From: Desulfocarbo indianensis | GTDB taxonomy: Bacteria > Desulfobacterota > Desulfarculia > Desulfarculales > Desulfarculaceae | Assembly: GCA_001184205.1 (NCBI GenBank) | Contig: LBMP01000001.1 | Location: forward strand, 896,001 to 960,000 | Direction: 5' to 3' | DNA: 64,000 nucleotides | Shown: positions 1-64,000 of the stretch, in pieces | Layout of the letters: every line of letters starts with the position of its first letter | How positions within the stretch are numbered: position 1 is the stretch's first letter | The notes under the pieces: model-generated | Told to the model about the DNA's origin: nothing | Database searches by the model: none | The model's input: only the letters and a program-made list of their open reading frames with translations | Made by a program: the position numbers and the translations under genes

Positions 1-83
1 GCTGGATATAGTTATGCGGGGAGCGGGGCGCGGGCCGCCGGGCGGTTGATCGCCGCCCCTTCCCCCTCCGCAAAGGAGATGGC

Positions 84-704
84 ATGGACAAGCTTATAAA
101 GTTCACCGGGCTGGCGGTTCCCTTGGACCGTTCCGACGTGGACACGGATCAGATAATACCCAAGGAGTTCTTGAAGCGGGTGGAGCGCGCCGGCTACGGC
201 GACGATCTGTTCGCCTATTGGCGCTACGACGCCGGCGGCGCGCCGCGCCAGGATTTCGTCCTCAACCAGCCGCGCTACAAGAACGCCCAGGTGCTTTTGG
301 CCAGGGACAACTTCGGCTGCGGCTCCTCGCGGGAGCACGCGGTGTGGGCCCTGGCGGATTACGGCTTCCGGGTGCTCATCGCGCCCGGTTTCGCCGATAT
401 TTTCAAAAACAACTGTTACAGCGTGGGAGTCTTGCCGGTGGAGCTGGAAGCGGAGCTGGTGGACGAGTGGTTCAAGCGGGTCTCGGCCGTTGACGGCTAC
501 CGCATCACCCTCGACCTGCCCGCCCAAACCCTGACCGGCTCGGACGGGTTCGCCTGCACCTTCACGGTGGACCCGGACCGCAAGCGCCGCCTGGTGGAGG
601 GCCTGGACGAGATCGGCCTCACCCTGCGGCGGGAAGCGGACATCGCGGCCTACGAGGCCGCCCACGCCAAGCCCTGGCAGGCGGCGGCCGCCGCCAAGAT
701 GTAG
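84..704 (+). CDS. leuD: 3-isopropylmalate dehydratase small subunit (LeuD)
   Basis: Small subunit of isopropylmalate isomerase, the second step of leucine biosynthesis, which works with a LeuC [4Fe-4S] subunit. The 206-residue protein has the swivel-domain signatures of this family: an N-terminal stretch with [14 protein letters not shown], and the [13 protein letters not shown] loop near residues 78-90. Its length fits the bacterial (E. coli-type) LeuD rather than the shorter ~165-residue archaeal type. AAGGAG at 73-78 sets the start. It sits 12 bp before a leuB-like gene, so the two are probably one operon. leuC would be expected just upstream of the window; the first 83 bases show no convincing leuC tail. 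Confidence 0.95.
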
Positions 705-716
705 GAAGGAAACAGC

Positions 717-1706
717 ATGACTATGGCAGCTAAGATTGCGGTGATTCCCGGCGACGGCATTGGTTCCGAGGTGACCGAGGCGTGCTTGCAGGTTCTGGAA
801 GCCTCGGGGGTGGCCCTGGAGTTCCAGAATTATCACGCGGGCGATTATTGCCTGGAGCGTTTCGGCCGGGCCCTGCCCGAGGAGACCCTGGCCGGGGCCC
901 TGGAGGCCCAGGCCGTTTTGTTCGGCGCGGCCGGGGCATCGGCGGCGGAGGTGATACTGCGGCTGCGGGCCGAATTGGGCACCTACGTGAACTTAAGGCC
1001 GGCCAAGGCTTTCCGGGGAGTGGAATGCCTCTATCCTTCCTGCGACATCATGATCGTGCGCGAGAACACCGAGTGCCTCTACGCGGGCATAGAATCGCGG
1101 CTCACCGCCGACGTGGCCACCGCCACCCGGCTCATCACCAGGGGGGCTTCCCGGCGCATCGCCTTGAGCGCCTTTGAATACGCCCGCCAAAACGGGCGCA
1201 AGAAGGTGACGGCGGTGCACAAGGTCAACGTGCTGCGCAAGACCGACGCCCTGTTCCTGGAATGCTGCCGCGAGGTGGCCAAGGATTATCCCCAGGTGGC
1301 CTACGAAGAGGGCCTGGTGGATTCGGTGGCCATGCGTTTGGTCATGGACCCCTCGGCCTACGACGTCATCGTGACCACCAACCTGTTCGGCGACATCCTG
1401 AGCGATCTGGCCGCCGGCCTTATCGGCGGCCTGGGCCTGTGCCCCAGCGCCAATCTGGGCGATGAGCACGCCCTGTTCGAGCCGGTGCACGGCAGCGCCC
1501 CGGACATCGCGGGCCAGGGCCTGGCCAACCCCTCGGCCTCCATCATGTGCGGGGCCATGCTGCTGCGCCATCTGGGCCACACGGCCCAGGCGGAGAAGAT
1601 AGAAAAGGCCCTGGCCGCGGCCATCGCCGCCAAGGAGGCCACCCCGGATCTGGGCGGCGGCCTGAAGACCATGCAGATGGCCCAGGCCGTGATCGCCCGC
1701 ATGTGA
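717..1706 (+). CDS. leuB: 3-isopropylmalate/isocitrate dehydrogenase family protein (LeuB-like)
   Basis: NAD(P)-dependent beta-decarboxylating dehydrogenase, most likely isopropylmalate dehydrogenase because it follows leuD by 12 bp behind an AGGAAGGA ribosome site. The family pattern is clear: IPGDGIGSEV at the N-terminus, NLRPAKAF, the HKVNVLRKTDALF region, the metal-binding TTNLFGDILSDLAAG segment and the cofactor loop EPVHGSAPDIAGQGLANP. At 329 residues it is shorter than the E. coli-type enzyme (about 360). The substrate-loop motif VRENTECLYAGIE resembles the isocitrate/homoisocitrate/archaeal isopropylmalate branch more than the VRELTGGIYFG type. Substrate is therefore inferred from context, not read from the active site. 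Confidence 0.85.
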   Translation: MTMAAKIAVIPGDGIGSEVTEACLQVLEASGVALEFQNYHAGDYCLERFGRALPEETLAGALEAQAVLFGAAGASAAEVILRLRAELGTYVNLRPAKAFRGVECLYPSCDIMIVRENTECLYAGIESRLTADVATATRLITRGASRRIALSAFEYARQNGRKKVTAVHKVNVLRKTDALFLECCREVAKDYPQVAYEEGLVDSVAMRLVMDPSAYDVIVTTNLFGDILSDLAAGLIGGLGLCPSANLGDEHALFEPVHGSAPDIAGQGLANPSASIMCGAMLLRHLGHTAQAEKIEKALAAAIAAKEATPDLGGGLKTMQMAQAVIARM

Positions 1707-1752
1707 TTTGGGCTGAATGACGGATCGCAAGGCCCGGCGGCGCGCCGGGCCA

Positions 1753-1873
1753 GGCTGCTGATAAAAACCCATCTGCGTCGTTGCCGCGGAAAAGGCTGAA
1801 ACTCACGTAGGTCCGACTACGCTTCGTTCCAGCCTTTTCCTCGCGCCTAGCATCTGGGGCTTTCTGAGCAGCC
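1753..1873. repeat. Large imperfect palindrome, REP-like intergenic element
   Basis: About 121 bp that can fold on itself. The left arm begins GGCTGCTGATAAAAACCCAT and the right arm ends GGGGCTTTCTGAGCAGCC. The arms match with mismatches through AAAAGGCTG / CAGCCTTTT up to a central ACGTAG...CTACGC. A separate small hairpin, GGCCCGGC-GGCGC-GCCGGGCC, lies just before it at 1731-1751. The element fills the gap between the leuB-like stop and a rho-independent terminator and has no coding potential that I can support. I saw no second copy in this window. From general knowledge, palindromes with GAGCAGCC-type ends occur as intergenic repeats in related genomes, but I could not check this. Confidence 0.6.
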
Positions 1874-1901
1874 TGGTCAGCTCGGCTTTGTCATCAAGCT
1901 G

Positions 1902-1928
1902 AAGGCCCGGCGCGAAGCCGGGCCTTTT
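1902..1928 (+). terminator. Rho-independent terminator after leuD-leuB
   Basis: AAGGCCCGGC, a five-base loop, then GCCGGGCCTTTT: a GC-rich stem of about 9 bp followed by a short U run. It lies about 200 bp after the leuB-like stop and beyond the palindromic repeat, so the repeat would be in the transcript. Confidence 0.65.
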
Positions 1929-2022
1929 CCCTTGGCGCGCGGCCTGGGGCCCCTGGCCACGAGCCGCGGCCATGGCGCGGCGCTGAACGCGCCCAGCGCT
2001 CTGGCCTTGGCCGGAAGGCGGG

Positions 2023-2223
2023 CTAACCTTGGGGCGGTTTTTTGTCCTTTAGCTGCTTTTTAAGCCGCCAGGCCTCGGAAAGATAGGCCGCCGCCACGAT
2101 GATGGCCGCCAAGAGCAGGGCCAGGGGCCAGCCCGATTGCTTGAAAAACAGGGTTTGCAAAAGGAAGCCGCCGGCCAAGCCCAGCGCCAGCCTTATCAGC
2201 AATATTATCATGCCGCGGTTCAT
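2023..2223 (-). CDS. Small two-helix membrane protein, function unknown
   Basis: A 66-residue hydrophobic protein starting MNRGMIILLIRL. It has two predicted membrane segments, about residues 4-22 and 31-48, and a short basic C-terminal tail (RLKKQLKDKK). I chose the start at 2223 because a GGGGGAG site lies about 8 bases upstream; a longer open frame to 2265 lacks this. It may be co-transcribed with pheA, which lies upstream on the same strand, but the two are separated by a repeat-rich gap. I do not recognise a family. Confidence 0.55.
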   Translation of the reverse strand: MNRGMIILLIRLALGLAGGFLLQTLFFKQSGWPLALLLAAIIVAAAYLSEAWRLKKQLKDKKPPQG

Positions 2224-2294
2224 GGGCGCTTCTCCCCCAATGGCTGTTTGGCGTCTTTGTACCACGCTATGGGGCCCTCAGCCAAGCAAACTCG

Positions 2295-2540
2295 GCCGGC
2301 TTCGCCAGGACCCGGCACACTGCGTTGCCGGCTACGCCTGCCCGCATAGTTCATGGGCAGCGGGCAGTCCCAATGAAAAAACCCTGGCGTCATCGTGGGC
2401 CAATGTGTGTCCGGCCCGGCACAGCCAGGGGCCGGCAAACAAGGCGTCTGGCAAGCGAGGGCCGCAGGCGTAGCTTAAGCTACGTCGAGGCCCGAGCGAG
2501 GCCAGCAACGCAGTGTGCCGGACGCTGGCGAAGCCGGAGC
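2295..2540. repeat. Copy A of the ~260-bp dispersed element (degenerate left end)
   Basis: Read on the minus strand, 2540 to about 2410 matches copy C (36.7 kb) at high identity by eye: CTCCGGCTTCGCCAG, CACTGCGTTGCTGGCC, GACGTAGCTTAAGCTACGCC, CTGCGGCCCTCGCTTGCCAG and CTGGCTGTGCCGGGCC. The far end carries TGAACTATGCGGGC (minus strand, about 2340-2353), a variant of the TGAAATATGCGGGC terminal motif. Next to it, 2295-2340 contains an inverted partial duplicate of the other end (GGCTTCGCCAGGACCCGGCA, ACTGCGTTGCCGGC). The outermost 16-bp TAGCCCGC end is missing on the pheA side. It fills the pheA / small-membrane-protein gap. Confidence 0.7.
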
Positions 2541-3605
2541 TTAGCCCTTGGCGTAGGAGCCAAGTATCTTGAGATGGCTCACTTCCTTGGCCAGCTCGGC
2601 CAGGGCCTGGTCCACGGGCTCGTCGTTGACGTGGCCGTCCAGATCCGCGAAGAACTGGTATTCCCAGGCCGCCTCCCGGGTGGGCCGGCTCTCGATGTGG
2701 GTGAGGTTCACCCCGAAGCGGGCCAGCACGCTCAAGGCCCCGGCCAGGGCGCCGGGATGGTGCCGGGTCACGAAAAGGATGCTGGTCTTGTCGTTGCCGC
2801 TCTCGGGAAAGCGGTGGGGGCCCACGATGAGGTAGCGGGTGAAATTGTCGCGCACCTCCTGCACGTCCTCGGCCAGCACGTTGAGGCCGTGCAGCCGGGC
2901 GGCGGCGCGGCTGGCCAGGGCGGCCGCGCCCGGCTCCCGGGCGGCCAGGCCGGCGGCGGCGGCGCTGGTGGGGGCTTCCTCGCGGGCGGCGGCCGGCAGG
3001 TTGCGGCCCAGCCAGCGGGCGCATTTTTCCAGGGCTCCGGCGTGGGAGATCACCCGGCGCACCCTTTCCAGCCCGGTTTCCTGGGAGACCAGGCAGTAGG
3101 AAACCCGCATCAGCACCTCGCCCATGATCTCCAGGCTGCTTTGGGTGAGCATGTCCAGGGTGGCGGCCACGCTGCCCTCCACCGAGTTTTCCACCGGCGC
3201 CACGCCGAACAGGGCCTTGCCCCGCTCCACCTCGCGGAAAACGTCGGTCACCGAGCCCTGGGCCGCGTACTCCACGCTTTTGCCGAAATGGCTCTGGGCG
3301 GCCAGATGGCAAAACGAGGCGGCCGGCCCCACGTAGGCGATCCGCCTTCCCCCCTGCACCAGGCTGCAGGCCCCTTCGATCTCCCTGAATAGGCCCGCCA
3401 GGGCTTCGTCGGTGAGAGGTCCCCGGTTTAACTTGCGAACTTCGCCAAGAAGCCCTTGGTCCCCCGGTTGGCCCAGGGCGGCGCAGGCGTTGCTCTCCGC
3501 GCCCAGGGCCACGGCCATTTGGGCGCGTTGGTTTACGAGGTCGGCCAGGTTCTTGTCCAACTCCAAAAGGCGCTGGCGGAGTTCCTGGATTTGGCTGTCG
3601 GTCAT
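2541..3605 (-). CDS. pheA: Bifunctional chorismate mutase / prephenate dehydratase (P-protein)
   Basis: Makes phenylpyruvate from chorismate for phenylalanine synthesis. Three parts are visible in the 354 residues: an AroQ-type chorismate mutase helix bundle (about 1-85, LRQRLLELDKNLADLVNQR), a prephenate dehydratase domain (about 88-265, with GPAASFCHLAA and the VAPVENSVEGSV active-site region, and the TRYLIVG end), and a C-terminal ACT regulatory domain (about 275-350, with HPGALAGALSVLARFGVNLT followed by the ESRP phenylalanine-binding motif). A GGGAGG site precedes the ATG. The ACT domain implies feedback inhibition by phenylalanine. It is transcribed alone on the minus strand, and its stop codon abuts repeat copy A. 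Confidence 0.95.
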   Translation of the reverse strand: MTDSQIQELRQRLLELDKNLADLVNQRAQMAVALGAESNACAALGQPGDQGLLGEVRKLNRGPLTDEALAGLFREIEGACSLVQGGRRIAYVGPAASFCHLAAQSHFGKSVEYAAQGSVTDVFREVERGKALFGVAPVENSVEGSVAATLDMLTQSSLEIMGEVLMRVSYCLVSQETGLERVRRVISHAGALEKCARWLGRNLPAAAREEAPTSAAAAGLAAREPGAAALASRAAARLHGLNVLAEDVQEVRDNFTRYLIVGPHRFPESGNDKTSILFVTRHHPGALAGALSVLARFGVNLTHIESRPTREAAWEYQFFADLDGHVNDEPVDQALAELAKEVSHLKILGSYAKG

Positions 3606-3813
3606 GGCTGCTTACCTCCCAGTTCGGAGCGCCAATAATACCCGGATCGGGCCCGCCTCGCACCTTTTGCAATGAGATATGCAAGTTGCGTGGTCAAAAC
3701 TTTGTGATAAATTTTACATCCCCGTGAAAAGCCATTCGCCGCTAAAGGCATTCTTTTTCAGATGAGCCGTTAATCGGCAGTGAGGGGATAAAAGGGCTGC
3801 CAAGGAGGTATTT

Positions 3814-5436
3814 GTGTCAGCAACACCGGAATACGACGCGCTGTATGGCGATTTTAACTGGCAAGTCCCCGAGCATTATAATTTCGGCTTCGACGTGGTG
3901 GACAAGTGGGGCGAGGACCGCACCAAACTGGCTTTGCTCTCGGTGGATCAAAAGGGAGAAAAGTCCCAGTATCAAACCTTTTACGAACTATCCGTGCTGA
4001 GCAACCAGTTTGCCAACGTGCTCGGAAGGCTGGGCGTCAAGCCCGGCGAGCGGGTGCTGGTGATCCTGCAAAGCATCCCCCAGTGGTACGTGGCCATGAT
4101 CGGCATGTTCAAGCTGGGCGTGGTGCCCATGCCCGGCACCGTGCTGCTCACCGCCAAGGATATAAAATACCGGGTCAACCGGGCCGAGGCCTGCATGGTG
4201 ATCACCGATTTGGCCCACCTGCCCCGGGTGGAAAAGGCGGCGGTGGATTGCCCCTCCCTAAGGCTCAAAATGGTGGTGGACGCCCAGTTGGAGGACTGGC
4301 TGAACTTCGACCGGGAGATGGCCAAGGCTCCCCGCGAGCTGGACAGAAGCCAAATCGCGCCCACCCGCTCCAGCGACCCCATGCTTCTGTACTTCACCTC
4401 CGGCACCACCGGCCAGCCCAAGATGGTGCTGCACAGCCACAGCTATCCCCTGGGCCATTACGTGACCGCCCGCTTCGCCCAGGCCCTCACCGACCGGGAC
4501 CTGCACTGGACCGTGTCGGAGACCGGCTGGGCCAAGGCGGCCTGGGGCAAGCTCTTCGGCCAGATGATCCTGGGCGCGGCCATCATCCAGCGCGAGGCTC
4601 CGGGGCGCTTCGATCCCCATGACGTGCTTTCCATCATGGAGCGCTACGGCGTGACCACCTTCTGCGCCCCGCCCACGGTCTACCGCATGATGATCCAGCT
4701 CGATCTGAAGCAATACAAACTGAAGCTGCGCCACTGCATGAGCGCCGGCGAGCCCTTGAACCCCGAGGTGATCCGGGTTTGGAAGGAAGCCTTCGGCCTG
4801 GATATCTACGACATGTACGGCCAGACCGAAACCGTCTGCATCCTTTCCAACTACCCCTTCATGCCCATCAAGTACGGCAGCGTGGGCAAGCCCACCCCCG
4901 GCCACGACGTGCGGGTGGTGGACCACGAGGGCCGGCGCCTGCCGGCGGGGGAGGAGGGCAACATCGCCCTCTGCCTGGAGGGCCAACGCCCGCCGGGGCT
5001 GATGATGGAATACTGGAAGGACGAGGGCGCCATGGCTTCCTCCTTCCACCACGGCCACTATTTCACCGGCGACCGGGGCTTCATGGACGAGGACGGTTAT
5101 ATCTGGTTCGTGGGCCGCGACGACGACGTGATCAAATCCTCGGGCTACCGCATCGGGCCCTTTGAGGTGGAATCGGCGCTCATCGCCCACCCGGCGGTGG
5201 CCGAGTGCGCGGTGGTGGGGGCGCCCGACCCCGAGGAAACCAGGGGCATCCTGGTGAAGGCCTTCGTGGTGCTGGCCAGGGGCCATCAGGGCTCCGACGA
5301 GCTGACCAAGGAATTGCAGAACTTCGTAAAGGAAAACACGGCCCCCTATAAATACCCCCGTTTGATAGAATATTTGGAAGAGTTGCCCAAGACGGTTTCC
5401 GGCAAGATTCTGCGCCGGGAGCTGCGCAAAAGATAA
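3814..5436 (+). CDS. AMP-forming acyl-CoA synthetase (medium-chain / ACSM-like)
   Basis: Adenylate-forming ligase that activates a carboxylic acid to its CoA thioester. Over 540 residues it shows the P-loop motif YFTSGTTGQPKM (about 193), the acyl-pocket region HWTVSETGWAKAAWGKLFGQ typical of medium-chain acyl-CoA synthetases, DMYGQTET (A5), YFTGDRGFMDEDGY (A7), GRDDDVIKSSGYRIGPFEVE (A8) and the catalytic lysine in KTVSGKILRRELR. It starts with GTG behind a strong AAGGAGG at 3803-3809. It is monocistronic or leads into the following kinase gene. The exact acid (medium-chain, branched or aromatic) cannot be read from the sequence. Confidence 0.88.
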   Translation: MSATPEYDALYGDFNWQVPEHYNFGFDVVDKWGEDRTKLALLSVDQKGEKSQYQTFYELSVLSNQFANVLGRLGVKPGERVLVILQSIPQWYVAMIGMFKLGVVPMPGTVLLTAKDIKYRVNRAEACMVITDLAHLPRVEKAAVDCPSLRLKMVVDAQLEDWLNFDREMAKAPRELDRSQIAPTRSSDPMLLYFTSGTTGQPKMVLHSHSYPLGHYVTARFAQALTDRDLHWTVSETGWAKAAWGKLFGQMILGAAIIQREAPGRFDPHDVLSIMERYGVTTFCAPPTVYRMMIQLDLKQYKLKLRHCMSAGEPLNPEVIRVWKEAFGLDIYDMYGQTETVCILSNYPFMPIKYGSVGKPTPGHDVRVVDHEGRRLPAGEEGNIALCLEGQRPPGLMMEYWKDEGAMASSFHHGHYFTGDRGFMDEDGYIWFVGRDDDVIKSSGYRIGPFEVESALIAHPAVAECAVVGAPDPEETRGILVKAFVVLARGHQGSDELTKELQNFVKENTAPYKYPRLIEYLEELPKTVSGKILRRELRKR

Positions 5437-5513
5437 CCCCGGCCCTGACCCGGTGAAATAAGGGGGCCCATTATGGGCGTGCCGAGGGCTGGGGGACGCA
5501 CAGGGGACCCTGC

Positions 5514-7151
5514 ATGACTGAAAAGCATGAGGCGCGGGCTCGTCTCGAGACGGAGCTGCAAACGGCCAGGCGCAAGGTGGCCGAGTTGGAGGCCCTGCTG
5601 GCCCGGACGGCGGACGCCGGTAAGGTTTCCGAGGCCGAGGCCCGCTTCTTCGCCGTGTTGGGCAATTCCATCATCGCCCTGGCCCTGGTGGACCTCAGCG
5701 ACGGCGGCGTGCTTTTCGCCAATCATCCCGCCCAGGTCCTGACCGGCTACCACGGGTCGGAACTCTGCGCCATGAAGCTCTGGGAACTGGTGGAGCCCCG
5801 CGAACGGGGCACCTTGTTCCAGCGTCTGGCCGCCAAGACGGCCGGCGAGCCCAATCCCACCACCAGCCACGTCTACACCATCCGCAAAAAGGACGGCTCC
5901 GAGCTGATAGTGGAGGCGCAGGGCGTCGTGGTCCCCTACGGCGGCGCTTCGGCGCTTTTGGTGATCCTCAATGACGTGGACGAAAAGGAGCTGCTGCGCC
6001 GCCAGTTGCGCGAGGCCCAAAAAATGGCGGCCATAGGCACGATGGCCGCCGGCATAGCCCATGATTTCAACAATATAATCTACGGCGTCATATTGGGGGC
6101 CGAAACCGTGCAAAGGGACCTGTCCCCTGGCCAGTCGGCCTGGCCCTATCTGGAGCAGATACGGCAATCCGGCCGCCGGGCCGCCCAACTCATCCGCCAG
6201 TTGCTGAGCTTTTCGCGCCGGGGCAACGCCGAGGCGGAGGCTTTGCTGCTCAAGCCATTGATACAAGAGGCGCTTTCCATGATGCGCGCCACCCTGCCCG
6301 CCACGGTGGCCATGAAAGCCAGGCTCTGTACGGCGGATTTGATGGTGCTGACCGAGCCCACCCTGATTCAGCAGATACTGGTAAATCTTTGCACCAACGC
6401 CGCCCAGGCCATGCAGGAGACCGGCGGCGAGATCAGGCTGACCCTGGAAGCGGTGGATTTGGACGCCTCCGCCCTGGAGGCCTGGCCCGGCCTGGGGCCG
6501 GGGGAATACGCCCGGCTGACGGTGGCCGATAACGGCCCTGGCATGACCCCGGAGGTGCGCGCAAGGATATTCGATCCCTTTTTCACCACCAAGCCGCCGG
6601 GCCGGGGCACCGGCCTGGGCCTCTCCGTGGTGCGCGGCATCATGGACCAGCTGCAAGGGGCCATAAGCGTGGAGTCGCGGCCGGGGCGGGGCGCGGTTTT
6701 CACCGCGCTCATACCCCTGGCCCCCCTGCACGCCCCCAAGCCCGGCCAGGATGGGCCCCCGCCGGGACCGCCCCGGGGCGATGAGCACATATTGGTGGTG
6801 GACGACGAGGAGATAATCCGCTCGGTGGTCAAGGAGGTGCTGGGCTCCCTGGGCTACACGGTGACCACCGCGGCCGACGCCATGGAGGCCATGGACCTGC
6901 TGCGGGCCGATCCCGGCGCCTTTGACTTGGTGATATGCGATCAGACCATGCCGGGCCTCACCGGCTCGGCCCTTTTGGGCCAATTGAAAAACCTGCGCTC
7001 CGACCTGCCAGTCATTTTGTGCACCGGCCACAGCGATATCCTGGATTTTGAACGGGCCAAGGCCTTGGGCGCCTGCGACTTCATGATGAAGCCCCTGGAA
7101 GGGCGCGAATTGGCCGAAAGGGTGGCCCGCTGCCTGCGCGGCGGTTTTTGA
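5514..7151 (+). CDS. PAS-containing hybrid sensor histidine kinase with C-terminal receiver
   Basis: A soluble 545-residue kinase without transmembrane segments. The order is a coiled coil (about 1-35), a PAS domain (about 40-155), a HisKA dimerisation helix with His183 in GIAHDFNN, an HATPase_c domain (N-box near NLCTNAAQAM, G-boxes DNGPGM and GRGTGLGLSVV), then a receiver domain (about 425-545) with acidic pocket DDEE, phospho-acceptor Asp476 in ICDQTMPG, and the conserved Lys in MMKPLEG. No output domain is fused and no response regulator is adjacent, so a phosphotransfer partner must lie elsewhere. The next gene is a close architectural relative. Confidence 0.9.
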   Translation: MTEKHEARARLETELQTARRKVAELEALLARTADAGKVSEAEARFFAVLGNSIIALALVDLSDGGVLFANHPAQVLTGYHGSELCAMKLWELVEPRERGTLFQRLAAKTAGEPNPTTSHVYTIRKKDGSELIVEAQGVVVPYGGASALLVILNDVDEKELLRRQLREAQKMAAIGTMAAGIAHDFNNIIYGVILGAETVQRDLSPGQSAWPYLEQIRQSGRRAAQLIRQLLSFSRRGNAEAEALLLKPLIQEALSMMRATLPATVAMKARLCTADLMVLTEPTLIQQILVNLCTNAAQAMQETGGEIRLTLEAVDLDASALEAWPGLGPGEYARLTVADNGPGMTPEVRARIFDPFFTTKPPGRGTGLGLSVVRGIMDQLQGAISVESRPGRGAVFTALIPLAPLHAPKPGQDGPPPGPPRGDEHILVVDDEEIIRSVVKEVLGSLGYTVTTAADAMEAMDLLRADPGAFDLVICDQTMPGLTGSALLGQLKNLRSDLPVILCTGHSDILDFERAKALGACDFMMKPLEGRELAERVARCLRGGF

Positions 7152-7280
7152 TATTGTCCGGGAAGCGCCCCAACGTGTATATACCAATCGTTTGCTGCGT
7201 CCGAGCGGCCATCTGAGCGCATTTTCGCTTCCCGCCGCCGCCGGGGCAGGAGGCCCCTTGACCCTGGGGGACGTATCGGC

Positions 7281-9221
7281 TTGGAAAAAAAAGATATAAA
7301 CAAAGAACAAGCGCCGGAGGAGGGCCAACGCTTCAGCCTCCTGGCCGAAAGCGTGGCCGACGCCGTGGTGGTCATCCAAGACGGCAGGCCGGTCTTTTTC
7401 AACCGCAGCGCCTTGAAACTGAGCGGTTATTCCCCCGGCGAATACAACGAAACCGACTTCAGCGCGCTGATCCACCCCAAGGACCTGATAAAGCTTTTGG
7501 AGCGTTACAACCGGTTGCTGGCCGGAGAAGAGCAGCCGGCCGCCACGCCGGTGCGTTTCCTGGACCGCTTCGGCCAGGAACATTGGGTGGAGGCCGCGAC
7601 CCGGTCCATGACCTGGCGGGGGCGGCCGGCCAGCCTGAACGTCTTCCACAACGTGGAGGCCCTGCAACAGGCGGCGCGGGATTTGAGTGACGCCCGCCGC
7701 GTCCTGGAGGCCATCTGCCGCTCGGCGCCCATGGGCATCGGCCTTTGGCGCGAGCGCCGCCTGATGTGGGCCAATCAGGCCTGCTACCGCATGCTGGGCC
7801 GTAGCGAGGAAGACCTGGCGGGATGCGACGCCCGCGTCCTCTACGCCGACCTGGAGGAATACGAGCGGGCGGGGAGGCTTTTATATCTGCCGGGCGGGCC
7901 GGCCGAGGCCGACGTCAGGTTCAGGCGCGGCGACGGCCGCGAGATAGTGGCCAGGATACGGGCCGCCGCCCTGGACGAGCATGACCTCTCCCAGGGCCAC
8001 GTCGTCACCATGGTGGACCTGAGCCGGGAGGAAGAGGCCGAGCGCGAGCTGCAAGACCTGAAATCCCGCCTGCGCCAATCCCAAAAGATGGAGGCCCTGG
8101 GGGTGCTGGCCGGGGGCATCGCCCACGATTTCAACAACATCCTCGGGGCGATCATGGGATACACCCAGCTCACCATGGAGGACCTGCCGGCGGGCAGTCA
8201 GGAGCGCGACAACCTGGACCAGGCCTTGAAGGCCGGCGAGAGGGCCCGCGACCTGGTCAAGCACATCCTGGCCTTTTCCCGCCGGGCCGGTCAGGAAAAG
8301 CGGCCGGTCAGCCTGACTCCCTTGATCAAGGAGACCCTGCATCTCCTGCGTCCCGCCCTGCCGCCCAAGGTGGAACTGCGGCAGAAGCTGGGCCCGGAAA
8401 ACGGGCCGGTGCTGGCCGACTCCACCCAATTCCACCAGGTGCTCATGAATCTCTGCACCAACGCGGTGCAGGCCATGCAATCCCAAGGCGGGGTGCTGGA
8501 GGTGGGCCTGGAGGACGTGGAATTGGATCAGGCGCAGGCCAAAAGGCTGGGCGGGGTGGTGGGCCTCAGGCCGGGGCCCTACCGCAAGCTGACCGTGCGC
8601 GACAGCGGCCAGGGCATGGAGCCCGAGGTGGCCGCCAGGATTTTCGAGCCCTTTTTTACCACCAAGGGCATCGACCAGGGCACCGGCCTGGGCCTGGCCG
8701 TGGCGCACGGCGTGGTGCGCAGCCACGGGGGGGCCATCTCGGTGGAAAGCGCGCCGGGCCAGGGCTCGGTCTTTTACGTGTGGCTGCCCCGCGGCCTGGG
8801 CGCGCCCCAAAGCGTGCAGACCCATCAGGGCCCCCTGCCGGGGGGCAGCGAAAGGGTGCTGTTCGTGGACGACGAGGCTTCCCTGGTGGAGGTGGCCCGC
8901 CGCATGATGGAGCGTTTGGGCTACCGGGTGGAAACTTTTTCGGCCGGCGACCAGGCCTTGGAGGCCTTCGCGGCCGATCCCCACGGCTTTGACCTGGTGA
9001 TAACCGATCTTTCCATGCCGCAGATGAGCGGCCTGCATTTCGCGCGCAAGATACGCCAGATGCGGGCGGAGATACCGGTGCTTTTGTGCACCGGCTTCAG
9101 CCAGGCCCTGCAGGGCAACACGCCGGAGGAATTGGGGCTCAAGGGCATCCTGATGAAGCCTCTTCTGTGGCGCGATCTGGCCTTGGCCATCCGCCGGGCC
9201 CTGGACGATTCCCAAGGCTAA
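7281..9221 (+). CDS. Tandem-PAS hybrid sensor histidine kinase with receiver
   Basis: A 646-residue cytosolic kinase: PAS 1 (about 15-130), PAS 2 (about 140-255), a linking coiled coil, HisKA with His282 in GGIAHDFNNILG, HATPase_c (NLCTNAVQAM, DSGQGM, GTGLGLAVAHGV) and a receiver (about 525-646) with Asp576 in VITDLSMP and Lys in ILMKPL. The start is TTG at 7281 behind GGGGGAC; I saw no better ATG nearby. It shares kinase and receiver layout with the preceding gene, which suggests tandem duplication with an added PAS. The signal is unknown. Confidence 0.88.
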   Translation: MEKKDINKEQAPEEGQRFSLLAESVADAVVVIQDGRPVFFNRSALKLSGYSPGEYNETDFSALIHPKDLIKLLERYNRLLAGEEQPAATPVRFLDRFGQEHWVEAATRSMTWRGRPASLNVFHNVEALQQAARDLSDARRVLEAICRSAPMGIGLWRERRLMWANQACYRMLGRSEEDLAGCDARVLYADLEEYERAGRLLYLPGGPAEADVRFRRGDGREIVARIRAAALDEHDLSQGHVVTMVDLSREEEAERELQDLKSRLRQSQKMEALGVLAGGIAHDFNNILGAIMGYTQLTMEDLPAGSQERDNLDQALKAGERARDLVKHILAFSRRAGQEKRPVSLTPLIKETLHLLRPALPPKVELRQKLGPENGPVLADSTQFHQVLMNLCTNAVQAMQSQGGVLEVGLEDVELDQAQAKRLGGVVGLRPGPYRKLTVRDSGQGMEPEVAARIFEPFFTTKGIDQGTGLGLAVAHGVVRSHGGAISVESAPGQGSVFYVWLPRGLGAPQSVQTHQGPLPGGSERVLFVDDEASLVEVARRMMERLGYRVETFSAGDQALEAFAADPHGFDLVITDLSMPQMSGLHFARKIRQMRAEIPVLLCTGFSQALQGNTPEELGLKGILMKPLLWRDLALAIRRALDDSQG

Positions 9222-9392
9222 ACTCCCCGGCCGCGCCGCCGGCTTCAAGGCCGGCGGTGATGAGATTCATTTGCAAAAAGCTCTCCAGCGGGGAAGACCG
9301 CCCGCCGCCTTCATGCTAGAATTATCAGCCGAGCGGTTGAACGCCGCGCCGGCCCCTTCCATGGCGCGGCCCGACACAATGAAAAGAAAAGC

Positions 9393-10553
9393 ATGAATCA
9401 GTACCCCATGCCCTTGGAGCGGTTGCGCTACTTTCAGCAAAAGCTGGGAGTGGACCAGGCCGAATTGGCCGCCCTGGCCGAGCACCGCCAGGCCTTCATT
9501 CAGCGCCGCGGCGAATTCGGCAGCCTGTTCTGGGAATATTTCTGGCAGATAGAGCGCACCCGCACGGTGTTGGAGCACGACCTGCCCCCCCGGCATCTGG
9601 AAAAGACCCTGGGCGAATGGTTCGGCTCGCTTTTCCGCGAGCGCCTGAGCGAGGGCTTCATTCAATACCTCTGGTCCAGCGGCGTCAAGCACGTGCAGGC
9701 CAACCTGGACCAGCGCTACATAAACCTGGGCTATTCCCTGGCCCGCCAGTTCTGCCACCAGGTGATCGGCGAGGCCCTGCCCGAGGACCGGCGCGAGGCG
9801 GTGGCCCGGGCGGTGGACAAGCTCATGGACTTCTGCGTGCTGGTGGCCACCGATTCCTACATCACCATGACCAGCCGCTGCGACCGCCAGGTGATCCAGG
9901 GCATCGCCCACCAGGTGCGCAACCCCATCACCGTGATCGGCGGCAACATCCGCCGCCTGCAAAGGGAGGCGGCCGAGGACAGCCCCGCCTACCGCGCCTA
10001 CGACGCCATGCTGGAGGAAAACAAGCGCCTGGAGCGCATGGTGCAGGACGTGGGCGTCTACACCCGGCTTTTTCAGTCGGAGCCCAATCCCCAGGCCCTG
10101 AGCCTCTTCAGGCTGCTGCGCCACGCCCTGGAGGTCCTGGGAAAAGAGCGCGATCTTAGCGGGGTGGACATCAAGCTGGACCTGGACCCGGCCCTGGACC
10201 AGATCTTCGGCGACCCCCAGGACCTGGAGGTCATGTTCGGGCATCTATTGGAAAACTGCCTGGAGGCCCTGGACCCGGCCGACCCCCGCGTCATCCTGAC
10301 CAGCCGCGCCGGCAGCCACGCGGGATCCTTGGAAGTGGAATTGTTCAACACCGGCAATCCGCCGCCCGCCGAGGAAATCGAGTTCCTCTTCGCGCCGTTT
10401 CATTCCTCCAAGCCCAAGGGCACCGGCTTCGGCCTGCCCATCGCCGCCATGGCGGCCCGGCGCAACCTGGGCTCCCTAAGCCTGGAGCCGGGGCCCCAGG
10501 GCGGGGCCCTGTGCCGCTTGCGCCTGCCTCTGGCAATGTCGCGGGAGTCTTGA
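9393..10553 (+). CDS. Globin-coupled sensor histidine kinase
   Basis: The 386-residue protein begins with a protoglobin-type sensor domain (about 10-165). The globin pattern is seen in FWEYFWQIERTRTVLE, the KTLGEWFGSLF region, and the F-helix segment VKHVQANLDQRYINLGYS, whose His100 is the expected proximal haem ligand. This is followed directly by a HisKA segment with His173 in GIAHQVRNPITVIGG and a C-terminal HATPase (HLLENCLEALD, then KGTGFGLPIAA). There is no receiver domain and no membrane segment. By family knowledge such domains sense O2, NO or CO. The nearby hdrBC-like genes and hcp make a redox or NO signal plausible, which is inference. Confidence 0.78.
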   Translation: MNQYPMPLERLRYFQQKLGVDQAELAALAEHRQAFIQRRGEFGSLFWEYFWQIERTRTVLEHDLPPRHLEKTLGEWFGSLFRERLSEGFIQYLWSSGVKHVQANLDQRYINLGYSLARQFCHQVIGEALPEDRREAVARAVDKLMDFCVLVATDSYITMTSRCDRQVIQGIAHQVRNPITVIGGNIRRLQREAAEDSPAYRAYDAMLEENKRLERMVQDVGVYTRLFQSEPNPQALSLFRLLRHALEVLGKERDLSGVDIKLDLDPALDQIFGDPQDLEVMFGHLLENCLEALDPADPRVILTSRAGSHAGSLEVELFNTGNPPPAEEIEFLFAPFHSSKPKGTGFGLPIAAMAARRNLGSLSLEPGPQGGALCRLRLPLAMSRES

Positions 10554-10566
10554 GACCGGCGGCCCC

Positions 10567-11454
10567 TTAGGCCAGGAGGCGGCGCGCCCGCAACAGCGGC
10601 CGGGGGTCCACCAGATGCCTGGCGAACCAGCCCGGCGGGGCTTGCACGCCCAGGGCCAGGGCCATGGCCTCGGAAAAATGCAGGGTGGGCAGGCGCTCCG
10701 GCAGGTCGCAACGCACCTCGATATTTAGCTGGCACATGGCGCAGGCGGTGACCAGGCATTCGGCCCCGGCGTCCAGGGCCGCCTGCATGATCTGATTGAC
10801 CAGGGGGGTGGTGATATCCGGCCTGGCCACGGTGAGGAAGGTTCCGCAGCAGCGGTTGGGCAGGGCCCAAACCAGGGGCTCGGCTCCCAAGAGGCTGAGC
10901 AGTTCGCTCATGAGGGCGGGGCGGAAGCCGGCCGGGCGCAGCCTGGGCGGCAGCATGGAGGCGCAGCCGTGATAGGGCGCCGCCTTGAGCCCGGCCAGAC
11001 CGTTGTTCAAGGCCAGGGCTCCCCGGACCGCCGGCTTGAAGGTGCCCATCTCGCCCAGCTTTCTCAGAAAATGAACCATCTCCAGAAAAGTCACGATGCG
11101 CAAGTCCGGGTCGATGGTCCCGCCCCAACGGCGCTCCTCGGCCCGGCGGCGCTCCGGGTCGGCCCTGAGTTCGGCCTGGGCCGCGGCCAGGTTTTTATAG
11201 CAGGCCGGGCACATGACCATGAGCGGACGGCCGGGGGGAGCCAGGACCAGATTGCGCGCCGCCAGGCTTAAGCCCAGGCCGCGGTCCAGGGCGTGGGCCG
11301 AGGAGGTGCCGCAGCAGTTCCAATCCTCCAGCTCGTGGAGACCCAGGCCCGCCGCCCGGCAGGCCTCCTTGAGCGACTCATTGGCCTCGCTGGCGCTGGT
11401 GGCCAGCGAGCAGCCGGGATAATAACTGATTTCCAGGGGTGGCGCGGCGGGCAT
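10567..11454 (-). CDS. hdrB: Heterodisulfide reductase subunit B-like protein (HdrB/CCG domains)
   Basis: A 295-residue protein with two cysteine-rich CCG modules, as in HdrB, which holds the noncubane iron-sulfur clusters that reduce disulfides. Module 1 has YYPGCSL, NCCGTSSAH and CPACYKNL; module 2 has GCASM, NRCCGTF and CAMCQLN. I placed the start at 11454 (MPAAPPLEISYYPGC) because of GGAGGTGAG just upstream. The open frame continues further 5' but there it overlaps hdrC out of frame. It is immediately downstream of the hdrC-like gene (2 bp apart), so the two form one operon. No HdrA or FlxABCD partner is present, so the electron donor is unknown. Confidence 0.88.
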   Translation of the reverse strand: MPAAPPLEISYYPGCSLATSASEANESLKEACRAAGLGLHELEDWNCCGTSSAHALDRGLGLSLAARNLVLAPPGRPLMVMCPACYKNLAAAQAELRADPERRRAEERRWGGTIDPDLRIVTFLEMVHFLRKLGEMGTFKPAVRGALALNNGLAGLKAAPYHGCASMLPPRLRPAGFRPALMSELLSLLGAEPLVWALPNRCCGTFLTVARPDITTPLVNQIMQAALDAGAECLVTACAMCQLNIEVRCDLPERLPTLHFSEAMALALGVQAPPGWFARHLVDPRPLLRARRLLA

Positions 11455-11456
11455 GC

Positions 11457-12035
11457 TCACCTCCGCCAGGGCAGGCGGAAAAGCCGCCGCAGGGTCTGGG
11501 GCCTTTTGATCCTGCTGGGCAGGAGATGCAGCTTGCGTTTGGCCAGCATCCGGAGCCCCAGGTCGAAATCCTTGAGCCACTGCCGTTGCCCGGCCTTGTA
11601 GCGCAGCATTATTTCCAGCTTGTGGGTGCGGCCGTAGCTCTCGATGGCCCGCAGCACCTCGCGGTGAAAGGCCAGCACGCCGGGTTCGGCCACGGCCGCG
11701 CCTTCTTGCAGGGCCATTTGGCGCAGCGCGTCCATGACCGCGGCCACGTCGATGGCCATGGGGCAGCAGGCCGAGCAGGTGTGGCAGCCCACGCAAAGCC
11801 AGATGGTGTCGCAGGTCAACAGCTCTTGCCGCTGGCCCAGCAGGGCCAGACGCATGACCCCGTGGGGGCCGTAATCCATGGCCGCGAAAAAGGGGCAGCC
11901 GCCGGAGCAGGTGCGGCACTGGTAGCAGCTTCTCACTTGGGTGCGGCTCAGACGGCTGAGCCGGTCGGCCAGGCGCAGGCCGGCGGGGTCCAGGCGCAGG
12001 GGCCGGCCGGAGTTATCGGAGGCGGGCTGGGCCAA
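11457..12035 (-). CDS. hdrC: Heterodisulfide reductase subunit C-like ferredoxin protein
   Basis: A 192-residue protein with two [4Fe-4S] motifs, CYQCRTCSGGCPF (about 37) and CVGCHTCSACCPMAID (about 81), in the spacing of HdrC. It would pass electrons to the CCG clusters of the HdrB-like partner encoded 2 bp downstream. The C-terminus is basic and rich in R, K and L (for example LAKRKLHLLPSRIKR), with no membrane anchor. The pair is convergent with the globin-coupled kinase gene. Confidence 0.88.
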   Translation of the reverse strand: MAQPASDNSGRPLRLDPAGLRLADRLSRLSRTQVRSCYQCRTCSGGCPFFAAMDYGPHGVMRLALLGQRQELLTCDTIWLCVGCHTCSACCPMAIDVAAVMDALRQMALQEGAAVAEPGVLAFHREVLRAIESYGRTHKLEIMLRYKAGQRQWLKDFDLGLRMLAKRKLHLLPSRIKRPQTLRRLFRLPWRR

Positions 12036-12128
12036 GTCGCTCCTTCCGGTTGGGAGGCTTAACTATGTCGAGCGTCTTGATATGAATTATACTGGTTTTC
12101 CGCAGCCGGCCAAGACGGGGGGCGCTGA

Positions 12129-12157
12129 GCGGCGGGAGGGATGCCCCCTCCCGCCGC
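12129..12157 (-). terminator. GC-rich hairpin downstream of hcp
   Basis: GCGGCGGGAGGG and CCCTCCCGCCGC form a 12-bp perfect stem with a short loop, about 20 bases after the hcp stop on the minus strand. No U run follows, so it may be a weak terminator or an mRNA 3' end stabiliser. Confidence 0.4.
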
Positions 12158-12178
12158 GCTGGTTGGCGGGTAGCCGTG

Positions 12179-13822
12179 CTAGGCGGCCTGGCCCAGGATG
12201 GCCTGCAGGTCCTCGTCCGCGGTCTTGATGGGCATGATGTTGAAATTGTCCACCAGCACCTTGAGCACGTTGGGCGAGACAAAGGCCGGCAGGGTGGGCC
12301 CCAGGCGGATGTCCTTGATGCCCAGGTGCAGCAGGGTCAGCAGAATGGCGCAGGCCTTCTGCTCATACCAGGAGAGCACCATGCTGAGGGGCAGGTCGTT
12401 GACCCCCACCCCGAAGGCGTTGGCCAAAGCCACCGCGATCTGGATGGCAGAGTAGGCGTCGTTGCACTGGCCCACGTCCAGAAGCCGGGGGATGCCGCCG
12501 ATGTCGCCCAGGTTCTTGTCGAAGAAGCGGAACTTGCCGCAGGCCAGGGTGAGCACCACCGTGTCCCGGGGCGTCTTTTCCACGAACTCGGTGTAGTAGT
12601 TGCGGCCGGGCTTGGCTCCGTCGCAGCCGGCCACCAGGAAGAAATGCTTGATGGCCCCGGCCTTGACCGCCTCGATCACCTTGTCGGCCACGCCCAGCAC
12701 CGCCTTGTGGGCGAAACCCACCATGACCGAGCCCTTGTCCTCGTCGGCGGGGAAGCCGGGCAGGCTCAGGGCCTTTTGGATAACCGGGCTGAAATCCTTG
12801 TTGCCATTCACGTCGGCCGCGATGTGGGGCAGGCCGGGCCAGCCCACCAGGCCGGTGGTGTAGAGCTTGTCGCCGGCGTCGCCCCTGGGCTTCTGGATGC
12901 AGTTGGTGGTCATGAGGATGGCGCCGGGGAACTCGGGGAATTCCTTGCCCTGGTTCTGCCAGGCCGTGCCGTAGTGGCCGTGGAAATGGGGGTGCTTCTT
13001 CAGCTCGGGATAGCCGTGGGTGGGCAGCATCTCGCCGTGGGTGTACACGGTGATGCCCTTGCCCGCGGTCTGCTCCAGGAGCATGGCCAGGTCCTTGAGA
13101 TCGTGGCCGGAGACCAGGATGGCCTTGCCCGCCTTGTGGCCCAGGGGCACGCTGGTGGGGACCGGGTCGCCGTAGGCGCCGGTGTTGCCCGCGTCCAAGA
13201 GCTCCATGGCCTTCAGGTTGACCTCGCCGCACTTGAGCACCAGGCCGATCCATTCCTCCAGGCTTTTTTCGTCGGGGTGGATGGTGGCGGCCAGGGCTTC
13301 CTGCAAAAAGGCCCAGACCTCGTCGGCCTGCTTGCCCAGGATGGCGGCGTGGTCGGCGTAGGCGGCCAGCCCGCGCAGGCCGAAGATGAGCAGATGGGCC
13401 AGAGAGGTGATGTCCGCGTTGGCCGAGTCGTTCACCTTGAAATGATACTTCTCGCCCTGGGCGACGAGGCCGGCCACATCGCCGGCCGGAGCCAGGGTAG
13501 CCGGACCCTCGGCGAAGCTGACGCCGGAGATCTTGGCCTTCAGCCCGTCGCGCAGCTCGGCGGCCTTCTTGATGAGGACCGCGAAACGCTCCGGATCGAA
13601 ATCCACGTTGGTGAGCGTGCTGAACAGGGCTTCGGCGGTGAAGCGGTCCACCTGGTTGTCGCTGGTCCCCTGGGCGCGGGCCGCCACCGCCACCTGGGCC
13701 AGGCCCTTGAGGGCGTAGGTAAGCAGATCCTGCAAGGCCGCCACTTCGGGGCTCTTGCCGCAAACGCCGCCGGCGGTGCAGGCGGTTCCCTTGGCGGTTT
13801 GCTCGCATTGATAACAGAACAT
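12179..13822 (-). CDS. hcp: Hydroxylamine reductase / hybrid-cluster protein
   Basis: Prismane protein, a cytosolic enzyme with a [4Fe-4S] cluster and a hybrid Fe-S-O cluster. It reduces hydroxylamine in vitro and is linked to NO detoxification in vivo. At 547 residues it is full length. The N-terminal cluster ligands are in MFCYQCEQTAKGTACTAGG and VCGK (Cys3, Cys6, Cys15, Cys21, the spacing of the anaerobe type). Hybrid-cluster regions are seen as THGEMLPTHGYP, LMTTNCIQ, LACGKFRFF and the GQCNDAYSAI segment. No hcr reductase gene adjoins it. A good promoter flanked by an inverted repeat lies upstream. Confidence 0.95.
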   Translation of the reverse strand: MFCYQCEQTAKGTACTAGGVCGKSPEVAALQDLLTYALKGLAQVAVAARAQGTSDNQVDRFTAEALFSTLTNVDFDPERFAVLIKKAAELRDGLKAKISGVSFAEGPATLAPAGDVAGLVAQGEKYHFKVNDSANADITSLAHLLIFGLRGLAAYADHAAILGKQADEVWAFLQEALAATIHPDEKSLEEWIGLVLKCGEVNLKAMELLDAGNTGAYGDPVPTSVPLGHKAGKAILVSGHDLKDLAMLLEQTAGKGITVYTHGEMLPTHGYPELKKHPHFHGHYGTAWQNQGKEFPEFPGAILMTTNCIQKPRGDAGDKLYTTGLVGWPGLPHIAADVNGNKDFSPVIQKALSLPGFPADEDKGSVMVGFAHKAVLGVADKVIEAVKAGAIKHFFLVAGCDGAKPGRNYYTEFVEKTPRDTVVLTLACGKFRFFDKNLGDIGGIPRLLDVGQCNDAYSAIQIAVALANAFGVGVNDLPLSMVLSWYEQKACAILLTLLHLGIKDIRLGPTLPAFVSPNVLKVLVDNFNIMPIKTADEDLQAILGQAA

Positions 13823-13881
13823 GGCTTCCTCCCTTGACGTTGCTTTCTGGTTCCAAATGGCGGGCGGGGCGCGCCGTCTCC

Positions 13882-13946
13882 TTAATCGGTATTTGAGTAC
13901 CAGATTACCACATAAACCGGCCCAGTCAAGCGCGAAAACCGATTAA
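13882..13946 (-). promoter_or_regulatory. hcp promoter bracketed by an inverted TTAATCGGT repeat
   Basis: On the minus strand, TTGACT (13929-13924) and TAATCT (13907-13902) are separated by 16 bases, a good sigma-70 type promoter for hcp. A 9-bp perfect inverted repeat encloses it: ACCGATTAA at 13938-13946 (upstream of -35) and TTAATCGGT at 13882-13890 (downstream of -10). Two matching half sites on either side of a promoter suggest a specific regulator. They do not resemble the FNR/HcpR-type TTGT...ACAA pattern. Confidence 0.6.
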
Positions 13947-13960
13947 ATTACTCTTAGTCT

Positions 13961-13994
13961 AAAAAACAAAAGGCGGCCCCGGCAAGGGGCCGCC
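13961..13994 (-). terminator. Rho-independent terminator of gapA
   Basis: On the minus strand GGCGGCCCC-TTGCC-GGGGCCGCC is followed by TTTTGTTTTTT: a 9-bp perfect GC stem with a U-rich tail, about 25 bases past the gapA stop. Confidence 0.9.
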
Positions 13995-14019
13995 ATCACG
14001 GGATTTTTTTGATCTAAGC

Positions 14020-15033
14020 CTAGAAACCCTTCTTGGCCATGAAATCCGCCAAGTCGGCCACCCGGCAAGAATAACCCCACTCGTTGTCGTACCAGGCCAC
14101 CACCTTGGCCAGGTCGTTGTCCATGACCTGGGTGAACTCCAGGTCGATGACGGAGGAATGGGGATCACCCTTTAAGTCCATGGAGACCAGATGCCCGTCG
14201 TCCACGCTCATGATGCCTTTGAAGCGGGCCGTGGCGGCGGCTTTCCTCAGCGCGGCGCGCAGGCCCTTGGTGTCGGTCTTTTTCTTGAGCACCGCGGTGA
14301 AGTCCACCACCGAAACCGTGGGGGTGGGCACCCGCATGGAGCAACCGTCGAAACGGCCGGCCAGATCCGGGATCACCAGGCCCACCGCCTTGGCCGCGCC
14401 GGTGGTGGTGGGGATGATATTCATGGCCGCGGCCCGGGCCCGGCGCAGGTCCTTGTGGGGCAAATCCAGGATGCGCTGGTCGTTGGTGTAGGAATGCACC
14501 GTGGTCATCAGGCCCTTGACGATGCCGAAGGCCTTGTGCACCACCATGGCCGGCGGGGCCAGGCAGTTGGTGGTGCAGGAGGCGTTGGAGACGATGTGGT
14601 GCTTGGTCTTCTTGTAGTCGGTGTGGTTCACGCCCATCACCAGGGTGAGGTCCACCTCCTTGCCGGGCGCGGAGATGATGACCTTCTTGGCTCCCGCCTT
14701 GAGGTGGGCGCTGGCCTGGGGGCCGCTGCGGAAGATGCCGGTGCTTTCCACCACGATGTCCACGCCCATGTCGCCCCAGGGAATCTGGGCGGGGTCGCGC
14801 AGGGCGAAGCTTTTCACTTCCTGGCCGTTGATGATGATGGCGGCCTTCTTGGCTTTGACCTCGCCGGGAAAGCGGCCGTAGTTGGTGTCGAATTTGAAGA
14901 GGTGGGCATTGGTCTCCACGTCGTAGAGATCATTGATGGCCACAACCTCTAATGCGTCTGGGTGCTGCTCGATGACCGCTTTGAGAACCTGTCGCCCGAT
15001 GCGGCCGAATCCGTTGATGCCTAGCCGAACCAT
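14020..15033 (-). CDS. gap: Glyceraldehyde-3-phosphate dehydrogenase, type I
   Basis: Glycolytic/gluconeogenic NAD-dependent enzyme of 337 residues. It has the Rossmann start [13 protein letters not shown], the catalytic Cys153 in [12 protein letters not shown], the THSY-equivalent [13 protein letters not shown], and the C-terminal [12 protein letters not shown]. Asn34-Asp35 after the second strand (VAINDLYD) is the usual NAD-preferring form. It is monocistronic, with its own terminator downstream. AGGAGAGG precedes the ATG. Confidence 0.97.
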
Positions 15034-15135
15034 TATCCTCTCCTACAGATGTGGTTGGCCCGCGCCTGTGCTGGGGGTTGGCGGAACCCCGGGCGGGTCG
15101 AAAATTAGCGGCCGCGCCGCCTGGGGCCGGCCGCT

Positions 15136-15699
15136 TCAGTTGTCGTCGATTCGATCTCTATCCGCCACTAATAGATCATAGTCCGTCTTTAGGGCTTTGT
15201 GCAAGCGCGCCTTGTCCAGGGCGATGGCGCTCAGGTTGGCGGAGGCCTCCAGAAAGGCGATGTCCTCCTTGCCGAAGTCGCGCTTTCTGGCGGTGTAGAC
15301 CCGCAGCACGCCGATGGCGCGGCCGTTGACCTGCAGGGGCACCACCAGGGCCGAGACGATGCCCTCGGTCTTGGCGCGCTCGCCGTATTGGAAATTGGGG
15401 TCGCTTCGCACGTCCTCCAGATAGACCGCCTCGCCGGACAGCGCCCGCTTGTCCAGGCGGCTGCCGGAAAGCGTCACCTTGCCCTTGCGCAGGTAGCCCT
15501 TGGATAGCCCCCAATAGGCTCCCATGCGCAGCTCGTCGTGCTTGGCGTCCAAAAGGCGCAAGGCGCAGGCTTTCACCCCCATGCCCTCGGCCACGCCGCG
15601 CACGATGCCGTCCAGCACCTCCTCCGGTTCCAGGCTGGAATTGATAAGTTTGGCCACTTTGTAAAGACTGGCAAAATAATCTTTCTTTTTGGCTGCCAT
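15136..15699 (-). CDS. GAF domain protein
   Basis: A 187-residue single-domain cytosolic protein. The core (about 12-165) reads as a GAF fold: SLEPEEVLDGIVRGVAEGMGVKACALRLLD at the N-terminal side, a central strand-loop with LSGEAVYLEDVRSDPNF, and VVPLQVNGRAIGVLRVYTA near the end. There is no kinase, cyclase or DNA-binding domain attached, so it would act as a stand-alone sensor or adaptor. It lies about 100 bp upstream of gapA on the same strand. Ligand and partner are unknown. Confidence 0.75.
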   Translation of the reverse strand: MAAKKKDYFASLYKVAKLINSSLEPEEVLDGIVRGVAEGMGVKACALRLLDAKHDELRMGAYWGLSKGYLRKGKVTLSGSRLDKRALSGEAVYLEDVRSDPNFQYGERAKTEGIVSALVVPLQVNGRAIGVLRVYTARKRDFGKEDIAFLEASANLSAIALDKARLHKALKTDYDLLVADRDRIDDN

Positions 15700-15948
15700 G
15701 ACACCGTCCTTTCCCTTGGGGGCCGCGGCGTCGGGCTTATGTCTTCCGGCGGCAGCGGCCGCGCGTCATGCTCCATCAATCCCATCTATTTTTAGGGTAA
15801 AGGCGCGGCCGCCGTCCTGGCAAGCCCCCACTTCGCCTCCCCCGGCCCAGGGCCCGGTTGACGCCAGCGCCGCAGGCTGCATAATTGAGCAGGCTCAGAG
15901 CAACCGCAACGGCCGCGCGAAGTCCGCAACCCGCCCGGCGGAGAAGCC

Positions 15949-17160
15949 ATGCCTCAGCAAGAGACGCCATCTTCAGACAACTTCGGCCGGCAAATGGTGC
16001 CGCTATTGTTTTTGGTGGGCATATTCCTGCTCACCTTCCTCTCCCGCATAATCCTGGCCCCCTTGCTTCCCGCCCTGGAGCGCAGCCTGGGCATCAGCCA
16101 CGCCCAGTCCGGAGCCCTGTTCCTTTACGTTTCCCTGGGCTATTTCGTTTCCCTTTTCAGCTCCGGCCTGATCTCCAGCCGGCTGGGGCACAGGCGCACC
16201 ATCATCATCGCCGCTCTCGCCGTGGGCCTGGTCCTCCTGGTGCTCACCCAGGCCACCAGCCTGGCGGTCCTGAATCTCGGCGCCTTCCTGATAGGCCTGG
16301 GCGGCGGGCTCTATTTGCCCTCGGGCATAGCCACCCTCACCAGCCTGGTCAGCCCCCGTCATTGGGGCAAGGCCATGGCGGTGCACGAGCTGGCCCCCAA
16401 CCTGGGGCTCTTCGCCGGGCCCCTGATCGCCGAGGGCCTCTTGCGGGTGGGCACCTGGCAGGGGGTGCTGGGCTGGGTGGGGGTGGGCTGCCTGCTTCTG
16501 GGCCTGGTTTTCTGGCGCTGGGGCAAGGGCGGCGATTTCGCGGGCCAGCCTCCCAATCCGGGCAACCTCAAGCGCCTGGCCGGCGACGTGCGGGCCTGGA
16601 TTCTCATGGCGCTGTTCACCCTGGGCATCGGCGGCAGCCTGGGCGTCTACACCATGCTGCCCTTGTATCTGGTGAACGAGCGGGGCCTGGATCTGGCCCA
16701 GGCCAACATGCTGGTGGGCTTCTCGCGCCTCTTGGGCGTGGCGGCTTCCTTCGTGGCCGGCTGGGCCAGCGACCGCCTGGGGCCCCGCACCTCCCTGGCC
16801 TGGGTGTTCTCGCTCACCGGCCTGTGCACCGTGGCCCTGGGCCTGGTGCCGCCGCCCTGGCTTTGGCTGGCCCTGTTCGTGCAGCCGCTCATGGCGGTGT
16901 GTTTCTTCCCGGCCGGTTTCGCCGCGCTTTCCAGCCTGGGCGACCGCGACCTGCGCAGCCTCACGGTTTCGGTGGTGGTGCCCATGGGCTTCGTCTTGGG
17001 GGGCGGCGCCCTGCCGGCGGGCATCGGCTGGCTGGGCGAGCGGGTGTCTTTTCAATTCGGCATCGCCATGGCGGGCGTGCTTTTCTTCTGCGGAATTTTC
17101 CTGCTGCCCTGGCTGCGCGAGAAAGCGCCCCGCCCCGGCCAGTCATCGGACGGGGTTTGA
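15949..17160 (+). CDS. MFS transporter
   Basis: A 403-residue major-facilitator protein with about 12 hydrophobic segments. The conserved loop between helices 2 and 3 is present as GLISSRLGHRRT, and an equivalent in the second half as GWASDRLGPRTS. The substrate is unknown and no catabolic gene is adjacent. Its stop codon lies directly against repeat copy B, which separates it from the convergent DotU-like gene. Confidence 0.85.
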   Translation: MPQQETPSSDNFGRQMVPLLFLVGIFLLTFLSRIILAPLLPALERSLGISHAQSGALFLYVSLGYFVSLFSSGLISSRLGHRRTIIIAALAVGLVLLVLTQATSLAVLNLGAFLIGLGGGLYLPSGIATLTSLVSPRHWGKAMAVHELAPNLGLFAGPLIAEGLLRVGTWQGVLGWVGVGCLLLGLVFWRWGKGGDFAGQPPNPGNLKRLAGDVRAWILMALFTLGIGGSLGVYTMLPLYLVNERGLDLAQANMLVGFSRLLGVAASFVAGWASDRLGPRTSLAWVFSLTGLCTVALGLVPPPWLWLALFVQPLMAVCFFPAGFAALSSLGDRDLRSLTVSVVVPMGFVLGGGALPAGIGWLGERVSFQFGIAMAGVLFFCGIFLLPWLREKAPRPGQSSDGV

Positions 17161-17233
17161 GGCCCGGCCGGCAACCCAGGCAGCGGGCATCTGGCGCAGC
17201 CGGCCCCCCGGCCTACATGAAATATGCGGGCTA
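17161..17233. repeat. Copy B (solo end) of the dispersed ~260-bp element
   Basis: Read on the minus strand it begins TAGCCCGCATATTTCATG, then CCGGCTGCGCCAG and GGTTGCCGGCC, matching the first ~70 bp of copies C and D. It stops at the MFS gene end, so only one end of the element remains. The first three bases, TAG, are the stop codon of the DotU-SPOR gene. Confidence 0.75.
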
Positions 17234-18493
17234 ATCCTGCTTTATCAGGCTGTCGATCTTGAATTGGCTCTTGATTCGGGCCTGAACCCTTTCGGCCTCT
17301 TCCCGGCTGGCCAGGGGCTTCACCGAGACCACGTAAAGGTCCCTGCCGCCCTGCCGCTCCAGTTTCTCGACCACGGTGGGCAGGCCGGCCTTTTGCAGGC
17401 TGTCCGCCAGGCGGCCCGATTGGATGGGCCCCACGAACACGCCCACCCGCACGCGGTAGCTTTTCTGCGGAGAGAGCGGCGCGGCAGGCGCCGGGGCCTT
17501 TTCGGCGGGGGGCGCGGCCTGGGCCACGGCCTGGGCTGGCGGGGTCCGGGCCGGAGCCGGGGGCTCGGGCCTTTCCTGGCGCGGCGCGGCCTGGGGCTTG
17601 GCCACTGGCGCGGCTGGCGGCGGCGGCTCCGCTGGCGGCGGTTGCGCCTGAGTTTCAGCCGGCGGTTTCATTGGGTCCGGCGGTTTCGCGGCGGGTTTCG
17701 CCCGCGGGGCCTTGGGCGGCGGCGCGGCGGCGGGGGCTGGGCCGGAGCCCGCGGGCGCTTGCGCCGCGGAGACCGCGGCCTGGCTCTTGGCCGGCGCCGG
17801 GCTGGGCTTTTGGGCTTTCTGCGGGGCCGCCTGGGGCGGTTGGGGCTGGGCCGCTTGCGGTTCGCTCACGCTTCGCGGGGGAGGGGGCGTGATAAGCTTG
17901 CCCCCCCGCCAGTGGTTCCAGCCCACCGCCAACACGGCCAGGATAACCGCGGCCGCCGCGCCGCCCCACAGCCAGCCCCGCACCCGGCGGCTCTGCTGGG
18001 CGCGGTCCGCCTTGGGTTCTTCCATGATGCGCGGCTTGGCGGGCAAGCGGGCCAGGAGCTCTTCCTTGACCGCGGCCAGCTCGGGATCGGCCGGGGCGTA
18101 GCGCCCGGAAAACCCCAAGGCCAGGCATAAATAAAAAATGGCCACCACGTCCTGGGGGGCCTGATCCAGGTTTCTGACCAGCTCGAAAAAATGGCTGCCG
18201 GCCTGCTGGGTGTTGTAGAAGCGCTCCTCCAGGAGGGCCTGCCGCCAGGCCGGGGCGTGCTCCCAGCCCGAGGTGAGCACCACCTCGTCGGCCAGGGCCA
18301 CCAGGGCGTAATGCACCTGCCGGTAGGGGCCTTGCAGGATGGAATCGCGTTTGGCCTGGTTGTCCATGCGCGCGAAAATGCCCAAGAGATCGCGGCGCAC
18401 CTCGGGCAACGACGGCGCGGAAGTGGAAGGCGCTTTCTCACGAAAGCGCACAAGATAGGTAAACAGTTCGCGTGCCAGCTCAAAGAGAGTCAA
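17231..18493 (-). CDS. DotU/TssL-family protein fused to a C-terminal SPOR domain
   Basis: Of 420 residues, about 1-155 match the cytoplasmic DotU/IcmH/TssL domain: LADEVVLTSGWEHAPAW, LLEERFYNTQQAGSHFFELV and YLCLALGFSGRY. One membrane helix follows (about 173-192). Then comes a long Pro/Ala/Gln-rich periplasmic linker (about 200-345) and a C-terminal SPOR-like domain (YRVRVGVFVGPIQSGRLADS ... VVSVKPLASREEAERV) expected to bind peptidoglycan. The start appears to be TTG at 18493. No other type IV or VI secretion gene lies in the window, so it is an orphan or serves a distant locus. Its TAG stop is provided by repeat copy B. Confidence 0.8.
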   Translation of the reverse strand: MTLFELARELFTYLVRFREKAPSTSAPSLPEVRRDLLGIFARMDNQAKRDSILQGPYRQVHYALVALADEVVLTSGWEHAPAWRQALLEERFYNTQQAGSHFFELVRNLDQAPQDVVAIFYLCLALGFSGRYAPADPELAAVKEELLARLPAKPRIMEEPKADRAQQSRRVRGWLWGGAAAAVILAVLAVGWNHWRGGKLITPPPPRSVSEPQAAQPQPPQAAPQKAQKPSPAPAKSQAAVSAAQAPAGSGPAPAAAPPPKAPRAKPAAKPPDPMKPPAETQAQPPPAEPPPPAAPVAKPQAAPRQERPEPPAPARTPPAQAVAQAAPPAEKAPAPAAPLSPQKSYRVRVGVFVGPIQSGRLADSLQKAGLPTVVEKLERQGGRDLYVVSVKPLASREEAERVQARIKSQFKIDSLIKQD

Positions 18494-18921
18494 TGGCTTG
18501 GTCCCTGCCGGCTGGTTTGGCCGCGCGCTTGATAACCACGGCTAAACAAAAGACAAACAGCGCCACCCGTCCGCCTTTTCGATACCCGGCGTTTATAATA
18601 ACACACATAGGGTATATAAAACCAATAACTTGGCTTATTAGGTATTAAGATATATTTTTAGGTCTAAAGTATTAGTCTCCAAAAGGGCCGCGCAAAGGAT
18701 AAAATGCCCAATGCTTTGATTGCTCATTAATTTTATCCGTTGGATACGGGAAAAATACGGCGCGCCGTCGCCGGAACCGCCGCCGGGCGACTGCGGGAAG
18801 GATGATTGCGCGGGCGGCGGCCGCTAAGCCTTGGGGCGAGGGGCAATGGGGGCTTGCAATTTGCCCCGGCGGGGGCCAATATTTGGGGGCGGGCCCGCAC
18901 CCTGCCAGGAGACAATCCTAA
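18494..18921. other. AT-rich intergenic region with a 9-bp inverted repeat
   Basis: A 428-bp divergent gap, noticeably AT-rich from about 18540 to 18750, unlike the rest of the window. It contains GGATAAAAT (18697-18705) and ATTTTATCC (18730-18738), a perfect 9-bp inverted repeat with a 24-base spacer. It probably holds promoters for both flanking genes, but no clear -35/-10 pair stands out. I see no supported gene. Confidence 0.4.
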
Positions 18922-19437
18922 ATGTACCCCCTTTTTCGCCTGCTCAAGGTGGGCGTCGCCAGCCTGGCCGGCAAGCGCCTGGAGACCCTGGCCGCCTCGC
19001 GCGTCCGCTTCCTGGTCTGGCCCAACGACATCGACACCAATTTTCACCTGAACAACGGGCGCTATCTCACCCTCATGGATTTGGGGCGCTGGGATCTGGC
19101 CTTGCGCAATGGATTGATGCGCCTGGTGTTCAAGAACCACTGGCAGCCCCTGGCCGGCGGCGTGGCCATCCGCTACCGGCGGCCGCTTCCGCCCTTCCGG
19201 CCCTTCGAGCTGACCACCCGCTTGGTGGGCTGGGACCACAAATGGTTCTACCTGGAGCAGTGCTTCGTGCAGGACGGCCGGGCCAAGGCCAGGGCCCTGG
19301 TCAGGCTGCTTTTCAAGGCGGCCCAGGGCAACGTGCCGCCCGCGGACATAGCCCGGCAGCTGGGCTATGACGGGCCCGATCCCGAGCTTTCCCGCGAGAT
19401 ACTGTGCTGGCGGGAGATGGTCGACGCCTCGCGCTGA
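18922..19437 (+). CDS. Hotdog-fold acyl-CoA thioesterase-like protein
   Basis: A 171-residue protein of the 4-hydroxybenzoyl-CoA thioesterase / THEM6-like group. The signature is VWPNDIDTNFHLNNGRYLTL (about 33), where the Asp and the N-G-R-Y stretch are typical of the hotdog active-site helix. The later strands RYRRPLPPFRPFELTTRL and FVQDGRAKARALV complete the fold. CAGGAGACAAT precedes the ATG. It lies 131 bp before a fatty-acyl-CoA ligase on the same strand, so a role in acyl-CoA turnover is likely. The actual substrate is not known. Confidence 0.75.
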   Translation: MYPLFRLLKVGVASLAGKRLETLAASRVRFLVWPNDIDTNFHLNNGRYLTLMDLGRWDLALRNGLMRLVFKNHWQPLAGGVAIRYRRPLPPFRPFELTTRLVGWDHKWFYLEQCFVQDGRAKARALVRLLFKAAQGNVPPADIARQLGYDGPDPELSREILCWREMVDASR

Positions 19438-19568
19438 AGCTGAAAGCCGGGGCCGCGTCCCCGGCGAGCATAAACCAAGCCGGCGGCGGTAAAGCGCTCC
19501 GGCAGATGGGGCCGGCCGGTTGGCGGCCGGCGAGGCGGCGCGGGCTTTTTCAGGCGGGGAGGTGTGAT

Positions 19569-21260
19569 ATGACCCGGCATCCGTGGCTTGATTGCTACGA
19601 CCCAGGCGTGCCCCATACCCTGGATTATCCGGACACGGACATCTATTCCTTCGTGGCCGCGGCGGGCAAGGCCTCTCCGGATAAAACCGCGGTGCTGTTC
19701 ATGGGCAAGCGCCTGGCCTATGGCGAGCTGTTCGGCCTGGTGGAGAAGCTGGCCGGGGCCCTGGCCGCCAGGGGCGTGGGCCAGGGCGACCGGGTGGTGC
19801 TGCTCATGCCCAACTGCCCCCAGTTCATCATCGCTTTTTACGCGGTGGCGCGCCTGGGGGCCGCCGTGGTCCTGGCCAATCCCCTGAACGTGGAGCGCGA
19901 GCTCATCTTCAAGTTCCAGGATTCCGGGGCCAAGGCGCTCATAGCCCTGGATCTCCTGTCCCAGCGGGTGAACAACATCAGGGCCGAGGTGGGTCTGGAG
20001 CTGGTCGTCTACACCAGCCTGGCCGATTACCTGCCGTTTCCCTTGAACCTCCTCTATCCCCTCAAGCGCCGGCTGGACAAGAAAATGCCCAAGGTGGCCA
20101 TCCGGCGCGACGGGCGCACCGTCATGTTCAAGGAGCTTTTGGCCCAGGGCGGCGGCCCCCCCCGGGCGGCGATAAAGCCCACGGACCTGGCGGCTCTGAT
20201 CTATTCCGGCGGCACCACCGGGGTGAGCAAGGGCATCATGCTGAGCCACAAGGCCCTGGTGGCCAACGCCAGCCAGGTGGCGGCCTGGGGCCAGGTGCGG
20301 GCCGACGACAAGCTCCTGGCCGTGTTGCCCCTGTTTCATGGTTTCGGCATGAGCGTGTGCATGAACACGCCGCTCTCCCGCGGCGGCGCGGTGATACTGC
20401 TGCCCCGCTTCGAGGCCGGGGAGCTGGCGCGGACCGTGGCCAAATACAAGCCCAGCCTGTTCGCCGGGGTGCCCACCATGTTCATCGCCATCAAGGAACT
20501 GGCCGATTTGGACCGCTACGACCTCACCAGCCTGCGGGGCATTTTCGTGGGGGCCGCGCCCCTGCCGCTGGCGGTGATGCATGAATTCGCCCAGCGCACC
20601 GGCGCCGAGCTCATAGAGGGCTACGGCCTCACCGAGGCGGTGACCGCGGTTTCCTGCAACCCCTTTCAGGGAACCAAGAAGCCGGGCACCATCGGCATAC
20701 CTTTTCCCGACGTGGAGTGGCGCGTAATGGACCTGGCCCAGGGGGAAAAAGAGATGCCCAGGGGCGAGGCCGGCGAGCTGGTCATCCGCTGCCCGGAGCT
20801 GATGAGCGGCTATCTGAACCAGCCCGAACTCACCGCCCGGACCCTGCGGGACGGCTGGCTCTACACCGGCGACATAGGGGTGATGGATGAGCAGGGCTAT
20901 GTGACCATCGTGGACCGCAAGAAGGACCTGGTCATCGTGAGCGGCTTCAACGTGTTTCCCAGCGAGATCGACGAGGTGCTGCACCAGCATCCCCAGGTGG
21001 CCGAGGCGGTGGCCGTGGGCCTGCCGCACCCCAGGAAGGGGGAATACATCAAGGCCTACGTGGTGGCCAAGGCGGGCCAGCGCATCGACCCCCAGGAGGT
21101 GATCGAGTTCTGTAAAAAGAACTTAAGCGCCTACATGGCGCCCAAGGAGGTGGAGGTGCGCGCCGAGCTGCCCAAGAGCATGATCGGCAAGGTGCTCAGG
21201 CGCTCTTTACGCGAGGAGGAAGAGAAGAAGTGGAGCGAGGGCCGCGCGGCCGGGGCGTGA
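19569..21260 (+). CDS. Long-chain fatty acid--CoA ligase (FadD-like)
   Basis: A 563-residue AMP-forming ligase. The motifs are IYSGGTTGVSKGIMLSH (P-loop), GYGLTEAVTAVSC (A5), WLYTGDIGVMDEQGY (A7), DRKKDLVIVSGFNVFPSEID (A8) and the catalytic Lys near PKSMIGKVLRRSLRE. This pattern, with the hydrophobic insert LADYLPFPLNLLYPLKRR, fits long-chain FadD-type enzymes. GGGGAGGTGT upstream fixes the start at 19569 rather than an in-frame extension from 19404, which overlaps the thioesterase gene. It probably works with the thioesterase in fatty-acid activation. Confidence 0.88.
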   Translation: MTRHPWLDCYDPGVPHTLDYPDTDIYSFVAAAGKASPDKTAVLFMGKRLAYGELFGLVEKLAGALAARGVGQGDRVVLLMPNCPQFIIAFYAVARLGAAVVLANPLNVERELIFKFQDSGAKALIALDLLSQRVNNIRAEVGLELVVYTSLADYLPFPLNLLYPLKRRLDKKMPKVAIRRDGRTVMFKELLAQGGGPPRAAIKPTDLAALIYSGGTTGVSKGIMLSHKALVANASQVAAWGQVRADDKLLAVLPLFHGFGMSVCMNTPLSRGGAVILLPRFEAGELARTVAKYKPSLFAGVPTMFIAIKELADLDRYDLTSLRGIFVGAAPLPLAVMHEFAQRTGAELIEGYGLTEAVTAVSCNPFQGTKKPGTIGIPFPDVEWRVMDLAQGEKEMPRGEAGELVIRCPELMSGYLNQPELTARTLRDGWLYTGDIGVMDEQGYVTIVDRKKDLVIVSGFNVFPSEIDEVLHQHPQVAEAVAVGLPHPRKGEYIKAYVVAKAGQRIDPQEVIEFCKKNLSAYMAPKEVEVRAELPKSMIGKVLRRSLREEEEKKWSEGRAAGA

Positions 21261-21420
21261 GCGCCGCGTGAAAGCGGGCCCGGCAATGGCTCCCGGCGGA
21301 CCCGTGCGTGGCTTGATCTGGTCTTGTTACCGCGCCCTTCCCGGCCCATGGCGGACTCGCTCCAGGCTTGCCCTCTCGCCCCTCTCGGCGCGGCGGCGGG
21401 AATCGCTCACCGGCCCGGTC

Positions 21421-21543
21421 GGCCCGGTCTCGCTCCCGCTCCCCTGGCCCGGCTGCGGGGGTCTCTCTCCGGCCCATGATGGGCTAAGTCCTGACTCGCC
21501 CCCTCGCCCCCTCGCCCCCCACTGGCCCGGTCTCGCTCCCGCT
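21421..21543. repeat. Short direct repeats in a pyrimidine-rich gap
   Basis: The 300-bp convergent gap between the acyl-CoA ligase and cytochrome c3 genes contains an exact 20-bp direct repeat (GGCCCGGTCTCGCTCCCGCT at 21421-21440 and 21524-21543) and three tandem copies of CTCGCCCC at 21495-21518. The strand is strongly pyrimidine-biased. I see no gene or clear terminator here. Confidence 0.55.
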
Positions 21544-21560
21544 GGCCCGGTTGGCCGGGG

Positions 21561-21977
21561 TTAACTATGGCACTCGTCGCAGGCCCGGGGCGCGCTGTCG
21601 GTGGCCTTGTGGCAGGTCACGCAGTTCTTGTGAAACGCCTGGTGCAGGCTAAGCAGCTTGCCCACGGTCTTGTAGGGCTCGGTGTGACAGTCGGCGCAGT
21701 AGTTGACCTCGTCGCCTTCCTTCCACACGTTCTTGCCGTCCTCGAACATGTGATGACACTGGTCGCATTTCACGCCATAGGCGTCATGATGGGCTTGGTG
21801 GCTGAACATCACGGGCCCGCGCTTGGGCTTGGTGAAGGTGTCGGAGTGCTTGAGCTCCATGCTGTCTTCGACTTCGCCGCTGGGGGTTTCATATTTTTCC
21901 GCCCAAGCCAGGCCGAACGCGAAAACCGCCAGGATCAAAACCGCCATTGCCACCGAAGCGCCGCCACGTTTGGTCAT
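21561..21977 (-). CDS. Tetraheme cytochrome c3 (class III cytochrome c)
   Basis: Periplasmic multihaem electron carrier of 138 residues with a cleavable signal peptide (about 1-26). Four CXXCH sites are present: CDQCHH at 71, CADCH at 94, CVTCH at 119 and CDECH at 133; the protein ends one residue after the last. FSHQAHH (58-64) gives the usual axial histidines of haems 1 and 3. This is the family that links periplasmic hydrogenases or formate dehydrogenases to membrane complexes in sulfate reducers. Its upstream region is AT-rich. The DsrMKJOP complex, a possible electron acceptor, is encoded about 4.5 kb away. Confidence 0.93.
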   Translation of the reverse strand: MTKRGGASVAMAVLILAVFAFGLAWAEKYETPSGEVEDSMELKHSDTFTKPKRGPVMFSHQAHHDAYGVKCDQCHHMFEDGKNVWKEGDEVNYCADCHTEPYKTVGKLLSLHQAFHKNCVTCHKATDSAPRACDECHS

Positions 21978-22168
21978 CTCTAATATCTCCCGCTGGGAAG
22001 CTTAGGAAACCCCGCCGCGGTTCGCGACGGTTAACTTGTTCATATTAATAATAAAATTTCTTTGTCGCTCTCCGGCGGCCAAGCCGGGCCCCGCTCCAGG
22101 ACGGCCCCTTGACGCCGGCCAGCGATGCATACGCTAGCAGATCATGAAAAATTGCACAATGATTTTGC

Positions 22169-23488
22169 TCAGCCTTGCGCCTCCAGGGCCTCGAAGAAGG
22201 CCTCCAGCCGGGTGTTGGCCTGCTCCTCGGAAAAGATGCGGTAGTCGGCGATGTCGGCCTCTATGATCACCGAGGGGATGCCCAAGCGCTCCTTAAGCAG
22301 GCGGGCCATGTCGTACTGGCCCACGGAATAGGGCTTGCAACTGCGCGCCGAATGCACCACCAGGCCGTCCACCTGGTATTCCCGGATCATTTTTTCCATG
22401 AGCCCCAGGCGGTGGTTCAGGTTGTTGTTCAGGATCACCAGGCTGTAGGTCTTGGCCGCCGAGCGGAAGGGCTGGGCCGGGTCCAGGTATTGGATGGTCT
22501 CGGCCCAGGCGTTGGTGTAGGTGGCGGCCACGAAGTTGTAGCCGCGCCCGGCGAACAAATGGGACCAATCCCGGAGCTTGTACCACACCGCGATGTTGTC
22601 CCACATGAGCCGCTTGCGCTCCCGGGCCAGGGCCCCGATGCCCTGGGCGGCGCGTTCCTGGAGCTCCGCCAGGAGTTCTTGGTAGTAATCGCAGGCCACC
22701 TTCAGCCCCCTGAGGGAAACCACCGGCGCCAGATGCACGAAGGCGTCGAAGATGGTCATGGGCGCGGGGCGGTTTTGCATGGTGGCCAGCGCCTGGCCCC
22801 AGGAGCTGGAGGCCTGGGCGGCCAGCCTGATGATCTCCTGGAAGCGCTCCAGGGAGAAATCGCGGCCGGTGAGGCGCTCCAGGTCGGGGATCATCTCCTT
22901 GAGCTGGGCGGTCATGTAGTCCAGGTCGTGCTCGGTGATTTCCGCGAAATTATAGGGCGTGTCGAAAAGAAGCAGCGGGATGTTCCAGTAATGGGCCAGG
23001 GCCTTGTACCAATAGAGCACGGTCTGGCAGATGTTGGTGGAGGCGAAAAGCAAATCCGGCTTGGGCAGCCTGCCGGCCGGGGTCTTGCCGGAAAGGAAAT
23101 GGCCCAGGTCTATGCGGGCGTAGGAGCAGAGGTCCGGGTGATAGCCCGCCTTTTCCGCTTCCTCGCAGATCTCCGGCCCCATTTTCTGGGCCCCGCACAG
23201 GGCGCCGTGGTTTTCCGGGTAGACGGTGTAGAAGCCGAAAACCCGCAAAAGCTCCACCGGCGCGCCCGAGGTGACCCAGGCCACCGGCATGGCCCCCTGG
23301 GCGTAACGGGCCAGCAGATAGTGGCGGGTCATGATTTCCTTGAGCCGCGCCGCGCATTTGAGCGGCGGGCCGAAATCCGGGTTGGCCGCGCGGCGGCGCT
23401 TTTTCTTGAGGCCGCCTTGCAGGGCCATGAGGGCGGGAGCGCCCACATCCTTCATGAACCGGTATCGCGCTTTATTGGCCAAGGCCAT
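22169..23488 (-). CDS. 2-hydroxyacyl-CoA dehydratase / benzoyl-CoA reductase-type subunit (BcrB-like)
   Basis: A 439-residue member of the HgdB/BcrBC family, whose members bind a [4Fe-4S] cluster and perform radical dehydration or aromatic ring reduction of CoA esters. Candidate cluster cysteines are in NHGALCGAQK, STNICQTVLYW and HSARSCKPYSVGQYD. Length matches BcrB/BzdO-type subunits. Two ATGs compete: 23494 and 23488. AAGGCGG lies 6 bases before 23488, so I chose that. It follows the BcrC-like gene on the same strand with a 44-bp gap, so the two probably form the enzyme. No ATP-dependent activator subunit is present in the window. Confidence 0.82.
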   Translation of the reverse strand: MALANKARYRFMKDVGAPALMALQGGLKKKRRRAANPDFGPPLKCAARLKEIMTRHYLLARYAQGAMPVAWVTSGAPVELLRVFGFYTVYPENHGALCGAQKMGPEICEEAEKAGYHPDLCSYARIDLGHFLSGKTPAGRLPKPDLLFASTNICQTVLYWYKALAHYWNIPLLLFDTPYNFAEITEHDLDYMTAQLKEMIPDLERLTGRDFSLERFQEIIRLAAQASSSWGQALATMQNRPAPMTIFDAFVHLAPVVSLRGLKVACDYYQELLAELQERAAQGIGALARERKRLMWDNIAVWYKLRDWSHLFAGRGYNFVAATYTNAWAETIQYLDPAQPFRSAAKTYSLVILNNNLNHRLGLMEKMIREYQVDGLVVHSARSCKPYSVGQYDMARLLKERLGIPSVIIEADIADYRIFSEEQANTRLEAFFEALEAQG

Positions 23489-23532
23489 GTGCATCCGCCT
23501 TTTTGGCCGCCGCCGGAGGGCGGCGTTGTAGC

Positions 23533-24606
23533 CTAAGCGATCATCTCCAGAAAAGCTTCCACCCTGGTGGCAATCTGGCCCGAGAGGCCCTGGTTCAGCT
23601 CCGTGTCCAACACCAGGCAGGGATAGCCGTTTTTCTTCAGCTCGTCGCTGAGGATGGGCACGTCGAACAGCTCGGTCTCGCAGAACTTGACCGTGTTGAA
23701 GATGACGCCCTTGGCCCTGGTCTCCCGGCAAAGCCCCAGGAGCCACTCCAGGCGCCGGGCCAGGGGCGAGCCCTTGCTGGAGCAGGGCGGCAGGTTGAAA
23801 TAGGCCTCGCTCAGGGCCTGGTAGGGGTCGCCCGCCGTGGCAGGCGCGGACAGCCAGCGGCGGGAGCAGGCCAGGAGGTCGTCATGGCCCACCCGCGCGC
23901 CCAGATCGTCCAAGAGGGTCAATAGTTCCGGCGGGTTGGGCAGCACCCCGGAGAGCACCAGCGAGGGCCGGCGGTCGGGATCGCCGGGCTGGGCCGCCAG
24001 CAGGTCTTTCAGCTCGGCGATGAGGTCGTCCGGCCAGAGCCATTCGGCGCGGCGGATGGCCTCGTAGAACTGGGCGTTGTCCAGCTCCAGGGCGCCGGCG
24101 GCGCGGCGCTGGTAGATCTGGCCCATGAGCCGGTTGATCTCCTGGCCTTGGGCCACGCGGCGCTGCAATTCCTGGGGGTCCAGGGGCCCGCGGGATTCCT
24201 CCAGGGCCTGGGCCAGGGCCTTGAGCTGGCTTTGGTAATAATTCCTGGCCGAATCCCGGTAGGGCGCCTTGGGATGATAGAAAAAATAGCAGGGCTTGCG
24301 CAGGCCGATGTAGTCATGCGCCACCGAGGCCAGGTTCTGGATGGAATCGCAGGTGTGGGGGAACAGGAAGCCGTCGGCCATTTCCGCCTTGCCTTGCAAG
24401 AGAAGCTCCAGGCCCAGCTTGACTACCGAACAGATGTAGGGCTGCAAGTGGGCCTCCGAGCGGCCCGCCGCCAGGGGCGGGTCCCAGATTTCCACCGGCA
24501 GCACCCCCGCCGCCCAGAGGATTTCGCGGGGATATTGGGCCGGGAACACGCCGAAGACCCGGCGGCCCAGCTTTTTTTGCCTGGCCAGATATTCCTTGCG
24601 GTTCAT
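23533..24606 (-). CDS. 2-hydroxyacyl-CoA dehydratase / benzoyl-CoA reductase-type subunit (BcrC-like)
   Basis: Partner of the downstream BcrB-like subunit; 357 residues from the ATG at 24606. A TTG at 24648 would add 14 residues but has no ribosome site. Family traits are FPAQYPREILWAAGVLPVEIWD, the cluster cysteine in FPHTCDSIQNLA, NYYQSQLKAL and the C-terminal GVIFNTVKFCETELFD. The substrate is undefined: 2-hydroxyglutaryl-CoA, lactyl-CoA, phenyllactyl-CoA or benzoyl-CoA types share this fold. The neighbouring cytochrome c3 and acyl-CoA genes do not settle it. Confidence 0.82.
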   Translation of the reverse strand: MNRKEYLARQKKLGRRVFGVFPAQYPREILWAAGVLPVEIWDPPLAAGRSEAHLQPYICSVVKLGLELLLQGKAEMADGFLFPHTCDSIQNLASVAHDYIGLRKPCYFFYHPKAPYRDSARNYYQSQLKALAQALEESRGPLDPQELQRRVAQGQEINRLMGQIYQRRAAGALELDNAQFYEAIRRAEWLWPDDLIAELKDLLAAQPGDPDRRPSLVLSGVLPNPPELLTLLDDLGARVGHDDLLACSRRWLSAPATAGDPYQALSEAYFNLPPCSSKGSPLARRLEWLLGLCRETRAKGVIFNTVKFCETELFDVPILSDELKKNGYPCLVLDTELNQGLSGQIATRVEAFLEMIA

Positions 24607-24865
24607 GCGCGTCTTCCCGAGTGGAATCAGCGGCTTGCCCTGGGACAAGGCCGCGGGGCCGAGGGGCCTGGCCGGCCCGCTGGCTCATTTAAAATTTCCA
24701 GGCGATGCGGCCCCAGGCCGCTGGTGCAAGGTGGCTCGTGCGGTCAGCCAAGTATAGGGGCGGGCCGCGGGGATTGTCAACGTGGACAAAGGGTTCGCCA
24801 ACGGGCAAAATAATAGGCAGCCCCTTAGAAGGACGCACCTTTTGTCCGGAAAGGAGAAAAGCGCC

Positions 24866-25582
24866 ATGCCCACCCTGGTTATGCTGCGCCATGGCGAAAG
24901 CCAATGGAATCTGGAGAACCGTTTCACCGGCTGGACCGACGTGGACCTTTCCGAAAAGGGCCGGGAGGAAGCCCGCCGCGCCGGCCACTTGCTGGCGGCG
25001 GCCGGCCTCAGGCCGCGGGCCTGCCACACCTCGGTGCTGAAAAGGGCGATCCGCACCCTTTGGCTGGCGCTGGACGAGCTGGACATGATGTGGCTGCCCT
25101 ACCAGACCCATTGGCGCTTGAACGAACGCCACTACGGCGCCCTGCAGGGCCTGAACAAGGCCGAGACCGCCGAGAAGTTCGGCGCGGAGCAGGTGCGGGT
25201 GTGGCGGCGCTCCTATGACGTGCCGCCCCCCCTGCTGGAGCCCGGCGACCCCCGCCACCCCAGCCGGGACCCCCGCTATGAAAACGAGGAGGGAGCGCTG
25301 CCGGCCGGCGAATCCCTGAAGGACACCCTGGAGCGGCTGATGCCCTATTGGCACCAGGCCCTGGCCCCGGCGCTCATCGCCTCCGGCGTCATGCTCATCG
25401 CGGCCCACGGCAACAGCCTGCGGGCCCTGGTCAAACACCTGGAACACGTGCCCGACGCCGAGATCCCCGGGGTGGAGATACCCACCGGCAATCCCCTGGT
25501 CTACGAGCTGGACCCGGGCCTGAAAATCGTGAGCCGGCGCTACCTGGACCCGGAGCGGGCGGCCCCGCTCTGGGGCGGCTAG
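24866..25582 (+). CDS. gpmA: 2,3-bisphosphoglycerate-dependent phosphoglycerate mutase
   Basis: Glycolytic interconversion of 3- and 2-phosphoglycerate. The 238-residue protein has the phosphohistidine motif [17 protein letters not shown] (His in RHGES), the family-defining [14 protein letters not shown], and the second active-site His in [26 protein letters not shown] sets the start at 24866; an in-frame extension to 24782 lacks a ribosome site. It is transcribed divergently from the BcrC-like gene. Confidence 0.95.
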
Positions 25583-25675
25583 GAGGGCTCCGGCCCCGGC
25601 TTCCCACCGCAGGCTTGGGCGGGATTGGGACCCTTTCGCCTAAGGATTCCTTATGTGCCCGCGCGCACAAATGGC

Positions 25676-25704
25676 TTGACTGCCCCTGGCCATTGTGCTA
25701 ACAA
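25676..25704 (+). promoter_or_regulatory. Promoter of the rsbRD-like / dsrMKJOP operon
   Basis: TTGACT (25676-25681), 17 bases, TAACAA (25699-25704). This is a good match to a vegetative promoter and the only clear one in the gap before the dsr genes. It implies a 5' leader of about 160 nt that includes the hairpin at 25763-25801. Confidence 0.6.
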
Positions 25705-25762
25705 TGTCCCACTGAAATGGTCTGGCTAACTACTTTAATGTATTAGCATTTGCCCAATCAAG

Positions 25763-25801
25763 CCCCGCCGGGTAGCCTCCGGAGGCCAGCCCAGCGGGGC
25801 C
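25763..25801 (+). promoter_or_regulatory. Stable leader hairpin before the dsr operon
   Basis: GCCCCGC / GCGGGGC at the base, GGGT / GCCC in the middle and the perfect palindrome GCCTCCGGAGGC at the top fold almost all 39 bases into one hairpin. No U run follows on either strand, so it is not a standard terminator. It may protect the 5' end or act as a regulatory leader. Confidence 0.45.
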
Positions 25802-25871
25802 CACAATAGAGCGTGATCCAACACTCCCGCGGCCTATCGCTGTGCGCGCCGGAGTGCGGAGGTGATTGCCG

Positions 25872-26435
25872 GTGACCTTCCAGGAACTTCTGCTTAAACA
25901 CAAATCATCTATCCTGGGAGACTGGGTCAAGGCGATTGTGGAGACTTATCCTGCTGAAACGGCAAGGTTTCTGCGTCAAAGCAAGGACCAGTTCGCCAAC
26001 CCGGTGGGGGCGGCGATCAAGACCGAGACGGAGCATATTTTCGACCAGCTGGTCTCGGGCGGAGCGGAACGCCAGGAATTGGACAAATTCCTGGACAGGA
26101 TCATCCGCATCCGCGCGGTGCAGGATTTCACCCCGGCCCTGGCCCTGGGTTTTATCTACGATCTGAAAAGGGCGGTCCGCCGGCGGCTGGAAAAAGACCT
26201 GAAGCAACAAGGGCTGGAGGAAGAGCTGCTCAAGTTCGAGGAAACGGTGGACAACCTGATGCTGCAGGGGTTCGCCATATATGTTTCCTGCCGGGAGCAG
26301 ATTTACGACCTCAAGGCCATGGAAATGAGGAACCTCTACGCCAAGGTGCTGGAGCGCTCCGGGATATTCACGGTGGTCCCCGATCAGGAAACCCTGGAGC
26401 CGCTTTCGGAGACCGACGAGCAGAACAAGGCATAA
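25872..26435 (+). CDS. RsbRD N-terminal-domain-like (globin-fold-like sensor) protein
   Basis: A 187-residue all-helical cytosolic protein. LLLKHKSSILGDWVKAIVETYP at the start, then the SKDQFANPVG and FLDRIIRIRAVQDFTPALALGFIYDLK segments, match the N-terminal domain of RsbRD-type stressosome co-antagonists, here without a STAS domain. From family knowledge such genes often precede dsrMKJOP in sulfate reducers. GGAGGT at 25858-25863 is too close to the TTG at 25866 but well placed for the GTG at 25872, which I chose. The gap to dsrM is 43 bp, so it is probably the first gene of that operon. Its role there is unknown. Confidence 0.75.
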   Translation: MTFQELLLKHKSSILGDWVKAIVETYPAETARFLRQSKDQFANPVGAAIKTETEHIFDQLVSGGAERQELDKFLDRIIRIRAVQDFTPALALGFIYDLKRAVRRRLEKDLKQQGLEEELLKFEETVDNLMLQGFAIYVSCREQIYDLKAMEMRNLYAKVLERSGIFTVVPDQETLEPLSETDEQNKA

Positions 26436-26478
26436 AGGCAGTATCAGGCAAGCCTAACTGGAAAAGAGGTAGCGGATA

Positions 26479-27564
26479 ATGCATGTCATCTTTTCATTGC
26501 TAGCAGTGATCGTACTGATCGCGATCGCCTACGCGGGGGTGGCGGGCGCGGGGATGACCTACCTGTTTGGGGTGGTCATACCCTATGCCGCCGTGATCAC
26601 CTTCTTCCTGGGGTTGATCTTGAAGGTGCTCAAGTGGGGGCGTTCGGCGGTGCCGTTCAACATCCCCACCACCTGCGGTCAGCAAAAATCCCTTCCCTGG
26701 ATAAAGCCCAACAGCGTGGACAATCCGACCTCCACCGGCGGCGTTCTGGCCCGCATGTTTTTCGAGGTGTTGACCATGCGTTCGCTTTTCCGCAATACCA
26801 AGCTGGACTACCGGGTGGCCCACGGCCAGCCGGTCATCCGCCAGGGTTCGGAGAAATTCCTGTGGCTGTTCGCCATATTGTTCCATTACTCCTTCCTGGT
26901 GGTTCTCCTCTGGCATCTGCGCTTCTTCATGGAGCCGGTGCCCAAACTGGTGGGCGTGATCGAGGCCCTGGACGGCTTCTTCGAGTTCGGGCTGCCCCAA
27001 TTGCTCTTGAGCGGCGTGATCTTGGTGGCCATGGCCGGCGCCCTTTTGGACCGCCGGCTCCGGATGCCCAACATCCGCTACATCTCCTTGACCTCGGATT
27101 ACTTCCCGCTTTTCCTGATCATGGGAATCGGCATCACCGGCATCCTGATGCGCTACTTGCTGCGGGTGGATATCACCGCCATCAAGGAGCTGACCATGAG
27201 CCTGGCGGTGATGAAGCCGGTGATTCCCCAGGCCCCCATCGATCCCCTGTTCTACGCTCACATCTTCCTGGTCAGCGTGCTGTTCGCCTATTTCCCCTTC
27301 AGCAAGCTGATGCACATGCCGGGCGTGTTCATGAGCCCCACCCGCAACCTGACCACCAACAGCCGCGAGGTGAGACACGTCAATCCTTGGAACTACCCGG
27401 TGAAGACCCATACCTACGATGAATACGAGGAAGACTTCCGCGATCTCATGATCGAGGCCGGCCTGCCGGTGGAGCACAACCCCGCCGAGGAGGCAGCGGC
27501 CGCCGAGGGCGGCGGGGAAGCCGCCGAGGCGGAACCCGAGGCCCCGGAAGAGAAAAAAGAATAA
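26479..27564 (+). CDS. dsrM: Sulfite-reduction-associated complex subunit DsrM (HmeC-like cytochrome b)
   Basis: Membrane haem b subunit of the DsrMKJOP complex, which exchanges electrons between the quinone pool or periplasm and cytoplasmic thiol/disulfide carriers (DsrC) for sulfite reduction. The 361-residue protein has about six hydrophobic segments in NarI-like arrangement, with helix histidines in LFHYSFLVVLLWHLRFF and YAHIFLVSVLFAYFPFSKLMHM as likely haem ligands. The C-terminus (about 330-361) is an acidic Ala/Glu tail. GAGGTAG precedes the ATG. A strong hairpin separates it from dsrK. Confidence 0.93.
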   Translation: MHVIFSLLAVIVLIAIAYAGVAGAGMTYLFGVVIPYAAVITFFLGLILKVLKWGRSAVPFNIPTTCGQQKSLPWIKPNSVDNPTSTGGVLARMFFEVLTMRSLFRNTKLDYRVAHGQPVIRQGSEKFLWLFAILFHYSFLVVLLWHLRFFMEPVPKLVGVIEALDGFFEFGLPQLLLSGVILVAMAGALLDRRLRMPNIRYISLTSDYFPLFLIMGIGITGILMRYLLRVDITAIKELTMSLAVMKPVIPQAPIDPLFYAHIFLVSVLFAYFPFSKLMHMPGVFMSPTRNLTTNSREVRHVNPWNYPVKTHTYDEYEEDFRDLMIEAGLPVEHNPAEEAAAAEGGGEAAEAEPEAPEEKKE

Positions 27565-27567
27565 TTG

Positions 27568-27601
27568 CCCGGCCGCGGGCGGTGAAAAGCCGCCGGCCGG
27601 G
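27568..27601 (+). promoter_or_regulatory. Intra-operon hairpin between dsrM and dsrK
   Basis: CCCGGCCG...GGCGG pairs with CCGCC...CGGCCGGG around a GTGAAAAG-type loop, with a small bulge. It lies a few bases after the dsrM stop, and no U run follows. It is likely to affect mRNA processing or the dsrM:dsrK ratio rather than terminate fully. Confidence 0.5.
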
Positions 27602-27636
27602 TAGCCAATATGCTCCCAAGATAAAGGATTGATGCG

Positions 27637-29316
27637 ATGGCTAATCCTACTCCCAAGCCCGAACAGATCGCAGCGGTGGATCACAAGCCGCCCGCCGCGG
27701 ATTGGATGGACACCAAGCCCGAGTTCAAGCCGGGCATGTTCCTCTACGCGGTCCGCAAGGAATCGCTGGAGGGCGTGGGCCAACCCAACCCCCGCGATTG
27801 GAACCCCACCGACGCCGATTGGAAACTGCCGGCCGACTGGAAGGGCATCGTGCGCGAAGGCATCAAGGAGCGCCTGCAGCGCTTCCGCTCCTTCCAGATA
27901 TTCATGGACATCTGCGTGCGTTGCGGCGCCTGCGCCGACAAGTGCCACTTCTTCATCGGCTCCGGCGATCCCAAGAACATGCCGGTCCTAAGGGCCGAGC
28001 TTCTACGCAGCATCTACCGCGGCGAGTTCAAGGTCGCGGGCAAGATACTGGGCAAGTTGGCCGGCGGCCGCAAGCTCACCGAAGAGGTGATCAAGGAGTG
28101 GTTCTACTACTACTTCCAATGCACCGAGTGCCGCCGTTGCAGCGTCTACTGCCCCTACGGCATAGACACCGCCGAGATAACCATCATGGCCCGCGAGATT
28201 CTGAACCTCCTGGGCTGTCAGATCGACTGGGTGGGCACGCCGGTCAATAACTGCTTCCACACCGGCAACCACCTGGGCTTGAAGCCCCACACCTACAAGG
28301 AGAACGTGGAGTACCTCCTCGACGACATCGAGGAATACAGCGGCGTTCGCATCAACCCCAGTTTCAACCGCAAGGGGGCCGAGCTTCTGTTCATCACCCC
28401 CTCGGGCGACGTGTTCGCCGATCCGGGCATCTTCACCTTCATGGGCTATCTGATGCTCTTCGATCACATCGGCCTGGATTACACCTGGAGCACCTACGCC
28501 TCGGAGGGCGGCAACTTCGGCTTCTTCACCAGCCACGAGATGATGAAGCGGCTAAACGCCAAAATGTACGCCGAGGCCAAGCGCCTGGGCGTCAAGTGGA
28601 TATTGGGCGGCGAGTGCGGCCACATGTGGCGGGTCATCACCCAATACATGGACACCATGAACGGCCCGGCCGACTTCCTGGAGGTTCCGGTGAGCCCCAT
28701 CACCGGCACCCGCTTCCAGAACTCGGCCTCCACCAAGATGGTGCACATCTCCGAGTTCACCGCCGATCTCATTCACAACAACAAGCTCAAGCTGGACCCC
28801 AGCCGCAACGATCACCTGCGGGTTACCTTCCATGATTCCTGCAACCCCGCGCGGGGCATGGGCATGCTGGAGGAGCCGCGCTACATACTCAACAACGTGT
28901 GCAACAACTTCTTCGAGATGCCCCCGCAGACCATCCGCGAAAACACCTTCTGCTGCGGCGGCGGCGCCGGACTGAACGCCGGCGAAAACATGGAGATGCG
29001 CTTCCGGGGCGGCCTGCCCCGCATGAACGCGGTGCAATACGTGAAAGACCGGCACGGAGTCAACATGCTGGCCTGCGTCTGCGCCGTGGACCGCGCGGTT
29101 TTCCCGGCCCACCTGGAATACTGGGTGCCCGGCGTGAAGAATTGCGGAGTGACCGAACTGGTGGCCAACGCCTTGGTCATGGACGGCGAGATACCCCGGC
29201 AATACAACCTCCGCGGCGAGGAGGTCAACGACCTGCGCGAGGAGGTCGATCTGCCTCCCATCCAATGGCCCGAGGAGGAAGAGGGCGGGGAGCCCAGCGA
29301 GGAGGGCGGTGAATAA
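27637..29316 (+). CDS. dsrK: DsrK, HdrD-like catalytic iron-sulfur subunit
   Basis: Cytoplasm-facing subunit of DsrMKJOP, thought to act on the DsrC disulfide/trisulfide. In 559 residues the two [4Fe-4S] sites are CVRCGACADKCHFF (Cys93, 96, 99, 103) and CTECRRCSVYCPYG (Cys162, 165, 168, 172). The HdrD-type catalytic cluster region includes GGECGHMWR, FHDSCNPARGMG, NTFCCGGGAGL and LACVCAVDRAVF. The C-terminal tail is acidic. It overlaps dsrJ by one base (TAATG), which implies coupled translation. Confidence 0.95.
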   Translation: MANPTPKPEQIAAVDHKPPAADWMDTKPEFKPGMFLYAVRKESLEGVGQPNPRDWNPTDADWKLPADWKGIVREGIKERLQRFRSFQIFMDICVRCGACADKCHFFIGSGDPKNMPVLRAELLRSIYRGEFKVAGKILGKLAGGRKLTEEVIKEWFYYYFQCTECRRCSVYCPYGIDTAEITIMAREILNLLGCQIDWVGTPVNNCFHTGNHLGLKPHTYKENVEYLLDDIEEYSGVRINPSFNRKGAELLFITPSGDVFADPGIFTFMGYLMLFDHIGLDYTWSTYASEGGNFGFFTSHEMMKRLNAKMYAEAKRLGVKWILGGECGHMWRVITQYMDTMNGPADFLEVPVSPITGTRFQNSASTKMVHISEFTADLIHNNKLKLDPSRNDHLRVTFHDSCNPARGMGMLEEPRYILNNVCNNFFEMPPQTIRENTFCCGGGAGLNAGENMEMRFRGGLPRMNAVQYVKDRHGVNMLACVCAVDRAVFPAHLEYWVPGVKNCGVTELVANALVMDGEIPRQYNLRGEEVNDLREEVDLPPIQWPEEEEGGEPSEEGGE

Positions 29317-29705
29317 TGTATAACGCAGGCAAGATAATCACCGGCTTGGTAATCTTCGTGGTCATCTTCACCCTGCCCCTCTGGTGGCAGGTGGGCAAGG
29401 CGGCGCCGCCGGCGCCCAAGCCCGAGCTGCCCAAGACCGCCAAGGTCTGCGTGGAGGACACGGCCTACATGCGTACCTCCCACATGCAGCTCTTGAACGA
29501 CTGGCGCAACGCCGTGGTGCGCGACCAGGACCGGGTGTACGTGGGCAAGGACGGCAAGAAATACAGCATGAGCCTCACCAACGACTGCATGGCTTGCCAC
29601 AACGACAAGAAGAAATTCTGCGACCAGTGCCATAACTACTTGGCGGTCGCACCCTATTGCTGGGACTGCCACCTCACGCCCGAGCAGGTGAAGGAGAGTA
29701 AGTAA
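29316..29705 (+). CDS. dsrJ: DsrJ, triheme cytochrome c subunit
   Basis: Periplasmic c-type cytochrome of the DsrMKJOP complex. The 129-residue protein has an uncleaved N-terminal membrane helix (about 5-23) and three CXXCH sites: CMACHNDK, CDQCHNY and CWDCH. A further cysteine (KVCVEDTAYMR) lies upstream, as in the family, where one haem has unusual ligation. Its start overlaps the dsrK stop, and its own stop overlaps the dsrO ATG (both TAATG). Confidence 0.95.
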   Translation: MYNAGKIITGLVIFVVIFTLPLWWQVGKAAPPAPKPELPKTAKVCVEDTAYMRTSHMQLLNDWRNAVVRDQDRVYVGKDGKKYSMSLTNDCMACHNDKKKFCDQCHNYLAVAPYCWDCHLTPEQVKESK

Positions 29706-30496
29706 TGGCGGTGAATAGACGAGAATTCATCAAGATAGCCGGCCTCTCCGCCGCCCTGGGCTTGGGCGGTAAAGCGGCCTTCGATCTGGTTCTGCCCGGC
29801 CAGGTGGACGCGGCCCAGATGTCCCGCCCGCCCCAGGCTCTGCAAGGCAGCCATTGGGCCATGGTGGTGGATCTCAAAAAATTCAAGAGCGAGGCCGACG
29901 CCATGGCCTTGCAGGAGATCTGTCACCAGGCCCACAACGTGCCGACCATTCCGGGCAAGCAGGAAATCAAGTGGATTTGGCCCACCAAGTTCGAGCACGC
30001 CTTCACCCATTTGGAAAACCGCCAGATACCGCCCGATATCTTGGAAACGCCGGTGCTGGTGCTTTGCAACCATTGCGAAAATCCGCCCTGCGTGCGGGTC
30101 TGCCCCACCAAGGCCACCTTCAAGCGCGAGAGCGACGGCATAGTCATCATGGACATGCACCGCTGCATCGGCTGCCGCTTCTGCATGGCCGCCTGCCCCT
30201 ACGGGGCCAGGAGCTTCAACTTCGCCGACCCGCGCAATTACTTCAAGGACGGCAAGCTCCCCAACCCCGACTATCCCACCCGCACCAAGGGCGTGGTGGA
30301 AAAATGCAATTTCTGCGCCGAGCGCCTGGCGGTGGGCAAGCTTCCCGCCTGCGTGGAGGCGGCCAAGGACGGGCAACTCATCTTCGGCGATTTGAACGAT
30401 CCCCGCTCGGAGGTGCGTAAGACCCTGCGGACCAATTACAGCATTAGGCGCAAGCCCGATTTGGGCACCCAGCCTAGTGTCTATTACCTAGTGTGA
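29705..30496 (+). CDS. dsrO: DsrO, periplasmic iron-sulfur subunit
   Basis: Ferredoxin-like electron carrier of DsrMKJOP. The 263-residue protein begins with a Tat signal (NRREFIKIAGLSAALGLGG, cleavage after about residue 36), consistent with export of a folded Fe-S protein. Cluster motifs are CNHCENPPCVRVCP, CIGCRFCMAACPYGA and CNFCAERL, as in HmeA/NrfC-type subunits. It is translationally coupled to dsrJ and followed by dsrP after a 7-bp gap. Confidence 0.94.
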   Translation: MAVNRREFIKIAGLSAALGLGGKAAFDLVLPGQVDAAQMSRPPQALQGSHWAMVVDLKKFKSEADAMALQEICHQAHNVPTIPGKQEIKWIWPTKFEHAFTHLENRQIPPDILETPVLVLCNHCENPPCVRVCPTKATFKRESDGIVIMDMHRCIGCRFCMAACPYGARSFNFADPRNYFKDGKLPNPDYPTRTKGVVEKCNFCAERLAVGKLPACVEAAKDGQLIFGDLNDPRSEVRKTLRTNYSIRRKPDLGTQPSVYYLV

Positions 30497-30503
30497 GGTC
30501 GCT

Positions 30504-31691
30504 ATGCTGGAAAAAGCTATAACCGGAAGCAAGAACTACTGGGGCTGGCTGGCCTTCCTGCTGGCGGTCATCATAGCGGGCGTGTTGGCCTATCTGGTGC
30601 AATACAACAAGGGCCTCATGATAACCGGCATGAGCCGGGACGTGAGCTGGGGATTCTACATCGCCCAGTTCACCTTCCTGGTCGGCGTGGCGGCCTCGGC
30701 CGTGATGCTGGTGCTGCCCTTCTATCTGCACAATTACAAGGACTTCGGCCGCATCACCATCATGGGCGAATTCCTGGCCATCTCCGCGGTCACCATGTGC
30801 CTCCTGTTCATCATCGTGGACCTTGGCAAGCCCATGCGCGCCTTGAACATGATCCTGCACCCCACGCCCAACTCCATCCTGTTCTGGGACATGATAGTCC
30901 TCAACGGCTATCTGGCCATCAACCTGGTGGTGGGATGGGTGGTGCTTTCGTCCGAGCGCAAGCAGCTGCCGCCGCCGGGCTGGATCAAGCCCATCATCTA
31001 CCTCTCGATCCCCTGGGCGGTCTCCATCCACACGGTGACGGCGTTCCTCTACTGCGGCCTGCCGGGCCGCGGCTTCTGGCTCACCGCCATCCTGGCTCCC
31101 CGCTTTTTGGCCTCGGCCTTCGCCTCGGGTCCCTCGGTGCTGATTCTCCTGTCGCTCCTGGTGCGTAAGCTCACCAAGTTCGACCCCGGCAAGGAGGCCA
31201 TCCAGAGCCTGGCCAAGATCGTGACCTACGCCATCATCCTGAACCTGTTCTTCCTCTCCCTGGAGTTCTTCACGGTCTTCTACAGCCAGATACCCAGCCA
31301 CATGACCCACTTGCAATACCTGTTCGCCGGCTACCACGGCTACGGCGCCCTGGTGCCCTTTATGTGGGCCTCCATGATCTGCGGCCTGTTGGCCATCGCG
31401 CTGTTGATAAACCCCCGCACCCGCAAGAAGGAGCCCGTCCTGGGCGTGGCCGCGGTGCTGGTGTTCATCTGCACCTGGATCGACAAGGGCATGGGCATGA
31501 TCTCCGGCGGTTTCGTGCCCAATCCCCTGCACGAGATCACCGAGTACTCCCCCACGCCCCTGGAGCTGACCATCACCGTCGGCGTTTACGCGGTGGGCAT
31601 CTTCATCCTCACCATCCTCTACAAGGTGGCGGTGGGCGTGAAGGAAGAGATCGGCGACTTCAAGCCCGGCGACGTGGCGCCCAGCCACTAA
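30504..31691 (+). CDS. dsrP: DsrP, NrfD-like integral membrane subunit
   Basis: Quinone-interacting membrane subunit of DsrMKJOP; 395 residues with about ten transmembrane helices in the NrfD/HmeB pattern. Characteristic stretches are GMSRDVSWGFYIAQFTFLVG, HPTPNSILFWD, ERKQLPPPGW and YSQIPSHMTHLQYLF. It is the last gene of the operon; a terminator and tandem repeats follow. A close paralogue lies alone at 60242-61399. Confidence 0.95.
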   Translation: MLEKAITGSKNYWGWLAFLLAVIIAGVLAYLVQYNKGLMITGMSRDVSWGFYIAQFTFLVGVAASAVMLVLPFYLHNYKDFGRITIMGEFLAISAVTMCLLFIIVDLGKPMRALNMILHPTPNSILFWDMIVLNGYLAINLVVGWVVLSSERKQLPPPGWIKPIIYLSIPWAVSIHTVTAFLYCGLPGRGFWLTAILAPRFLASAFASGPSVLILLSLLVRKLTKFDPGKEAIQSLAKIVTYAIILNLFFLSLEFFTVFYSQIPSHMTHLQYLFAGYHGYGALVPFMWASMICGLLAIALLINPRTRKKEPVLGVAAVLVFICTWIDKGMGMISGGFVPNPLHEITEYSPTPLELTITVGVYAVGIFILTILYKVAVGVKEEIGDFKPGDVAPSH

Positions 31692-31762
31692 ACCCGGCCC
31701 CCTGGGCGATCCCGGCCGGGTCTTGGGCCGAATCGCCAGCTAAAAACCCGGTTCCGCTGACA

Positions 31763-31796
31763 ACAGCCCCCTCCCTGCCAAGGGAGGGGGCTGTTT
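31763..31796 (+). terminator. Terminator of the dsrMKJOP operon
   Basis: ACAGCCCCCTCCCT and AGGGAGGGGGCTGT form a long GC-rich hairpin with a very short loop, followed by TTTT. It lies about 70 bp after dsrP. Its right arm forms part of the 72-bp tandem repeat, so part of the hairpin is repeated downstream. Confidence 0.75.
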
Positions 31797-31937
31797 TGCG
31801 GGGAGCGAGGACAGCTTCCACGTTATCCAAGGCAGGTCTTATCCCTCTGCCAAGGGAGGGGGCTGTTTTGCGGGGAGCGAGGACAGCTTCCACGTTATCC
31901 AAGGCAGGTCTTATCCCCTTGCCAAGGGAGGGGCTTT
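31776..31937. repeat. 72-bp tandem direct repeat (2 full copies plus 18 bp)
   Basis: Near-perfect units start at 31776, 31848 and 31920. Each begins TGCCAAGGGAGGGG, continues through GCGGGGAGCGAGGACAGC and TTCCACGTTATCC, and ends AGGCAGGTCTTATCC. The third copy is cut after about 18 bp. There are no variable spacers, so it is not a CRISPR array. It carries the right arm of the dsr terminator hairpin. Confidence 0.9.
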
Positions 31938-31991
31938 TGGGGGGGGGCGAGTGCGTCTGCCGCGCCGCCCAGGGCCGGCCTTTTGGGCCGA

Positions 31992-32110
31992 AGCCGCGCG
32001 GCTGAATCCCGCCGGCCCAGGGAATATTGCCAAACCCTCAGCCGCGCGGCTGAATCCCGCCGGCCTGGGAACTTGGCCGAGCCCCCAGCCGCGGCGGCGA
32101 ACGGGAAGGG
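31992..32110. repeat. 48-bp degenerate tandem repeat
   Basis: AGCCGCGCGGCTGAATCCCG starts at 31992 and again at 32040, followed in each by CCGGCC..GGGAA; a decayed third start (AGCCGCGGCGGCGAACGGGA) is at 32087. Each unit begins with a small palindrome (GCCGCGCGGC). The repeat fills the rest of the 0.5-kb gap between dsrP and the VOC gene. I see no gene in this gap. Confidence 0.75.
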
Positions 32111-32190
32111 GATTAAACGCCCGCCTCCCTGGCCCCGGCGCTCCGGGTGTTTTATTTTATATAAAAGACACCCATGACTGGGAGGCGGGC

Positions 32191-32784
32191 ATGGTCAAAT
32201 ACAACGGCATCAATCATCTGGCCATGGCCACCGGCGACATGGACAAGACAGTTCGCTTTTGGCGCGATCTTTTGGGCATGCGCCTGGTGGCCGGCCTGGG
32301 CAAACCCGGCCAGCGGCACTATTTTTTCGAGATAAACGAGAGCGATCTCATCGCCTTTTTTCAATGGGACCAGGTGGAGCCCGCACCGGAAAAAGACCAT
32401 GGCTATCCGGTGAAGGGCCCCTTCATCTTCGACCACGTCTCCATCGGGGTGGAAGATGAATCCAGCCTGTGGGAGCTGAAGGACAAGCTGGCCGCGGCGG
32501 GTTTCTGGGTCTCCGAGGTCATCGACCACGGCTTCATCCACAGCCTGTATTCCTTTGATCCCAACGGCATACCCATCGAGTTCTCCTGGAGCGTGCCCGG
32601 CGTGGATATACGCGCGCGGCCGGTGATGGTGGAAAAGCGGCCGTCCGCGGTGACCAGGGAGGGGCCCGAGCCCCAGCCCGGCCATTGGCCGCCGGTGCGC
32701 GAGCCCACCCCGGCCGATGATTACGCGGCGTATCCCGGCGAGGGCCAGGCCCTGGCCGATCCCCAGGTCAAACAGACCTGGTAA
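32191..32784 (+). CDS. VOC (glyoxalase/dioxygenase-fold) family protein
   Basis: A 197-residue protein with a vicinal-oxygen-chelate fold over residues 1-140. The N-terminal part reads YNGINHLAMATGDMDKTVRFWRDLLGMRL, and the second half has FIFDHVSIGVEDE and SFDPNGIPIEFSWS. The usual metal ligands His (INHLAMA), His (FDHVSI) and Glu (PIEFSW) are all visible. The C-terminal ~55 residues are a Pro-rich extension. GGAGG five bases upstream fixes the start; an open frame extending through the repeats to 31951 is not credible. Function is not inferable from the neighbours. Confidence 0.78.
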   Translation: MVKYNGINHLAMATGDMDKTVRFWRDLLGMRLVAGLGKPGQRHYFFEINESDLIAFFQWDQVEPAPEKDHGYPVKGPFIFDHVSIGVEDESSLWELKDKLAAAGFWVSEVIDHGFIHSLYSFDPNGIPIEFSWSVPGVDIRARPVMVEKRPSAVTREGPEPQPGHWPPVREPTPADDYAAYPGEGQALADPQVKQTW

Positions 32785-32886
32785 CAGGGCGGAACGGACA
32801 GAGGCCGACAAGCCAAGCCGGGTCAAGGACCGCATATCAGGAGACAATTCAGGCCGGCGCCGCCATCACCCCCACGGGGGCGGTGC

Positions 32887-34839
32887 TCACTCCGGTGGCT
32901 GCTCCTTGGGCAGGGCCACGGTGAAAACCGAGCCCTTGCCCACCTCGCTGGCCACCAGCACCCGTCCGCCGTGGCCCTTGATTATGGCCTCCACCCCGGC
33001 CAGGCCCAGGCCGTGGCCCTGGGTGGTGTCGTGGCCGCCGCCCCGGTAGAACATGTCGAAGATAAAGGGCAGCTCCTCCGGCGGGATGCCCCGGCCCTGG
33101 TCTTCCACCCGCACCAGGATTTCCTGGTCGGTCTCCTCGGCGGCCAGGGTGACCGCGGTGCCCCTGGCCGAGTACTTGAGCGCGTTCTCCAGGAGATTGC
33201 CCAGGGCCCGCCGCAGGTGGGAGGCGGCGGCCTGGATCACGGGCAGCTTATCCTCGAAGCCGATCTTCAAGGTGATGCCGGCTTGCTTGAAGCGGGGGGT
33301 CAGGGCCTCCACCAGTTCATACACTTCCTTGTCCAGGTCGGTGGCGCTGAAGGTCAGCTTGAGGCTGCCGGTTTCCAGACGGGCGAAATCCAGGAAATCG
33401 TTGATGATGGATTCCAGGCGCGCCGCCTCGTGGCGGATGATTTCCAGGTATTTGTTCTGCTTTTCGGGGTCCGTGGAGCCGTCCTGCTTCAAGAGGCGCA
33501 AGGCGAAGCCCTGGATGCCCACCAGCGGCGACTTCATGTCATGGGCGAACATGGACACCAGGTTGGAGCGCTCCCGTTCCAGGGCCTTCAAGGCGCTGAT
33601 GTCCTGGAATACCTCCACCCCTCCTATCAGCTCGCCGTCGGAGTTGTAGAGGCCCGCCGCCCGCAAGCTTATGGGGATGCGGCCTTTTTCCCGGTGTAAC
33701 ACCGTGGTTTCCAGGGGCCCCTCGGGCTTTTTGCTGCGCAGGGCCGCGCGGATGGGGCATGAGCTTTCGCAGGCCCCGGAGCGCAGCACGTCGCCGCAAA
33801 AGCGCCCCAGCACCTCCTCCTGGGTTTGGCCTATGATCTTCTGGCCCTGGGCGTTGATCTCGGTGACCCGGAAATGGGAATCCACCGTGATGACGCCCGA
33901 GGGCAGGCTTTGCAGGAGGGAGCGGTGCTTTTCCGCCGATTGCAGCAGGTCCTTTTCCAGCTCCTTGCGGGCGGTGATGTCACGCACGGTTTCTATGGCG
34001 CCCACGATGTTGCCGTGGGAATCATGCAGCGCCGTGGCCTTGCCCCAGAGGAAAGCGCCGCCGCCGGGCAGGTTGTGCGCGAAGGCCTCGGTTATGAGGG
34101 TGTCGCCCTCGCGCTTGACAAAAGGATACAGCTTCTGGATTTCGTCGTCCCAATCCATGGCCAGATCCACCAGGATGGGCCGGCGCTCCCCCCAAAAAAC
34201 CAGGGAATATTCGTAATGCCCCCGGCCCAGCATGTCGGCGGCCTTGATGCCGCTCAGCTTTTCCATGGCCTGATTCCAGATGACGATGCGCCCCTGGCGG
34301 TCCACGGCAAAGGTGGGGTCGGGCAGGAAATCGATAATCTGGGCGTGCCGCTCCTCCCATTCCCGCCGGTTTTCCTCGGAAACCTTGATGGGGGTTATGT
34401 CCAGGGCGGTGCCCAACAGGGCCGGCCTATCCTGAAAAAGGATAACGCCGCCGCTGAAATCGGCCCAGCGGGTGCTGCCGTTTTTATTAATGATCTTGAA
34501 TTGATAATGGCTGGGGGGCTCCTCGCCCCGCAGGCGCGCGGCCAGGCGCTCTTTCACCAGATTTTGGTGTTCGGGGTGAACCAGTTCCCAAAAAGGCCGC
34601 TCCGCCAACTCCTCCACCCGGTAGCCCAGGATTTGCTGGCCGGCGGGATTGAGGTACTTGAGGCGGTCGTCTTGAATAATGAAAACCGCCGAGGCCAGGG
34701 TTTCGGCCAGGGCGCGGAACAGGTCGAGGCTCGGCTGCGGATCGCTGGCGGCTAAAGCGCCGTCGCCAAGCTTCAGCGCCGTTTGGCCCTCACCCGGGGC
34801 GGAGGAGTTTTGCCTGGTGATATCGTCCTGCTCGGGCAT
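32887..34839 (-). CDS. Triple-PAS sensor histidine kinase
   Basis: A 650-residue kinase without membrane segments: PAS 1 (about 38-150), PAS 2 (about 160-290), PAS 3 (about 300-415), HisKA with His433 in FAHDMKSPLVG, and HATPase_c (GNLLENALKYS, DQGRGI, TQGHGLGLAGVEAI). PAS 3 carries a cysteine pattern, FCGDVLRSGACESSCPIR (Cys348, 357, 361), known from PAS domains of some redox-responsive kinases and sigma-54 activators. A response-regulator-like gene lies 174 bp upstream on the same strand and is a possible partner. Confidence 0.9.
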   Translation of the reverse strand: MPEQDDITRQNSSAPGEGQTALKLGDGALAASDPQPSLDLFRALAETLASAVFIIQDDRLKYLNPAGQQILGYRVEELAERPFWELVHPEHQNLVKERLAARLRGEEPPSHYQFKIINKNGSTRWADFSGGVILFQDRPALLGTALDITPIKVSEENRREWEERHAQIIDFLPDPTFAVDRQGRIVIWNQAMEKLSGIKAADMLGRGHYEYSLVFWGERRPILVDLAMDWDDEIQKLYPFVKREGDTLITEAFAHNLPGGGAFLWGKATALHDSHGNIVGAIETVRDITARKELEKDLLQSAEKHRSLLQSLPSGVITVDSHFRVTEINAQGQKIIGQTQEEVLGRFCGDVLRSGACESSCPIRAALRSKKPEGPLETTVLHREKGRIPISLRAAGLYNSDGELIGGVEVFQDISALKALERERSNLVSMFAHDMKSPLVGIQGFALRLLKQDGSTDPEKQNKYLEIIRHEAARLESIINDFLDFARLETGSLKLTFSATDLDKEVYELVEALTPRFKQAGITLKIGFEDKLPVIQAAASHLRRALGNLLENALKYSARGTAVTLAAEETDQEILVRVEDQGRGIPPEELPFIFDMFYRGGGHDTTQGHGLGLAGVEAIIKGHGGRVLVASEVGKGSVFTVALPKEQPPE

Positions 34840-35013
34840 CTGGTACCTTCCGCGGCAAATGTCAAAGGCGCATGATTAGTAAAATTGCAAAGGCTTTTCT
34901 TTAGTATGCGATAGCGCGCCGAAGGGTGTCCAGCCGAAGGCGTCAGGCCTCCGGCGAAACCGGATGGGGAAGCGGGTTGCAAACCGCCCGTGGCGGGGGA
35001 AAAGCGTTGGATT

Positions 35014-35661
35014 TTATACGTGAGCCAAAGCCTGGCGGACCAGATGGAACAGTTCGCTGGGTTTGAAGGGCTTGGAGAGCATGGGATAACCGAAACGCTC
35101 TATCTCGTCCATGAGTTCCTGGCGCACGGAGCGGGTGCCGAAAAAGCCGCTGATGAAAAGGGCCTTCAGCTTGGCGTCGCGCTTCCTGAGCTGGCGCACC
35201 ATCTCCACTCCGTCCATGATGGGCATGACCACGTCGGTGATGACCAGTTCGGGGCGGAAGGAAAGATGAGCCCCCATGCCCTGCACGCCGTTGGGCGCGG
35301 TCTTGACGTGATAGCCTTCCAGGCCGAGGAGGTCGGCCAGGTTTTCCCTGAGCCCGTCCTCGTCTTCCACCACCAGCACCCGGGGGTGTCCCTCGCGGGT
35401 GCGGGTCTGGCCGCCCAGAAAGACCGACAGCTCCTGATCGCTGGTTTTATCCAAACGCTCCTTCACCGCGTTCAACCTCCTCTGGCCCTCTTCCGCCGCC
35501 CGCTGGTTTCGCTTGTGCAGGTCCGGGTGATAAACCTTGGATAACAGATGATAGGAAGAGCGCACGTAGCGCGCCGCCGCCTGGGGCCCCAGCTCGGCGG
35601 CGATTTGCACGGCCTTTTCCAATACGCCCAGATAGCGCAGGTCGGTTTCCAGGTAATGCAA
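35014..35661 (-). CDS. J-domain-like / response-regulator receiver fusion protein
   Basis: A 215-residue protein. Residues about 30-72 (YHLLSKVYHPDLHKRNQ, then GQRRLNAVKERLD) resemble DnaJ helices II-III with an intact HPD tripeptide at 45-47. Residues about 92-213 are a receiver domain with acidic residues VVEDED, phospho-acceptor Asp143 in VITDVVMP, a Ser in ISGFF and Lys in LSKPFKPSEL. No DNA-binding output is present. The first codon appears to be TTG, directly after the ubiA TGA and in the same frame; GTG at residue 18 is an alternative start. It could link phosphorelay signalling to DnaK, which is inference. The triple-PAS kinase is downstream. Confidence 0.72.
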   Translation of the reverse strand: MHYLETDLRYLGVLEKAVQIAAELGPQAAARYVRSSYHLLSKVYHPDLHKRNQRAAEEGQRRLNAVKERLDKTSDQELSVFLGGQTRTREGHPRVLVVEDEDGLRENLADLLGLEGYHVKTAPNGVQGMGAHLSFRPELVITDVVMPIMDGVEMVRQLRKRDAKLKALFISGFFGTRSVRQELMDEIERFGYPMLSKPFKPSELFHLVRQALAHV

Positions 35662-36531
35662 TCAGACACCAACCAGCCGGTCGGCCAGCAAGATGAAAAA
35701 GAACATGACCGACACCACGCCGTTAAGAGTGAAAAAGGCCATGGGTATGTTGGCCCGCCGATAGGCCACCAGGGCTTGCTCCACCACGAGAACCGCCGCC
35801 ACCAAAACCACGCCGGCCAGATAAACCCGGCCCAGGCCGAAAAGCGGGGCCAGCGCCCAAAAGCCCGCCACGGCGCCGAGGTGCAGGCCGCGGCTGACCC
35901 ACAGGGCGTTCTCCAGCCCCAGGCGGGCCGGTATGGAATGCAGGGCCTGGCCCCGGTCGAAGTCTATGTCCTGGCAGGCGTAGATGACGTCGAAGCCGGC
36001 CACCCACAGGGCCACCGACCCGGCCAGCGCCAGCACCCGCCAGTCCCAGTCCCCGGTCACCGCTATCCAGGCCCCCACCGGAGCCAGGGCGGTGGCCGCG
36101 CCCAGCCAGATGTGGCACAGGGCGGTGAAGCGCTTGCTGAAACTGTAGCCCAGCACCCACACCAGGGCCACCGGGGAAAGCGCCAGGGCCAGGGGGTTGA
36201 GCATGGCTGAAGCCAGCACCAGGGCTCCGCAGGCCAGGGCCAGCCACAGCCAGGCCAGGGCCGGGCTCACCCGCCCGCTGACCAGGGGGCGGCCCCAGGT
36301 GCGGGGGTTGAGGGCGTCGAAGCGGCGGTCGGCGATGCGGTTCATTATCATGGCGGCCGAACGCGCCGCCACCAGGGCCACCACGATCCAAAGCATCACC
36401 CCAGCGGTGAGCGGCCTGACCCCGTGGGCCAGCACCACCCCGCTCAAGGCGAAGGGGAAAAGAAAAAGCGTGTGGCTGAACTTGACCAGCTCGCCAAAGT
36501 CGCGCACGCGTTGGGTTAAAACGTATGTCAT
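35662..36531 (-). CDS. mqnP: UbiA-family prenyltransferase (menaquinone pathway, MqnP-like)
   Basis: Membrane prenyltransferase of 289 residues with about eight helices. Both polyprenyl-diphosphate/Mg binding motifs are visible: NRIADRRFDALNPRT and YACQDIDFDRGQ. From family knowledge, UbiA homologues paired with a UbiD-like decarboxylase in Desulfobacterota act in the futalosine route to menaquinone; the UbiD gene lies 0.4 kb upstream on the same strand. No other mqn gene is visible here, so the assignment rests on the pair. Its TGA is followed in frame by the J-domain/receiver gene. Confidence 0.82.
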   Translation of the reverse strand: MTYVLTQRVRDFGELVKFSHTLFLFPFALSGVVLAHGVRPLTAGVMLWIVVALVAARSAAMIMNRIADRRFDALNPRTWGRPLVSGRVSPALAWLWLALACGALVLASAMLNPLALALSPVALVWVLGYSFSKRFTALCHIWLGAATALAPVGAWIAVTGDWDWRVLALAGSVALWVAGFDVIYACQDIDFDRGQALHSIPARLGLENALWVSRGLHLGAVAGFWALAPLFGLGRVYLAGVVLVAAVLVVEQALVAYRRANIPMAFFTLNGVVSVMFFFILLADRLVGV

Positions 36532-36682
36532 CAGCGTCTCAAGGTTGAGTGCCGTAGCGTCTGTTGCACGGCGGGCCGGGTCGCGGCCCGCTTTCGCCGC
36601 CCGCCGATACTATGGTTCTTTATAGGGGCCCTGGCCATGGAGCAACCGATATCAAATCAAGCCGGCGATTTCACCCCCCGGC

Positions 36683-36943
36683 CAGCCCGCATATTTCAGG
36701 AGGGCCGCGCGTCCGGCTGCGCCAGCCAGCGGTACCCTGCGTTGCTGGCCGCTCTCGAGCCTTGACGTAGCTTTGGCTACGCCTGCGGCCCTCGCTTGCC
36801 AGACGTCTTGTCTACCGGCGGCTGGCTGTGCCGGGCCCGAGTACGAACCGTCCCTCGATTATGATGCGGCCTTCTTCATATTAGTCCCATGAATACTAAC
36901 TCGTCGCTTAATGCCGCCCGCCCCTCGTGAAATATGCGGGCTA
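36683..36943. repeat. Copy C: intact ~261-bp element with inverted ends
   Basis: The left end is CAGCCCGCATATTTCA and the right end TGAAATATGCGGGCTA, a 14-15 bp inverted match. The internal left half contains CCGGCTGCGCCAG, CCTGCGTTGCTGGCC, GACGTAGCTTTGGCTACGCC, GCGGCCCTCGCTTGCCAG and GGCTGGCTGTGCCGGGCCC, shared with copies A and D. The right half is more AT-rich and variable. The right-end CTA is the TAG stop of the ubiD-like gene. No open frame of note is inside. Confidence 0.85.
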
Positions 36944-38398
36944 GAGCAATCCCCATTTCTGGAGCTTGGCCAGAGCGCTTTTTTGCACCTCGGGCGTCAT
37001 CTCGATGCGGTCGGGCCACTCCCGCTTGAATCCCTCCTCGGGCCATTTCCTGGTGCCGTCGATGCCCATCTTGCTGTGCAGCCAGGGCAGCTCCGCCGCG
37101 TGGTCCAGGGCGTCGGCCGGCCCCTTGCTGAAGAGAATGTCGCGGGCGGGGTCTATGTGGTTGAGGGCCTCCCACCAGGCGGCCTGGGGATTCTGCACGT
37201 CCACCTGGGCGTCCACCACCACGATGACCTTGGCGAACATCATCTGGCCCTGGCCCCACAGGGCGTTCATCACCTTGTAGGCGTGGCCGGGATACTCCTT
37301 GTTGATGGCCACGAACACCAGGTTGTGAAAAACGCCCTCGGCCGGCATGTGGTAATCCCGCACCTCGGGCAGCACCATCTGCAACAGCGGCAGGAAAATG
37401 CGCTCGGTGGCCAGGCCCAGGTAGAAATCTTCCATGGGCGGCCGGCCCACCACGGTGGCGGGATAGACGAACTCCCGGCGGTGGGTGACGGCGGTGATAT
37501 GAAAAACCGGATAGTCGTCGGCCAGGGAATAAAAGCCGGTGTGATCGCCGAAGGGCCCCTCGCGCCGCCAGGGTTCGGCCGGGTCCACGTAGCCCTCCAG
37601 CACCACCTCGGCCTCGGCCGGCACCATGAGATCGCTGGTGAGGGCTTTCACGGTTTTCAGCGGGCGTCCCATGAGAAAGCCGCTGAACATGAACTCGTCC
37701 ATCACCGGCGGCAGCGGCGCGCTGGCGGCGTAGACCGCCGCCGGCGGCCCGCCCAGGGCCACGGCCACGGGCAGCTTCCGGCCCAGCGCCTTGGCCTTGT
37801 TGTAATGGGCCGCGCCGCCCTTGTGGCGGTGCCAGTGCATGCCGGTGGTGCGCTGATCAAAGCGCTGCATGCGGTACATGCCCACGTTCTGCTTGCCGCT
37901 CTCCGGGTCGGCGGTGATCACCTGGGGCAGGGTGATGAAGGGGCCGGCGTCCTCGGGCCAGCAGGTGAGGATGGGCAGGATATCCAGGCTGGCGGCCTGG
38001 TCCAGGAGCCGCACCTCCTGGCAGGGCGCGTCCTTCACCTGCTTGGGGGCGAAGGCGCTCAGCTCTTTCAGCTTGGGGAGCGCCATGGTTATCTTGGCCC
38101 ACAGGCCCTGAGGCAGCTCCATCTGCATGAGGCTCCGCAGGCGCTCGGCGATTTCGGTGAGTTCCTCCACGCCCAGGGCCAGGCCCATGCGCTCCCGCGA
38201 GCCGAAGAGGTTTATGGCCAGGGGGCAGGCCGCGCCCTTCACCCGCTCGAAAAGCAGGGCCGGGCCTTGCGCCTTCATCACCGGCTCGCTGAGCGCGGTG
38301 ATTTCCAGGCAGGGGTCCACCTCCTCCTCGATGCGCTTCAGCCAGCCGCGCTTGGAAAGCTCCTGGATGAATTCCCCTATGCTGGACGGGGCTTGCAT
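36941..38398 (-). CDS. mqnL: UbiD-family decarboxylase (menaquinone pathway, MqnL-like)
   Basis: A prenylated-FMN-type decarboxylase of 485 residues. Family signs include an N-terminal FIQELSKRGWLKRIEEEVDP, the MYRMQRFDQRTTGMHWHRHKG segment, EAEVVLEGYVDPAEPWRREG with GPFGDHTGFYS (the conserved E-x-P-x-GDHTG-type active region), and a C-terminal PEGF-like stretch (EEGFKREWPDRIEM). Together with the UbiA-like gene it probably decarboxylates and prenylates the dihydroxynaphthoate precursor of menaquinone. A TAG stop at the very end lies within repeat copy C. Confidence 0.85.
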   Translation of the reverse strand: MQAPSSIGEFIQELSKRGWLKRIEEEVDPCLEITALSEPVMKAQGPALLFERVKGAACPLAINLFGSRERMGLALGVEELTEIAERLRSLMQMELPQGLWAKITMALPKLKELSAFAPKQVKDAPCQEVRLLDQAASLDILPILTCWPEDAGPFITLPQVITADPESGKQNVGMYRMQRFDQRTTGMHWHRHKGGAAHYNKAKALGRKLPVAVALGGPPAAVYAASAPLPPVMDEFMFSGFLMGRPLKTVKALTSDLMVPAEAEVVLEGYVDPAEPWRREGPFGDHTGFYSLADDYPVFHITAVTHRREFVYPATVVGRPPMEDFYLGLATERIFLPLLQMVLPEVRDYHMPAEGVFHNLVFVAINKEYPGHAYKVMNALWGQGQMMFAKVIVVVDAQVDVQNPQAAWWEALNHIDPARDILFSKGPADALDHAAELPWLHSKMGIDGTRKWPEEGFKREWPDRIEMTPEVQKSALAKLQKWGLL

Positions 38399-38478
38399 GC
38401 GTCCTCCCCCATGCAGGGTTATTGGTGGTTTCCAATATAGCCCAGGCCGGGGGAGGGCGCAACGCGGGGAAACGCGGT

Positions 38479-38901
38479 CTATCCAGGGAATTTCAGGGTC
38501 AGTTTTTGCTTGGCCTCTTTTTGGGAGAGCTTCACGTTGACCATGATGCCGTCCTGGCCGATGCCCAGGGCCAGGGGAGTCTTGCCCTTCTCGCCCTCGA
38601 TATGGGTGATGGCCCGCATGGCTTCAATCGCCTTTTGCGCCACCGCCGGGCCGGGGGAGGGCAAGCTCGCTTCCCGATACTTGGCAACGACGGAAACCTC
38701 GCCCTGGGGATTGATGGCGAGCTCGATCTTTTCCGCCCCCTGGTTCACGGCGTGCAGCGCCGTGAGCGCCAGCCATTTCAGGGCGGCTTCCTCCTGGTCC
38801 TCGTCTTGGGCCAGGGTGGACATCTCCTGCAAGGGATCGGTGGCGATAAAGCAATCCACCAGCTCTTGAACTTTTTTATGCAGATTCTCCTTGTACAGCA
38901 T
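38479..38901 (-). CDS. Conserved-looking hypothetical protein, cytosolic
   Basis: A 140-residue protein beginning MLYKENLHKKVQELVDCFIA, with an N-terminal helical part (about 1-55) and a later part that alternates like beta strands (EKIELAINPQGEVSVVAKYR, then GIGQDGIMVNVKLSQKEAK). There is no signal peptide or membrane segment. It lies 80 bp upstream of the ubiD gene on the same strand and could share its transcript. I do not recognise the family. Confidence 0.6.
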   Translation of the reverse strand: MLYKENLHKKVQELVDCFIATDPLQEMSTLAQDEDQEEAALKWLALTALHAVNQGAEKIELAINPQGEVSVVAKYREASLPSPGPAVAQKAIEAMRAITHIEGEKGKTPLALGIGQDGIMVNVKLSQKEAKQKLTLKFPG

Positions 38902-39532
38902 TCATTAATCCTTTCTTGAATTATATGTCGCTTTGCCTGGAACGGAGGCATTCCCGCGTCCGCAATCAGGCTTGTTTTCCGGACCGGCGATTGAGCCTTT
39001 GGCCCTGCCGCGTGGGACCAGGCTATTCGCCTGATATGGCCCTGGCCCGCCGGCAGCGGCCCAGGCGGCGCTTGCAAAACCATAAAAAAGGGAAGCCAAG
39101 GCCGGCGGCGGCGGATTCTCTTGCAAGGCCCAGGCCGCCTCCCATTGCGGGCCCCGAAGAATACGCGAGTAAATCGGTCCCGGAATGTCGCCCAGCCAAG
39201 TTACGAGGCTTTTTTATAATTATGGGGCTGCAATTTATGCTTGCCAAGATGCCCTAAATATAAGTTTGGTGAAAAGATGGTAACGGCCGCTTAGGATGAC
39301 GCTGCATTACGGATTGGATAAAAATCAGAATTGGGATGATTGGCGCGATTATCCAACGGTCTTTTTGGCTGACCGATAAATTTTATTGCGGCCAAACACA
39401 CGCAAAAGGTTGACGGCATCGTAAAAAATAGCTTAGATTAGTTTTTCAATAGGGAAGGAATTGTTGGCTAAATTAATCTTCTTGCAAAAAGGAATCAGGC
39501 CAATACGGCAAACTCTAAGGGAGGAATCGCTT
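38902..39532. other. Long intergenic region with a promoter for the H1-like gene
   Basis: A 631-bp divergent gap with no supported gene. The last ~300 bases are AT-richer than the surroundings. TTGACG (39410-39415), 18 bases, TAGATT (39434-39439) is a plausible promoter, giving a leader of about 85 nt to the H1-like start. The 38.9-39.2 kb part is GC-rich and may be decayed coding sequence, but I cannot support that. Confidence 0.5.
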
Positions 39533-39901
39533 ATGGCCACCAAAAAACCCGCTGCCAAGAAGAAGGCCGCCCCCAAGAAGGCCGCGCCCAAGAAAGCGGC
39601 AGCTAAAAAAGCGGCGCCCAAAAAGGCTGCGGTGAAGAAAGCCGCACCCAAGAAAGCGGCAGCTAAAAAAGCGGCGCCCAAGAAGGCTGTGGCTAAAAAA
39701 GCGGCGCCCAAGAAGGCTGTGGTGAAGAAAGCCGCGCCCAAGAAAGCCGCGCCCAAGAAAGCGGCGCCCAAAAAGGCTGTGGCTAAAAAAGCCGAACCCA
39801 CGGTGAAGGAACTGCAGGCGCAGGCCAGGGCCAAGAACATTCCCGGCCGCTCAAAAATGAACAAGGCCCAACTGCAGGCCGCGTTGAAAAAGGCGCGCTA
39901 G
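39533..39901 (+). CDS. Histone H1-like Lys/Ala/Pro-repeat DNA-binding protein
   Basis: A 122-residue very basic protein. Residues about 4-85 are tandem pentapeptide-like units (PKKAA, AKKAA, VKKAA), as in bacterial H1-like proteins (Bordetella BpH1, Chlamydia Hc2, AlgP). The C-terminal ~35 residues (TVKELQAQARAKNIPGRSK, MNKAQLQAALKKA) resemble a SAP/Rho-N-type helix-extended-loop-helix nucleic-acid motif. GGGAGGA precedes the ATG. The coding DNA is itself repetitive: a 60-70 bp block recurs, so length variation between strains is likely. It has its own promoter and terminator. Confidence 0.85.
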   Translation: MATKKPAAKKKAAPKKAAPKKAAAKKAAPKKAAVKKAAPKKAAAKKAAPKKAVAKKAAPKKAVVKKAAPKKAAPKKAAPKKAVAKKAEPTVKELQAQARAKNIPGRSKMNKAQLQAALKKAR

Positions 39902-39982
39902 ATTCAGGGGGCCGGCGGAAACGCCGGCGAGCCATACCGCGCCTACCTGGACGCGCCGGGCTGGACCGAGTAGGCCTCAGCC

Positions 39983-40010
39983 AAAAAAAGCGGGCCCCCG
40001 GGGACCCGCG
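39983..40010 (-). terminator. Terminator of the M42/M24 peptidase operon
   Basis: On the minus strand GCGGGTCC-CC-GGGGGCCCGC is followed by TTTTTTT: a GC stem with a strong U run, about 65 bases after the peptidase stop. Confidence 0.8.
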
Positions 40011-40026
40011 CAAGAGCGCTGTCTTA

Positions 40027-40069
40027 AAGCGCCGCGTCATGCTTCACCATGCCGCGGCGCTTGCTTTTT
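40027..40069 (+). terminator. Terminator of the H1-like gene
   Basis: AAGCGCCGCG...CGCGGCGCTT (with an inner TCATG / CATGC pairing) is followed by GCTTTTT. It lies about 125 bases after the H1-like stop, convergent with the terminator at 39983-40010. Confidence 0.8.
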
Positions 40070-40073
40070 GGGC

Positions 40074-41279
40074 TTACAGCTCGAAAAGGCGGTTTTCCAA
40101 GGGCGTGAGAATGGTGGGCGGCCCTTCGGCGTTCACCGCCACCGTGTTTTCCAGGCCCACCGGCCCCTGGTCCAGAACCATCTTCAGTTCCAGGGCGTAG
40201 ACCTGGCCGGCTTGCACCACCTCTTGGGAGCCGGCCAGCAGGTAGGGCGGCGCGCCCAGTTCCAGGCCCACCCCGTGCCCCACGAAGCGGATGCGGTGCC
40301 CGTCCCGGCCCAGGAAAAACTCTTCCATGCCCAAGCGCCGGGCGGCGTCCACGGCGGCCTGGTATATCTCGCCGCTCACCGCGCCGGGCTTGAGGCGCTT
40401 TAGGATCGCCGCCTCGATTTCCCGCAGGCAGTCATGGGCCCTTTGCAGGGGGGCCGGCGCCTGGCCCAGGCAATAGGTGCGGGTCTGATCGGTGGAATAG
40501 CCCTCCAGGCAAACCGCCACGTCCACGATGATGGGTTCGTGGCGCTTTAAAGGCTTGAGGCTGGCCCCTTGGGGAAAGGCCGGCCAGAGGCCCATGCCGC
40601 TGAAGGGCGCGTCCACCGCGCTGGGCCAGTTGGCCTCCGGCCCGGAGACCAGGTGCCAGCCGTACATATCCATGTAGGGCGCTCTGGCGCGCAAGAGCGA
40701 CACGGCGCCCCGCCCCATGGCCAGGGCCAGGAATTCGCCCGCCGCCTGGGCCTCGCTCTTGCCGGGGGCGAGGATTTCCGGAAGCTGCCCGTAAATATCG
40801 GCGGTGAGCTGGCCGCAGCGGGCCAGGACCTCCAGCTCCAGCTCGTCCTTGATTCCCTTCAGGTCCATCCAGGGCCGGGAGGCGTCCACCAACTCCGCGT
40901 CCGGCAGCCTCCCCTCCCAGGCCTGGCACTCCCTGGCCGGCATCACGTCCAGGGTGAGGCCCAGCCGGGAGCCGGCGGGCAGCAGGTCGTTGAGCGCCTC
41001 GGCGATCTGGCTGTAGCCCTTCACCGGGGTCACCTCCAGGGGGGATTCGGTGGCGGCCCGCTCCTGGTGGCGGCGCATGAAAATCGTGGTTTGGCCGTTT
41101 TGATCCAGAAACACCGCGCCCTGTTGCATGGTGCCGGCCAGGTAATACACGTCGGTGTTGAAGGTGAGCAAAAGGCCGGCCAGGCCCTCGCGCCGGCAAA
41201 GCTCGGCGGCGCGGGCGGCCCTGGCCTTCAGGATATCGGCCGGCAGCAGGCTGTAACCGGCCGGGAAGTTCCATTTCAC
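40074..41279 (-). CDS. M24-family metallopeptidase (Xaa-Pro aminopeptidase-like)
   Basis: A 401-residue cytosolic dipeptidase/aminopeptidase P-like protein: an N-terminal creatinase-type domain (about 15-150, including LLTFNTDVYYLAGT) and a C-terminal pita-bread domain. Metal ligands are visible as Asp in IIVDVAVCLEGYSTDQTRTY, His in FVGHGVGLELG, Glu in ALELKMVL and Glu in GLENTVAV. The start is GTG at 41279, which overlaps the TGA of the upstream M42 gene (GTGA) behind GGAGGAACTCCT. The open frame continues upstream across the M42 gene, but only as a shadow. Function: peptide turnover, coupled to the M42 peptidase. Confidence 0.88.
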   Translation of the reverse strand: MKWNFPAGYSLLPADILKARAARAAELCRREGLAGLLLTFNTDVYYLAGTMQQGAVFLDQNGQTTIFMRRHQERAATESPLEVTPVKGYSQIAEALNDLLPAGSRLGLTLDVMPARECQAWEGRLPDAELVDASRPWMDLKGIKDELELEVLARCGQLTADIYGQLPEILAPGKSEAQAAGEFLALAMGRGAVSLLRARAPYMDMYGWHLVSGPEANWPSAVDAPFSGMGLWPAFPQGASLKPLKRHEPIIVDVAVCLEGYSTDQTRTYCLGQAPAPLQRAHDCLREIEAAILKRLKPGAVSGEIYQAAVDAARRLGMEEFFLGRDGHRIRFVGHGVGLELGAPPYLLAGSQEVVQAGQVYALELKMVLDQGPVGLENTVAVNAEGPPTILTPLENRLFEL

Positions 41280-42322
41280 AGGAGTTCCTCCACGTCTTGC
41301 AGCCAGGCGTGGCTGAGCTCCACGGTGGCGGCCAGGTCGTCCAGGTTGAGCAGGGAGGCGGGGGTATGGATATAGCGGCAGGGCACCGCCACGATGCAGG
41401 TGGGCACCCCCGCCCGGGAGAGATGAATGGCCCCCGCGTCGGTGCCGCCGTAGGGCGGCAGCTTGCGCTGGCAGGCCACGCCCGCCTTTTTCGCGGCCCG
41501 CTCCAGGGATTCCACCAGCCGGCGGGGCACCACGATGCGGCCGTCGGCCACGGTGATGGCCGGGCCCTGGCCCAGGTGGGAGGGCTGCCGGCCGGCGTTC
41601 AGGCCGGGAGTGTCGCCCACCGTGGCCTCCAGGCAGAGCGCCAAGTCCGGCTTCAGCCCGTAGGCCGCGGTGGTGGCTCCCCGGAGCCCCAGCTCCTCGC
41701 CCACCGAGAAATTGAGCGCCACCTCCACCGGCGGCGGCTGGCCGGCCAGGCGCTGGGCCAGGGCGCACAGCGCCGCGCAGCCGGCGCGGTCGTCCAGGTT
41801 GCGCGCCCGAAAGCAGCGCCCGCCCAGGCGGCCCATGCCCAGTTCCAGCACCCCCGGCGTGCCGGTCTGGATGCCCAGGGCGCGGACCTCCTCCTCGCCG
41901 GCCGCGCCGATATCCACGAAGGTCTGGTCCCAGGGCACGGACTTGTCCTTGTCGTTCTTTTCGCTCACATGCGGCGGGGCCAGGCCGATGACCCCTTCCA
42001 CCCGCGCTCCCGGCCGGGGCTGCAACACCACCCAGGAGCCGGGCAAAATGCGCTGATCCACGCCGCCCAGGGGCGCCACCCGCAGAAAGCCCTCCTTCTC
42101 CACCCGCTGCACCATGAGGCCGCATTCGTCCAGATGGGCGTCCAGCATGACCCGGGGGCCGCCCTCCGGTCCCAGCCAGGCTTGCAGGTTGCCCAGGCGG
42201 TCCACCTCGATCCGCCTGACCAGGGGTTTCAGGAAAGCGGCCACGGCGTCGCGGGCTTCGTCCTCGAAACCCGCGGGGCCCAGGGGCGGGCAAAGGGTTG
42301 CCAACAGTTCTTGCAGGTCCAT
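41276..42322 (-). CDS. M42-family aminopeptidase
   Basis: A 348-residue di-zinc aminopeptidase of the PepA/TET/endoglucanase-M type. All metal ligands are seen: His in LDAHLDECGLMV, Asp in NLDDRAGCAAL, the catalytic Glu pair in FSVGEELGLRGA, Asp in ATVGDTPG and His in RYIHTPASLL. It is translationally coupled to the M24 peptidase through a GTGA overlap, so the two act together in peptide degradation. Confidence 0.92.
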   Translation of the reverse strand: MDLQELLATLCPPLGPAGFEDEARDAVAAFLKPLVRRIEVDRLGNLQAWLGPEGGPRVMLDAHLDECGLMVQRVEKEGFLRVAPLGGVDQRILPGSWVVLQPRPGARVEGVIGLAPPHVSEKNDKDKSVPWDQTFVDIGAAGEEEVRALGIQTGTPGVLELGMGRLGGRCFRARNLDDRAGCAALCALAQRLAGQPPPVEVALNFSVGEELGLRGATTAAYGLKPDLALCLEATVGDTPGLNAGRQPSHLGQGPAITVADGRIVVPRRLVESLERAAKKAGVACQRKLPPYGGTDAGAIHLSRAGVPTCIVAVPCRYIHTPASLLNLDDLAATVELSHAWLQDVEELL

Positions 42323-42338
42323 GGGCCTCCTTTGGGGG

Positions 42339-43499
42339 CTAGTGGGCGCGGGGCGGGTTCCGGCTGGGGTCTTCCTCTTCCCGCTTCTGGAAAAAGGCCA
42401 GGAGATTGTAGAAAGCTTGCGGCGCGCTGGCGCTCGCCACCGGCGCCACCGCCAGGCGGCCCTGGTTCAAAAGCATCTCGAAAAGGTCGTTGACCACGGT
42501 GCTGAAAAGGTCCAGGTCGCTGGGCGATTGATAATAGGAAGCCAGGAGCTCCCGGAAATCCTCCCCCACCCGGAAATTACCCAAGGCTTCCAGGAGGTGC
42601 ACCTCGTCGCCGGTGCCCACGTAGATCAGATGGGGGCAGGAGGTCAAGGGCCTTATCTCGGGCCCCACCCTGATCTCCGACTTGGCCCCGCAGATGGGGC
42701 ACACGGCGCTGATCTGGTGGGTTTCGCTTTTTTCGGGGGGCGCGTGCCCGGCCAATTCGGCGGCGCTCAAATCCAGGCGGGGATGCATGCGCCCCAGCAT
42801 GGCCAAATCCGGATCGGAGCCCACCACCGCCCCCACCCACTGGGCCCAGGCCTGGGCCATCACCGCCGGAGCCAGCTCCGGGGGAACCCCCTGCAAGCCG
42901 TCGCCCAGGGCCATCCACAGGCGCAGCTCGGCTTCGGAATCCAGCTCGGCGGCCTTGGGCTTGGCCAGCACCTCGGCGGCCCATCGGGCCAGGCGCGGGT
43001 CGGGCTTTTCCGGGTCCTGGCCGGCGGCCCGCAAGGCCCGCTCGTGCAGGGTGGCCAGCTCCCCGGCCGCCGCCTCGGCCAAATCCAGCTGGCTTTGGCC
43101 CAGGGCTTTCATCAGGAAATCCTCCACCAGCTCGAAATCCTCGGGCTTTATTTCCTGGCGGGTGACGGCCGGCAGGGAAAGGAGGGCGCGGTGGAACAAA
43201 AGCGGCCGGTCAAAGCGCAGGCTGGCCAGCACCTGGGCCAGCACCGCGTGGCTGTCGTCCAGGTCCCACAGCCAGGCCAGGGGCGTCCGGCCCTCGGCGC
43301 GGCCGGGGAGGATAACCTCGCAGGCCAAGGCGGCGCGCACGAAAAGATCGAAAACCTCGGAATCCTCCAGGCGCAGGAACGAGGGCTGGCCGAAACGGTA
43401 GGCCAGCCAGTCGTTTTTGTATAGCGGCGCGAAAAAGGCGGTGTCCAGAATGCCCTGGACTTGCGCCAGACGGCTGTCTATGGGCTGGGGAAAATCCAT
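42339..43499 (-). CDS. Hypothetical protein with a CPIC zinc-ribbon-like motif
   Basis: A 386-residue soluble protein. It starts MDFPQPIDSRLAQVQ, and a GAGGA site supports 43499 over a TTG at 43505. It is largely helical (about 1-240), then a short cysteine segment (ISAVCPICGAK ... RPLTSCPHLIYVG, about 270-295), then another helical part. Only three cysteines are close together, so a metal site is possible but not assured. The gene directly follows a small conserved-looking gene (2-bp gap) and precedes the M42 gene by 16 bp, so it may belong to that operon. I do not recognise a family. Confidence 0.6.
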   Translation of the reverse strand: MDFPQPIDSRLAQVQGILDTAFFAPLYKNDWLAYRFGQPSFLRLEDSEVFDLFVRAALACEVILPGRAEGRTPLAWLWDLDDSHAVLAQVLASLRFDRPLLFHRALLSLPAVTRQEIKPEDFELVEDFLMKALGQSQLDLAEAAAGELATLHERALRAAGQDPEKPDPRLARWAAEVLAKPKAAELDSEAELRLWMALGDGLQGVPPELAPAVMAQAWAQWVGAVVGSDPDLAMLGRMHPRLDLSAAELAGHAPPEKSETHQISAVCPICGAKSEIRVGPEIRPLTSCPHLIYVGTGDEVHLLEALGNFRVGEDFRELLASYYQSPSDLDLFSTVVNDLFEMLLNQGRLAVAPVASASAPQAFYNLLAFFQKREEEDPSRNPPRAH

Positions 43500-43501
43500 G
43501 C

Positions 43502-43762
43502 TCAATCCTCGTGGCCGTGGTCCTTGAGGAAATGCTGATGGTATTCTTCCTCCTCCAAATGCTGGCGCAGGAAACCGCTCAACAGATCGAAAAGCCGGTC
43601 CATGTCTTCCTGGCGCAAGCGGGGCAGGATGAGTTTCATGAAGGCGTCGTCGGAGAATTTCTGCAGATAGAACTGCAAGGTGGCCTGGTCGGTCTCCCGG
43701 TCCAGGCCATAGCCCACCATGCCGTCGTAATCTTCCACGAATTCATGGGTGTGCTGGGGCAT
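43502..43762 (-). CDS. Small acidic hypothetical protein
   Basis: An 86-residue helical protein, MPQHTHEFVEDYDGMVGYGL to KDHGHED, rich in Asp, Glu and His. GGAG upstream fixes the start at 43762. It lies 2 bp before the 386-residue hypothetical gene, so the two are co-translated. The histidines at both ends (HTHEF, HQHFLKDHGH) could bind a metal, which is speculation. Function unknown. Confidence 0.6.
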   Translation of the reverse strand: MPQHTHEFVEDYDGMVGYGLDRETDQATLQFYLQKFSDDAFMKLILPRLRQEDMDRLFDLLSGFLRQHLEEEEYHQHFLKDHGHED

Positions 43763-43843
43763 TGAGGCTCCATTTCGCATTGGTAAGTATATATTTATGG
43801 AGTATAGCCAGAGCGCGGGGCGCGGTCAATCAATGGGCCGGCT

Positions 43844-44287
43844 TTACTCCCCGGACGAACGCCGGGCCAGCCAGGCGGTGAGCGCCACGGCCAGAACCAG
43901 GCGGGGAGCCAACATCCAGAAGGCGCTGCCGCCCAGGAGCATGAAGATGGCGGTGTCCTCCACCACCGCGTGGCAGGTGACCAGAAACACCGCCAGGGCC
44001 AGGCGTTCGCGATGGGAGAGGTTGTCCTCCCGGCTCATGGCCAGGAGAATGCCCGCGCCGTAGAGCAGCCCCAGGAATATGCCGGCCAAAAGCGGCACCA
44101 TGGCGCCGGGCCCCAGGCCCAGCCGGGCCAGCGCCGGGCCCACGCCTTTCCAGGGCCTGGCGAAGAGGCCGTAGGCCTTGGCGACCTCGTAGGCGATCAT
44201 GAGCGGCAGGACGATGGCGAAAATCTGGGCGCAGAGAATGAGCCCGTCCCAGGCCGCCGTGGGCAACAATGCGAGGTATTGGCTCAT
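43844..44287 (-). CDS. Nucleoside-recognition (Gate) domain membrane protein, subunit 2
   Basis: A 147-residue protein with about four hydrophobic segments and the Gate pattern FAIVLPLMIAYEVAKAYGLF, MVPLLAGIFLGLLYGAGIL and LVTCHAVVEDTAIFM. Its ATG overlaps the stop of the following-numbered partner gene (ATGA), so the two half-transporters are made together. This resembles split SpmA/SpmB-type pairs. The substrate is unknown. Confidence 0.72.
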   Translation of the reverse strand: MSQYLALLPTAAWDGLILCAQIFAIVLPLMIAYEVAKAYGLFARPWKGVGPALARLGLGPGAMVPLLAGIFLGLLYGAGILLAMSREDNLSHRERLALAVFLVTCHAVVEDTAIFMLLGGSAFWMLAPRLVLAVALTAWLARRSSGE

Positions 44288-44757
44288 GCCGAAACCGCCG
44301 GGAGGATTTGGGCCAGCGCCCAGCCAGCGCCCAGTCCCAGCCCCAGGCGCAGGGCGGTGAGGCTCCAGAGCCGGCCCGGCGCCAGGCTGCGCACCACCGC
44401 GCCCTCCACCACCAGGGAGTGGGAGATGCCCAGGATGAGGCCCAGCACCGAGACCTGCGCCCAGTCCAGGCCCAGGGGGGCGGCCACCGCCGCCGCCGCG
44501 TAGAGATTCAATAAAAAGCCGGCGGTTAGCGCCGCCGCCGCCTCGGGCGGCAGGCCCCAGAGGCCCATCACCGGGGCCAGGAAGCCGGATATCCAGGATA
44601 ACAGACCGGTAACCTTGAATATTTCCGTGGCGACGTAGAGGGGGAGAATGGTTTTGAGCAGAAACCAGATCAGGGGCTTGCCCCTTTGGAGGCCCGCGGT
44701 GAGGCCTTGGCGCCAGGGGGGCGGGGCCTGTTTTTGGCTGGTCGGCTGGCTCGGCAT
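44284..44757 (-). CDS. Nucleoside-recognition (Gate) domain membrane protein, subunit 1
   Basis: A 157-residue protein with about four membrane segments: LIWFLLKTILPLYVATEIFK, then a gate-like GLWGLPPEAAAALTAGFLLN, then LGLILGISHSLVVEGAVV. It is the first gene of a two-gene overlap (4 bp) with the other Gate protein. It is divergent from the FCD regulator, which might control it through the shared promoter region. Confidence 0.72.
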   Translation of the reverse strand: MPSQPTSQKQAPPPWRQGLTAGLQRGKPLIWFLLKTILPLYVATEIFKVTGLLSWISGFLAPVMGLWGLPPEAAAALTAGFLLNLYAAAAVAAPLGLDWAQVSVLGLILGISHSLVVEGAVVRSLAPGRLWSLTALRLGLGLGAGWALAQILPAVSA

Positions 44758-44811
44758 GGCCCTAGAATTTACGCCGTCCGTAAAAAAGAAGCAAGCCTCG
44801 GCAAATAATGG

Positions 44812-44865
44812 TTGACAATTCAGTGGTCATTATGCCAATCTGCATTATGGACTAACCTTAGTCCA
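44812..44865 (+). promoter_or_regulatory. Promoter and palindromic operator of the FCD-regulator gene
   Basis: TTGACA at 44812-44817 with a weaker -10 (CAATCT at 44836-44841, 18-base spacing). A perfect 18-bp palindrome, TGGACTAACCTTAGTCCA, lies at 44848-44865, right where transcription would start. GntR/FCD regulators bind such short palindromes, so this is the likely autoregulatory operator. It is also in reach of the divergent Gate-gene promoter. Confidence 0.6.
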
Positions 44866-44912
44866 ACCCGCATGGCACCGCACAATAAAAAACATTAAAA
44901 GCGTTAGGTGAT

Positions 44913-45662
44913 ATGGCAGCACCCCGCTCTATTGTTTCCCGCCTGCCAAAGCGCCGCAAGGCCTATGAACAGGTGGCCCAGGCCATAAGGGAACAGGTGT
45001 TTTCCGGCTCGCTGAGTGAAGGCCAGCGCCTTCCCTCCGAGCGAGAGATGGCCGAGCAGTTCGGGGTAAGCCGGGTGGTTATAAGGGAGGCCATCCGCAC
45101 CCTGGAGCTGGCGGGCATCCTCCGGGTGCAAAAGGGCGCGGGCGGCGGAACCTTCGTGAGCACCAACTATGACAAGCCGCTTTCCACCAGCCTGGAGAAC
45201 CTCCTGGCCGGCAAGGCCATAAGCCTGGAAAACCTTTTCGAACTCCGGCTGCTTTTGGAGGCCCCGGCCGCGGAAAAGGCCGCCCTGCGGGCCACGCCCG
45301 AGGACCTGGCCTCCCTGGAGGAGATCGTGGCCTTGTCCGACAAGGTCAGCGATGATTCCGAGGCCCTGCGCGCCGCCAACCTGGAGTTTCACCGCCGCCT
45401 GGCGGCGCTGGCCGACAATCCGCTTCTGGCGGTTCTTTGCGAAACGGTCATCGCCATCCTGGTGGCTTCCCTGGAAGGCCAGCTGAACATGGAAACCAGC
45501 CAGGCCGTGCTGGGTTATCACAAGCGCATCGTGGCGGCCATCAAGGCCGGCCAGGCCAAGGAGGCCCGCAAGCTGGTGGAGGGAGATTTGGCTCAGTTGC
45601 ACAGCCGCTACCACGAGATGGGCATCCAGCTCAAAACCTCGCGCGGCGGGAGTGAAAAATGA
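44913..45662 (+). CDS. GntR-family transcriptional regulator, FCD (FadR) subfamily
   Basis: A 249-residue repressor/activator with an N-terminal winged helix (about 10-80: RKAYEQVAQAIREQVFSG, LPSEREMAEQFGVSRVVIR, IRTLELAGILRVQKGAGGG) and a C-terminal FCD ligand-binding helical bundle (about 95-235: LFELRLLLEAPAAEKAA, ANLEFHRRLAALADNPLL, HKRIVAAIKAGQA). FCD proteins usually bind organic acids, often with a metal. The gene leads a cluster with a TAXI-TRAP transporter and CoA-transferase, so it likely senses that carboxylate substrate. Confidence 0.9.
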   Translation: MAAPRSIVSRLPKRRKAYEQVAQAIREQVFSGSLSEGQRLPSEREMAEQFGVSRVVIREAIRTLELAGILRVQKGAGGGTFVSTNYDKPLSTSLENLLAGKAISLENLFELRLLLEAPAAEKAALRATPEDLASLEEIVALSDKVSDDSEALRAANLEFHRRLAALADNPLLAVLCETVIAILVASLEGQLNMETSQAVLGYHKRIVAAIKAGQAKEARKLVEGDLAQLHSRYHEMGIQLKTSRGGSEK

Positions 45663-45742
45663 CCTGAGGGAGAGTTGGGGCCGGGGCTAACGCCTTGGCC
45701 CTGGTTGGTTTCGAGCACCTATACCACACGGAGGGAGGCAGA

Positions 45743-46192
45743 ATGAGAACTATCAAGGGAGTCTTGCTAGCGACCATGGCCTTGTTGGCTCTGGCCGGAC
45801 TGCTGCTGGCCGCGGGTTGCCAAGGAGTTCCAGCCAAGACCGATCCCAAGGCCGCCGCGCCGGAATATTTCGCCTGCGCGCCCAAGGAGAAACTGGTCTA
45901 CTCCATCGCCCCTGAAGCCGAAGTTACCGAATTCCGTTGTTTCATGGCTGATTACCAGAAAACCCCCTCACTGCATTTCCTCATCACCATCAAGAACGTA
46001 TCCCAAGAGGATCAGCGTTACCGGGTGAATATCTTCCTGGATGACGGCAAGGCCGTGGGCGGCCTGGTGCCCAGGCAGACCAAGAAAGGCCTGATCAAGC
46101 CCGGCGCCACCGCCACCTACACCTACCCGGTGAAAGGCATGGGCCAGAAGGCCCAGGCCGTGGAACTTATCGTCAAAACCATGGGCAAGTAA
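45743..46192 (+). CDS. Small lipoprotein (YcfL/DUF1425-like)
   Basis: A 149-residue protein with a lipoprotein signal (MRTIKGVLLATMALLALAG then LLLAAGC, lipid on Cys ~26) and a beta-rich body: HFLITIKNVSQEDQRYRVNI, FLDDGKAVGGL, and GATATYTYPVKGMG. The pattern resembles YcfL-type proteins. GGAGGGAGG precedes the ATG at 45743. It lies 18 bp before the TAXI binding-protein gene, so it is likely co-transcribed with it; a role in the transport system is not established. Confidence 0.65.
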   Translation: MRTIKGVLLATMALLALAGLLLAAGCQGVPAKTDPKAAAPEYFACAPKEKLVYSIAPEAEVTEFRCFMADYQKTPSLHFLITIKNVSQEDQRYRVNIFLDDGKAVGGLVPRQTKKGLIKPGATATYTYPVKGMGQKAQAVELIVKTMGK

Positions 46193-46210
46193 ATCAGGGA
46201 GGTAGATCAC

Positions 46211-47188
46211 ATGAAGCGTTTGAGCATTATTCTGGCGATTTGCGCCGCCTTGACCCTGGCCATCGCCTTGCCCGCGGCGGCCAAGACCCAGTTCATCTCC
46301 ATCGGCACCGGCGGCACCGGCGGCGTTTATTATCCCTATGGCGGCGGCATGGCCGAGGTATGGTCCAAATACGTGCCCGGCGTCAAAGCCGTGGCCGAGG
46401 TGACCGGCGCCAGCGTGGAAAACACCAAACTGGCCCACAAGGGCGAGACCGTGGTCGGGCTCATCATGGGCGACGTGGCCTTTCAGGGCTATTACGGGGA
46501 AGGCAAGTTCAAGGATTCCCCCCAGAAGATACTGGCCATGGCCGCCATGTACCCCAACATCATGCAGATCGTGACCCGCAAGGGCTCCGGCATCAAGAAC
46601 GTGAACGATTTCAAGGGCAAGACCGTCTCCATCGGCGCGCCGGGCTCCGGCACCGCCTTCATGGCCGAGCTGGTCTTGAAGGCCCTGGAAATCCCGCTGG
46701 ATTCCTTTAGCGTCCGCCGGCTCTCCTTCAACGAGAACGCCAACGCCCTGCGCGACGGCACCATCGACGCCGGCGTCTGGGTGGTGGCTCCCGGCACCAG
46801 CTCCATCATGGATTTGGCCACCACCCACGAGATCGAGATGATCTCCTTCACCCCCGAGCAGCAGAAGAAGATCTCCGACAAGTACGGCTTCTACAGCGGC
46901 TGGGACCTGGAAGGCGGCATCTACCGCGGCCTGGACCAGCCCACCCCCACCATGAGCGTGTGGAACGTGGTGATCTGCCAGGCCAGCCTGGATACCGAAC
47001 TGGTCTACCAGCTTACCAAGGCCCTGTATGAGCACAACGATTACATGCAGAAGATCCATCCTTTCGCCAAATACACCACCCCGGAGAACGCGGTGAAGCA
47101 ATCGCCCATCCCGCTGCACCCCGGTACCATCAAGTATCTGAAAGAAAAAGGTATTGAGGTCCCAGCCAAACTGATGCCCAAGGGCTAG
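46211..47188 (+). CDS. TAXI-type TRAP transporter solute-binding protein
   Basis: A 325-residue periplasmic receptor with a signal peptide (about 1-24, ending ALPAAAK). The TAXI family start QFISIGTGGTGGVYYPYGGG is clear, followed by VTGASVENTKLAHKGE, FKGKTVSIGAPGSGTAFMAE and WDLEGGIYRGL. It would deliver a small carboxylate to the fused TRAP permease encoded two genes later. GGGAGG precedes the ATG. TAXI ligands commonly include dicarboxylates and amino acids; the exact one here is not known. Confidence 0.92.
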   Translation: MKRLSIILAICAALTLAIALPAAAKTQFISIGTGGTGGVYYPYGGGMAEVWSKYVPGVKAVAEVTGASVENTKLAHKGETVVGLIMGDVAFQGYYGEGKFKDSPQKILAMAAMYPNIMQIVTRKGSGIKNVNDFKGKTVSIGAPGSGTAFMAELVLKALEIPLDSFSVRRLSFNENANALRDGTIDAGVWVVAPGTSSIMDLATTHEIEMISFTPEQQKKISDKYGFYSGWDLEGGIYRGLDQPTPTMSVWNVVICQASLDTELVYQLTKALYEHNDYMQKIHPFAKYTTPENAVKQSPIPLHPGTIKYLKEKGIEVPAKLMPKG

Positions 47189-47189
47189 C

Positions 47190-47729
47190 ATGCAACGGCC
47201 GGCCCGGTTGACCCTGTTGGCGTTGGCCGGGCTGGCCCTGGTTTTCACGGCCGCCGCCGTTTTGCCCGGCGGCATGGAATTGCAAGTGAGCCCCCTCCAA
47301 GGGGGAGCGCCACTCTTGCGGGTTCTCTTGGGAGACAAGCCTGGGTTCACGCTTCACTACCATCACTCGGTGAACCACAAGCCCATCTGGGAGACGCACA
47401 GCCTGGACCCGCAAGGCCGCATATTCATAGAAGAAGAGCGTTTTGTCAGCTTCAACGCGGGAATGGGCCATTTGCCCGGCCGAGGCCGCCACTACAAGGA
47501 CGGCGATTTGCAGGTGATCGCAGACATTCATCAGCTCGTGCCGCGCCTGGTGCTCAGAGTGGGCGCCCCTGGGGTGGATCACACCATCGTGTGGTCCGGC
47601 GGCGCCATAAACCTCTCGGCCCTGGTCCCCGGCCAGGCGGTGGAGGTGAGCGCCCGTCCGGTCGGCTTGCTGCGCAGCCTGTGGCTGAGACTGTTCCCGC
47701 TGCACGCATCTCCCATGGCTGGAGCTTAG
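47190..47729 (+). CDS. DUF1850-family exported protein of the TRAP-TAXI cluster
   Basis: A 179-residue protein with an N-terminal signal or anchor helix (about 6-27) and the family core FTLHYHHSVNHKPIWETHSL, FVSFNAGMGH and VDHTIVWSGGAINLSALVPG. From family knowledge, DUF1850 genes sit between the TAXI receptor and the permease, as here (1-bp gap to the receptor stop, 5-bp gap to the permease). Its role in transport is unknown. Confidence 0.8.
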   Translation: MQRPARLTLLALAGLALVFTAAAVLPGGMELQVSPLQGGAPLLRVLLGDKPGFTLHYHHSVNHKPIWETHSLDPQGRIFIEEERFVSFNAGMGHLPGRGRHYKDGDLQVIADIHQLVPRLVLRVGAPGVDHTIVWSGGAINLSALVPGQAVEVSARPVGLLRSLWLRLFPLHASPMAGA

Positions 47730-47734
47730 AACCC

Positions 47735-49858
47735 ATGTCCCCCAACACAACCGCCCCCGACAAATCGGCCGCTCAAAAAGTCACCCGCGCGCCCCTGGGC
47801 CTCAAGCCGGATTCCAACCGTTCCCTGGTGAAGACCGTGGCCTTGGTGGTCTCGGTGCTGGGCGTGTGTTTAAGCCTTTATCAACTTTGGACCGCTGGCT
47901 TGATGGCCTTGCCCGCCATGGTGCAGCGTTCGATTCACTTGGCGGCCATCCTGGCGCTGACTTTTCTTCTCAGGCCGCCCTTTCCCGGAGCCCGCAAGGA
48001 TAAACTCAGCGTCTGGTTCTGCCTGGACGTCTGCCTGGCGCTCCTGGCCTGCTACTGCACCTTTTACATCTGCTACAACCTGAACGAGATCTTCGCCCGC
48101 CAGGGCGACTGGCTGCCCATGGATCTGTGGGTCAGCGCCGTGGGCATAGTCCTGGTGCTGGAGGCCTGCCGCCGGGTCATAGGCAACATCATGACCGGCA
48201 TCTGCATCGCGGCCATGATCTTCGCCTACGTGGGGCACAGCGAATTCCTGCCGGAAATACTGTGGCACAAGGGCTACAGCATCGAGCGCATCGCCACCAC
48301 CCTCTGGCTGACCACCGAGGGCGTGTTCGGGGTGCCCATCTACGTGGCCGCCACCTTCGTCTTCATTTTCGTGTTGTTCGGCGCTTTCCTGGAGTCCACC
48401 GGCGGCGGCCAGTTCTTCATCGACCTGGCCTACGCCCTCACCGGCCGCTTTTCCGGCGGCCCGGCCAAAACCAGCGTCATCGCCTCGGGCTTCATGGGCT
48501 CGGTGTCGGGCTCGGCGGTGGGCAACGTGGTGGCCACCGGCTCCTTCACCATACCCATGATGAAAAAGGTGGGTTACCGTCCCCACGTGGCCGGCGCCAT
48601 AGAGGCCGCGGCCTCCACCGGCGGCCAGCTCATGCCGCCCATCATGGGGGCCGGCGCCTTTCTCATGGCCGAGTTCACCAATACCAGCTATCTGGACATC
48701 ATCCGCATAGCCCTGGTGCCGGCCATCCTCTACTACATGACCGTGCTGCTTTTCGTGCACTTCGAGGCCAAGAAATACGGCCTGGAGGGCCAGCCCAAGG
48801 ATGCCCTGCCCAAATTGGGGGCCACCATGATGGGGGGCCTGCACTTCCTCATTCCGGTGGCCATCCTGGTGTCGGCCCTGGTGATGAACTATTCCCCCAT
48901 GATGTCCGGCTTCGTGGCGGTGATCGCCATCTTCCTCACCTCCGTGATCGCCAACGCCGTCAAAACCGCCGTGCGCAACGGCAAGCTGCCCGCCGGCTCC
49001 CCCGAGATCGTCAGCGCCGGCCGGTTTTCCATGCATGAGCTCAAGGAACTGCTCAAGGCCCTGGAAAAGGGAGCCCGCAACGCCATCATGGTTTCGGTGG
49101 CCTGCGCCGCGGCCGGCATCATCGTGGGCATGGTGGGGCTCACCGGCATGGGGCTCAAGTTCTCCAGCCTGGTCCTGGAGCTTTCCTTCGGCATCAAGGT
49201 GCTGGCCATCCTGCTCATCGGCCTGGCCTCCCTGGTGTTGGGCATGGGCCTGCCGGTGACGGCCAGCTACATCGTCCTGGCGACCCTGGCCGGTCCGGCC
49301 CTGTTGGACATGGGCGTGCCGCTTTTGGTCACCCACATGATCGTTTTCTGGTATTCCCAGGACGCCAACGTGACCCCGCCGGTGAGCCTGGCCTCCTTCG
49401 CCGGCGCCGGCGTGGCCGGGGCCAACCCCATGCAGACGGCGTTCGTCTCCTGGAAACTGGCCAAGGGGCTCTACATCATCCCCATCGTCATGGCCTACCG
49501 TCCCCTTTTGGGCATGGGCGAAAATTACGAAATGTGGCATTGGCAGGTGGGCATGACAATACTCACCACGGCCCTGGGCCTGGTGGGATTCGCCGCGGCC
49601 CTGGAGCGCTTCCTGATCCGGCGGGCCTCCTGGCTGGAGACCGTTCTCCTGGTGCTGGGCTCGGCCGCCATGTTCTGGCCCGCCATCAAGCTGCCCCCCG
49701 GCGGCGTCTGGTTCCTGCCCGGGGTGGAATCCATCCCCACCTGGACCCTGGACGTGATCGGCCTGGCCCTGTTCGCCATCGTGGTGTTCTTGCAGGTGGT
49801 GCACAAGCCGGAGAACTTGAAGCCCTTGCCGGTGGAGCTGGCGCAGGGCGCGTCCTGA
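47735..49858 (+). CDS. TRAP transporter fused permease (DctQ-DctM, TAXI type)
   Basis: A 707-residue polytopic membrane protein with about 16-18 helices. The N-terminal part holds the small-subunit-like helices. The DctM-like body has FVFIFVLFGAFLESTGGGQF, SVIASGFMGSVSGSAVGNVV, AIEAAASTGGQLMPPIMGAG and GMGLPVTASYIVLATLAGPA, and ends with more helices. It uses an ion gradient to import the solute bound by the TAXI receptor. I chose the ATG at 47735 (MSPNTTAPDKSAAQ) as the start, since the longer frame from 47591 lies within the DUF1850 gene. Confidence 0.92.
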   Translation: MSPNTTAPDKSAAQKVTRAPLGLKPDSNRSLVKTVALVVSVLGVCLSLYQLWTAGLMALPAMVQRSIHLAAILALTFLLRPPFPGARKDKLSVWFCLDVCLALLACYCTFYICYNLNEIFARQGDWLPMDLWVSAVGIVLVLEACRRVIGNIMTGICIAAMIFAYVGHSEFLPEILWHKGYSIERIATTLWLTTEGVFGVPIYVAATFVFIFVLFGAFLESTGGGQFFIDLAYALTGRFSGGPAKTSVIASGFMGSVSGSAVGNVVATGSFTIPMMKKVGYRPHVAGAIEAAASTGGQLMPPIMGAGAFLMAEFTNTSYLDIIRIALVPAILYYMTVLLFVHFEAKKYGLEGQPKDALPKLGATMMGGLHFLIPVAILVSALVMNYSPMMSGFVAVIAIFLTSVIANAVKTAVRNGKLPAGSPEIVSAGRFSMHELKELLKALEKGARNAIMVSVACAAAGIIVGMVGLTGMGLKFSSLVLELSFGIKVLAILLIGLASLVLGMGLPVTASYIVLATLAGPALLDMGVPLLVTHMIVFWYSQDANVTPPVSLASFAGAGVAGANPMQTAFVSWKLAKGLYIIPIVMAYRPLLGMGENYEMWHWQVGMTILTTALGLVGFAAALERFLIRRASWLETVLLVLGSAAMFWPAIKLPPGGVWFLPGVESIPTWTLDVIGLALFAIVVFLQVVHKPENLKPLPVELAQGAS

Positions 49859-49927
49859 TCTGAAACCGCGTGAAACCATAAGCATAAGGGGAGCGGGGCC
49901 GGGCTCCGTTCCCCGATGAGGAACCAA

Positions 49928-50905
49928 ATGGGAGAAGACAACACTCTAACCGATAAGATAATGACCGCCGCCCAGGCGGTGGAGCGATTCATTCCCGACG
50001 GCGCGCAGATCGCCCTGGGCGGCTTCACCGTGACCCGCAACCCCATGGCCATCGCCCGCGAGATCATCAGGGCCGGCCGCAAGGACCTGTATCTGGTTTG
50101 CCATTCCCACGGCCAGGCCATGGACCTGCTCATCGGGGCCGGCTGCGTGAGCCGTCTGGAGATCGCCTATGGCGGCACCGGCAGGTTCGCGCCCACCTGC
50201 ATCCGTTTCCGCCAGGCGGTGCAAAAGGGGACCCTGAAGATAGAGGATTATTCAAACTATCAGATGAGCCTGCGCTTCCTGGCCGGGGCCATGGGCTTGC
50301 CTTTCATGGCCACCAAAAGCGGCCTGGAGACCGACCTGGTCCGCAAGCAGGGCTTCGACCCCGCCGAGCGCGGACAGGGCAAGGTGCCCTCCAAGAAACT
50401 GGCCATCGTGGAAAACCCTTTCAACGGGCCGGGCGACCGGGTGATACTCCTGCCCGCGCTCACCCCCGACGTGGCCCTCCTCCACGCCCAATACGTGGGC
50501 GAGGACGGCACCGTGCGCATAAAAGGGCTGGGCTTCGCCGACCTGGAGCAGGCCAGGGCGGCCGACCGCGTGATAGTGACCTGCGAGGACATCGTGCCCC
50601 GCGAATTCATCCGCCTGGACCCGGACCAGAACTCCCTGCCGCCTTTTCTGGTGGACGCGGTGGTGCCTCTCAAGTGGGGGGCGCATCCCACCGCCTGCCA
50701 TTACTACTATGATTACGACCCCCGGCATCTGAAGCTCTATGGCGATATGGCGCCCAGCGACGACGGCTTCCGGGAATATCTGGAAAAATGGGTGCTGGAG
50801 CCGGAAAGCCACGAGGACTATCTGGATAGGATCGGCGTCAAGGACCTCTTGCGCATCAAGGCGGACCCCGTCCTGGGCTACGCCAAGGGCCTGGACAGGA
50901 GATAG
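49928..50905 (+). CDS. CoA-transferase subunit A (glutaconate CoA-transferase type)
   Basis: A 325-residue alpha-subunit-like protein. It has ERFIPDGAQIALGGFTVTRNPMAIAREIIRAG near the N-terminus and VSRLEIAYGGTGRFAPT, YVGEDGTVRIKGLGFADLEQ later. Two starts compete: 49916 and 49928. GAGGA lies six bases before 49928, so I prefer that. The 169-bp gap to subunit B contains no gene. With the upstream TRAP transporter this suggests CoA activation of the imported acid. Confidence 0.85.
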   Translation: MGEDNTLTDKIMTAAQAVERFIPDGAQIALGGFTVTRNPMAIAREIIRAGRKDLYLVCHSHGQAMDLLIGAGCVSRLEIAYGGTGRFAPTCIRFRQAVQKGTLKIEDYSNYQMSLRFLAGAMGLPFMATKSGLETDLVRKQGFDPAERGQGKVPSKKLAIVENPFNGPGDRVILLPALTPDVALLHAQYVGEDGTVRIKGLGFADLEQARAADRVIVTCEDIVPREFIRLDPDQNSLPPFLVDAVVPLKWGAHPTACHYYYDYDPRHLKLYGDMAPSDDGFREYLEKWVLEPESHEDYLDRIGVKDLLRIKADPVLGYAKGLDRR

Positions 50906-51074
50906 CCGTATAAATTGAATCCGGGCGGGAAAGGGGCGGCCCTGGGGTCGGCGGGCGATCGGCCCCGGGCCGGGGGAATGACCAGCCCCTTCCTCAACGG
51001 CTAGCCAACAACCGGCCGCGGCGGAGTTTTACTCCAACGGGTGAAAGCGCGCCCGCGGCCAGCGTGAAGAAAAA

Positions 51075-51836
51075 ATGAGCAATTACACGAAAAAAGAAAT
51101 GATGGCCTTGGCCGCGGGCCGCCTGGTGCGCAACGGCGACGTGTTGTTCGCCGGCACCGGCCTGAGCATGCTGGCCGCCACCGTGGCCAAAAGGGTGCAT
51201 GCGCCGGACGCCACCGTGTTTTTCGAAACCGGAGGCATTGACCCCTCCCTGGAGGAGCTGCCCCTGGCGGTGGCCGATCCCAGGGTCATGGTGGGCACCG
51301 CCATGAATTCCGGCCTGATCGAGGCGTTTTCCATCCTGGGCCACCGCCGCCTGCGCAGCATCGCCTTTTTGGGGGCGGCCCAGATCGATCCCTACGGCAA
51401 CATCAACTCCACCGTGTTGGGCGGCTATCCCAAGCCCAAGGTGCGTTTTCCCGGTTCCGGCGGGGCCTGCGACGCGGCCTCCCTGGCCCATGCGGTGATC
51501 ATTTTCATGCAGCATGAGAGACGCCGTTTCGTGGAGCAGCTTGACTACCTGACCAGTCCGGGCTGGCTGCAGGGCGGCGATTCCCGCCAGCGGGCCGGCT
51601 TCAAGCGGGGCGGTCCCCTGGCCGTGGTCACCAACCTGGGGATCATGAAATTCGAGGAGGAGACCAAGCGCATGTACCTGGCCGAGGTCTATCCGGGGGT
51701 GGCCCCGGAGCAAGTGGCGGAAAACACCGGTTTCGAGGTGGATATCTCCCGGGCGGTGGTGGCCCAGGACCCCGGCGAGGACGAGCTTTACACCCTGCGC
51801 GAAAAAGTTGACCCCCAGCGGCTGATCCTGGGCTGA
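51075..51836 (+). CDS. CoA-transferase subunit B (glutaconate CoA-transferase type)
   Basis: A 253-residue beta-subunit-like protein: GDVLFAGTGLSMLAATVAKRV, VFFETGGIDPSLEELPL, LGAAQIDPYGNINSTVLGG and FPGSGGACDAASLAH. The catalytic glutamate of this class is in the beta subunit, and FETGGID is the likely site. It is the last gene of the FCD/TRAP/CoA-transferase cluster, and a terminator follows. Confidence 0.85.
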   Translation: MSNYTKKEMMALAAGRLVRNGDVLFAGTGLSMLAATVAKRVHAPDATVFFETGGIDPSLEELPLAVADPRVMVGTAMNSGLIEAFSILGHRRLRSIAFLGAAQIDPYGNINSTVLGGYPKPKVRFPGSGGACDAASLAHAVIIFMQHERRRFVEQLDYLTSPGWLQGGDSRQRAGFKRGGPLAVVTNLGIMKFEEETKRMYLAEVYPGVAPEQVAENTGFEVDISRAVVAQDPGEDELYTLREKVDPQRLILG

Positions 51837-51852
51837 TTATACTGCCCGGCAA

Positions 51853-51906
51853 ACGGGGGATGCCTGATCCCGCCGATGGCTTGGATCGGGCATCGCTCCG
51901 TTTTTA
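51853..51906 (+). terminator. Terminator of the CoA-transferase cluster
   Basis: ACGG..GATGCCTGATCC pairs with GGATCGGGCATC..CCGT and is followed by TTTTTAA. It is a long, slightly interrupted stem, 16 bases after the subunit B stop. Confidence 0.75.
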
Positions 51907-52114
51907 ATGATGATTGTCGTGCGCCCCCCGCCGGACCGCTCCGGACGGCTTTCTAAGCCCTGGGCATGAGAAAGCTAGTTCCCTTGGGCGAGATTCTATG
52001 CTACATTTTTGTTTCATGAGCGCGCAGGGTGGTCGGCGCGCGGGGAGAAGGGGTATACTTGCCATGGGTGACGGTTTGTCGCCCAGGGGGGATTGGTAAG
52101 GAGAAGCTGGGTAG

Positions 52115-52822
52115 TTGCGCTGGTCGATAGCCATACTAGCGGTTTGCCTGCTGGCGCTGGCGAGCCCGCCGGGGGAGGCGGGCGCGGCGGGGGCGGATGC
52201 CGCACCGGGACAACCCGCGGGGATCATCAAGGAGACCTCGCCGGGCACGTTCCAGTGGTCCCGTTTCTCCCTGGCCGGCCAGGGCCGCGACGGCTTCATC
52301 TCCGCTGACGACCCCCAGCGCCAGGGCGATCTGAAATGGAACCTGGGCAAGGTTACCAATCCCTATTCCATGCGGCTTCCCTTCAAGCCTCCCGCCGGCT
52401 CGCTAACCGCCCGCTTTCAATCCCGCAGCGGCGGAACCGCCACCGCGCCCATGTTCGGCGGTACGGTGGATGGCCGCAACCCGGATAAGACCAATGGGGG
52501 CTACCTGGCTCTGGAATGGCGGACCGGCTCCCTGGCGCTCACCCTGGGCGGCGGTTACAGCCAGGCCAGCGCCTTCACCGGCGAGGACGGCGGCGGGGGC
52601 GGCAGGGTTTACGCCTCATCGCGGGGCGCCTCCAGCGCCGGCGGCTCGGCCCGCTACGACGCCTTGCGCCGCTGGGGAGCCTACCTGGCCGCGCCCTACC
52701 AGATCACCGACCGCATAGGCCTGCGTCCCGAAGTGAGCTATTTCTACGAGGACGCCCTGGCCGGCTCCACCGGCCCCGGCAACGAATGGGTCATGGGCCT
52801 GCAATTCAACTTCGGCTTCTAA
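52115..52822 (+). CDS. Exported protein, possible small outer-membrane beta-barrel
   Basis: A 235-residue protein with a signal peptide (MRWSIAILAVCLLALASP, cleavage near residue 24). The mature part is Gly/Ser-rich with alternating strands (SLTARFQSRSGGTA, GSLALTLGGGYSQA, LRPEVSYFYEDA) and ends with Phe (LQFNFGF), as in many outer-membrane barrels. The start is TTG behind AAGGAG (52098-52103). It is monocistronic. I do not recognise the family. Confidence 0.55.
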   Translation: MRWSIAILAVCLLALASPPGEAGAAGADAAPGQPAGIIKETSPGTFQWSRFSLAGQGRDGFISADDPQRQGDLKWNLGKVTNPYSMRLPFKPPAGSLTARFQSRSGGTATAPMFGGTVDGRNPDKTNGGYLALEWRTGSLALTLGGGYSQASAFTGEDGGGGGRVYASSRGASSAGGSARYDALRRWGAYLAAPYQITDRIGLRPEVSYFYEDALAGSTGPGNEWVMGLQFNFGF

Positions 52823-52937
52823 CCGATCCTCTCTTATAACGTCTTGGACCGCCCCCCCGGATGGGGAGGGCGACGGGTAAGCTTCGTTGCGGGGGCGGCC
52901 GCTCTGCCATGGCCTTGTCCGCCCCGGCCGCGCCGCT

Positions 52938-53213
52938 TTACGGCTTGGCGGCGGCCTCTTCCAGGGGATAGGTGTGGGCGTAGAGATAGCCCATCTTGAA
53001 GGCGGTTTCGCGGGTCATGGCTAAAAGCAGCTCCCGCGCCTCGTGCAGGGCGGCGGCGGTATCGGCGCCCAGCTTCTGCGCGAGCCGCGCCTCCAGCCGC
53101 TCCATTTGGCTGAGGAGCTTGGCATAGGTGGCGTCCTTGGCCAGCAAGGAGCGCAGATAATCGCCTTCCAGCTCATAAAGGCGGTGGGCGCGGTACAATA
53201 GCTCTTCCATCAT
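52938..53213 (-). CDS. Small helical hypothetical protein (last gene of a 4-gene operon)
   Basis: A 91-residue protein, MMEELLYRAHRLYELEGDYL to AAAKP, predicted to be two or three long helices with no membrane segment. Its ATGATG start overlaps the TGA of the gene before it. The helix-rich pattern (LLSQMERLEARLAQKLGAD) could pack as a hairpin or coiled coil. Function unknown; its tight coupling suggests a partner of the preceding protein. Confidence 0.6.
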   Translation of the reverse strand: MMEELLYRAHRLYELEGDYLRSLLAKDATYAKLLSQMERLEARLAQKLGADTAAALHEARELLLAMTRETAFKMGYLYAHTYPLEEAAAKP

Positions 53214-53605
53214 CTCTCCGGCTTGAGTTCGCAGCGGCAGCCCAGGTGCATGCACAGGGCGGTCAGCTCCGGCAGATTATCGCGGCTGAAAAGGTGGCCG
53301 TCCCAAAGGCGGCATTCCGGGCAGACCAGGTCGTCGCCCCGGGTGATCCAGCGCAGGCCCTTCAATTCCCGGTGGGCGAAGGCCTCGGCGATGATGCGCC
53401 GCCACAGCGCGCGCTTTTCGATTTCAAATTCCCTGGCCTCTTCCCGGCTCATGGCCCCGCCATAGGGCAGCTTGGCGTACCAGTCCGGGTCCTGGGCGAT
53501 GAGCCCGTCTATCTCGTAGGACGCCGCCTTCATGAACTCGGCCATGCTGGGGGGAAGGGTCGGCTCCGAAGCGGGCCGCTTTTTCTGCCTGCCGAAAAAC
53601 CCCAT
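53210..53605 (-). CDS. Hypothetical protein with C-terminal Cys/His motif
   Basis: A 131-residue protein. The C-terminal third has DDLVCPECRLWDGHLFSRDN and then HLGCRCELKPE, a CPEC...H..CRC pattern that could bind zinc. It is reminiscent of the C-terminal zinc-binding end of SPP1 gp7-type phage head-morphogenesis proteins (C..C..DG..F....P..H..CRC), but the N-terminal part is much shorter than in that family. ATG at 53605 shares a base with the TGA of the upstream lipoprotein gene. No other phage gene is near. Confidence 0.6.
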   Translation of the reverse strand: MGFFGRQKKRPASEPTLPPSMAEFMKAASYEIDGLIAQDPDWYAKLPYGGAMSREEAREFEIEKRALWRRIIAEAFAHRELKGLRWITRGDDLVCPECRLWDGHLFSRDNLPELTALCMHLGCRCELKPER

Positions 53606-54696
53606 CACCTGGCCTCCTCCATTTTGGGAGGCGGCGGGTTGCCCGCTTGCGGGGCGGAGGGGCCGCCCGCTGCCGGGGACCGAGGGCGGCCCGGATGCGG
53701 GAAAGGGGCGCCGTCCGCTTTCAGGGCCGGGGCGGTGTCCGGCTGGGAAGCGGTGCGCGGCGGCTCCTCCACGGCGAGGCTGGGCGCATGCTTGACCAGG
53801 AATTGGTCGGGGGTCATTTGGTTGGCCGCCAAGGCCGCGTAGGCCTGCAGGGGGGCGACCAGGCTCACGGTGGACTTGGCGGGCAGGGCGTAGGGATCGT
53901 CCGGCGGGGTGGATTCGGCCAGCACCTCCAGCCGCACGCGGTCCACGCCGGGAACCCCGGCCAGCTCCTCGCCCACCGCCCTGGCCAGGGGCAGGAGGGA
54001 GCCGGCGGTCACCTGGCCCAAAAGCGGCGCCTCGCCCAGCCCGGTCCAGGAGGCCCCGCGCCAGCCGAAACGCATGGTCAATTCCTGTTGGCGCAGCTCA
54101 AAGGCCGGCCAGGCGAACTCCACGCCCAAATGGGGAACCACCAGTGCCATGCCCGCATGAAACTTGAGAAGCGCCCCGCTTAAAGGCCCGTCCAGGGGGC
54201 GGCCCGCCAGCTCCCCGCCCAGGACCTCGGCGGGACGGCGCAGCACCACCGTGGCGGTTTTGGCCGCCAATACCGGCTCGCTGGAAAGGCCCTTCAGCTT
54301 GGGGTCGTAGAGACGCCGGCCCTTGGCCAGCGCCTCCAGGGTTCCCCGGGCGGGGAAATAGCCGGGCTTACTCACCGTGAAATCAAGCTGGCTGGCCAGA
54401 GCGAACACCTCGTCCTTGGAGGAGGTGCCCTTGGTGTGATCCACCATCTGGGGCCGCCAGGCCACGGTGGCCTCGCCGTATTTATCGGTGGCAAGGTCTG
54501 CCGGGCCCGTGGGCTGGCCCTTTCTGGCCTGGAGAGCGATCCGGGCCTGGCCCACCGGCCGGTCCATGGAATCCAACACCCGGAAAACCAGGGGCTGGCT
54601 GAAGTCCCCGGCCCTGGGCTGGGCGGGCTCCGGCGGCGGCGCGCCGCAGGCGGCGATGAAAAGGAGAAGGGCCAAGATTGCAAGGTAGTTCCGCAT
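53605..54696 (-). CDS. Large hypothetical lipoprotein
   Basis: A 363-residue lipoprotein: signal peptide MRNYLAILALLLFIAACG with the lipid on Cys ~17. A possible Ig-like or carboxypeptidase-regulatory-like segment follows (LVFRVLDSMDRPVGQARIALQ, then DKYGEATVAW), then a mixed region and a Pro-rich tail (about 310-363). It overlaps the PilZ-like gene upstream by one base and the Cys/His gene downstream. I do not recognise the family. Confidence 0.6.
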   Translation of the reverse strand: MRNYLAILALLLFIAACGAPPPEPAQPRAGDFSQPLVFRVLDSMDRPVGQARIALQARKGQPTGPADLATDKYGEATVAWRPQMVDHTKGTSSKDEVFALASQLDFTVSKPGYFPARGTLEALAKGRRLYDPKLKGLSSEPVLAAKTATVVLRRPAEVLGGELAGRPLDGPLSGALLKFHAGMALVVPHLGVEFAWPAFELRQQELTMRFGWRGASWTGLGEAPLLGQVTAGSLLPLARAVGEELAGVPGVDRVRLEVLAESTPPDDPYALPAKSTVSLVAPLQAYAALAANQMTPDQFLVKHAPSLAVEEPPRTASQPDTAPALKADGAPFPHPGRPRSPAAGGPSAPQAGNPPPPKMEEAR

Positions 54697-55127
54697 CAGC
54701 GCGCCCCCGTGGTTTTGAGGTCTTTTTTGATCAAGCGGATAAGGCGTTTCAGCTCGCGCTCCCCCTGGGCGTGAGGAAATTCGTCCGTCAGCCAGCGCAG
54801 CTCCAGCAAAAAGCGCACGCCGCGCTCGTCTTCCTCGCGCTGGTAGGATTCTATCTCGCCCAACAGCGACAATTCCTCATGGGTCTCCGGGTTCTCGCCG
54901 GGGAAAAAAACCTGTATCAGCTTGCGCGTGATATTGTGTACGTCCATCAGCACGTGCATGCCGTCGATGAACGGCGTGTCCAGCACCAAAAGGGCTCCGT
55001 GCCGGCTCAAGACCCTCACCCCCACCGGCGCCCGGCCGGAAAGGGGCTTGCGCTCCCTGGCGTCCATGAGGCGCAAGCTGGCGCCCAGGGGCCGGGACGG
55101 AGCCTCGGGATTGGGGTTGTTGCCCAT
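54696..55127 (-). CDS. PilZ-like small protein (first gene of a 4-gene operon)
   Basis: A 143-residue cytosolic protein. The central strands (VGVRVLSRHGALLVLDTPFI, HVLMDVHNITRKL) could be a PilZ-type beta barrel, but the canonical RxxxR and D/NxSxxG c-di-GMP motifs are not both visible, so the assignment is weak. The C-terminal part is helical and basic. Its stop overlaps the lipoprotein ATG (54696). It is divergent from the PpiD-like gene. Confidence 0.5.
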   Translation of the reverse strand: MGNNPNPEAPSRPLGASLRLMDARERKPLSGRAPVGVRVLSRHGALLVLDTPFIDGMHVLMDVHNITRKLIQVFFPGENPETHEELSLLGEIESYQREEDERGVRFLLELRWLTDEFPHAQGERELKRLIRLIKKDLKTTGAR

Positions 55128-55228
55128 GCGGTTTTTAATCCGTCAGATGAGAGTCGGGGTCTGTTACGGCCCCCTAGCATTAACAATTCAGACGCCGCGC
55201 CGGGCCCCAGGGGACTGCCTGCGCCCGA

Positions 55229-55257
55229 TTGACGGGCCGTGGAGCGCGTGCTAGTTT
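55229..55257 (+). promoter_or_regulatory. Candidate promoter of the PpiD-like gene
   Basis: TTGACG (55229-55234), 17 bases, TAGTTT (55252-55257), about 70 bases before the ATG. An AT-rich stretch with TATTATACAT follows and offers an alternative -10, so the assignment is tentative. Confidence 0.4.
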
Positions 55258-55329
55258 TTAGCTCTTATTATACATGACATATTAACCTCAGCCCGCCACC
55301 GCTTATTTTGGCGATAAAAGGCCGAAGCC

Positions 55330-57216
55330 ATGCTTGAACTGATGCGCAAACACGCCGGGAGTTGGATTATCAAGATCGTGCTGGGGGCCATCGCCCTGGC
55401 CTTCGCGCTTTCCTTCGGCGTCTATTCCTATTACGGCAGCCCCCGCGACGTGGCCGTCAAGGTCAACGGCGAGCCCATAACCATGAAGCAGGTCAGCGAT
55501 GAGCTGGGCCGCATGACCGACGAGGCCAGGGCCCAGATGGGCGACCAGTTCGACAAGCTGGCGCCGCTGTTGAACCTGCGGCAAAGGGCCCTGGACCGGC
55601 TGGTGGACCAGGCCCTTTTGTTCCAGGCCGCCAACCGCATGGGCATCGTGGTGAGCGAGGAGGAGATCCGCCGGCGGGTGGCCGGCATGGAGGCCTTCCA
55701 GCGGGGGGGAAGCTTCGATCTGGAGACCTATCAACGGGTGCTGGCCCGCAACCGGCTGACTCCCGAGGTCTTCGAGGCCCTGCAGCGCGACGGCATGATC
55801 ATGGAAAAGCTGAGCATCCTCATCGCCGGCGCCGCCCAGATCACCCCCCTGGAGGTGGACCACGAGCTGGAGCAAAGGCTGGCCGAGGTGAAGGGCGTCT
55901 ACAAGGTTTTCAATCCGGACGACTACCTGAAAAAGCAGGAGGTGAGCCCGGCTGAGGCGCAAGCCTATTACGACCAGCACAAGCGCCAGTATCTGGTGCC
56001 CGAAAAGCTGGTCCTGGAATACATGCAGTTCCCGGCCGCCGAGTTCCGCGACCAGGCCGACGTGCGGCCCGACGACGTGCGCGATTTCTACGAGATGAAC
56101 CGCAACCGCTACGCCAAGCCCGAAAGGGTGCACGCGCGGCACATCCTGTACGCCCTGCCGGAAAAACCCACCGCGGCCCAGGAGGAGGCGGCCCAGAAGC
56201 TGGCCGAAAAAACCCTGGAGCTGGCCAAACAGCCGGGCCAGGATTTCGCCGCGCTGGCCAAGGAGCACTCCCAGGGCCCCACCGCCACGAACGGCGGCGA
56301 CTTGGGCTGGTTCGGCCGGGGCCAGATGGTGAAGCCCTTCGAGGACCTGGCCTTTACGCTCAAGCCCGGCGAGATGGGCGTGGTGCAGACCCGCTTCGGC
56401 TGGCACGTGATCAAGGTGGAGGACCACCAGGCGGCCGAGGTGACGCCCCTGGAAAAGGTGGAAGGCGAGATCAAGAACGAACTAACCGAGCGCCAGGCCA
56501 GGGAGCTGGCGGCGGCCGCCGCGGAAAGGGCCTTTGACCAGGCCGCCAAGGGCGCCGATTTCCAGGAGCTGGCCAAGGCGCAGAAGCGTTCGCTCTATAC
56601 CACCGAGCCCCTGGCGAAGGGCAAGCCGGTGGCCGGCCTGCCCGGCTTGCAGGGCCTGGCCCAGGCGGTGGAGGGGCTCGGCGCGGGGCAGGTGGCGCCC
56701 GTCATGCATTACGAGGACGGCAGCGTGGTGGCCCTGCTCAAGGAGCTGATTCCGGAGAGCGTGAAGCCCTTCAAGGACGTGGAAGAGGAAGTGCGCCTCT
56801 CGCTCAAGGAGGAAAAGGCCGAAAAGGAAGCCCAGGCCGCGGCGGCCAAACTGTTGGAGAAGCTGCGGGCGGCCCAGGACCCCGGCCAGGAACTGCTCAA
56901 GGAATCGGGGGCCAAGGAGACCGGCTGGATCAAGCCGGGGGAGGAGGTGCCCGGCCTGGAGCACTCCGACCGCCTGGCCGACGCCTTTTTCCTGCGCCCC
57001 GCCGAGGCGCGGGTCTTGCCCAAGCCCATCGCCGCGGGCGAGGTCATCGTGGCGGCGGTTTTGACCGGCCGCAAAGCGCCCGACCAGGAAGCCATGGCGG
57101 CCAACCGCGAAAAGGCGCGGGCCGAGCTGCTGCTCTCCAAGCGGAGGCAATTGGTGCAGGATTTCCTGTCCGACCTGCGGGACCAGGCCGAGATCCAGAT
57201 GGTGGCCAAGTTGTAG
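55330..57216 (+). CDS. ppiD: Membrane-anchored peptidyl-prolyl isomerase/chaperone (PpiD/SurA-like)
   Basis: A 628-residue inner-membrane foldase facing the periplasm. It has an N-terminal anchor ([20 protein letters not shown]), a SurA-N-like chaperone domain (about 40-210), a parvulin rotamase domain (about 262-360: [46 protein letters not shown]) and a helical C-terminal part. It would help folding of exported and outer-membrane proteins. A candidate promoter lies at 55229-55257. It precedes trmO by 10 bp. Confidence 0.9.
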
Positions 57217-57226
57217 AAGGAGCGGC

Positions 57227-57652
57227 ATGGACCCACAGGATGCCCATACTTGGGAGCCCATCGGGGTGGTGCGCTCCGCTTACGGCTCCCGCCGGGAAGC
57301 CCCCAAGCAGGGGCCCGAGGCGGGCGGCCAGGCGGTCATAGAGCTCCGCGAGCAATGGGCGCCGGCCCTCAAGGGCCTGGAGCCGGGCCGCTATCTGTGG
57401 GTGCTCACCTATTTCCACCAGGCGGACCGGCCCCGGCAGGAGGTGCACCCTCGGGGAGACCCCAGCCGGCCCCTCACCGGACTCTTCAACAGCCGCGCCC
57501 CCAGCCGGCCCAATCCCATCGGGCTCACCCTGGTCAAGCTGGCGGCCATAGCCGGCAACAAACTCACCGTGCGCGGGCTGGAGGCCCTGGACGGCACCCC
57601 GGTGCTGGACCTCAAGCCCTACGTGCCCGGCATAGACGAGCCCCGGGATTAG
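57227..57652 (+). CDS. trmO: tRNA (N6-threonylcarbamoyladenosine-37-N6)-methyltransferase TrmO
   Basis: A SAM-dependent tRNA methyltransferase of the TsaA/YaeB family; 141 residues. Signatures are WEPIGVVRSAYGSRREAPKQ at the start, LWVLTYFHQADRPR, GDPSRPLTGLFNSRAPSRPN (the family FATRSPxRPN-like loop) and the ending LDGTPVLDLKPYVPGID. It modifies t6A37 in certain tRNAs. Its TAG stop codon is the first three bases of repeat copy D. Confidence 0.92.
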   Translation: MDPQDAHTWEPIGVVRSAYGSRREAPKQGPEAGGQAVIELREQWAPALKGLEPGRYLWVLTYFHQADRPRQEVHPRGDPSRPLTGLFNSRAPSRPNPIGLTLVKLAAIAGNKLTVRGLEALDGTPVLDLKPYVPGIDEPRD

Positions 57653-57909
57653 CCCGCTTATTTCATGAAGGTTGGGTGGCCATGGCGGATTCGGCGACCA
57701 AGGCGGGCGGATTGAAGAATGAGCCCCATATTAAAAGGTGGCGATTTGTCGCCCGGAGCGGCACAGCCGGTTGACCGCCGCTCAGGCGGCAGGCAAGCCA
57801 AGGAGGCAGGCGTGGTTGTAACCCCAGCGACGACTTGGCGCGGCCGGCAACGCGGGCGGCGGGCATCCGGCGCAGCCGGACATCTGACCCTCTTGAAATA
57901 CGCGGGCTA
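57650..57909. repeat. Copy D: intact 260-bp element with inverted ends
   Basis: It begins TAGCCCGCTTATTTCATG and ends TTGAAATACGCGGGCTA, with the ends inverted relative to each other. Read on the minus strand from 57909 its first half matches copies B and C: CCGGCTGCGCCGG, GCGTTGCCGGCC, ACGCCTGC and CCGGCTGTGCC at equivalent spacing. Both ends sit at a TA: TAG is the trmO stop on the left, and CTAGG with the MBL gene ATG 6 bases beyond on the right. It lies in the only gap of a trmO-MBL-ttcA gene row. Confidence 0.85.
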
Positions 57910-57914
57910 GGATC

Positions 57915-58757
57915 ATGGCGAAGATAAAAATCGTGGTGGTGGTGGACAACACGCCCGGCGGCCTCGGCTGCCTGGCCGAGCACGGTCTTTCCCTGTGGGT
58001 GGAGTGCGACGGCCGTTGCCTGCTCTACGACACCGGCGCGGGCAAGGCGCTCCTGCCCAATCTGGAGGCCCTGGAGCTGGACCCCCGGCGCTTGGAGTGC
58101 GTGGTCTTAAGCCATGGCCATTACGACCACGTGGGCGGCCTGGCCGGCCTCTTGAAGGCGCGCGCCGCCGAGGGCCTTAAAACCCCGGTTTGGTGCCACC
58201 CAGCGGTTTTCCATCCCCATCTCAAGGAGGCCCTCGGCCAGGTTTCCGACCTGGGCCCGCCCCATGGCCGGCTGGAGGATTACCAGGGCCTGGGGGCCGA
58301 GTTCCATTGGGTTGAAGGCAACGCCGCGCCCCTTCCGGGGGTGATCCTTCTGGCGCCCATCGCCCGCCGCACCGAGTTCGAGGGGGCGCAACCCGGCCTG
58401 GTCACCAAAGAGGGCGGCGGCTTGACGCCCGATCCTTTCCTGGATGACCTGGCCCTGGTGCTGGAGAACGACGGCGAGCCCCTGGTTTTGACCGGCTGCG
58501 CCCACGCCGGGGTGGTAAATATCCTTCTGGCGGTGGAGGAGGCCCTGGGCCGGCGTCCCCACGCCCTCATCGGCGGCACCCACCTGGGCCCGGCGCCCGA
58601 GGCCCAGCGCATGGCGGTCCTGGCGGAGCTGGAGGCCAGGCCGGAGCTGCAAGTGGTGGCGGGCCACTGCACGGGGCGCGAGGTGATGGGGCATTTGGCC
58701 CGGCGGCTGGGCTTGCGCTTCAAGCCGCTCTGCGTGGGCCAGGTGATGGAAATTTGA
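57915..58757 (+). CDS. MBL-fold metallo-hydrolase
   Basis: A 280-residue metallo-beta-lactamase-fold protein: the metal motif VVLSHGHYDHVGGL (about 61), later histidines in WCHPAVFHP, LTGCAHAGVVNIL and LQVVAGHCTG. The layout is close to the 7,8-dihydropterin-methyl-aminobenzene phosphate synthase-like group. The start at 57915 is close behind repeat copy D. The stop overlaps the TTG of the following ttcA-like gene. Substrate unknown. Confidence 0.82.
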   Translation: MAKIKIVVVVDNTPGGLGCLAEHGLSLWVECDGRCLLYDTGAGKALLPNLEALELDPRRLECVVLSHGHYDHVGGLAGLLKARAAEGLKTPVWCHPAVFHPHLKEALGQVSDLGPPHGRLEDYQGLGAEFHWVEGNAAPLPGVILLAPIARRTEFEGAQPGLVTKEGGGLTPDPFLDDLALVLENDGEPLVLTGCAHAGVVNILLAVEEALGRRPHALIGGTHLGPAPEAQRMAVLAELEARPELQVVAGHCTGREVMGHLARRLGLRFKPLCVGQVMEI

Positions 58758-59539
58758 GCCAGCGGGCCGGTTTTTTGGAGCGCCAGGTCATGGGGCACTG
58801 CGGCAAGGCGGTGCACGGCTGGCGCATGATCTCCCACGGCGACGCCGTGGCGGTGGGTCTTTCCGGCGGCAAGGATTCCTTGAGCCTCTTGTGGCTCCTG
58901 GTCGAGCGGCGGCGGCGCATTCCCATTGATTACGCCATCAAGGCCTTCCACGTGGAGATGGGCTACCACACCGTGGATCACGGGGCGCTGAGGGATTTCT
59001 GCGGCGGCCTGGGGGTGGAGCTTTTCATCCGCGAGACCGATTACGGCCCCAGGGCCCACACCCCGGAAAACCGCGAAAAGAGCCCCTGCTTTTTCTGCGC
59101 CATGCACCGGCGGCGGGAGCTTTTCGAGATGTGCGGCCGGCACGGCTGCGCCAAGCTGGCTCTGGCCCATCACCAGGACGATATCTTCGAGACGTTTCTC
59201 ATGAACTATTTCTTCGCGGGCAGCCTGGCCACCATGCTGCCGGTGCAGCCCTTTTTCGGCGGCGAGATCACCGTGATCCGGCCCCTGGCCCTGGTGAACG
59301 CGGAGGAGACCCGGCGCTTCGCCGCAAAAAAGGGCCTGCCCGTGCAGCCGCCCTGTTGCCCCTCGGCCGCCCTGGGCCAAAGGGCCAGGGTGCGGGAGAT
59401 ACTGGAATCCCTGCACCGGGCCAACCGCAAGGTGCGGCCCAGCATGTGGGGGGCGCTCATCAGCTCCGGCCTGGCCACCCTGCCGCCGGAGCCGGACTTC
59501 AGCCGCCTGCCCCTGCCCGGCGAGCCGGAAGAAGATTAA
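58754..59539 (+). CDS. ttcA: tRNA 2-thiocytidine synthetase TtcA-like ATPase
   Basis: A 261-residue PP-loop ATPase. The SGGKDS motif is at about 37 (AVGLSGGKDSLSLL), a CXXC pair is in SPCFFCAMHRRRELF and a third cysteine in PPCCPSA, as expected for the [4Fe-4S]-dependent TtcA group that thiolates cytidine 32 in tRNA. LALAHHQDDIFETFLMNYF completes the family pattern. The start is a TTG overlapping the TGA of the MBL gene. With trmO and a TrmJ-like gene close by, several tRNA modification genes lie in this region. Confidence 0.82.
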   Translation: MSQRAGFLERQVMGHCGKAVHGWRMISHGDAVAVGLSGGKDSLSLLWLLVERRRRIPIDYAIKAFHVEMGYHTVDHGALRDFCGGLGVELFIRETDYGPRAHTPENREKSPCFFCAMHRRRELFEMCGRHGCAKLALAHHQDDIFETFLMNYFFAGSLATMLPVQPFFGGEITVIRPLALVNAEETRRFAAKKGLPVQPPCCPSAALGQRARVREILESLHRANRKVRPSMWGALISSGLATLPPEPDFSRLPLPGEPEED

Positions 59540-59755
59540 GGCTCCAGGCGCGGGCCCCCGCCACCACCCGGCCCTGCCGCCCATGCTTTCATGGCGATCC
59601 CGATTATGCTGGAAAATGGCGGTCGGCCCGGAGCGCCCCGTCAACCCGGCCTTCCGAGACGCAGGGGCGGGCGCTGCTCAAGGCGTTATCCATTTAAGCG
59701 CCAGACCTGGGCGCGTCCCCTTTGGCCAACCCTCACCCACCGGCCCCCAGCGGCG

Positions 59756-60217
59756 CTAAGCGGCCTTGGCGGCGCTGCCGGCGGTAAACCCCCGGGCGCC
59801 GGCCAGGAACAAGAGGCCCAGGGCCAGGGCGGTGAGGGAAAAGGCCAGCTCCCGCAGCGCGAAATCCCGGCCGCCCCAGGCCCAGGCCGCCAGCTGGACG
59901 AAAACGGCCAGGCCCCGCAGGGTGAAAACGCCGGCGATGGCCCACAGGGCGGGCCGCGCCCAGGGCCAGGGCCGCAAGAGGCCGGCCCCGGAAAAGGCGT
60001 AGCCGGCGAAGCCGGCCAAGAGCAGGGCGATCCCCGCGGTGAGCAAGGGCGGCGTCCAGGACCCGGCCTGGGCCTGGGCCGCCATCTCCTCGCCCGCCCC
60101 GAAATAGCGGTAGGCCGGAGCGCCCAGATAGATGATCTCCAGGTGCAGCATGGCCAGGGCCAGGCAGATGATGCCCGCCGCGACCAAAAGGGTTTTGGCC
60201 CGGTTGTTCATGAGCAT
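59756..60217 (-). CDS. Four-helix hypothetical membrane protein
   Basis: A 153-residue protein (151 if it starts at the second ATG, 60211) with about four hydrophobic helices: AKTLLVAAGIICLALAML, PLLTAGIALLLAGFAGYAFS, ALWAIAGVFTLRGLAVFVQL and ELAFSLTALALGLLFLAG. It lies 24 bp downstream of the second dsrP gene and is likely co-transcribed with it. I do not recognise a family. Confidence 0.6.
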   Translation of the reverse strand: MLMNNRAKTLLVAAGIICLALAMLHLEIIYLGAPAYRYFGAGEEMAAQAQAGSWTPPLLTAGIALLLAGFAGYAFSGAGLLRPWPWARPALWAIAGVFTLRGLAVFVQLAAWAWGGRDFALRELAFSLTALALGLLFLAGARGFTAGSAAKAA

Positions 60218-60241
60218 GGACCTCTTGCCCCCGGCGGGGCG

Positions 60242-61399
60242 TTAGTTCTCCGCTTCCAGTTTAACCCCCACGGCCACCTTGTAGAACACCGTGAGCAGAA
60301 ACGCGCCCAGGGCGTAGATGCCGATGGCGATGAGAATCTCCAGGCCGGTGGGCGCGTACTCGGTGACCTCGTGCAGGGGATTGGGGATGAAGCCGCCGGC
60401 CATCATGCCCAGGCCCTTGTCGATCCAGGTGCAGCCGAACACCAACAGACAGGCAATGGCCAGTACGGTGTGGTTGGCCCGCCAGCGGGGCTTGAGCAGG
60501 ATGATGATGGAGGCGAAACCCATGACCATGGCGGCCCACATCCAGGGCAGCAGGCTGGCCTTGCCGTGCAGCCCGGCGTAGAGGTAGACGAAGTGGGTCA
60601 TGTGGCTGGGTATCTGGCTGTAGAACACGGTGAAGACTTCCAGGAAAAAGAAGAACAAGTGCAATATGATGGCGTAGCAGACGATCTTGGCCAGACTCTC
60701 GATGGCCCGGCGGCCCGCGTCGAAGCCCGCCACCCGCTTTAAAACCAGGGCCAGGATGATGAGCACCGCCGGCCCGGCGGCGAAAGCCGAAGCCAAAAAG
60801 CGCGGGGCCATGATGGCCGTGAGCCAGTAGCCCCGGCCGGGCATGCCGGAATAGAGAAAGGCGGTGACGGTGTGGATGGAAACCGCCAGGGGAATGGAAA
60901 AATAAATGAGCGGCTTCACCCAGCCGGGCGGGGGAAGCTGCTTGCGCTCGGCCTGCAAGGTCACCCAGCCGATGAGCAGGTTCAGGATCATGTAGCCGCT
61001 GAGCACGTTAACGTCCCAGAACATCACCGAGTTGGGCGTGGGGTGCAAAAAGACGTTGAGCACCCGGGCCGGCTTGCCCAAGTCCACCGTCACGAAAAGC
61101 ATGCACATCAGGACCGCCACCACCGCCAGGAACTCGCCCAGGATGGTGATGCGCCCGAAGTCTTTGTAATGGTGCAGGTAATAGGGCAGAACCAGCATCA
61201 CGGCCGAGGCGGCCACGCCCACCAGGAAGGTGAGCTGGGCGATATAGAGACCCCAGGACACGTCGCGGCTGAGGCCGGTCACCATGAGGCCCTGGCTGAA
61301 CTGAATCAGGTAGGCCGCGAATCCCGCCGCGATGAGCAGCGCCAGGCAGCCCAGCCAGCTCCAATACGCCTTGTTTCCCTTGACCGCCAGTTCCAACAT
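60242..61399 (-). CDS. Second DsrP/NrfD-like membrane subunit (orphan paralogue)
   Basis: A 385-residue quinone-interacting membrane protein clearly homologous along its whole length to DsrP at 30504-31691: GLSRDVSWGLYIAQLTFLVG, HPTPNSVMFWD, ERKQLPPPGWVKP, YSQIPSHMTHFVYLY and TWIDKGLGMMAGGFIPNPLH. It has about ten helices. No Fe-S or cytochrome partner lies beside it, only a small membrane protein. It might replace DsrP in the complex or pair with another module; which one cannot be seen here. Confidence 0.9.
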   Translation of the reverse strand: MLELAVKGNKAYWSWLGCLALLIAAGFAAYLIQFSQGLMVTGLSRDVSWGLYIAQLTFLVGVAASAVMLVLPYYLHHYKDFGRITILGEFLAVVAVLMCMLFVTVDLGKPARVLNVFLHPTPNSVMFWDVNVLSGYMILNLLIGWVTLQAERKQLPPPGWVKPLIYFSIPLAVSIHTVTAFLYSGMPGRGYWLTAIMAPRFLASAFAAGPAVLIILALVLKRVAGFDAGRRAIESLAKIVCYAIILHLFFFFLEVFTVFYSQIPSHMTHFVYLYAGLHGKASLLPWMWAAMVMGFASIIILLKPRWRANHTVLAIACLLVFGCTWIDKGLGMMAGGFIPNPLHEVTEYAPTGLEILIAIGIYALGAFLLTVFYKVAVGVKLEAEN

Positions 61400-61581
61400 G
61401 GCATTGCCCTCCTGCGGCGAGCGGTTGTGGCTCTTCAGTGATCTAAAAAAATTTACCTGCTAAACATTAGGCTGCTCCCCTGACGCCGGTCGCGGTGGCT
61501 GGCCGATAATAATTTTGAATTCTATTAATCGTATAGCCAGCCTTGCGCCCCAAATCGGCGGGCGGTGAGTCTCCGCATTTT

Positions 61582-61608
61582 TGTATATCAGCTAAACATA
61601 AAAGTCAA
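61582..61608 (-). promoter_or_regulatory. Candidate promoter of the second dsrP gene
   Basis: On the minus strand TTGACT (61608-61603) and TATACA (61587-61582) are separated by 15 bases, or 17 if TACAAA is read as the -10. The leader to the ATG at 61399 would be about 170 nt and AT-rich. Confidence 0.45.
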
Positions 61609-61625
61609 GCCGCCGCTAACGCCCC

Positions 61626-61904
61626 CTAACGGCCCGGCTCCAGGCCGGCCAGGGTTTCCAGGCATTGATTGCGCACGCTGCCCGCCGCCACCGCCATGGC
61701 GATGGCCCCCACCGCGCCGATGACCTCATCGGCCAGGCCCTGTTCGCGGGCCTGATTGACGAAACGCTCCATGCAAGCGGGGCAGCGCAGGGCCATGGCC
61801 GCGGCCAGGAACAGCAGGGTGGTGGTTGGCTCGTCCAGGCCCGAGCTTGCCGCGCAGATGCGGGCGAAGTTATGAAACGCCTCCATTTGTTCTTCCGGCA
61901 GCAT
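61626..61904 (-). CDS. AhpD/carboxymuconolactone-decarboxylase-like protein
   Basis: A 92-residue helical protein, start MLPEEQMEAFHNFARI behind GGAGG. The CXXC motif is in MALRCPACMERFVNQARE, and the helix AIGAVGAIAMAVAAGS pattern (DEVIGAVGAIAMAVAAG) fits AhpD-like folds. The His usually found after the CXXC in active AhpD is not seen (Arg-Phe instead), so peroxidase-reductase function is doubtful. It lies upstream of the second dsrP gene on the same strand. Confidence 0.7.
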   Translation of the reverse strand: MLPEEQMEAFHNFARICAASSGLDEPTTTLLFLAAAMALRCPACMERFVNQAREQGLADEVIGAVGAIAMAVAAGSVRNQCLETLAGLEPGR

Positions 61905-62031
61905 GGCGTGGCCTCCCTGGACGCTAGGGGTTCGCAAAAGTCGAGCGATTCCAGGGGAGCATAATCCTGAGGGGAGCGCCCTGAATCACCCCAAAGGGTG
62001 ACATTAATTAATGAGTGGGGGGGCGGGAGGT

Positions 62032-62622
62032 TCAGCCCAGGAGCACCAGGCCGGCCATGAGGCCCATGGGGGTTTCCTGGGGGTCGGCGTCCTTGCCTAT
62101 TCTGTTTATGGGCCAGCCCAGGTCCGCGCAAAGCTGGAACACGTTCACCCCCAGGCCGGAAAGGGAAGGCCGCGCCTGATCCGGGAAAAGGCAAGCGCCT
62201 TTATGGTCCAGAACCGGGCAAACGCCCTGGCCATCGCAGAACGCCTCCCAGCAGGAGCCGGCGGCCAGGCCATGGGCCTGGGCAAAGCCCAGCTCCAGGG
62301 CCAGGCCCTCCAGCCTGGCGGCCAGCCCGTGCACCGCCCGGGCGGTTTGGTGCCTGGCCTGGCTGAGCAGCAGGGCGGTGGGCACGTCGAACTTGAAGGC
62401 CAGGGCGCTTTGCTGGCCGGCCAGGAGCGCCTTGAAGCGGGCCGTTGTCATGACGTGGGGGGGGCAGTTGGGGGATTTGCCGTATGCCGGGCAGGTTCCC
62501 TGGCCGCAAATTTGGGCCAGGCGCTCCTCCACCAGGATTTGAGAAGCCGACAGGATGGCGGCGGCGTGGGCGCCCAGTTCCAGGGCCTGGGCCATCAGCT
62601 TGTCCAGGGCCGTCACGGCCAT
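62032..62622 (-). CDS. DUF2284-like metal-binding protein
   Basis: A 196-residue cytosolic protein with the family motif CGQGTCPAYGKSPNCPPH (about 39) and later cysteines in GSCWEAFCDGQGVCPVLDHK and GACLFPDQARPSLSGLGVNV, a set that likely binds an Fe-S cluster or zinc. GGGAGGGAC upstream fixes the start at 62622; a longer frame runs through the tRNA-Ser gene and is false. Function unknown. Confidence 0.75.
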   Translation of the reverse strand: MAVTALDKLMAQALELGAHAAAILSASQILVEERLAQICGQGTCPAYGKSPNCPPHVMTTARFKALLAGQQSALAFKFDVPTALLLSQARHQTARAVHGLAARLEGLALELGFAQAHGLAAGSCWEAFCDGQGVCPVLDHKGACLFPDQARPSLSGLGVNVFQLCADLGWPINRIGKDADPQETPMGLMAGLVLLG

Positions 62623-62664
62623 TTTATTCCGTCCCTCCCCGCGGGGCCGGCCGCGGCCGGCCGC

Positions 62665-62699
62665 AAAAAAAACCCCGGACGCTGTGCCGCGTCCGGGGC
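62665..62699 (-). terminator. Terminator of the tRNA-Ser transcript
   Basis: On the minus strand CCCCGGACGC and GCGTCCGGGG form a 10-bp perfect stem with a small loop, followed by TTTTTTTT, 11 bases after the tRNA 3' end. It is the clearest terminator in the window. Confidence 0.92.
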
Positions 62700-62710
62700 G
62701 TGAGATCATA

Positions 62711-62804
62711 TGGCGGAGAGAGAGGGATTCGAACCCTCGGTACACCTTTTGGGCGTACACACGATTTCCAGTCGTGCACCTTCGGCCAACTCGGTCATCT
62801 CTCC
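62711..62804 (-). tRNA. tRNA-Ser, anticodon GGA
   Basis: A 94-nt gene on the minus strand. The acceptor stem is GGAGAGA / TCTCTCC, followed by discriminator G and an encoded CCA. The D-loop region is TGACCGAGTTGGCCGAAGGT, the anticodon loop is CTGGAAA (anticodon GGA) on the stem ACGA/TCGT, there is a long variable arm (GTACGCCCAAAAGGTGTAC) typical of tRNA-Ser, and the T arm contains GGTTCGAATCC. Confidence 0.97.
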
Positions 62805-62969
62805 GATTTGCGCCGTCAAGGGGCCCCTAGCCCCGTCCCACGGAGACATACCCGAAAGCGCCACGCCTGTCAACCGATTGGCGGGCTAAAGTCCAGCGGG
62901 AGCCCCATGAATATTGCCCGCTCCCGCCAAAGCGGGAAGGCTCGGGATAAAAATTTGCGCTGGGCCGCC

Positions 62970-63293
62970 CTAATACCCCAGAAAGCTGGGCGGCGGGGGG
63001 ATGAGATCGCCTTCCTGGGGGGCGTGATGCTCCTCCCAGTAGGATTTAAGCTCGTCCACCCGCTGGGCGGGGATGTCCTTTATGCGGCCCGCCTCGAAAA
63101 TCAGCCAGCTCACCGTGGGCCGCAGGGGCAGGTAGGAAGCCTGGGCCTGGGCCATCACCTCGGGGGCGGGGTATTCCAGGAGCAGATATATCCCGGCCCG
63201 CACCGTGGATAAAAGGTGGTCCATGCGGTCCTCGCCGCGCTCGACGGCGGCGATGGCTTGTTCCAGGTTGTGCCAGGCCACGCTGACGTCCAT
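62970..63293 (-). CDS. Hypothetical protein, 107 residues
   Basis: A soluble, mostly helical protein starting MDVSVAWHNLEQAIAAVERG (GGAGG seven bases upstream), with a hydrophobic centre (GIYLLLEYPAPEVMAQAQ) and a Pro-rich end (LIPPPPSFLGY). It is divergent from the TrmJ-like gene. I do not recognise it. Confidence 0.6.
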   Translation of the reverse strand: MDVSVAWHNLEQAIAAVERGEDRMDHLLSTVRAGIYLLLEYPAPEVMAQAQASYLPLRPTVSWLIFEAGRIKDIPAQRVDELKSYWEEHHAPQEGDLIPPPPSFLGY

Positions 63294-63406
63294 GGCAGGT
63301 CCTCCAGGTTGGAAAAGGGCGCGAAACAATTATGCCACAACCAGCCTCAAGGGCAAGGCCCGGCGGAACCTTGCCCCGGGCCGCGATCCCGGTTATGCTT
63401 GCGGCC

Positions 63407-64000
63407 ATGCTGGATAGATTGGCGCAGCTAAAGATAATCTTGGTAAGGCCCCGTTTCCCGGAGAATATCGGGGCCGCGGCCCGGGCGGTGGCCAACATGG
63501 GCCTGGGCGGCTTGGCCGTGGTGAGCCCGGAGCGGCTGTGGCCCGAGCCCATGGCCCGCCTGGCCTCCAGTTGCGGGGTGAAGGTCCTGGCCGATTTGGA
63601 GGTCTGCCAGAGCCTGGACCAGGCCCTGGCCGATTGCACCGCGGCCATGGCCACCACCGCCCGCCGGGGGCGCGACCGGGGCCAGTTGCTCACGCCGCGC
63701 CTGGCCGCGCCGCGTCTGTTGCAATGGGCGGAGCAGGGCAGGGTGGGCCTGGTGTTCGGGCCGGAGGACCGGGGGCTCACCACCCAGGAGCTGGACGCCT
63801 GCATGATAAGCGTGTGCATCCCCACCACCGTTGATTCATCGCTCAACCTGGCCCAGGCCGTGGTGGTGCTGGCCTATGAACTGCGCATGGCCGCCTTGGA
63901 GGCCCAGGCCGCCCAGGAGGCCACGCCCAAGATCAGCGCCCGGCGCCAGCCGGCGGGCATGGACGAGATGGCCGCCCTGCACCAGCATTTGAAAGAGGCG
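63407..64000 (+). CDS. trmJ: SpoU-family RNA methyltransferase (TrmJ-like), 3' end outside the window
   Basis: The frame is open to the window edge (198 codons seen). It starts MLDRLAQLKIILVRPRFPEN with the family start IGAAARAVANMGLGGL, and has GLVFGPEDRGLT (motif 2) and CIPTTVDSSLNLAQAVVVL (motif 3, the SAM-binding knot). This is a 2'-O-methyltransferase acting on tRNA, most like TrmJ (Cm/Um32) because of the extended region after motif 3. An in-frame ATG at 63395 is an alternative start. Confidence 0.88.
   Translation, partial: MLDRLAQLKIILVRPRFPENIGAAARAVANMGLGGLAVVSPERLWPEPMARLASSCGVKVLADLEVCQSLDQALADCTAAMATTARRGRDRGQLLTPRLAAPRLLQWAEQGRVGLVFGPEDRGLTTQELDACMISVCIPTTVDSSLNLAQAVVVLAYELRMAALEAQAAQEATPKISARRQPAGMDEMAALHQHLKEA

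Follow-up and report, generated by a model that had tools for sequence, protein, structure and literature searches.

What is the 261-bp sequence at positions 36683-36943 of this Desulfocarbo indianensis contig, by which enzyme could it have been moved, and why does its tip coincide with the stop codon of a gene? The DNA analysed, referred to throughout as the window, is the whole 64-kb stretch. A preliminary description had read the sequence as a member of a dispersed, MITE-like or Correia-like family without open frames and had suggested an IS630/Tc1-type partner with a TA target.

Copies in the window and in the genome

Four copies were located in the window (Table 1). The two intact ones have the positions and lengths originally assigned to them, and the remaining two were confirmed with adjustments, as the solo end reported at 17161-17233 is real but starts at 17165, and the degenerate copy at 2295-2540, while real, consists mainly of an inner module with 86% identity to 36712-36840, plus a decayed end. 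The inverted ends are indeed shared, the 16-base end motif occurring seven times in the window at up to 3 mismatches against 0.26 expected, although the 36683 copy reads CAGCCC at its left tip, with one mismatch. No gene-sized reading frame lies inside the window elements, the longest stop-free stretch in the three larger copies being 69-82 codons, in line with the earlier statement on open frames. An Rfam search of the window returned tRNA only, and no element match rose above the gathering threshold.

Table 1. Element copies, their parts and the adjoining stop codons in the window.
Feature	Position	Strand	Remarks
Intact element, 261 bp	36683-36943	+	Left arm (CCGGCTGCGCCAG side) first; 47 blastn matches in own genome
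Left terminal inverted repeat CAGCCCGCATATTTCAGGA	36683-36701	+	First base departs from consensus T
Right terminal inverted repeat	36925-36943	-	TAGCCCGCATATTTCACGA read on minus strand
Inner hairpin module	36712-36840	+	Elsewhere also without ends; absent from 151-bp forms
Second intact element, 260 bp	57650-57909	-	Opposite orientation to 36683-36943 copy
Solo element end, ~69 bp	17165-17233	-	Terminal repeat intact
Degenerate, rearranged copy	~2295-2540	-	Inner module 2410-2538, decayed end 2338-2353
TAG at element tip, stop of ubiD-like gene 36941-38398	36941-36943	-	
TAG at element tip, stop of trmO-like gene 57266-57652	57650-57652	+	
TAG at solo-end tip, stop of DotU/SPOR-domain gene 17231-18409	17231-17233	-	
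TAA stop of prephenate-dehydratase-like (pheA-like) gene 2541-3605	2541-2543	-	Adjoins degenerate copy

The blastn survey and copy count proposed in the preliminary description extend the family well beyond the window. With up to 2 mismatches the end motif occurs 78 times in the 5.1-Mb genome of the organism (G000), against none for the reversed control, and at least 30 copies are paired. Lengths between paired ends form a tight cluster at 256-262 bp, accompanied by forms of 151-152 bp that are devoid of the inner module and by a few further sizes, including one of 357 bp in relatives. At five loci of the own genome (L014, L016, L018, L019 and L021; L numbers denote individual loci) the inner hairpin module, element positions ~29-158, matches without ends.

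The window also holds repetition of other kinds. A 72-bp tandem duplication with 99% identity occupies 31775-31918, and a 15-bp unit occurs at least 14 times at 39530-39829, inside the ORF 39461-39901, where it probably encodes a repetitive protein tail. Paralogous genes of ~390 aa, with 75-79% DNA identity, lie in opposite orientation at 30501-31642 and 60261-61402.

Spread and nature of the element

One sister genus in the Desulfarculaceae has the same elements, mostly of 261 bp, in every one of its eight searched genomes, and searches of five other Desulfarculaceae genera and of other families of the class revealed no such elements. Seven element sites could be aligned with relatives and the element is absent from most of them, with one TA at the empty site and TA on both sides of the occupied one. 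In the relative G012 the element is present at the L103 site and a short remnant lies at the L132 site. This remnant (L373, on contig C35), of ~30 bp and with two element-like tips at shared stop codons, suggests an old insertion with an internal deletion. A second relative, G018, displays a burst of nearly identical ends, 184 of them at up to 3 mismatches, and this burst is recent. Many of the 640 contigs of G018 stop ~80-100 bp inside an element, and the elements seem to break its assembly.

In other genomes, at least 115 stretches contain the exact 19-base end, against ~2 expected by chance. They are distributed over Gammaproteobacteria, Planctomycetota, Nitrospinota, Neomarinimicrobiota, Cloacimonadota and others, where the ends are often paired at 150-550 bp. 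Plasmid and phage records searched with the 261-bp element gave no match.

The reading of the window repeats as non-autonomous, MITE-like elements is thus supported. They are short, multicopy and without a transposase gene, they carry terminal inverted repeats and show target duplication with empty sites, and their ends are common to an autonomous element, found in other organisms and not in the own genome. The MITE or Correia-like interpretation had been stated to fail if only the window copies existed, with no end in common across the genome, or if positions were conserved across species as for a cis-regulatory RNA; instead, many genomic copies share their ends, their length is nearly constant, they are dispersed, and the sites of relatives are empty. 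A REP-like hairpin reading of the ends alone was dropped, since inner pairing is lost in variant ends. For REP/BIME sequences mobilised through Y1 (RAYT) proteins, PF01797 is absent from G000 and from several element-bearing genomes, and where Y1 genes exist the ends are not paired around them.

Correia/NEMIS, ERIC/IRU and RUP elements are similarly small, with inverted ends, TA termini, no transposase and a long RNA hairpin (PMC2229807). They differ from the window family in end sequence and partner (IS630-Spn1 for RUP) and are A+T-rich, whereas the window family is GC-rich and, unlike them, strongly concentrated at stop codons. TIMEs, the Tn3-derived miniature elements of 262 bp, share a constant length near 262 bp, the lack of genes and the end-to-end fold (PMC4133298), but have Tn3-type ends, duplications of 5-6 bp and usually one copy per genome. 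Within the open-access literature, no recognisable description was found of this end sequence, of an IS1380 MITE or of the link between ISPa33 and CTAG.

Transposase partner and target site

Judged by shared end sequences, the partner type is predicted to be IS1380, of the ISPa33/ISMaq4 subgroup. In a Kordiimonas MAG, a pair of ends (L161) spans 1587 bp, with a transposase of 448 aa in between (PF13701, E=1.4e-157; NCBIfam IS1380 equivalog); over 19 bases, the right end of L161 matches the MITE consensus exactly. Among 395 genomes of the phylum, a second complete IS1380 element was found (L282, 1688 bp), along with several partial elements in which one end lies where expected. The closest annotated plasmid relatives are ISPa33 and ISMaq4, with ends TAGCCCGGATTTCTCATGA of the same type, to which an Acidovorax IS1380 element with ends TAGCCCGGATATTTCAC also belongs; the ends of L416 read TAGCCCGGATATTTCAC, like those of the G018 elements. 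Near-identical ends are carried by complete IS1380 elements in Kordiimonas, Acidovorax and Desulfobacterota. The window family shares with the ISPa33/ISMaq4 subgroup the 16-bp inverted end CCCGGATTTCTCATGA / CCCGSATATTTCAYGA and the flanking Y-TA-R target, but is gene-less, while members of the subgroup carry a transposase and measure ~1.56-1.69 kb. The piggyBac superfamily, eukaryotic relatives of IS1380, also has ends that often begin with CCC and a TTAA-like target (PMC10813416), and differs in its eukaryotic hosts and in its use of TTAA with a 4-bp duplication.

Searches of the own genome, of G018 and of other Desulfarculaceae yielded no intact IS1380 transposase, so the window copies are either orphans or a local transposase was missed. 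The few PF01609 and PF13586 transposases in Desulfarculaceae do not carry these ends. Solo ends at L107, L111 and L116 were considered as ends of a Desulfarculaceae IS and rejected, as they adjoin ordinary genes with a second end that is degraded or not found nearby. The suggested IS630/Tc1 partner was not borne out, since PF13358 is without a match in nine genomes; the TA target proposed with it does agree with the Desulfarculaceae copies, in which TA is duplicated. An IS630/Tc1-mariner MITE was accordingly rejected in spite of that duplication.

In 92-95% of ends the TA is flanked on its outer side by C or T, and positions farther out show no clear bias, which defines the target as Y-TA-R. 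The extent of the duplication differs between groups. ISPa33 duplicates 4 bp (CTAG, CTAA or TTAG) in 13 of 16 copies, matching the published direct-repeat length of 4 (PMC4133298), and the MITEs of other phyla have identical flanking 4-mers in 31 of 62 pairs. In the Desulfarculaceae copies only 6 of 58 pairs are identical, combinations such as TTAG/CTAG and CTAG/CTAA being common, and among recent G018 pairs the 4-mers are mismatched in 4 of 10. The Desulfarculaceae copies thus duplicate TA alone, with G and C being the element's own. This 2-bp versus 4-bp difference from ISPa33 is real in the data, and because of it the Desulfarculaceae enzyme may differ from that of ISPa33. Although the window family has the terminal inverted repeats of the ISPa33 subgroup, the lack of the 4-5 bp duplication (YTAR in ISPa33) in Desulfarculaceae copies means that strict IS1380 (ISPa33) membership is not claimed for the window copies.

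Insertion at stop codons and competing explanations

All four window copies adjoin the stop codon of a gene, a point absent from the preliminary description. The pattern holds across the Desulfarculaceae ends: a gene with GC3 support terminates in the tip's frame in 53 cases and in each of the two other frames in 2, and at least one end is at a stop in 39 of 65 paired elements. Element-free orthologues end at the same place, with one TA and often with TAG, and the element at L132 sits on a TA common to two convergent stops. Non-coding insertions fall exactly at a stop in 36 of 51 cases, compared with 141 of 966 (14.6%) non-coding Y-TA-R sites (p=3e-19; site counts come from a simple gene caller, at 79-82% coding, and are approximate). 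In plasmid pKF715A an ISPa33 copy (L411, 533-535) lies exactly at the TAA stop of bphD, as a MITE would; other ISPa33 copies do not.

The best explanation overall, to which we assign a probability of about 0.8, is an IS1380-type MITE mobilised in trans at Y-TA-R, with stops enriched through targeting and retention. A transposase supplied in trans would recognise (TA)GCCCGSATATTTCAYGA at either end of the element and insert it at a Y-TA-R site, duplicating the TA. More often than not this site would be a TAA or TAG stop codon. As the element starts with G, the stop would become TA-G at one end, with TA-R left at the other, and the gene would keep its length because the first G of the element rebuilds the stop. 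Y-TA-R sites within genes are rare in these GC-rich, gene-dense genomes and insertions there usually harmful, and copies would accumulate at stops by targeting together with selective retention. Shared ends, dispersed copies, empty sites, stop position, unbiased orientation and IS1380 elements with the same ends elsewhere are seen directly, and we infer that these very copies were moved by an IS1380-type transposase and that the excess at stops is due to selection.

The age of the copies bears on how the stop excess arose. Old copies lie at stops in 71% of cases, more often than recent ones (about half), as selective retention predicts. In the recent G018 burst 14 of 57 ends are gene stops, with none in other frames, amounting to about half of the elements. 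Could the transposition machinery instead actively recognise the stop codon or the end of a gene, for instance by way of the termination of translation or transcription? Stops hold 36 elements at 141 sites, compared with 8 elements at the 187 sites that lie up to 100 bp downstream of genes (odds ratio 6, p=1.3e-6), and the excess persists against CTAG sites alone (p=1e-8), as such recognition would predict. The sequence bias is nevertheless limited to the bases next to the TA, the stop share of the recent burst exceeds the 31% share of CTAG sites by a modest margin only, four groups belonging to other phyla show a weak excess (7 of 28), and autonomous IS1380 copies are rarely at stops. The idea of stop recognition was scaled back because of the recent-burst and other-phyla tests and is considered very unlikely. 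The excess is better attributed to Y-TA-R targeting in GC-rich genomes combined with the removal of harmful insertions, a real preference keeping a smaller chance.

The structure of the elements invites a further reading, in which they are domesticated RNA structures of 3' ends (mRNA stabilisers, terminators or processing sites), selected at gene ends and only secondarily mobile. They fold end to end with z scores of -4.3 to -7.3 relative to shuffles. When 34 copies are aligned, compensatory changes to both partners are seen in 19 of 52 base pairs, a count that none of the 500 shuffles and none of the slid controls reached. The higher stop share of old copies would fit this reading, as would the near absence of copies from convergent intergenic regions, where 137 Y-TA-R sites hold one element; this also speaks against the favoured reading of targeting plus retention, since insertion there should be harmless and simple neutrality does not predict it. 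Many of the paired changes, however, are found together in a single subfamily with about nine members and are not independent, so they count as few events. End-to-end folding is moreover usual among bacterial MITEs (PMC2229807; PMC4133298) and by itself does not show a host function. The element end facing the gene is one or the other in 22 cases each, positions are not conserved, with relatives' sites empty, and the 36683 element contains no terminator-like site, which together make domestication distinctly unlikely.

The enzyme itself might also have been another. A transposase of another kind, specific for TA and either IS630/Tc1-like or IS427-like, may have moved the Desulfarculaceae copies by means of converged or shared ends, as could be expected from the duplication of TA alone with G and C fixed inside, and from the 2-bp repeats of IS427-group insertion sequences (PMC3281130). 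This is unlikely, given that nine genomes yielded no DDE_3 (IS630) match, that PF13586 has no match in G000 or G018, that no PF01609 match is flanked by these ends, and that the ends have the 16-bp core seen in IS1380 elements. A tentative variant, which we regard as rather unlikely, is that in Desulfarculaceae an IS1380-related transposase with its cut shifted by one base on each side, and hence duplicating TA and not 4 bp, prefers stop codons and regenerates TAG, thereby sparing the host. Such host-sparing targeting of stop codons was found described for no bacterial MITE in the open-access literature.

Because the duplication shrinks from 4 bp to 2 bp while the end sequence stays the same, the cleavage step of an IS1380/piggyBac-type transposase becomes testable. 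An unnamed repeat that spans many phyla is tied to a specific transposase subgroup, which makes such repeats annotatable. The family also illustrates clearly how a mobile element persists in a genome that is GC-rich and densely packed with genes: it inserts into a stop codon and restores it.
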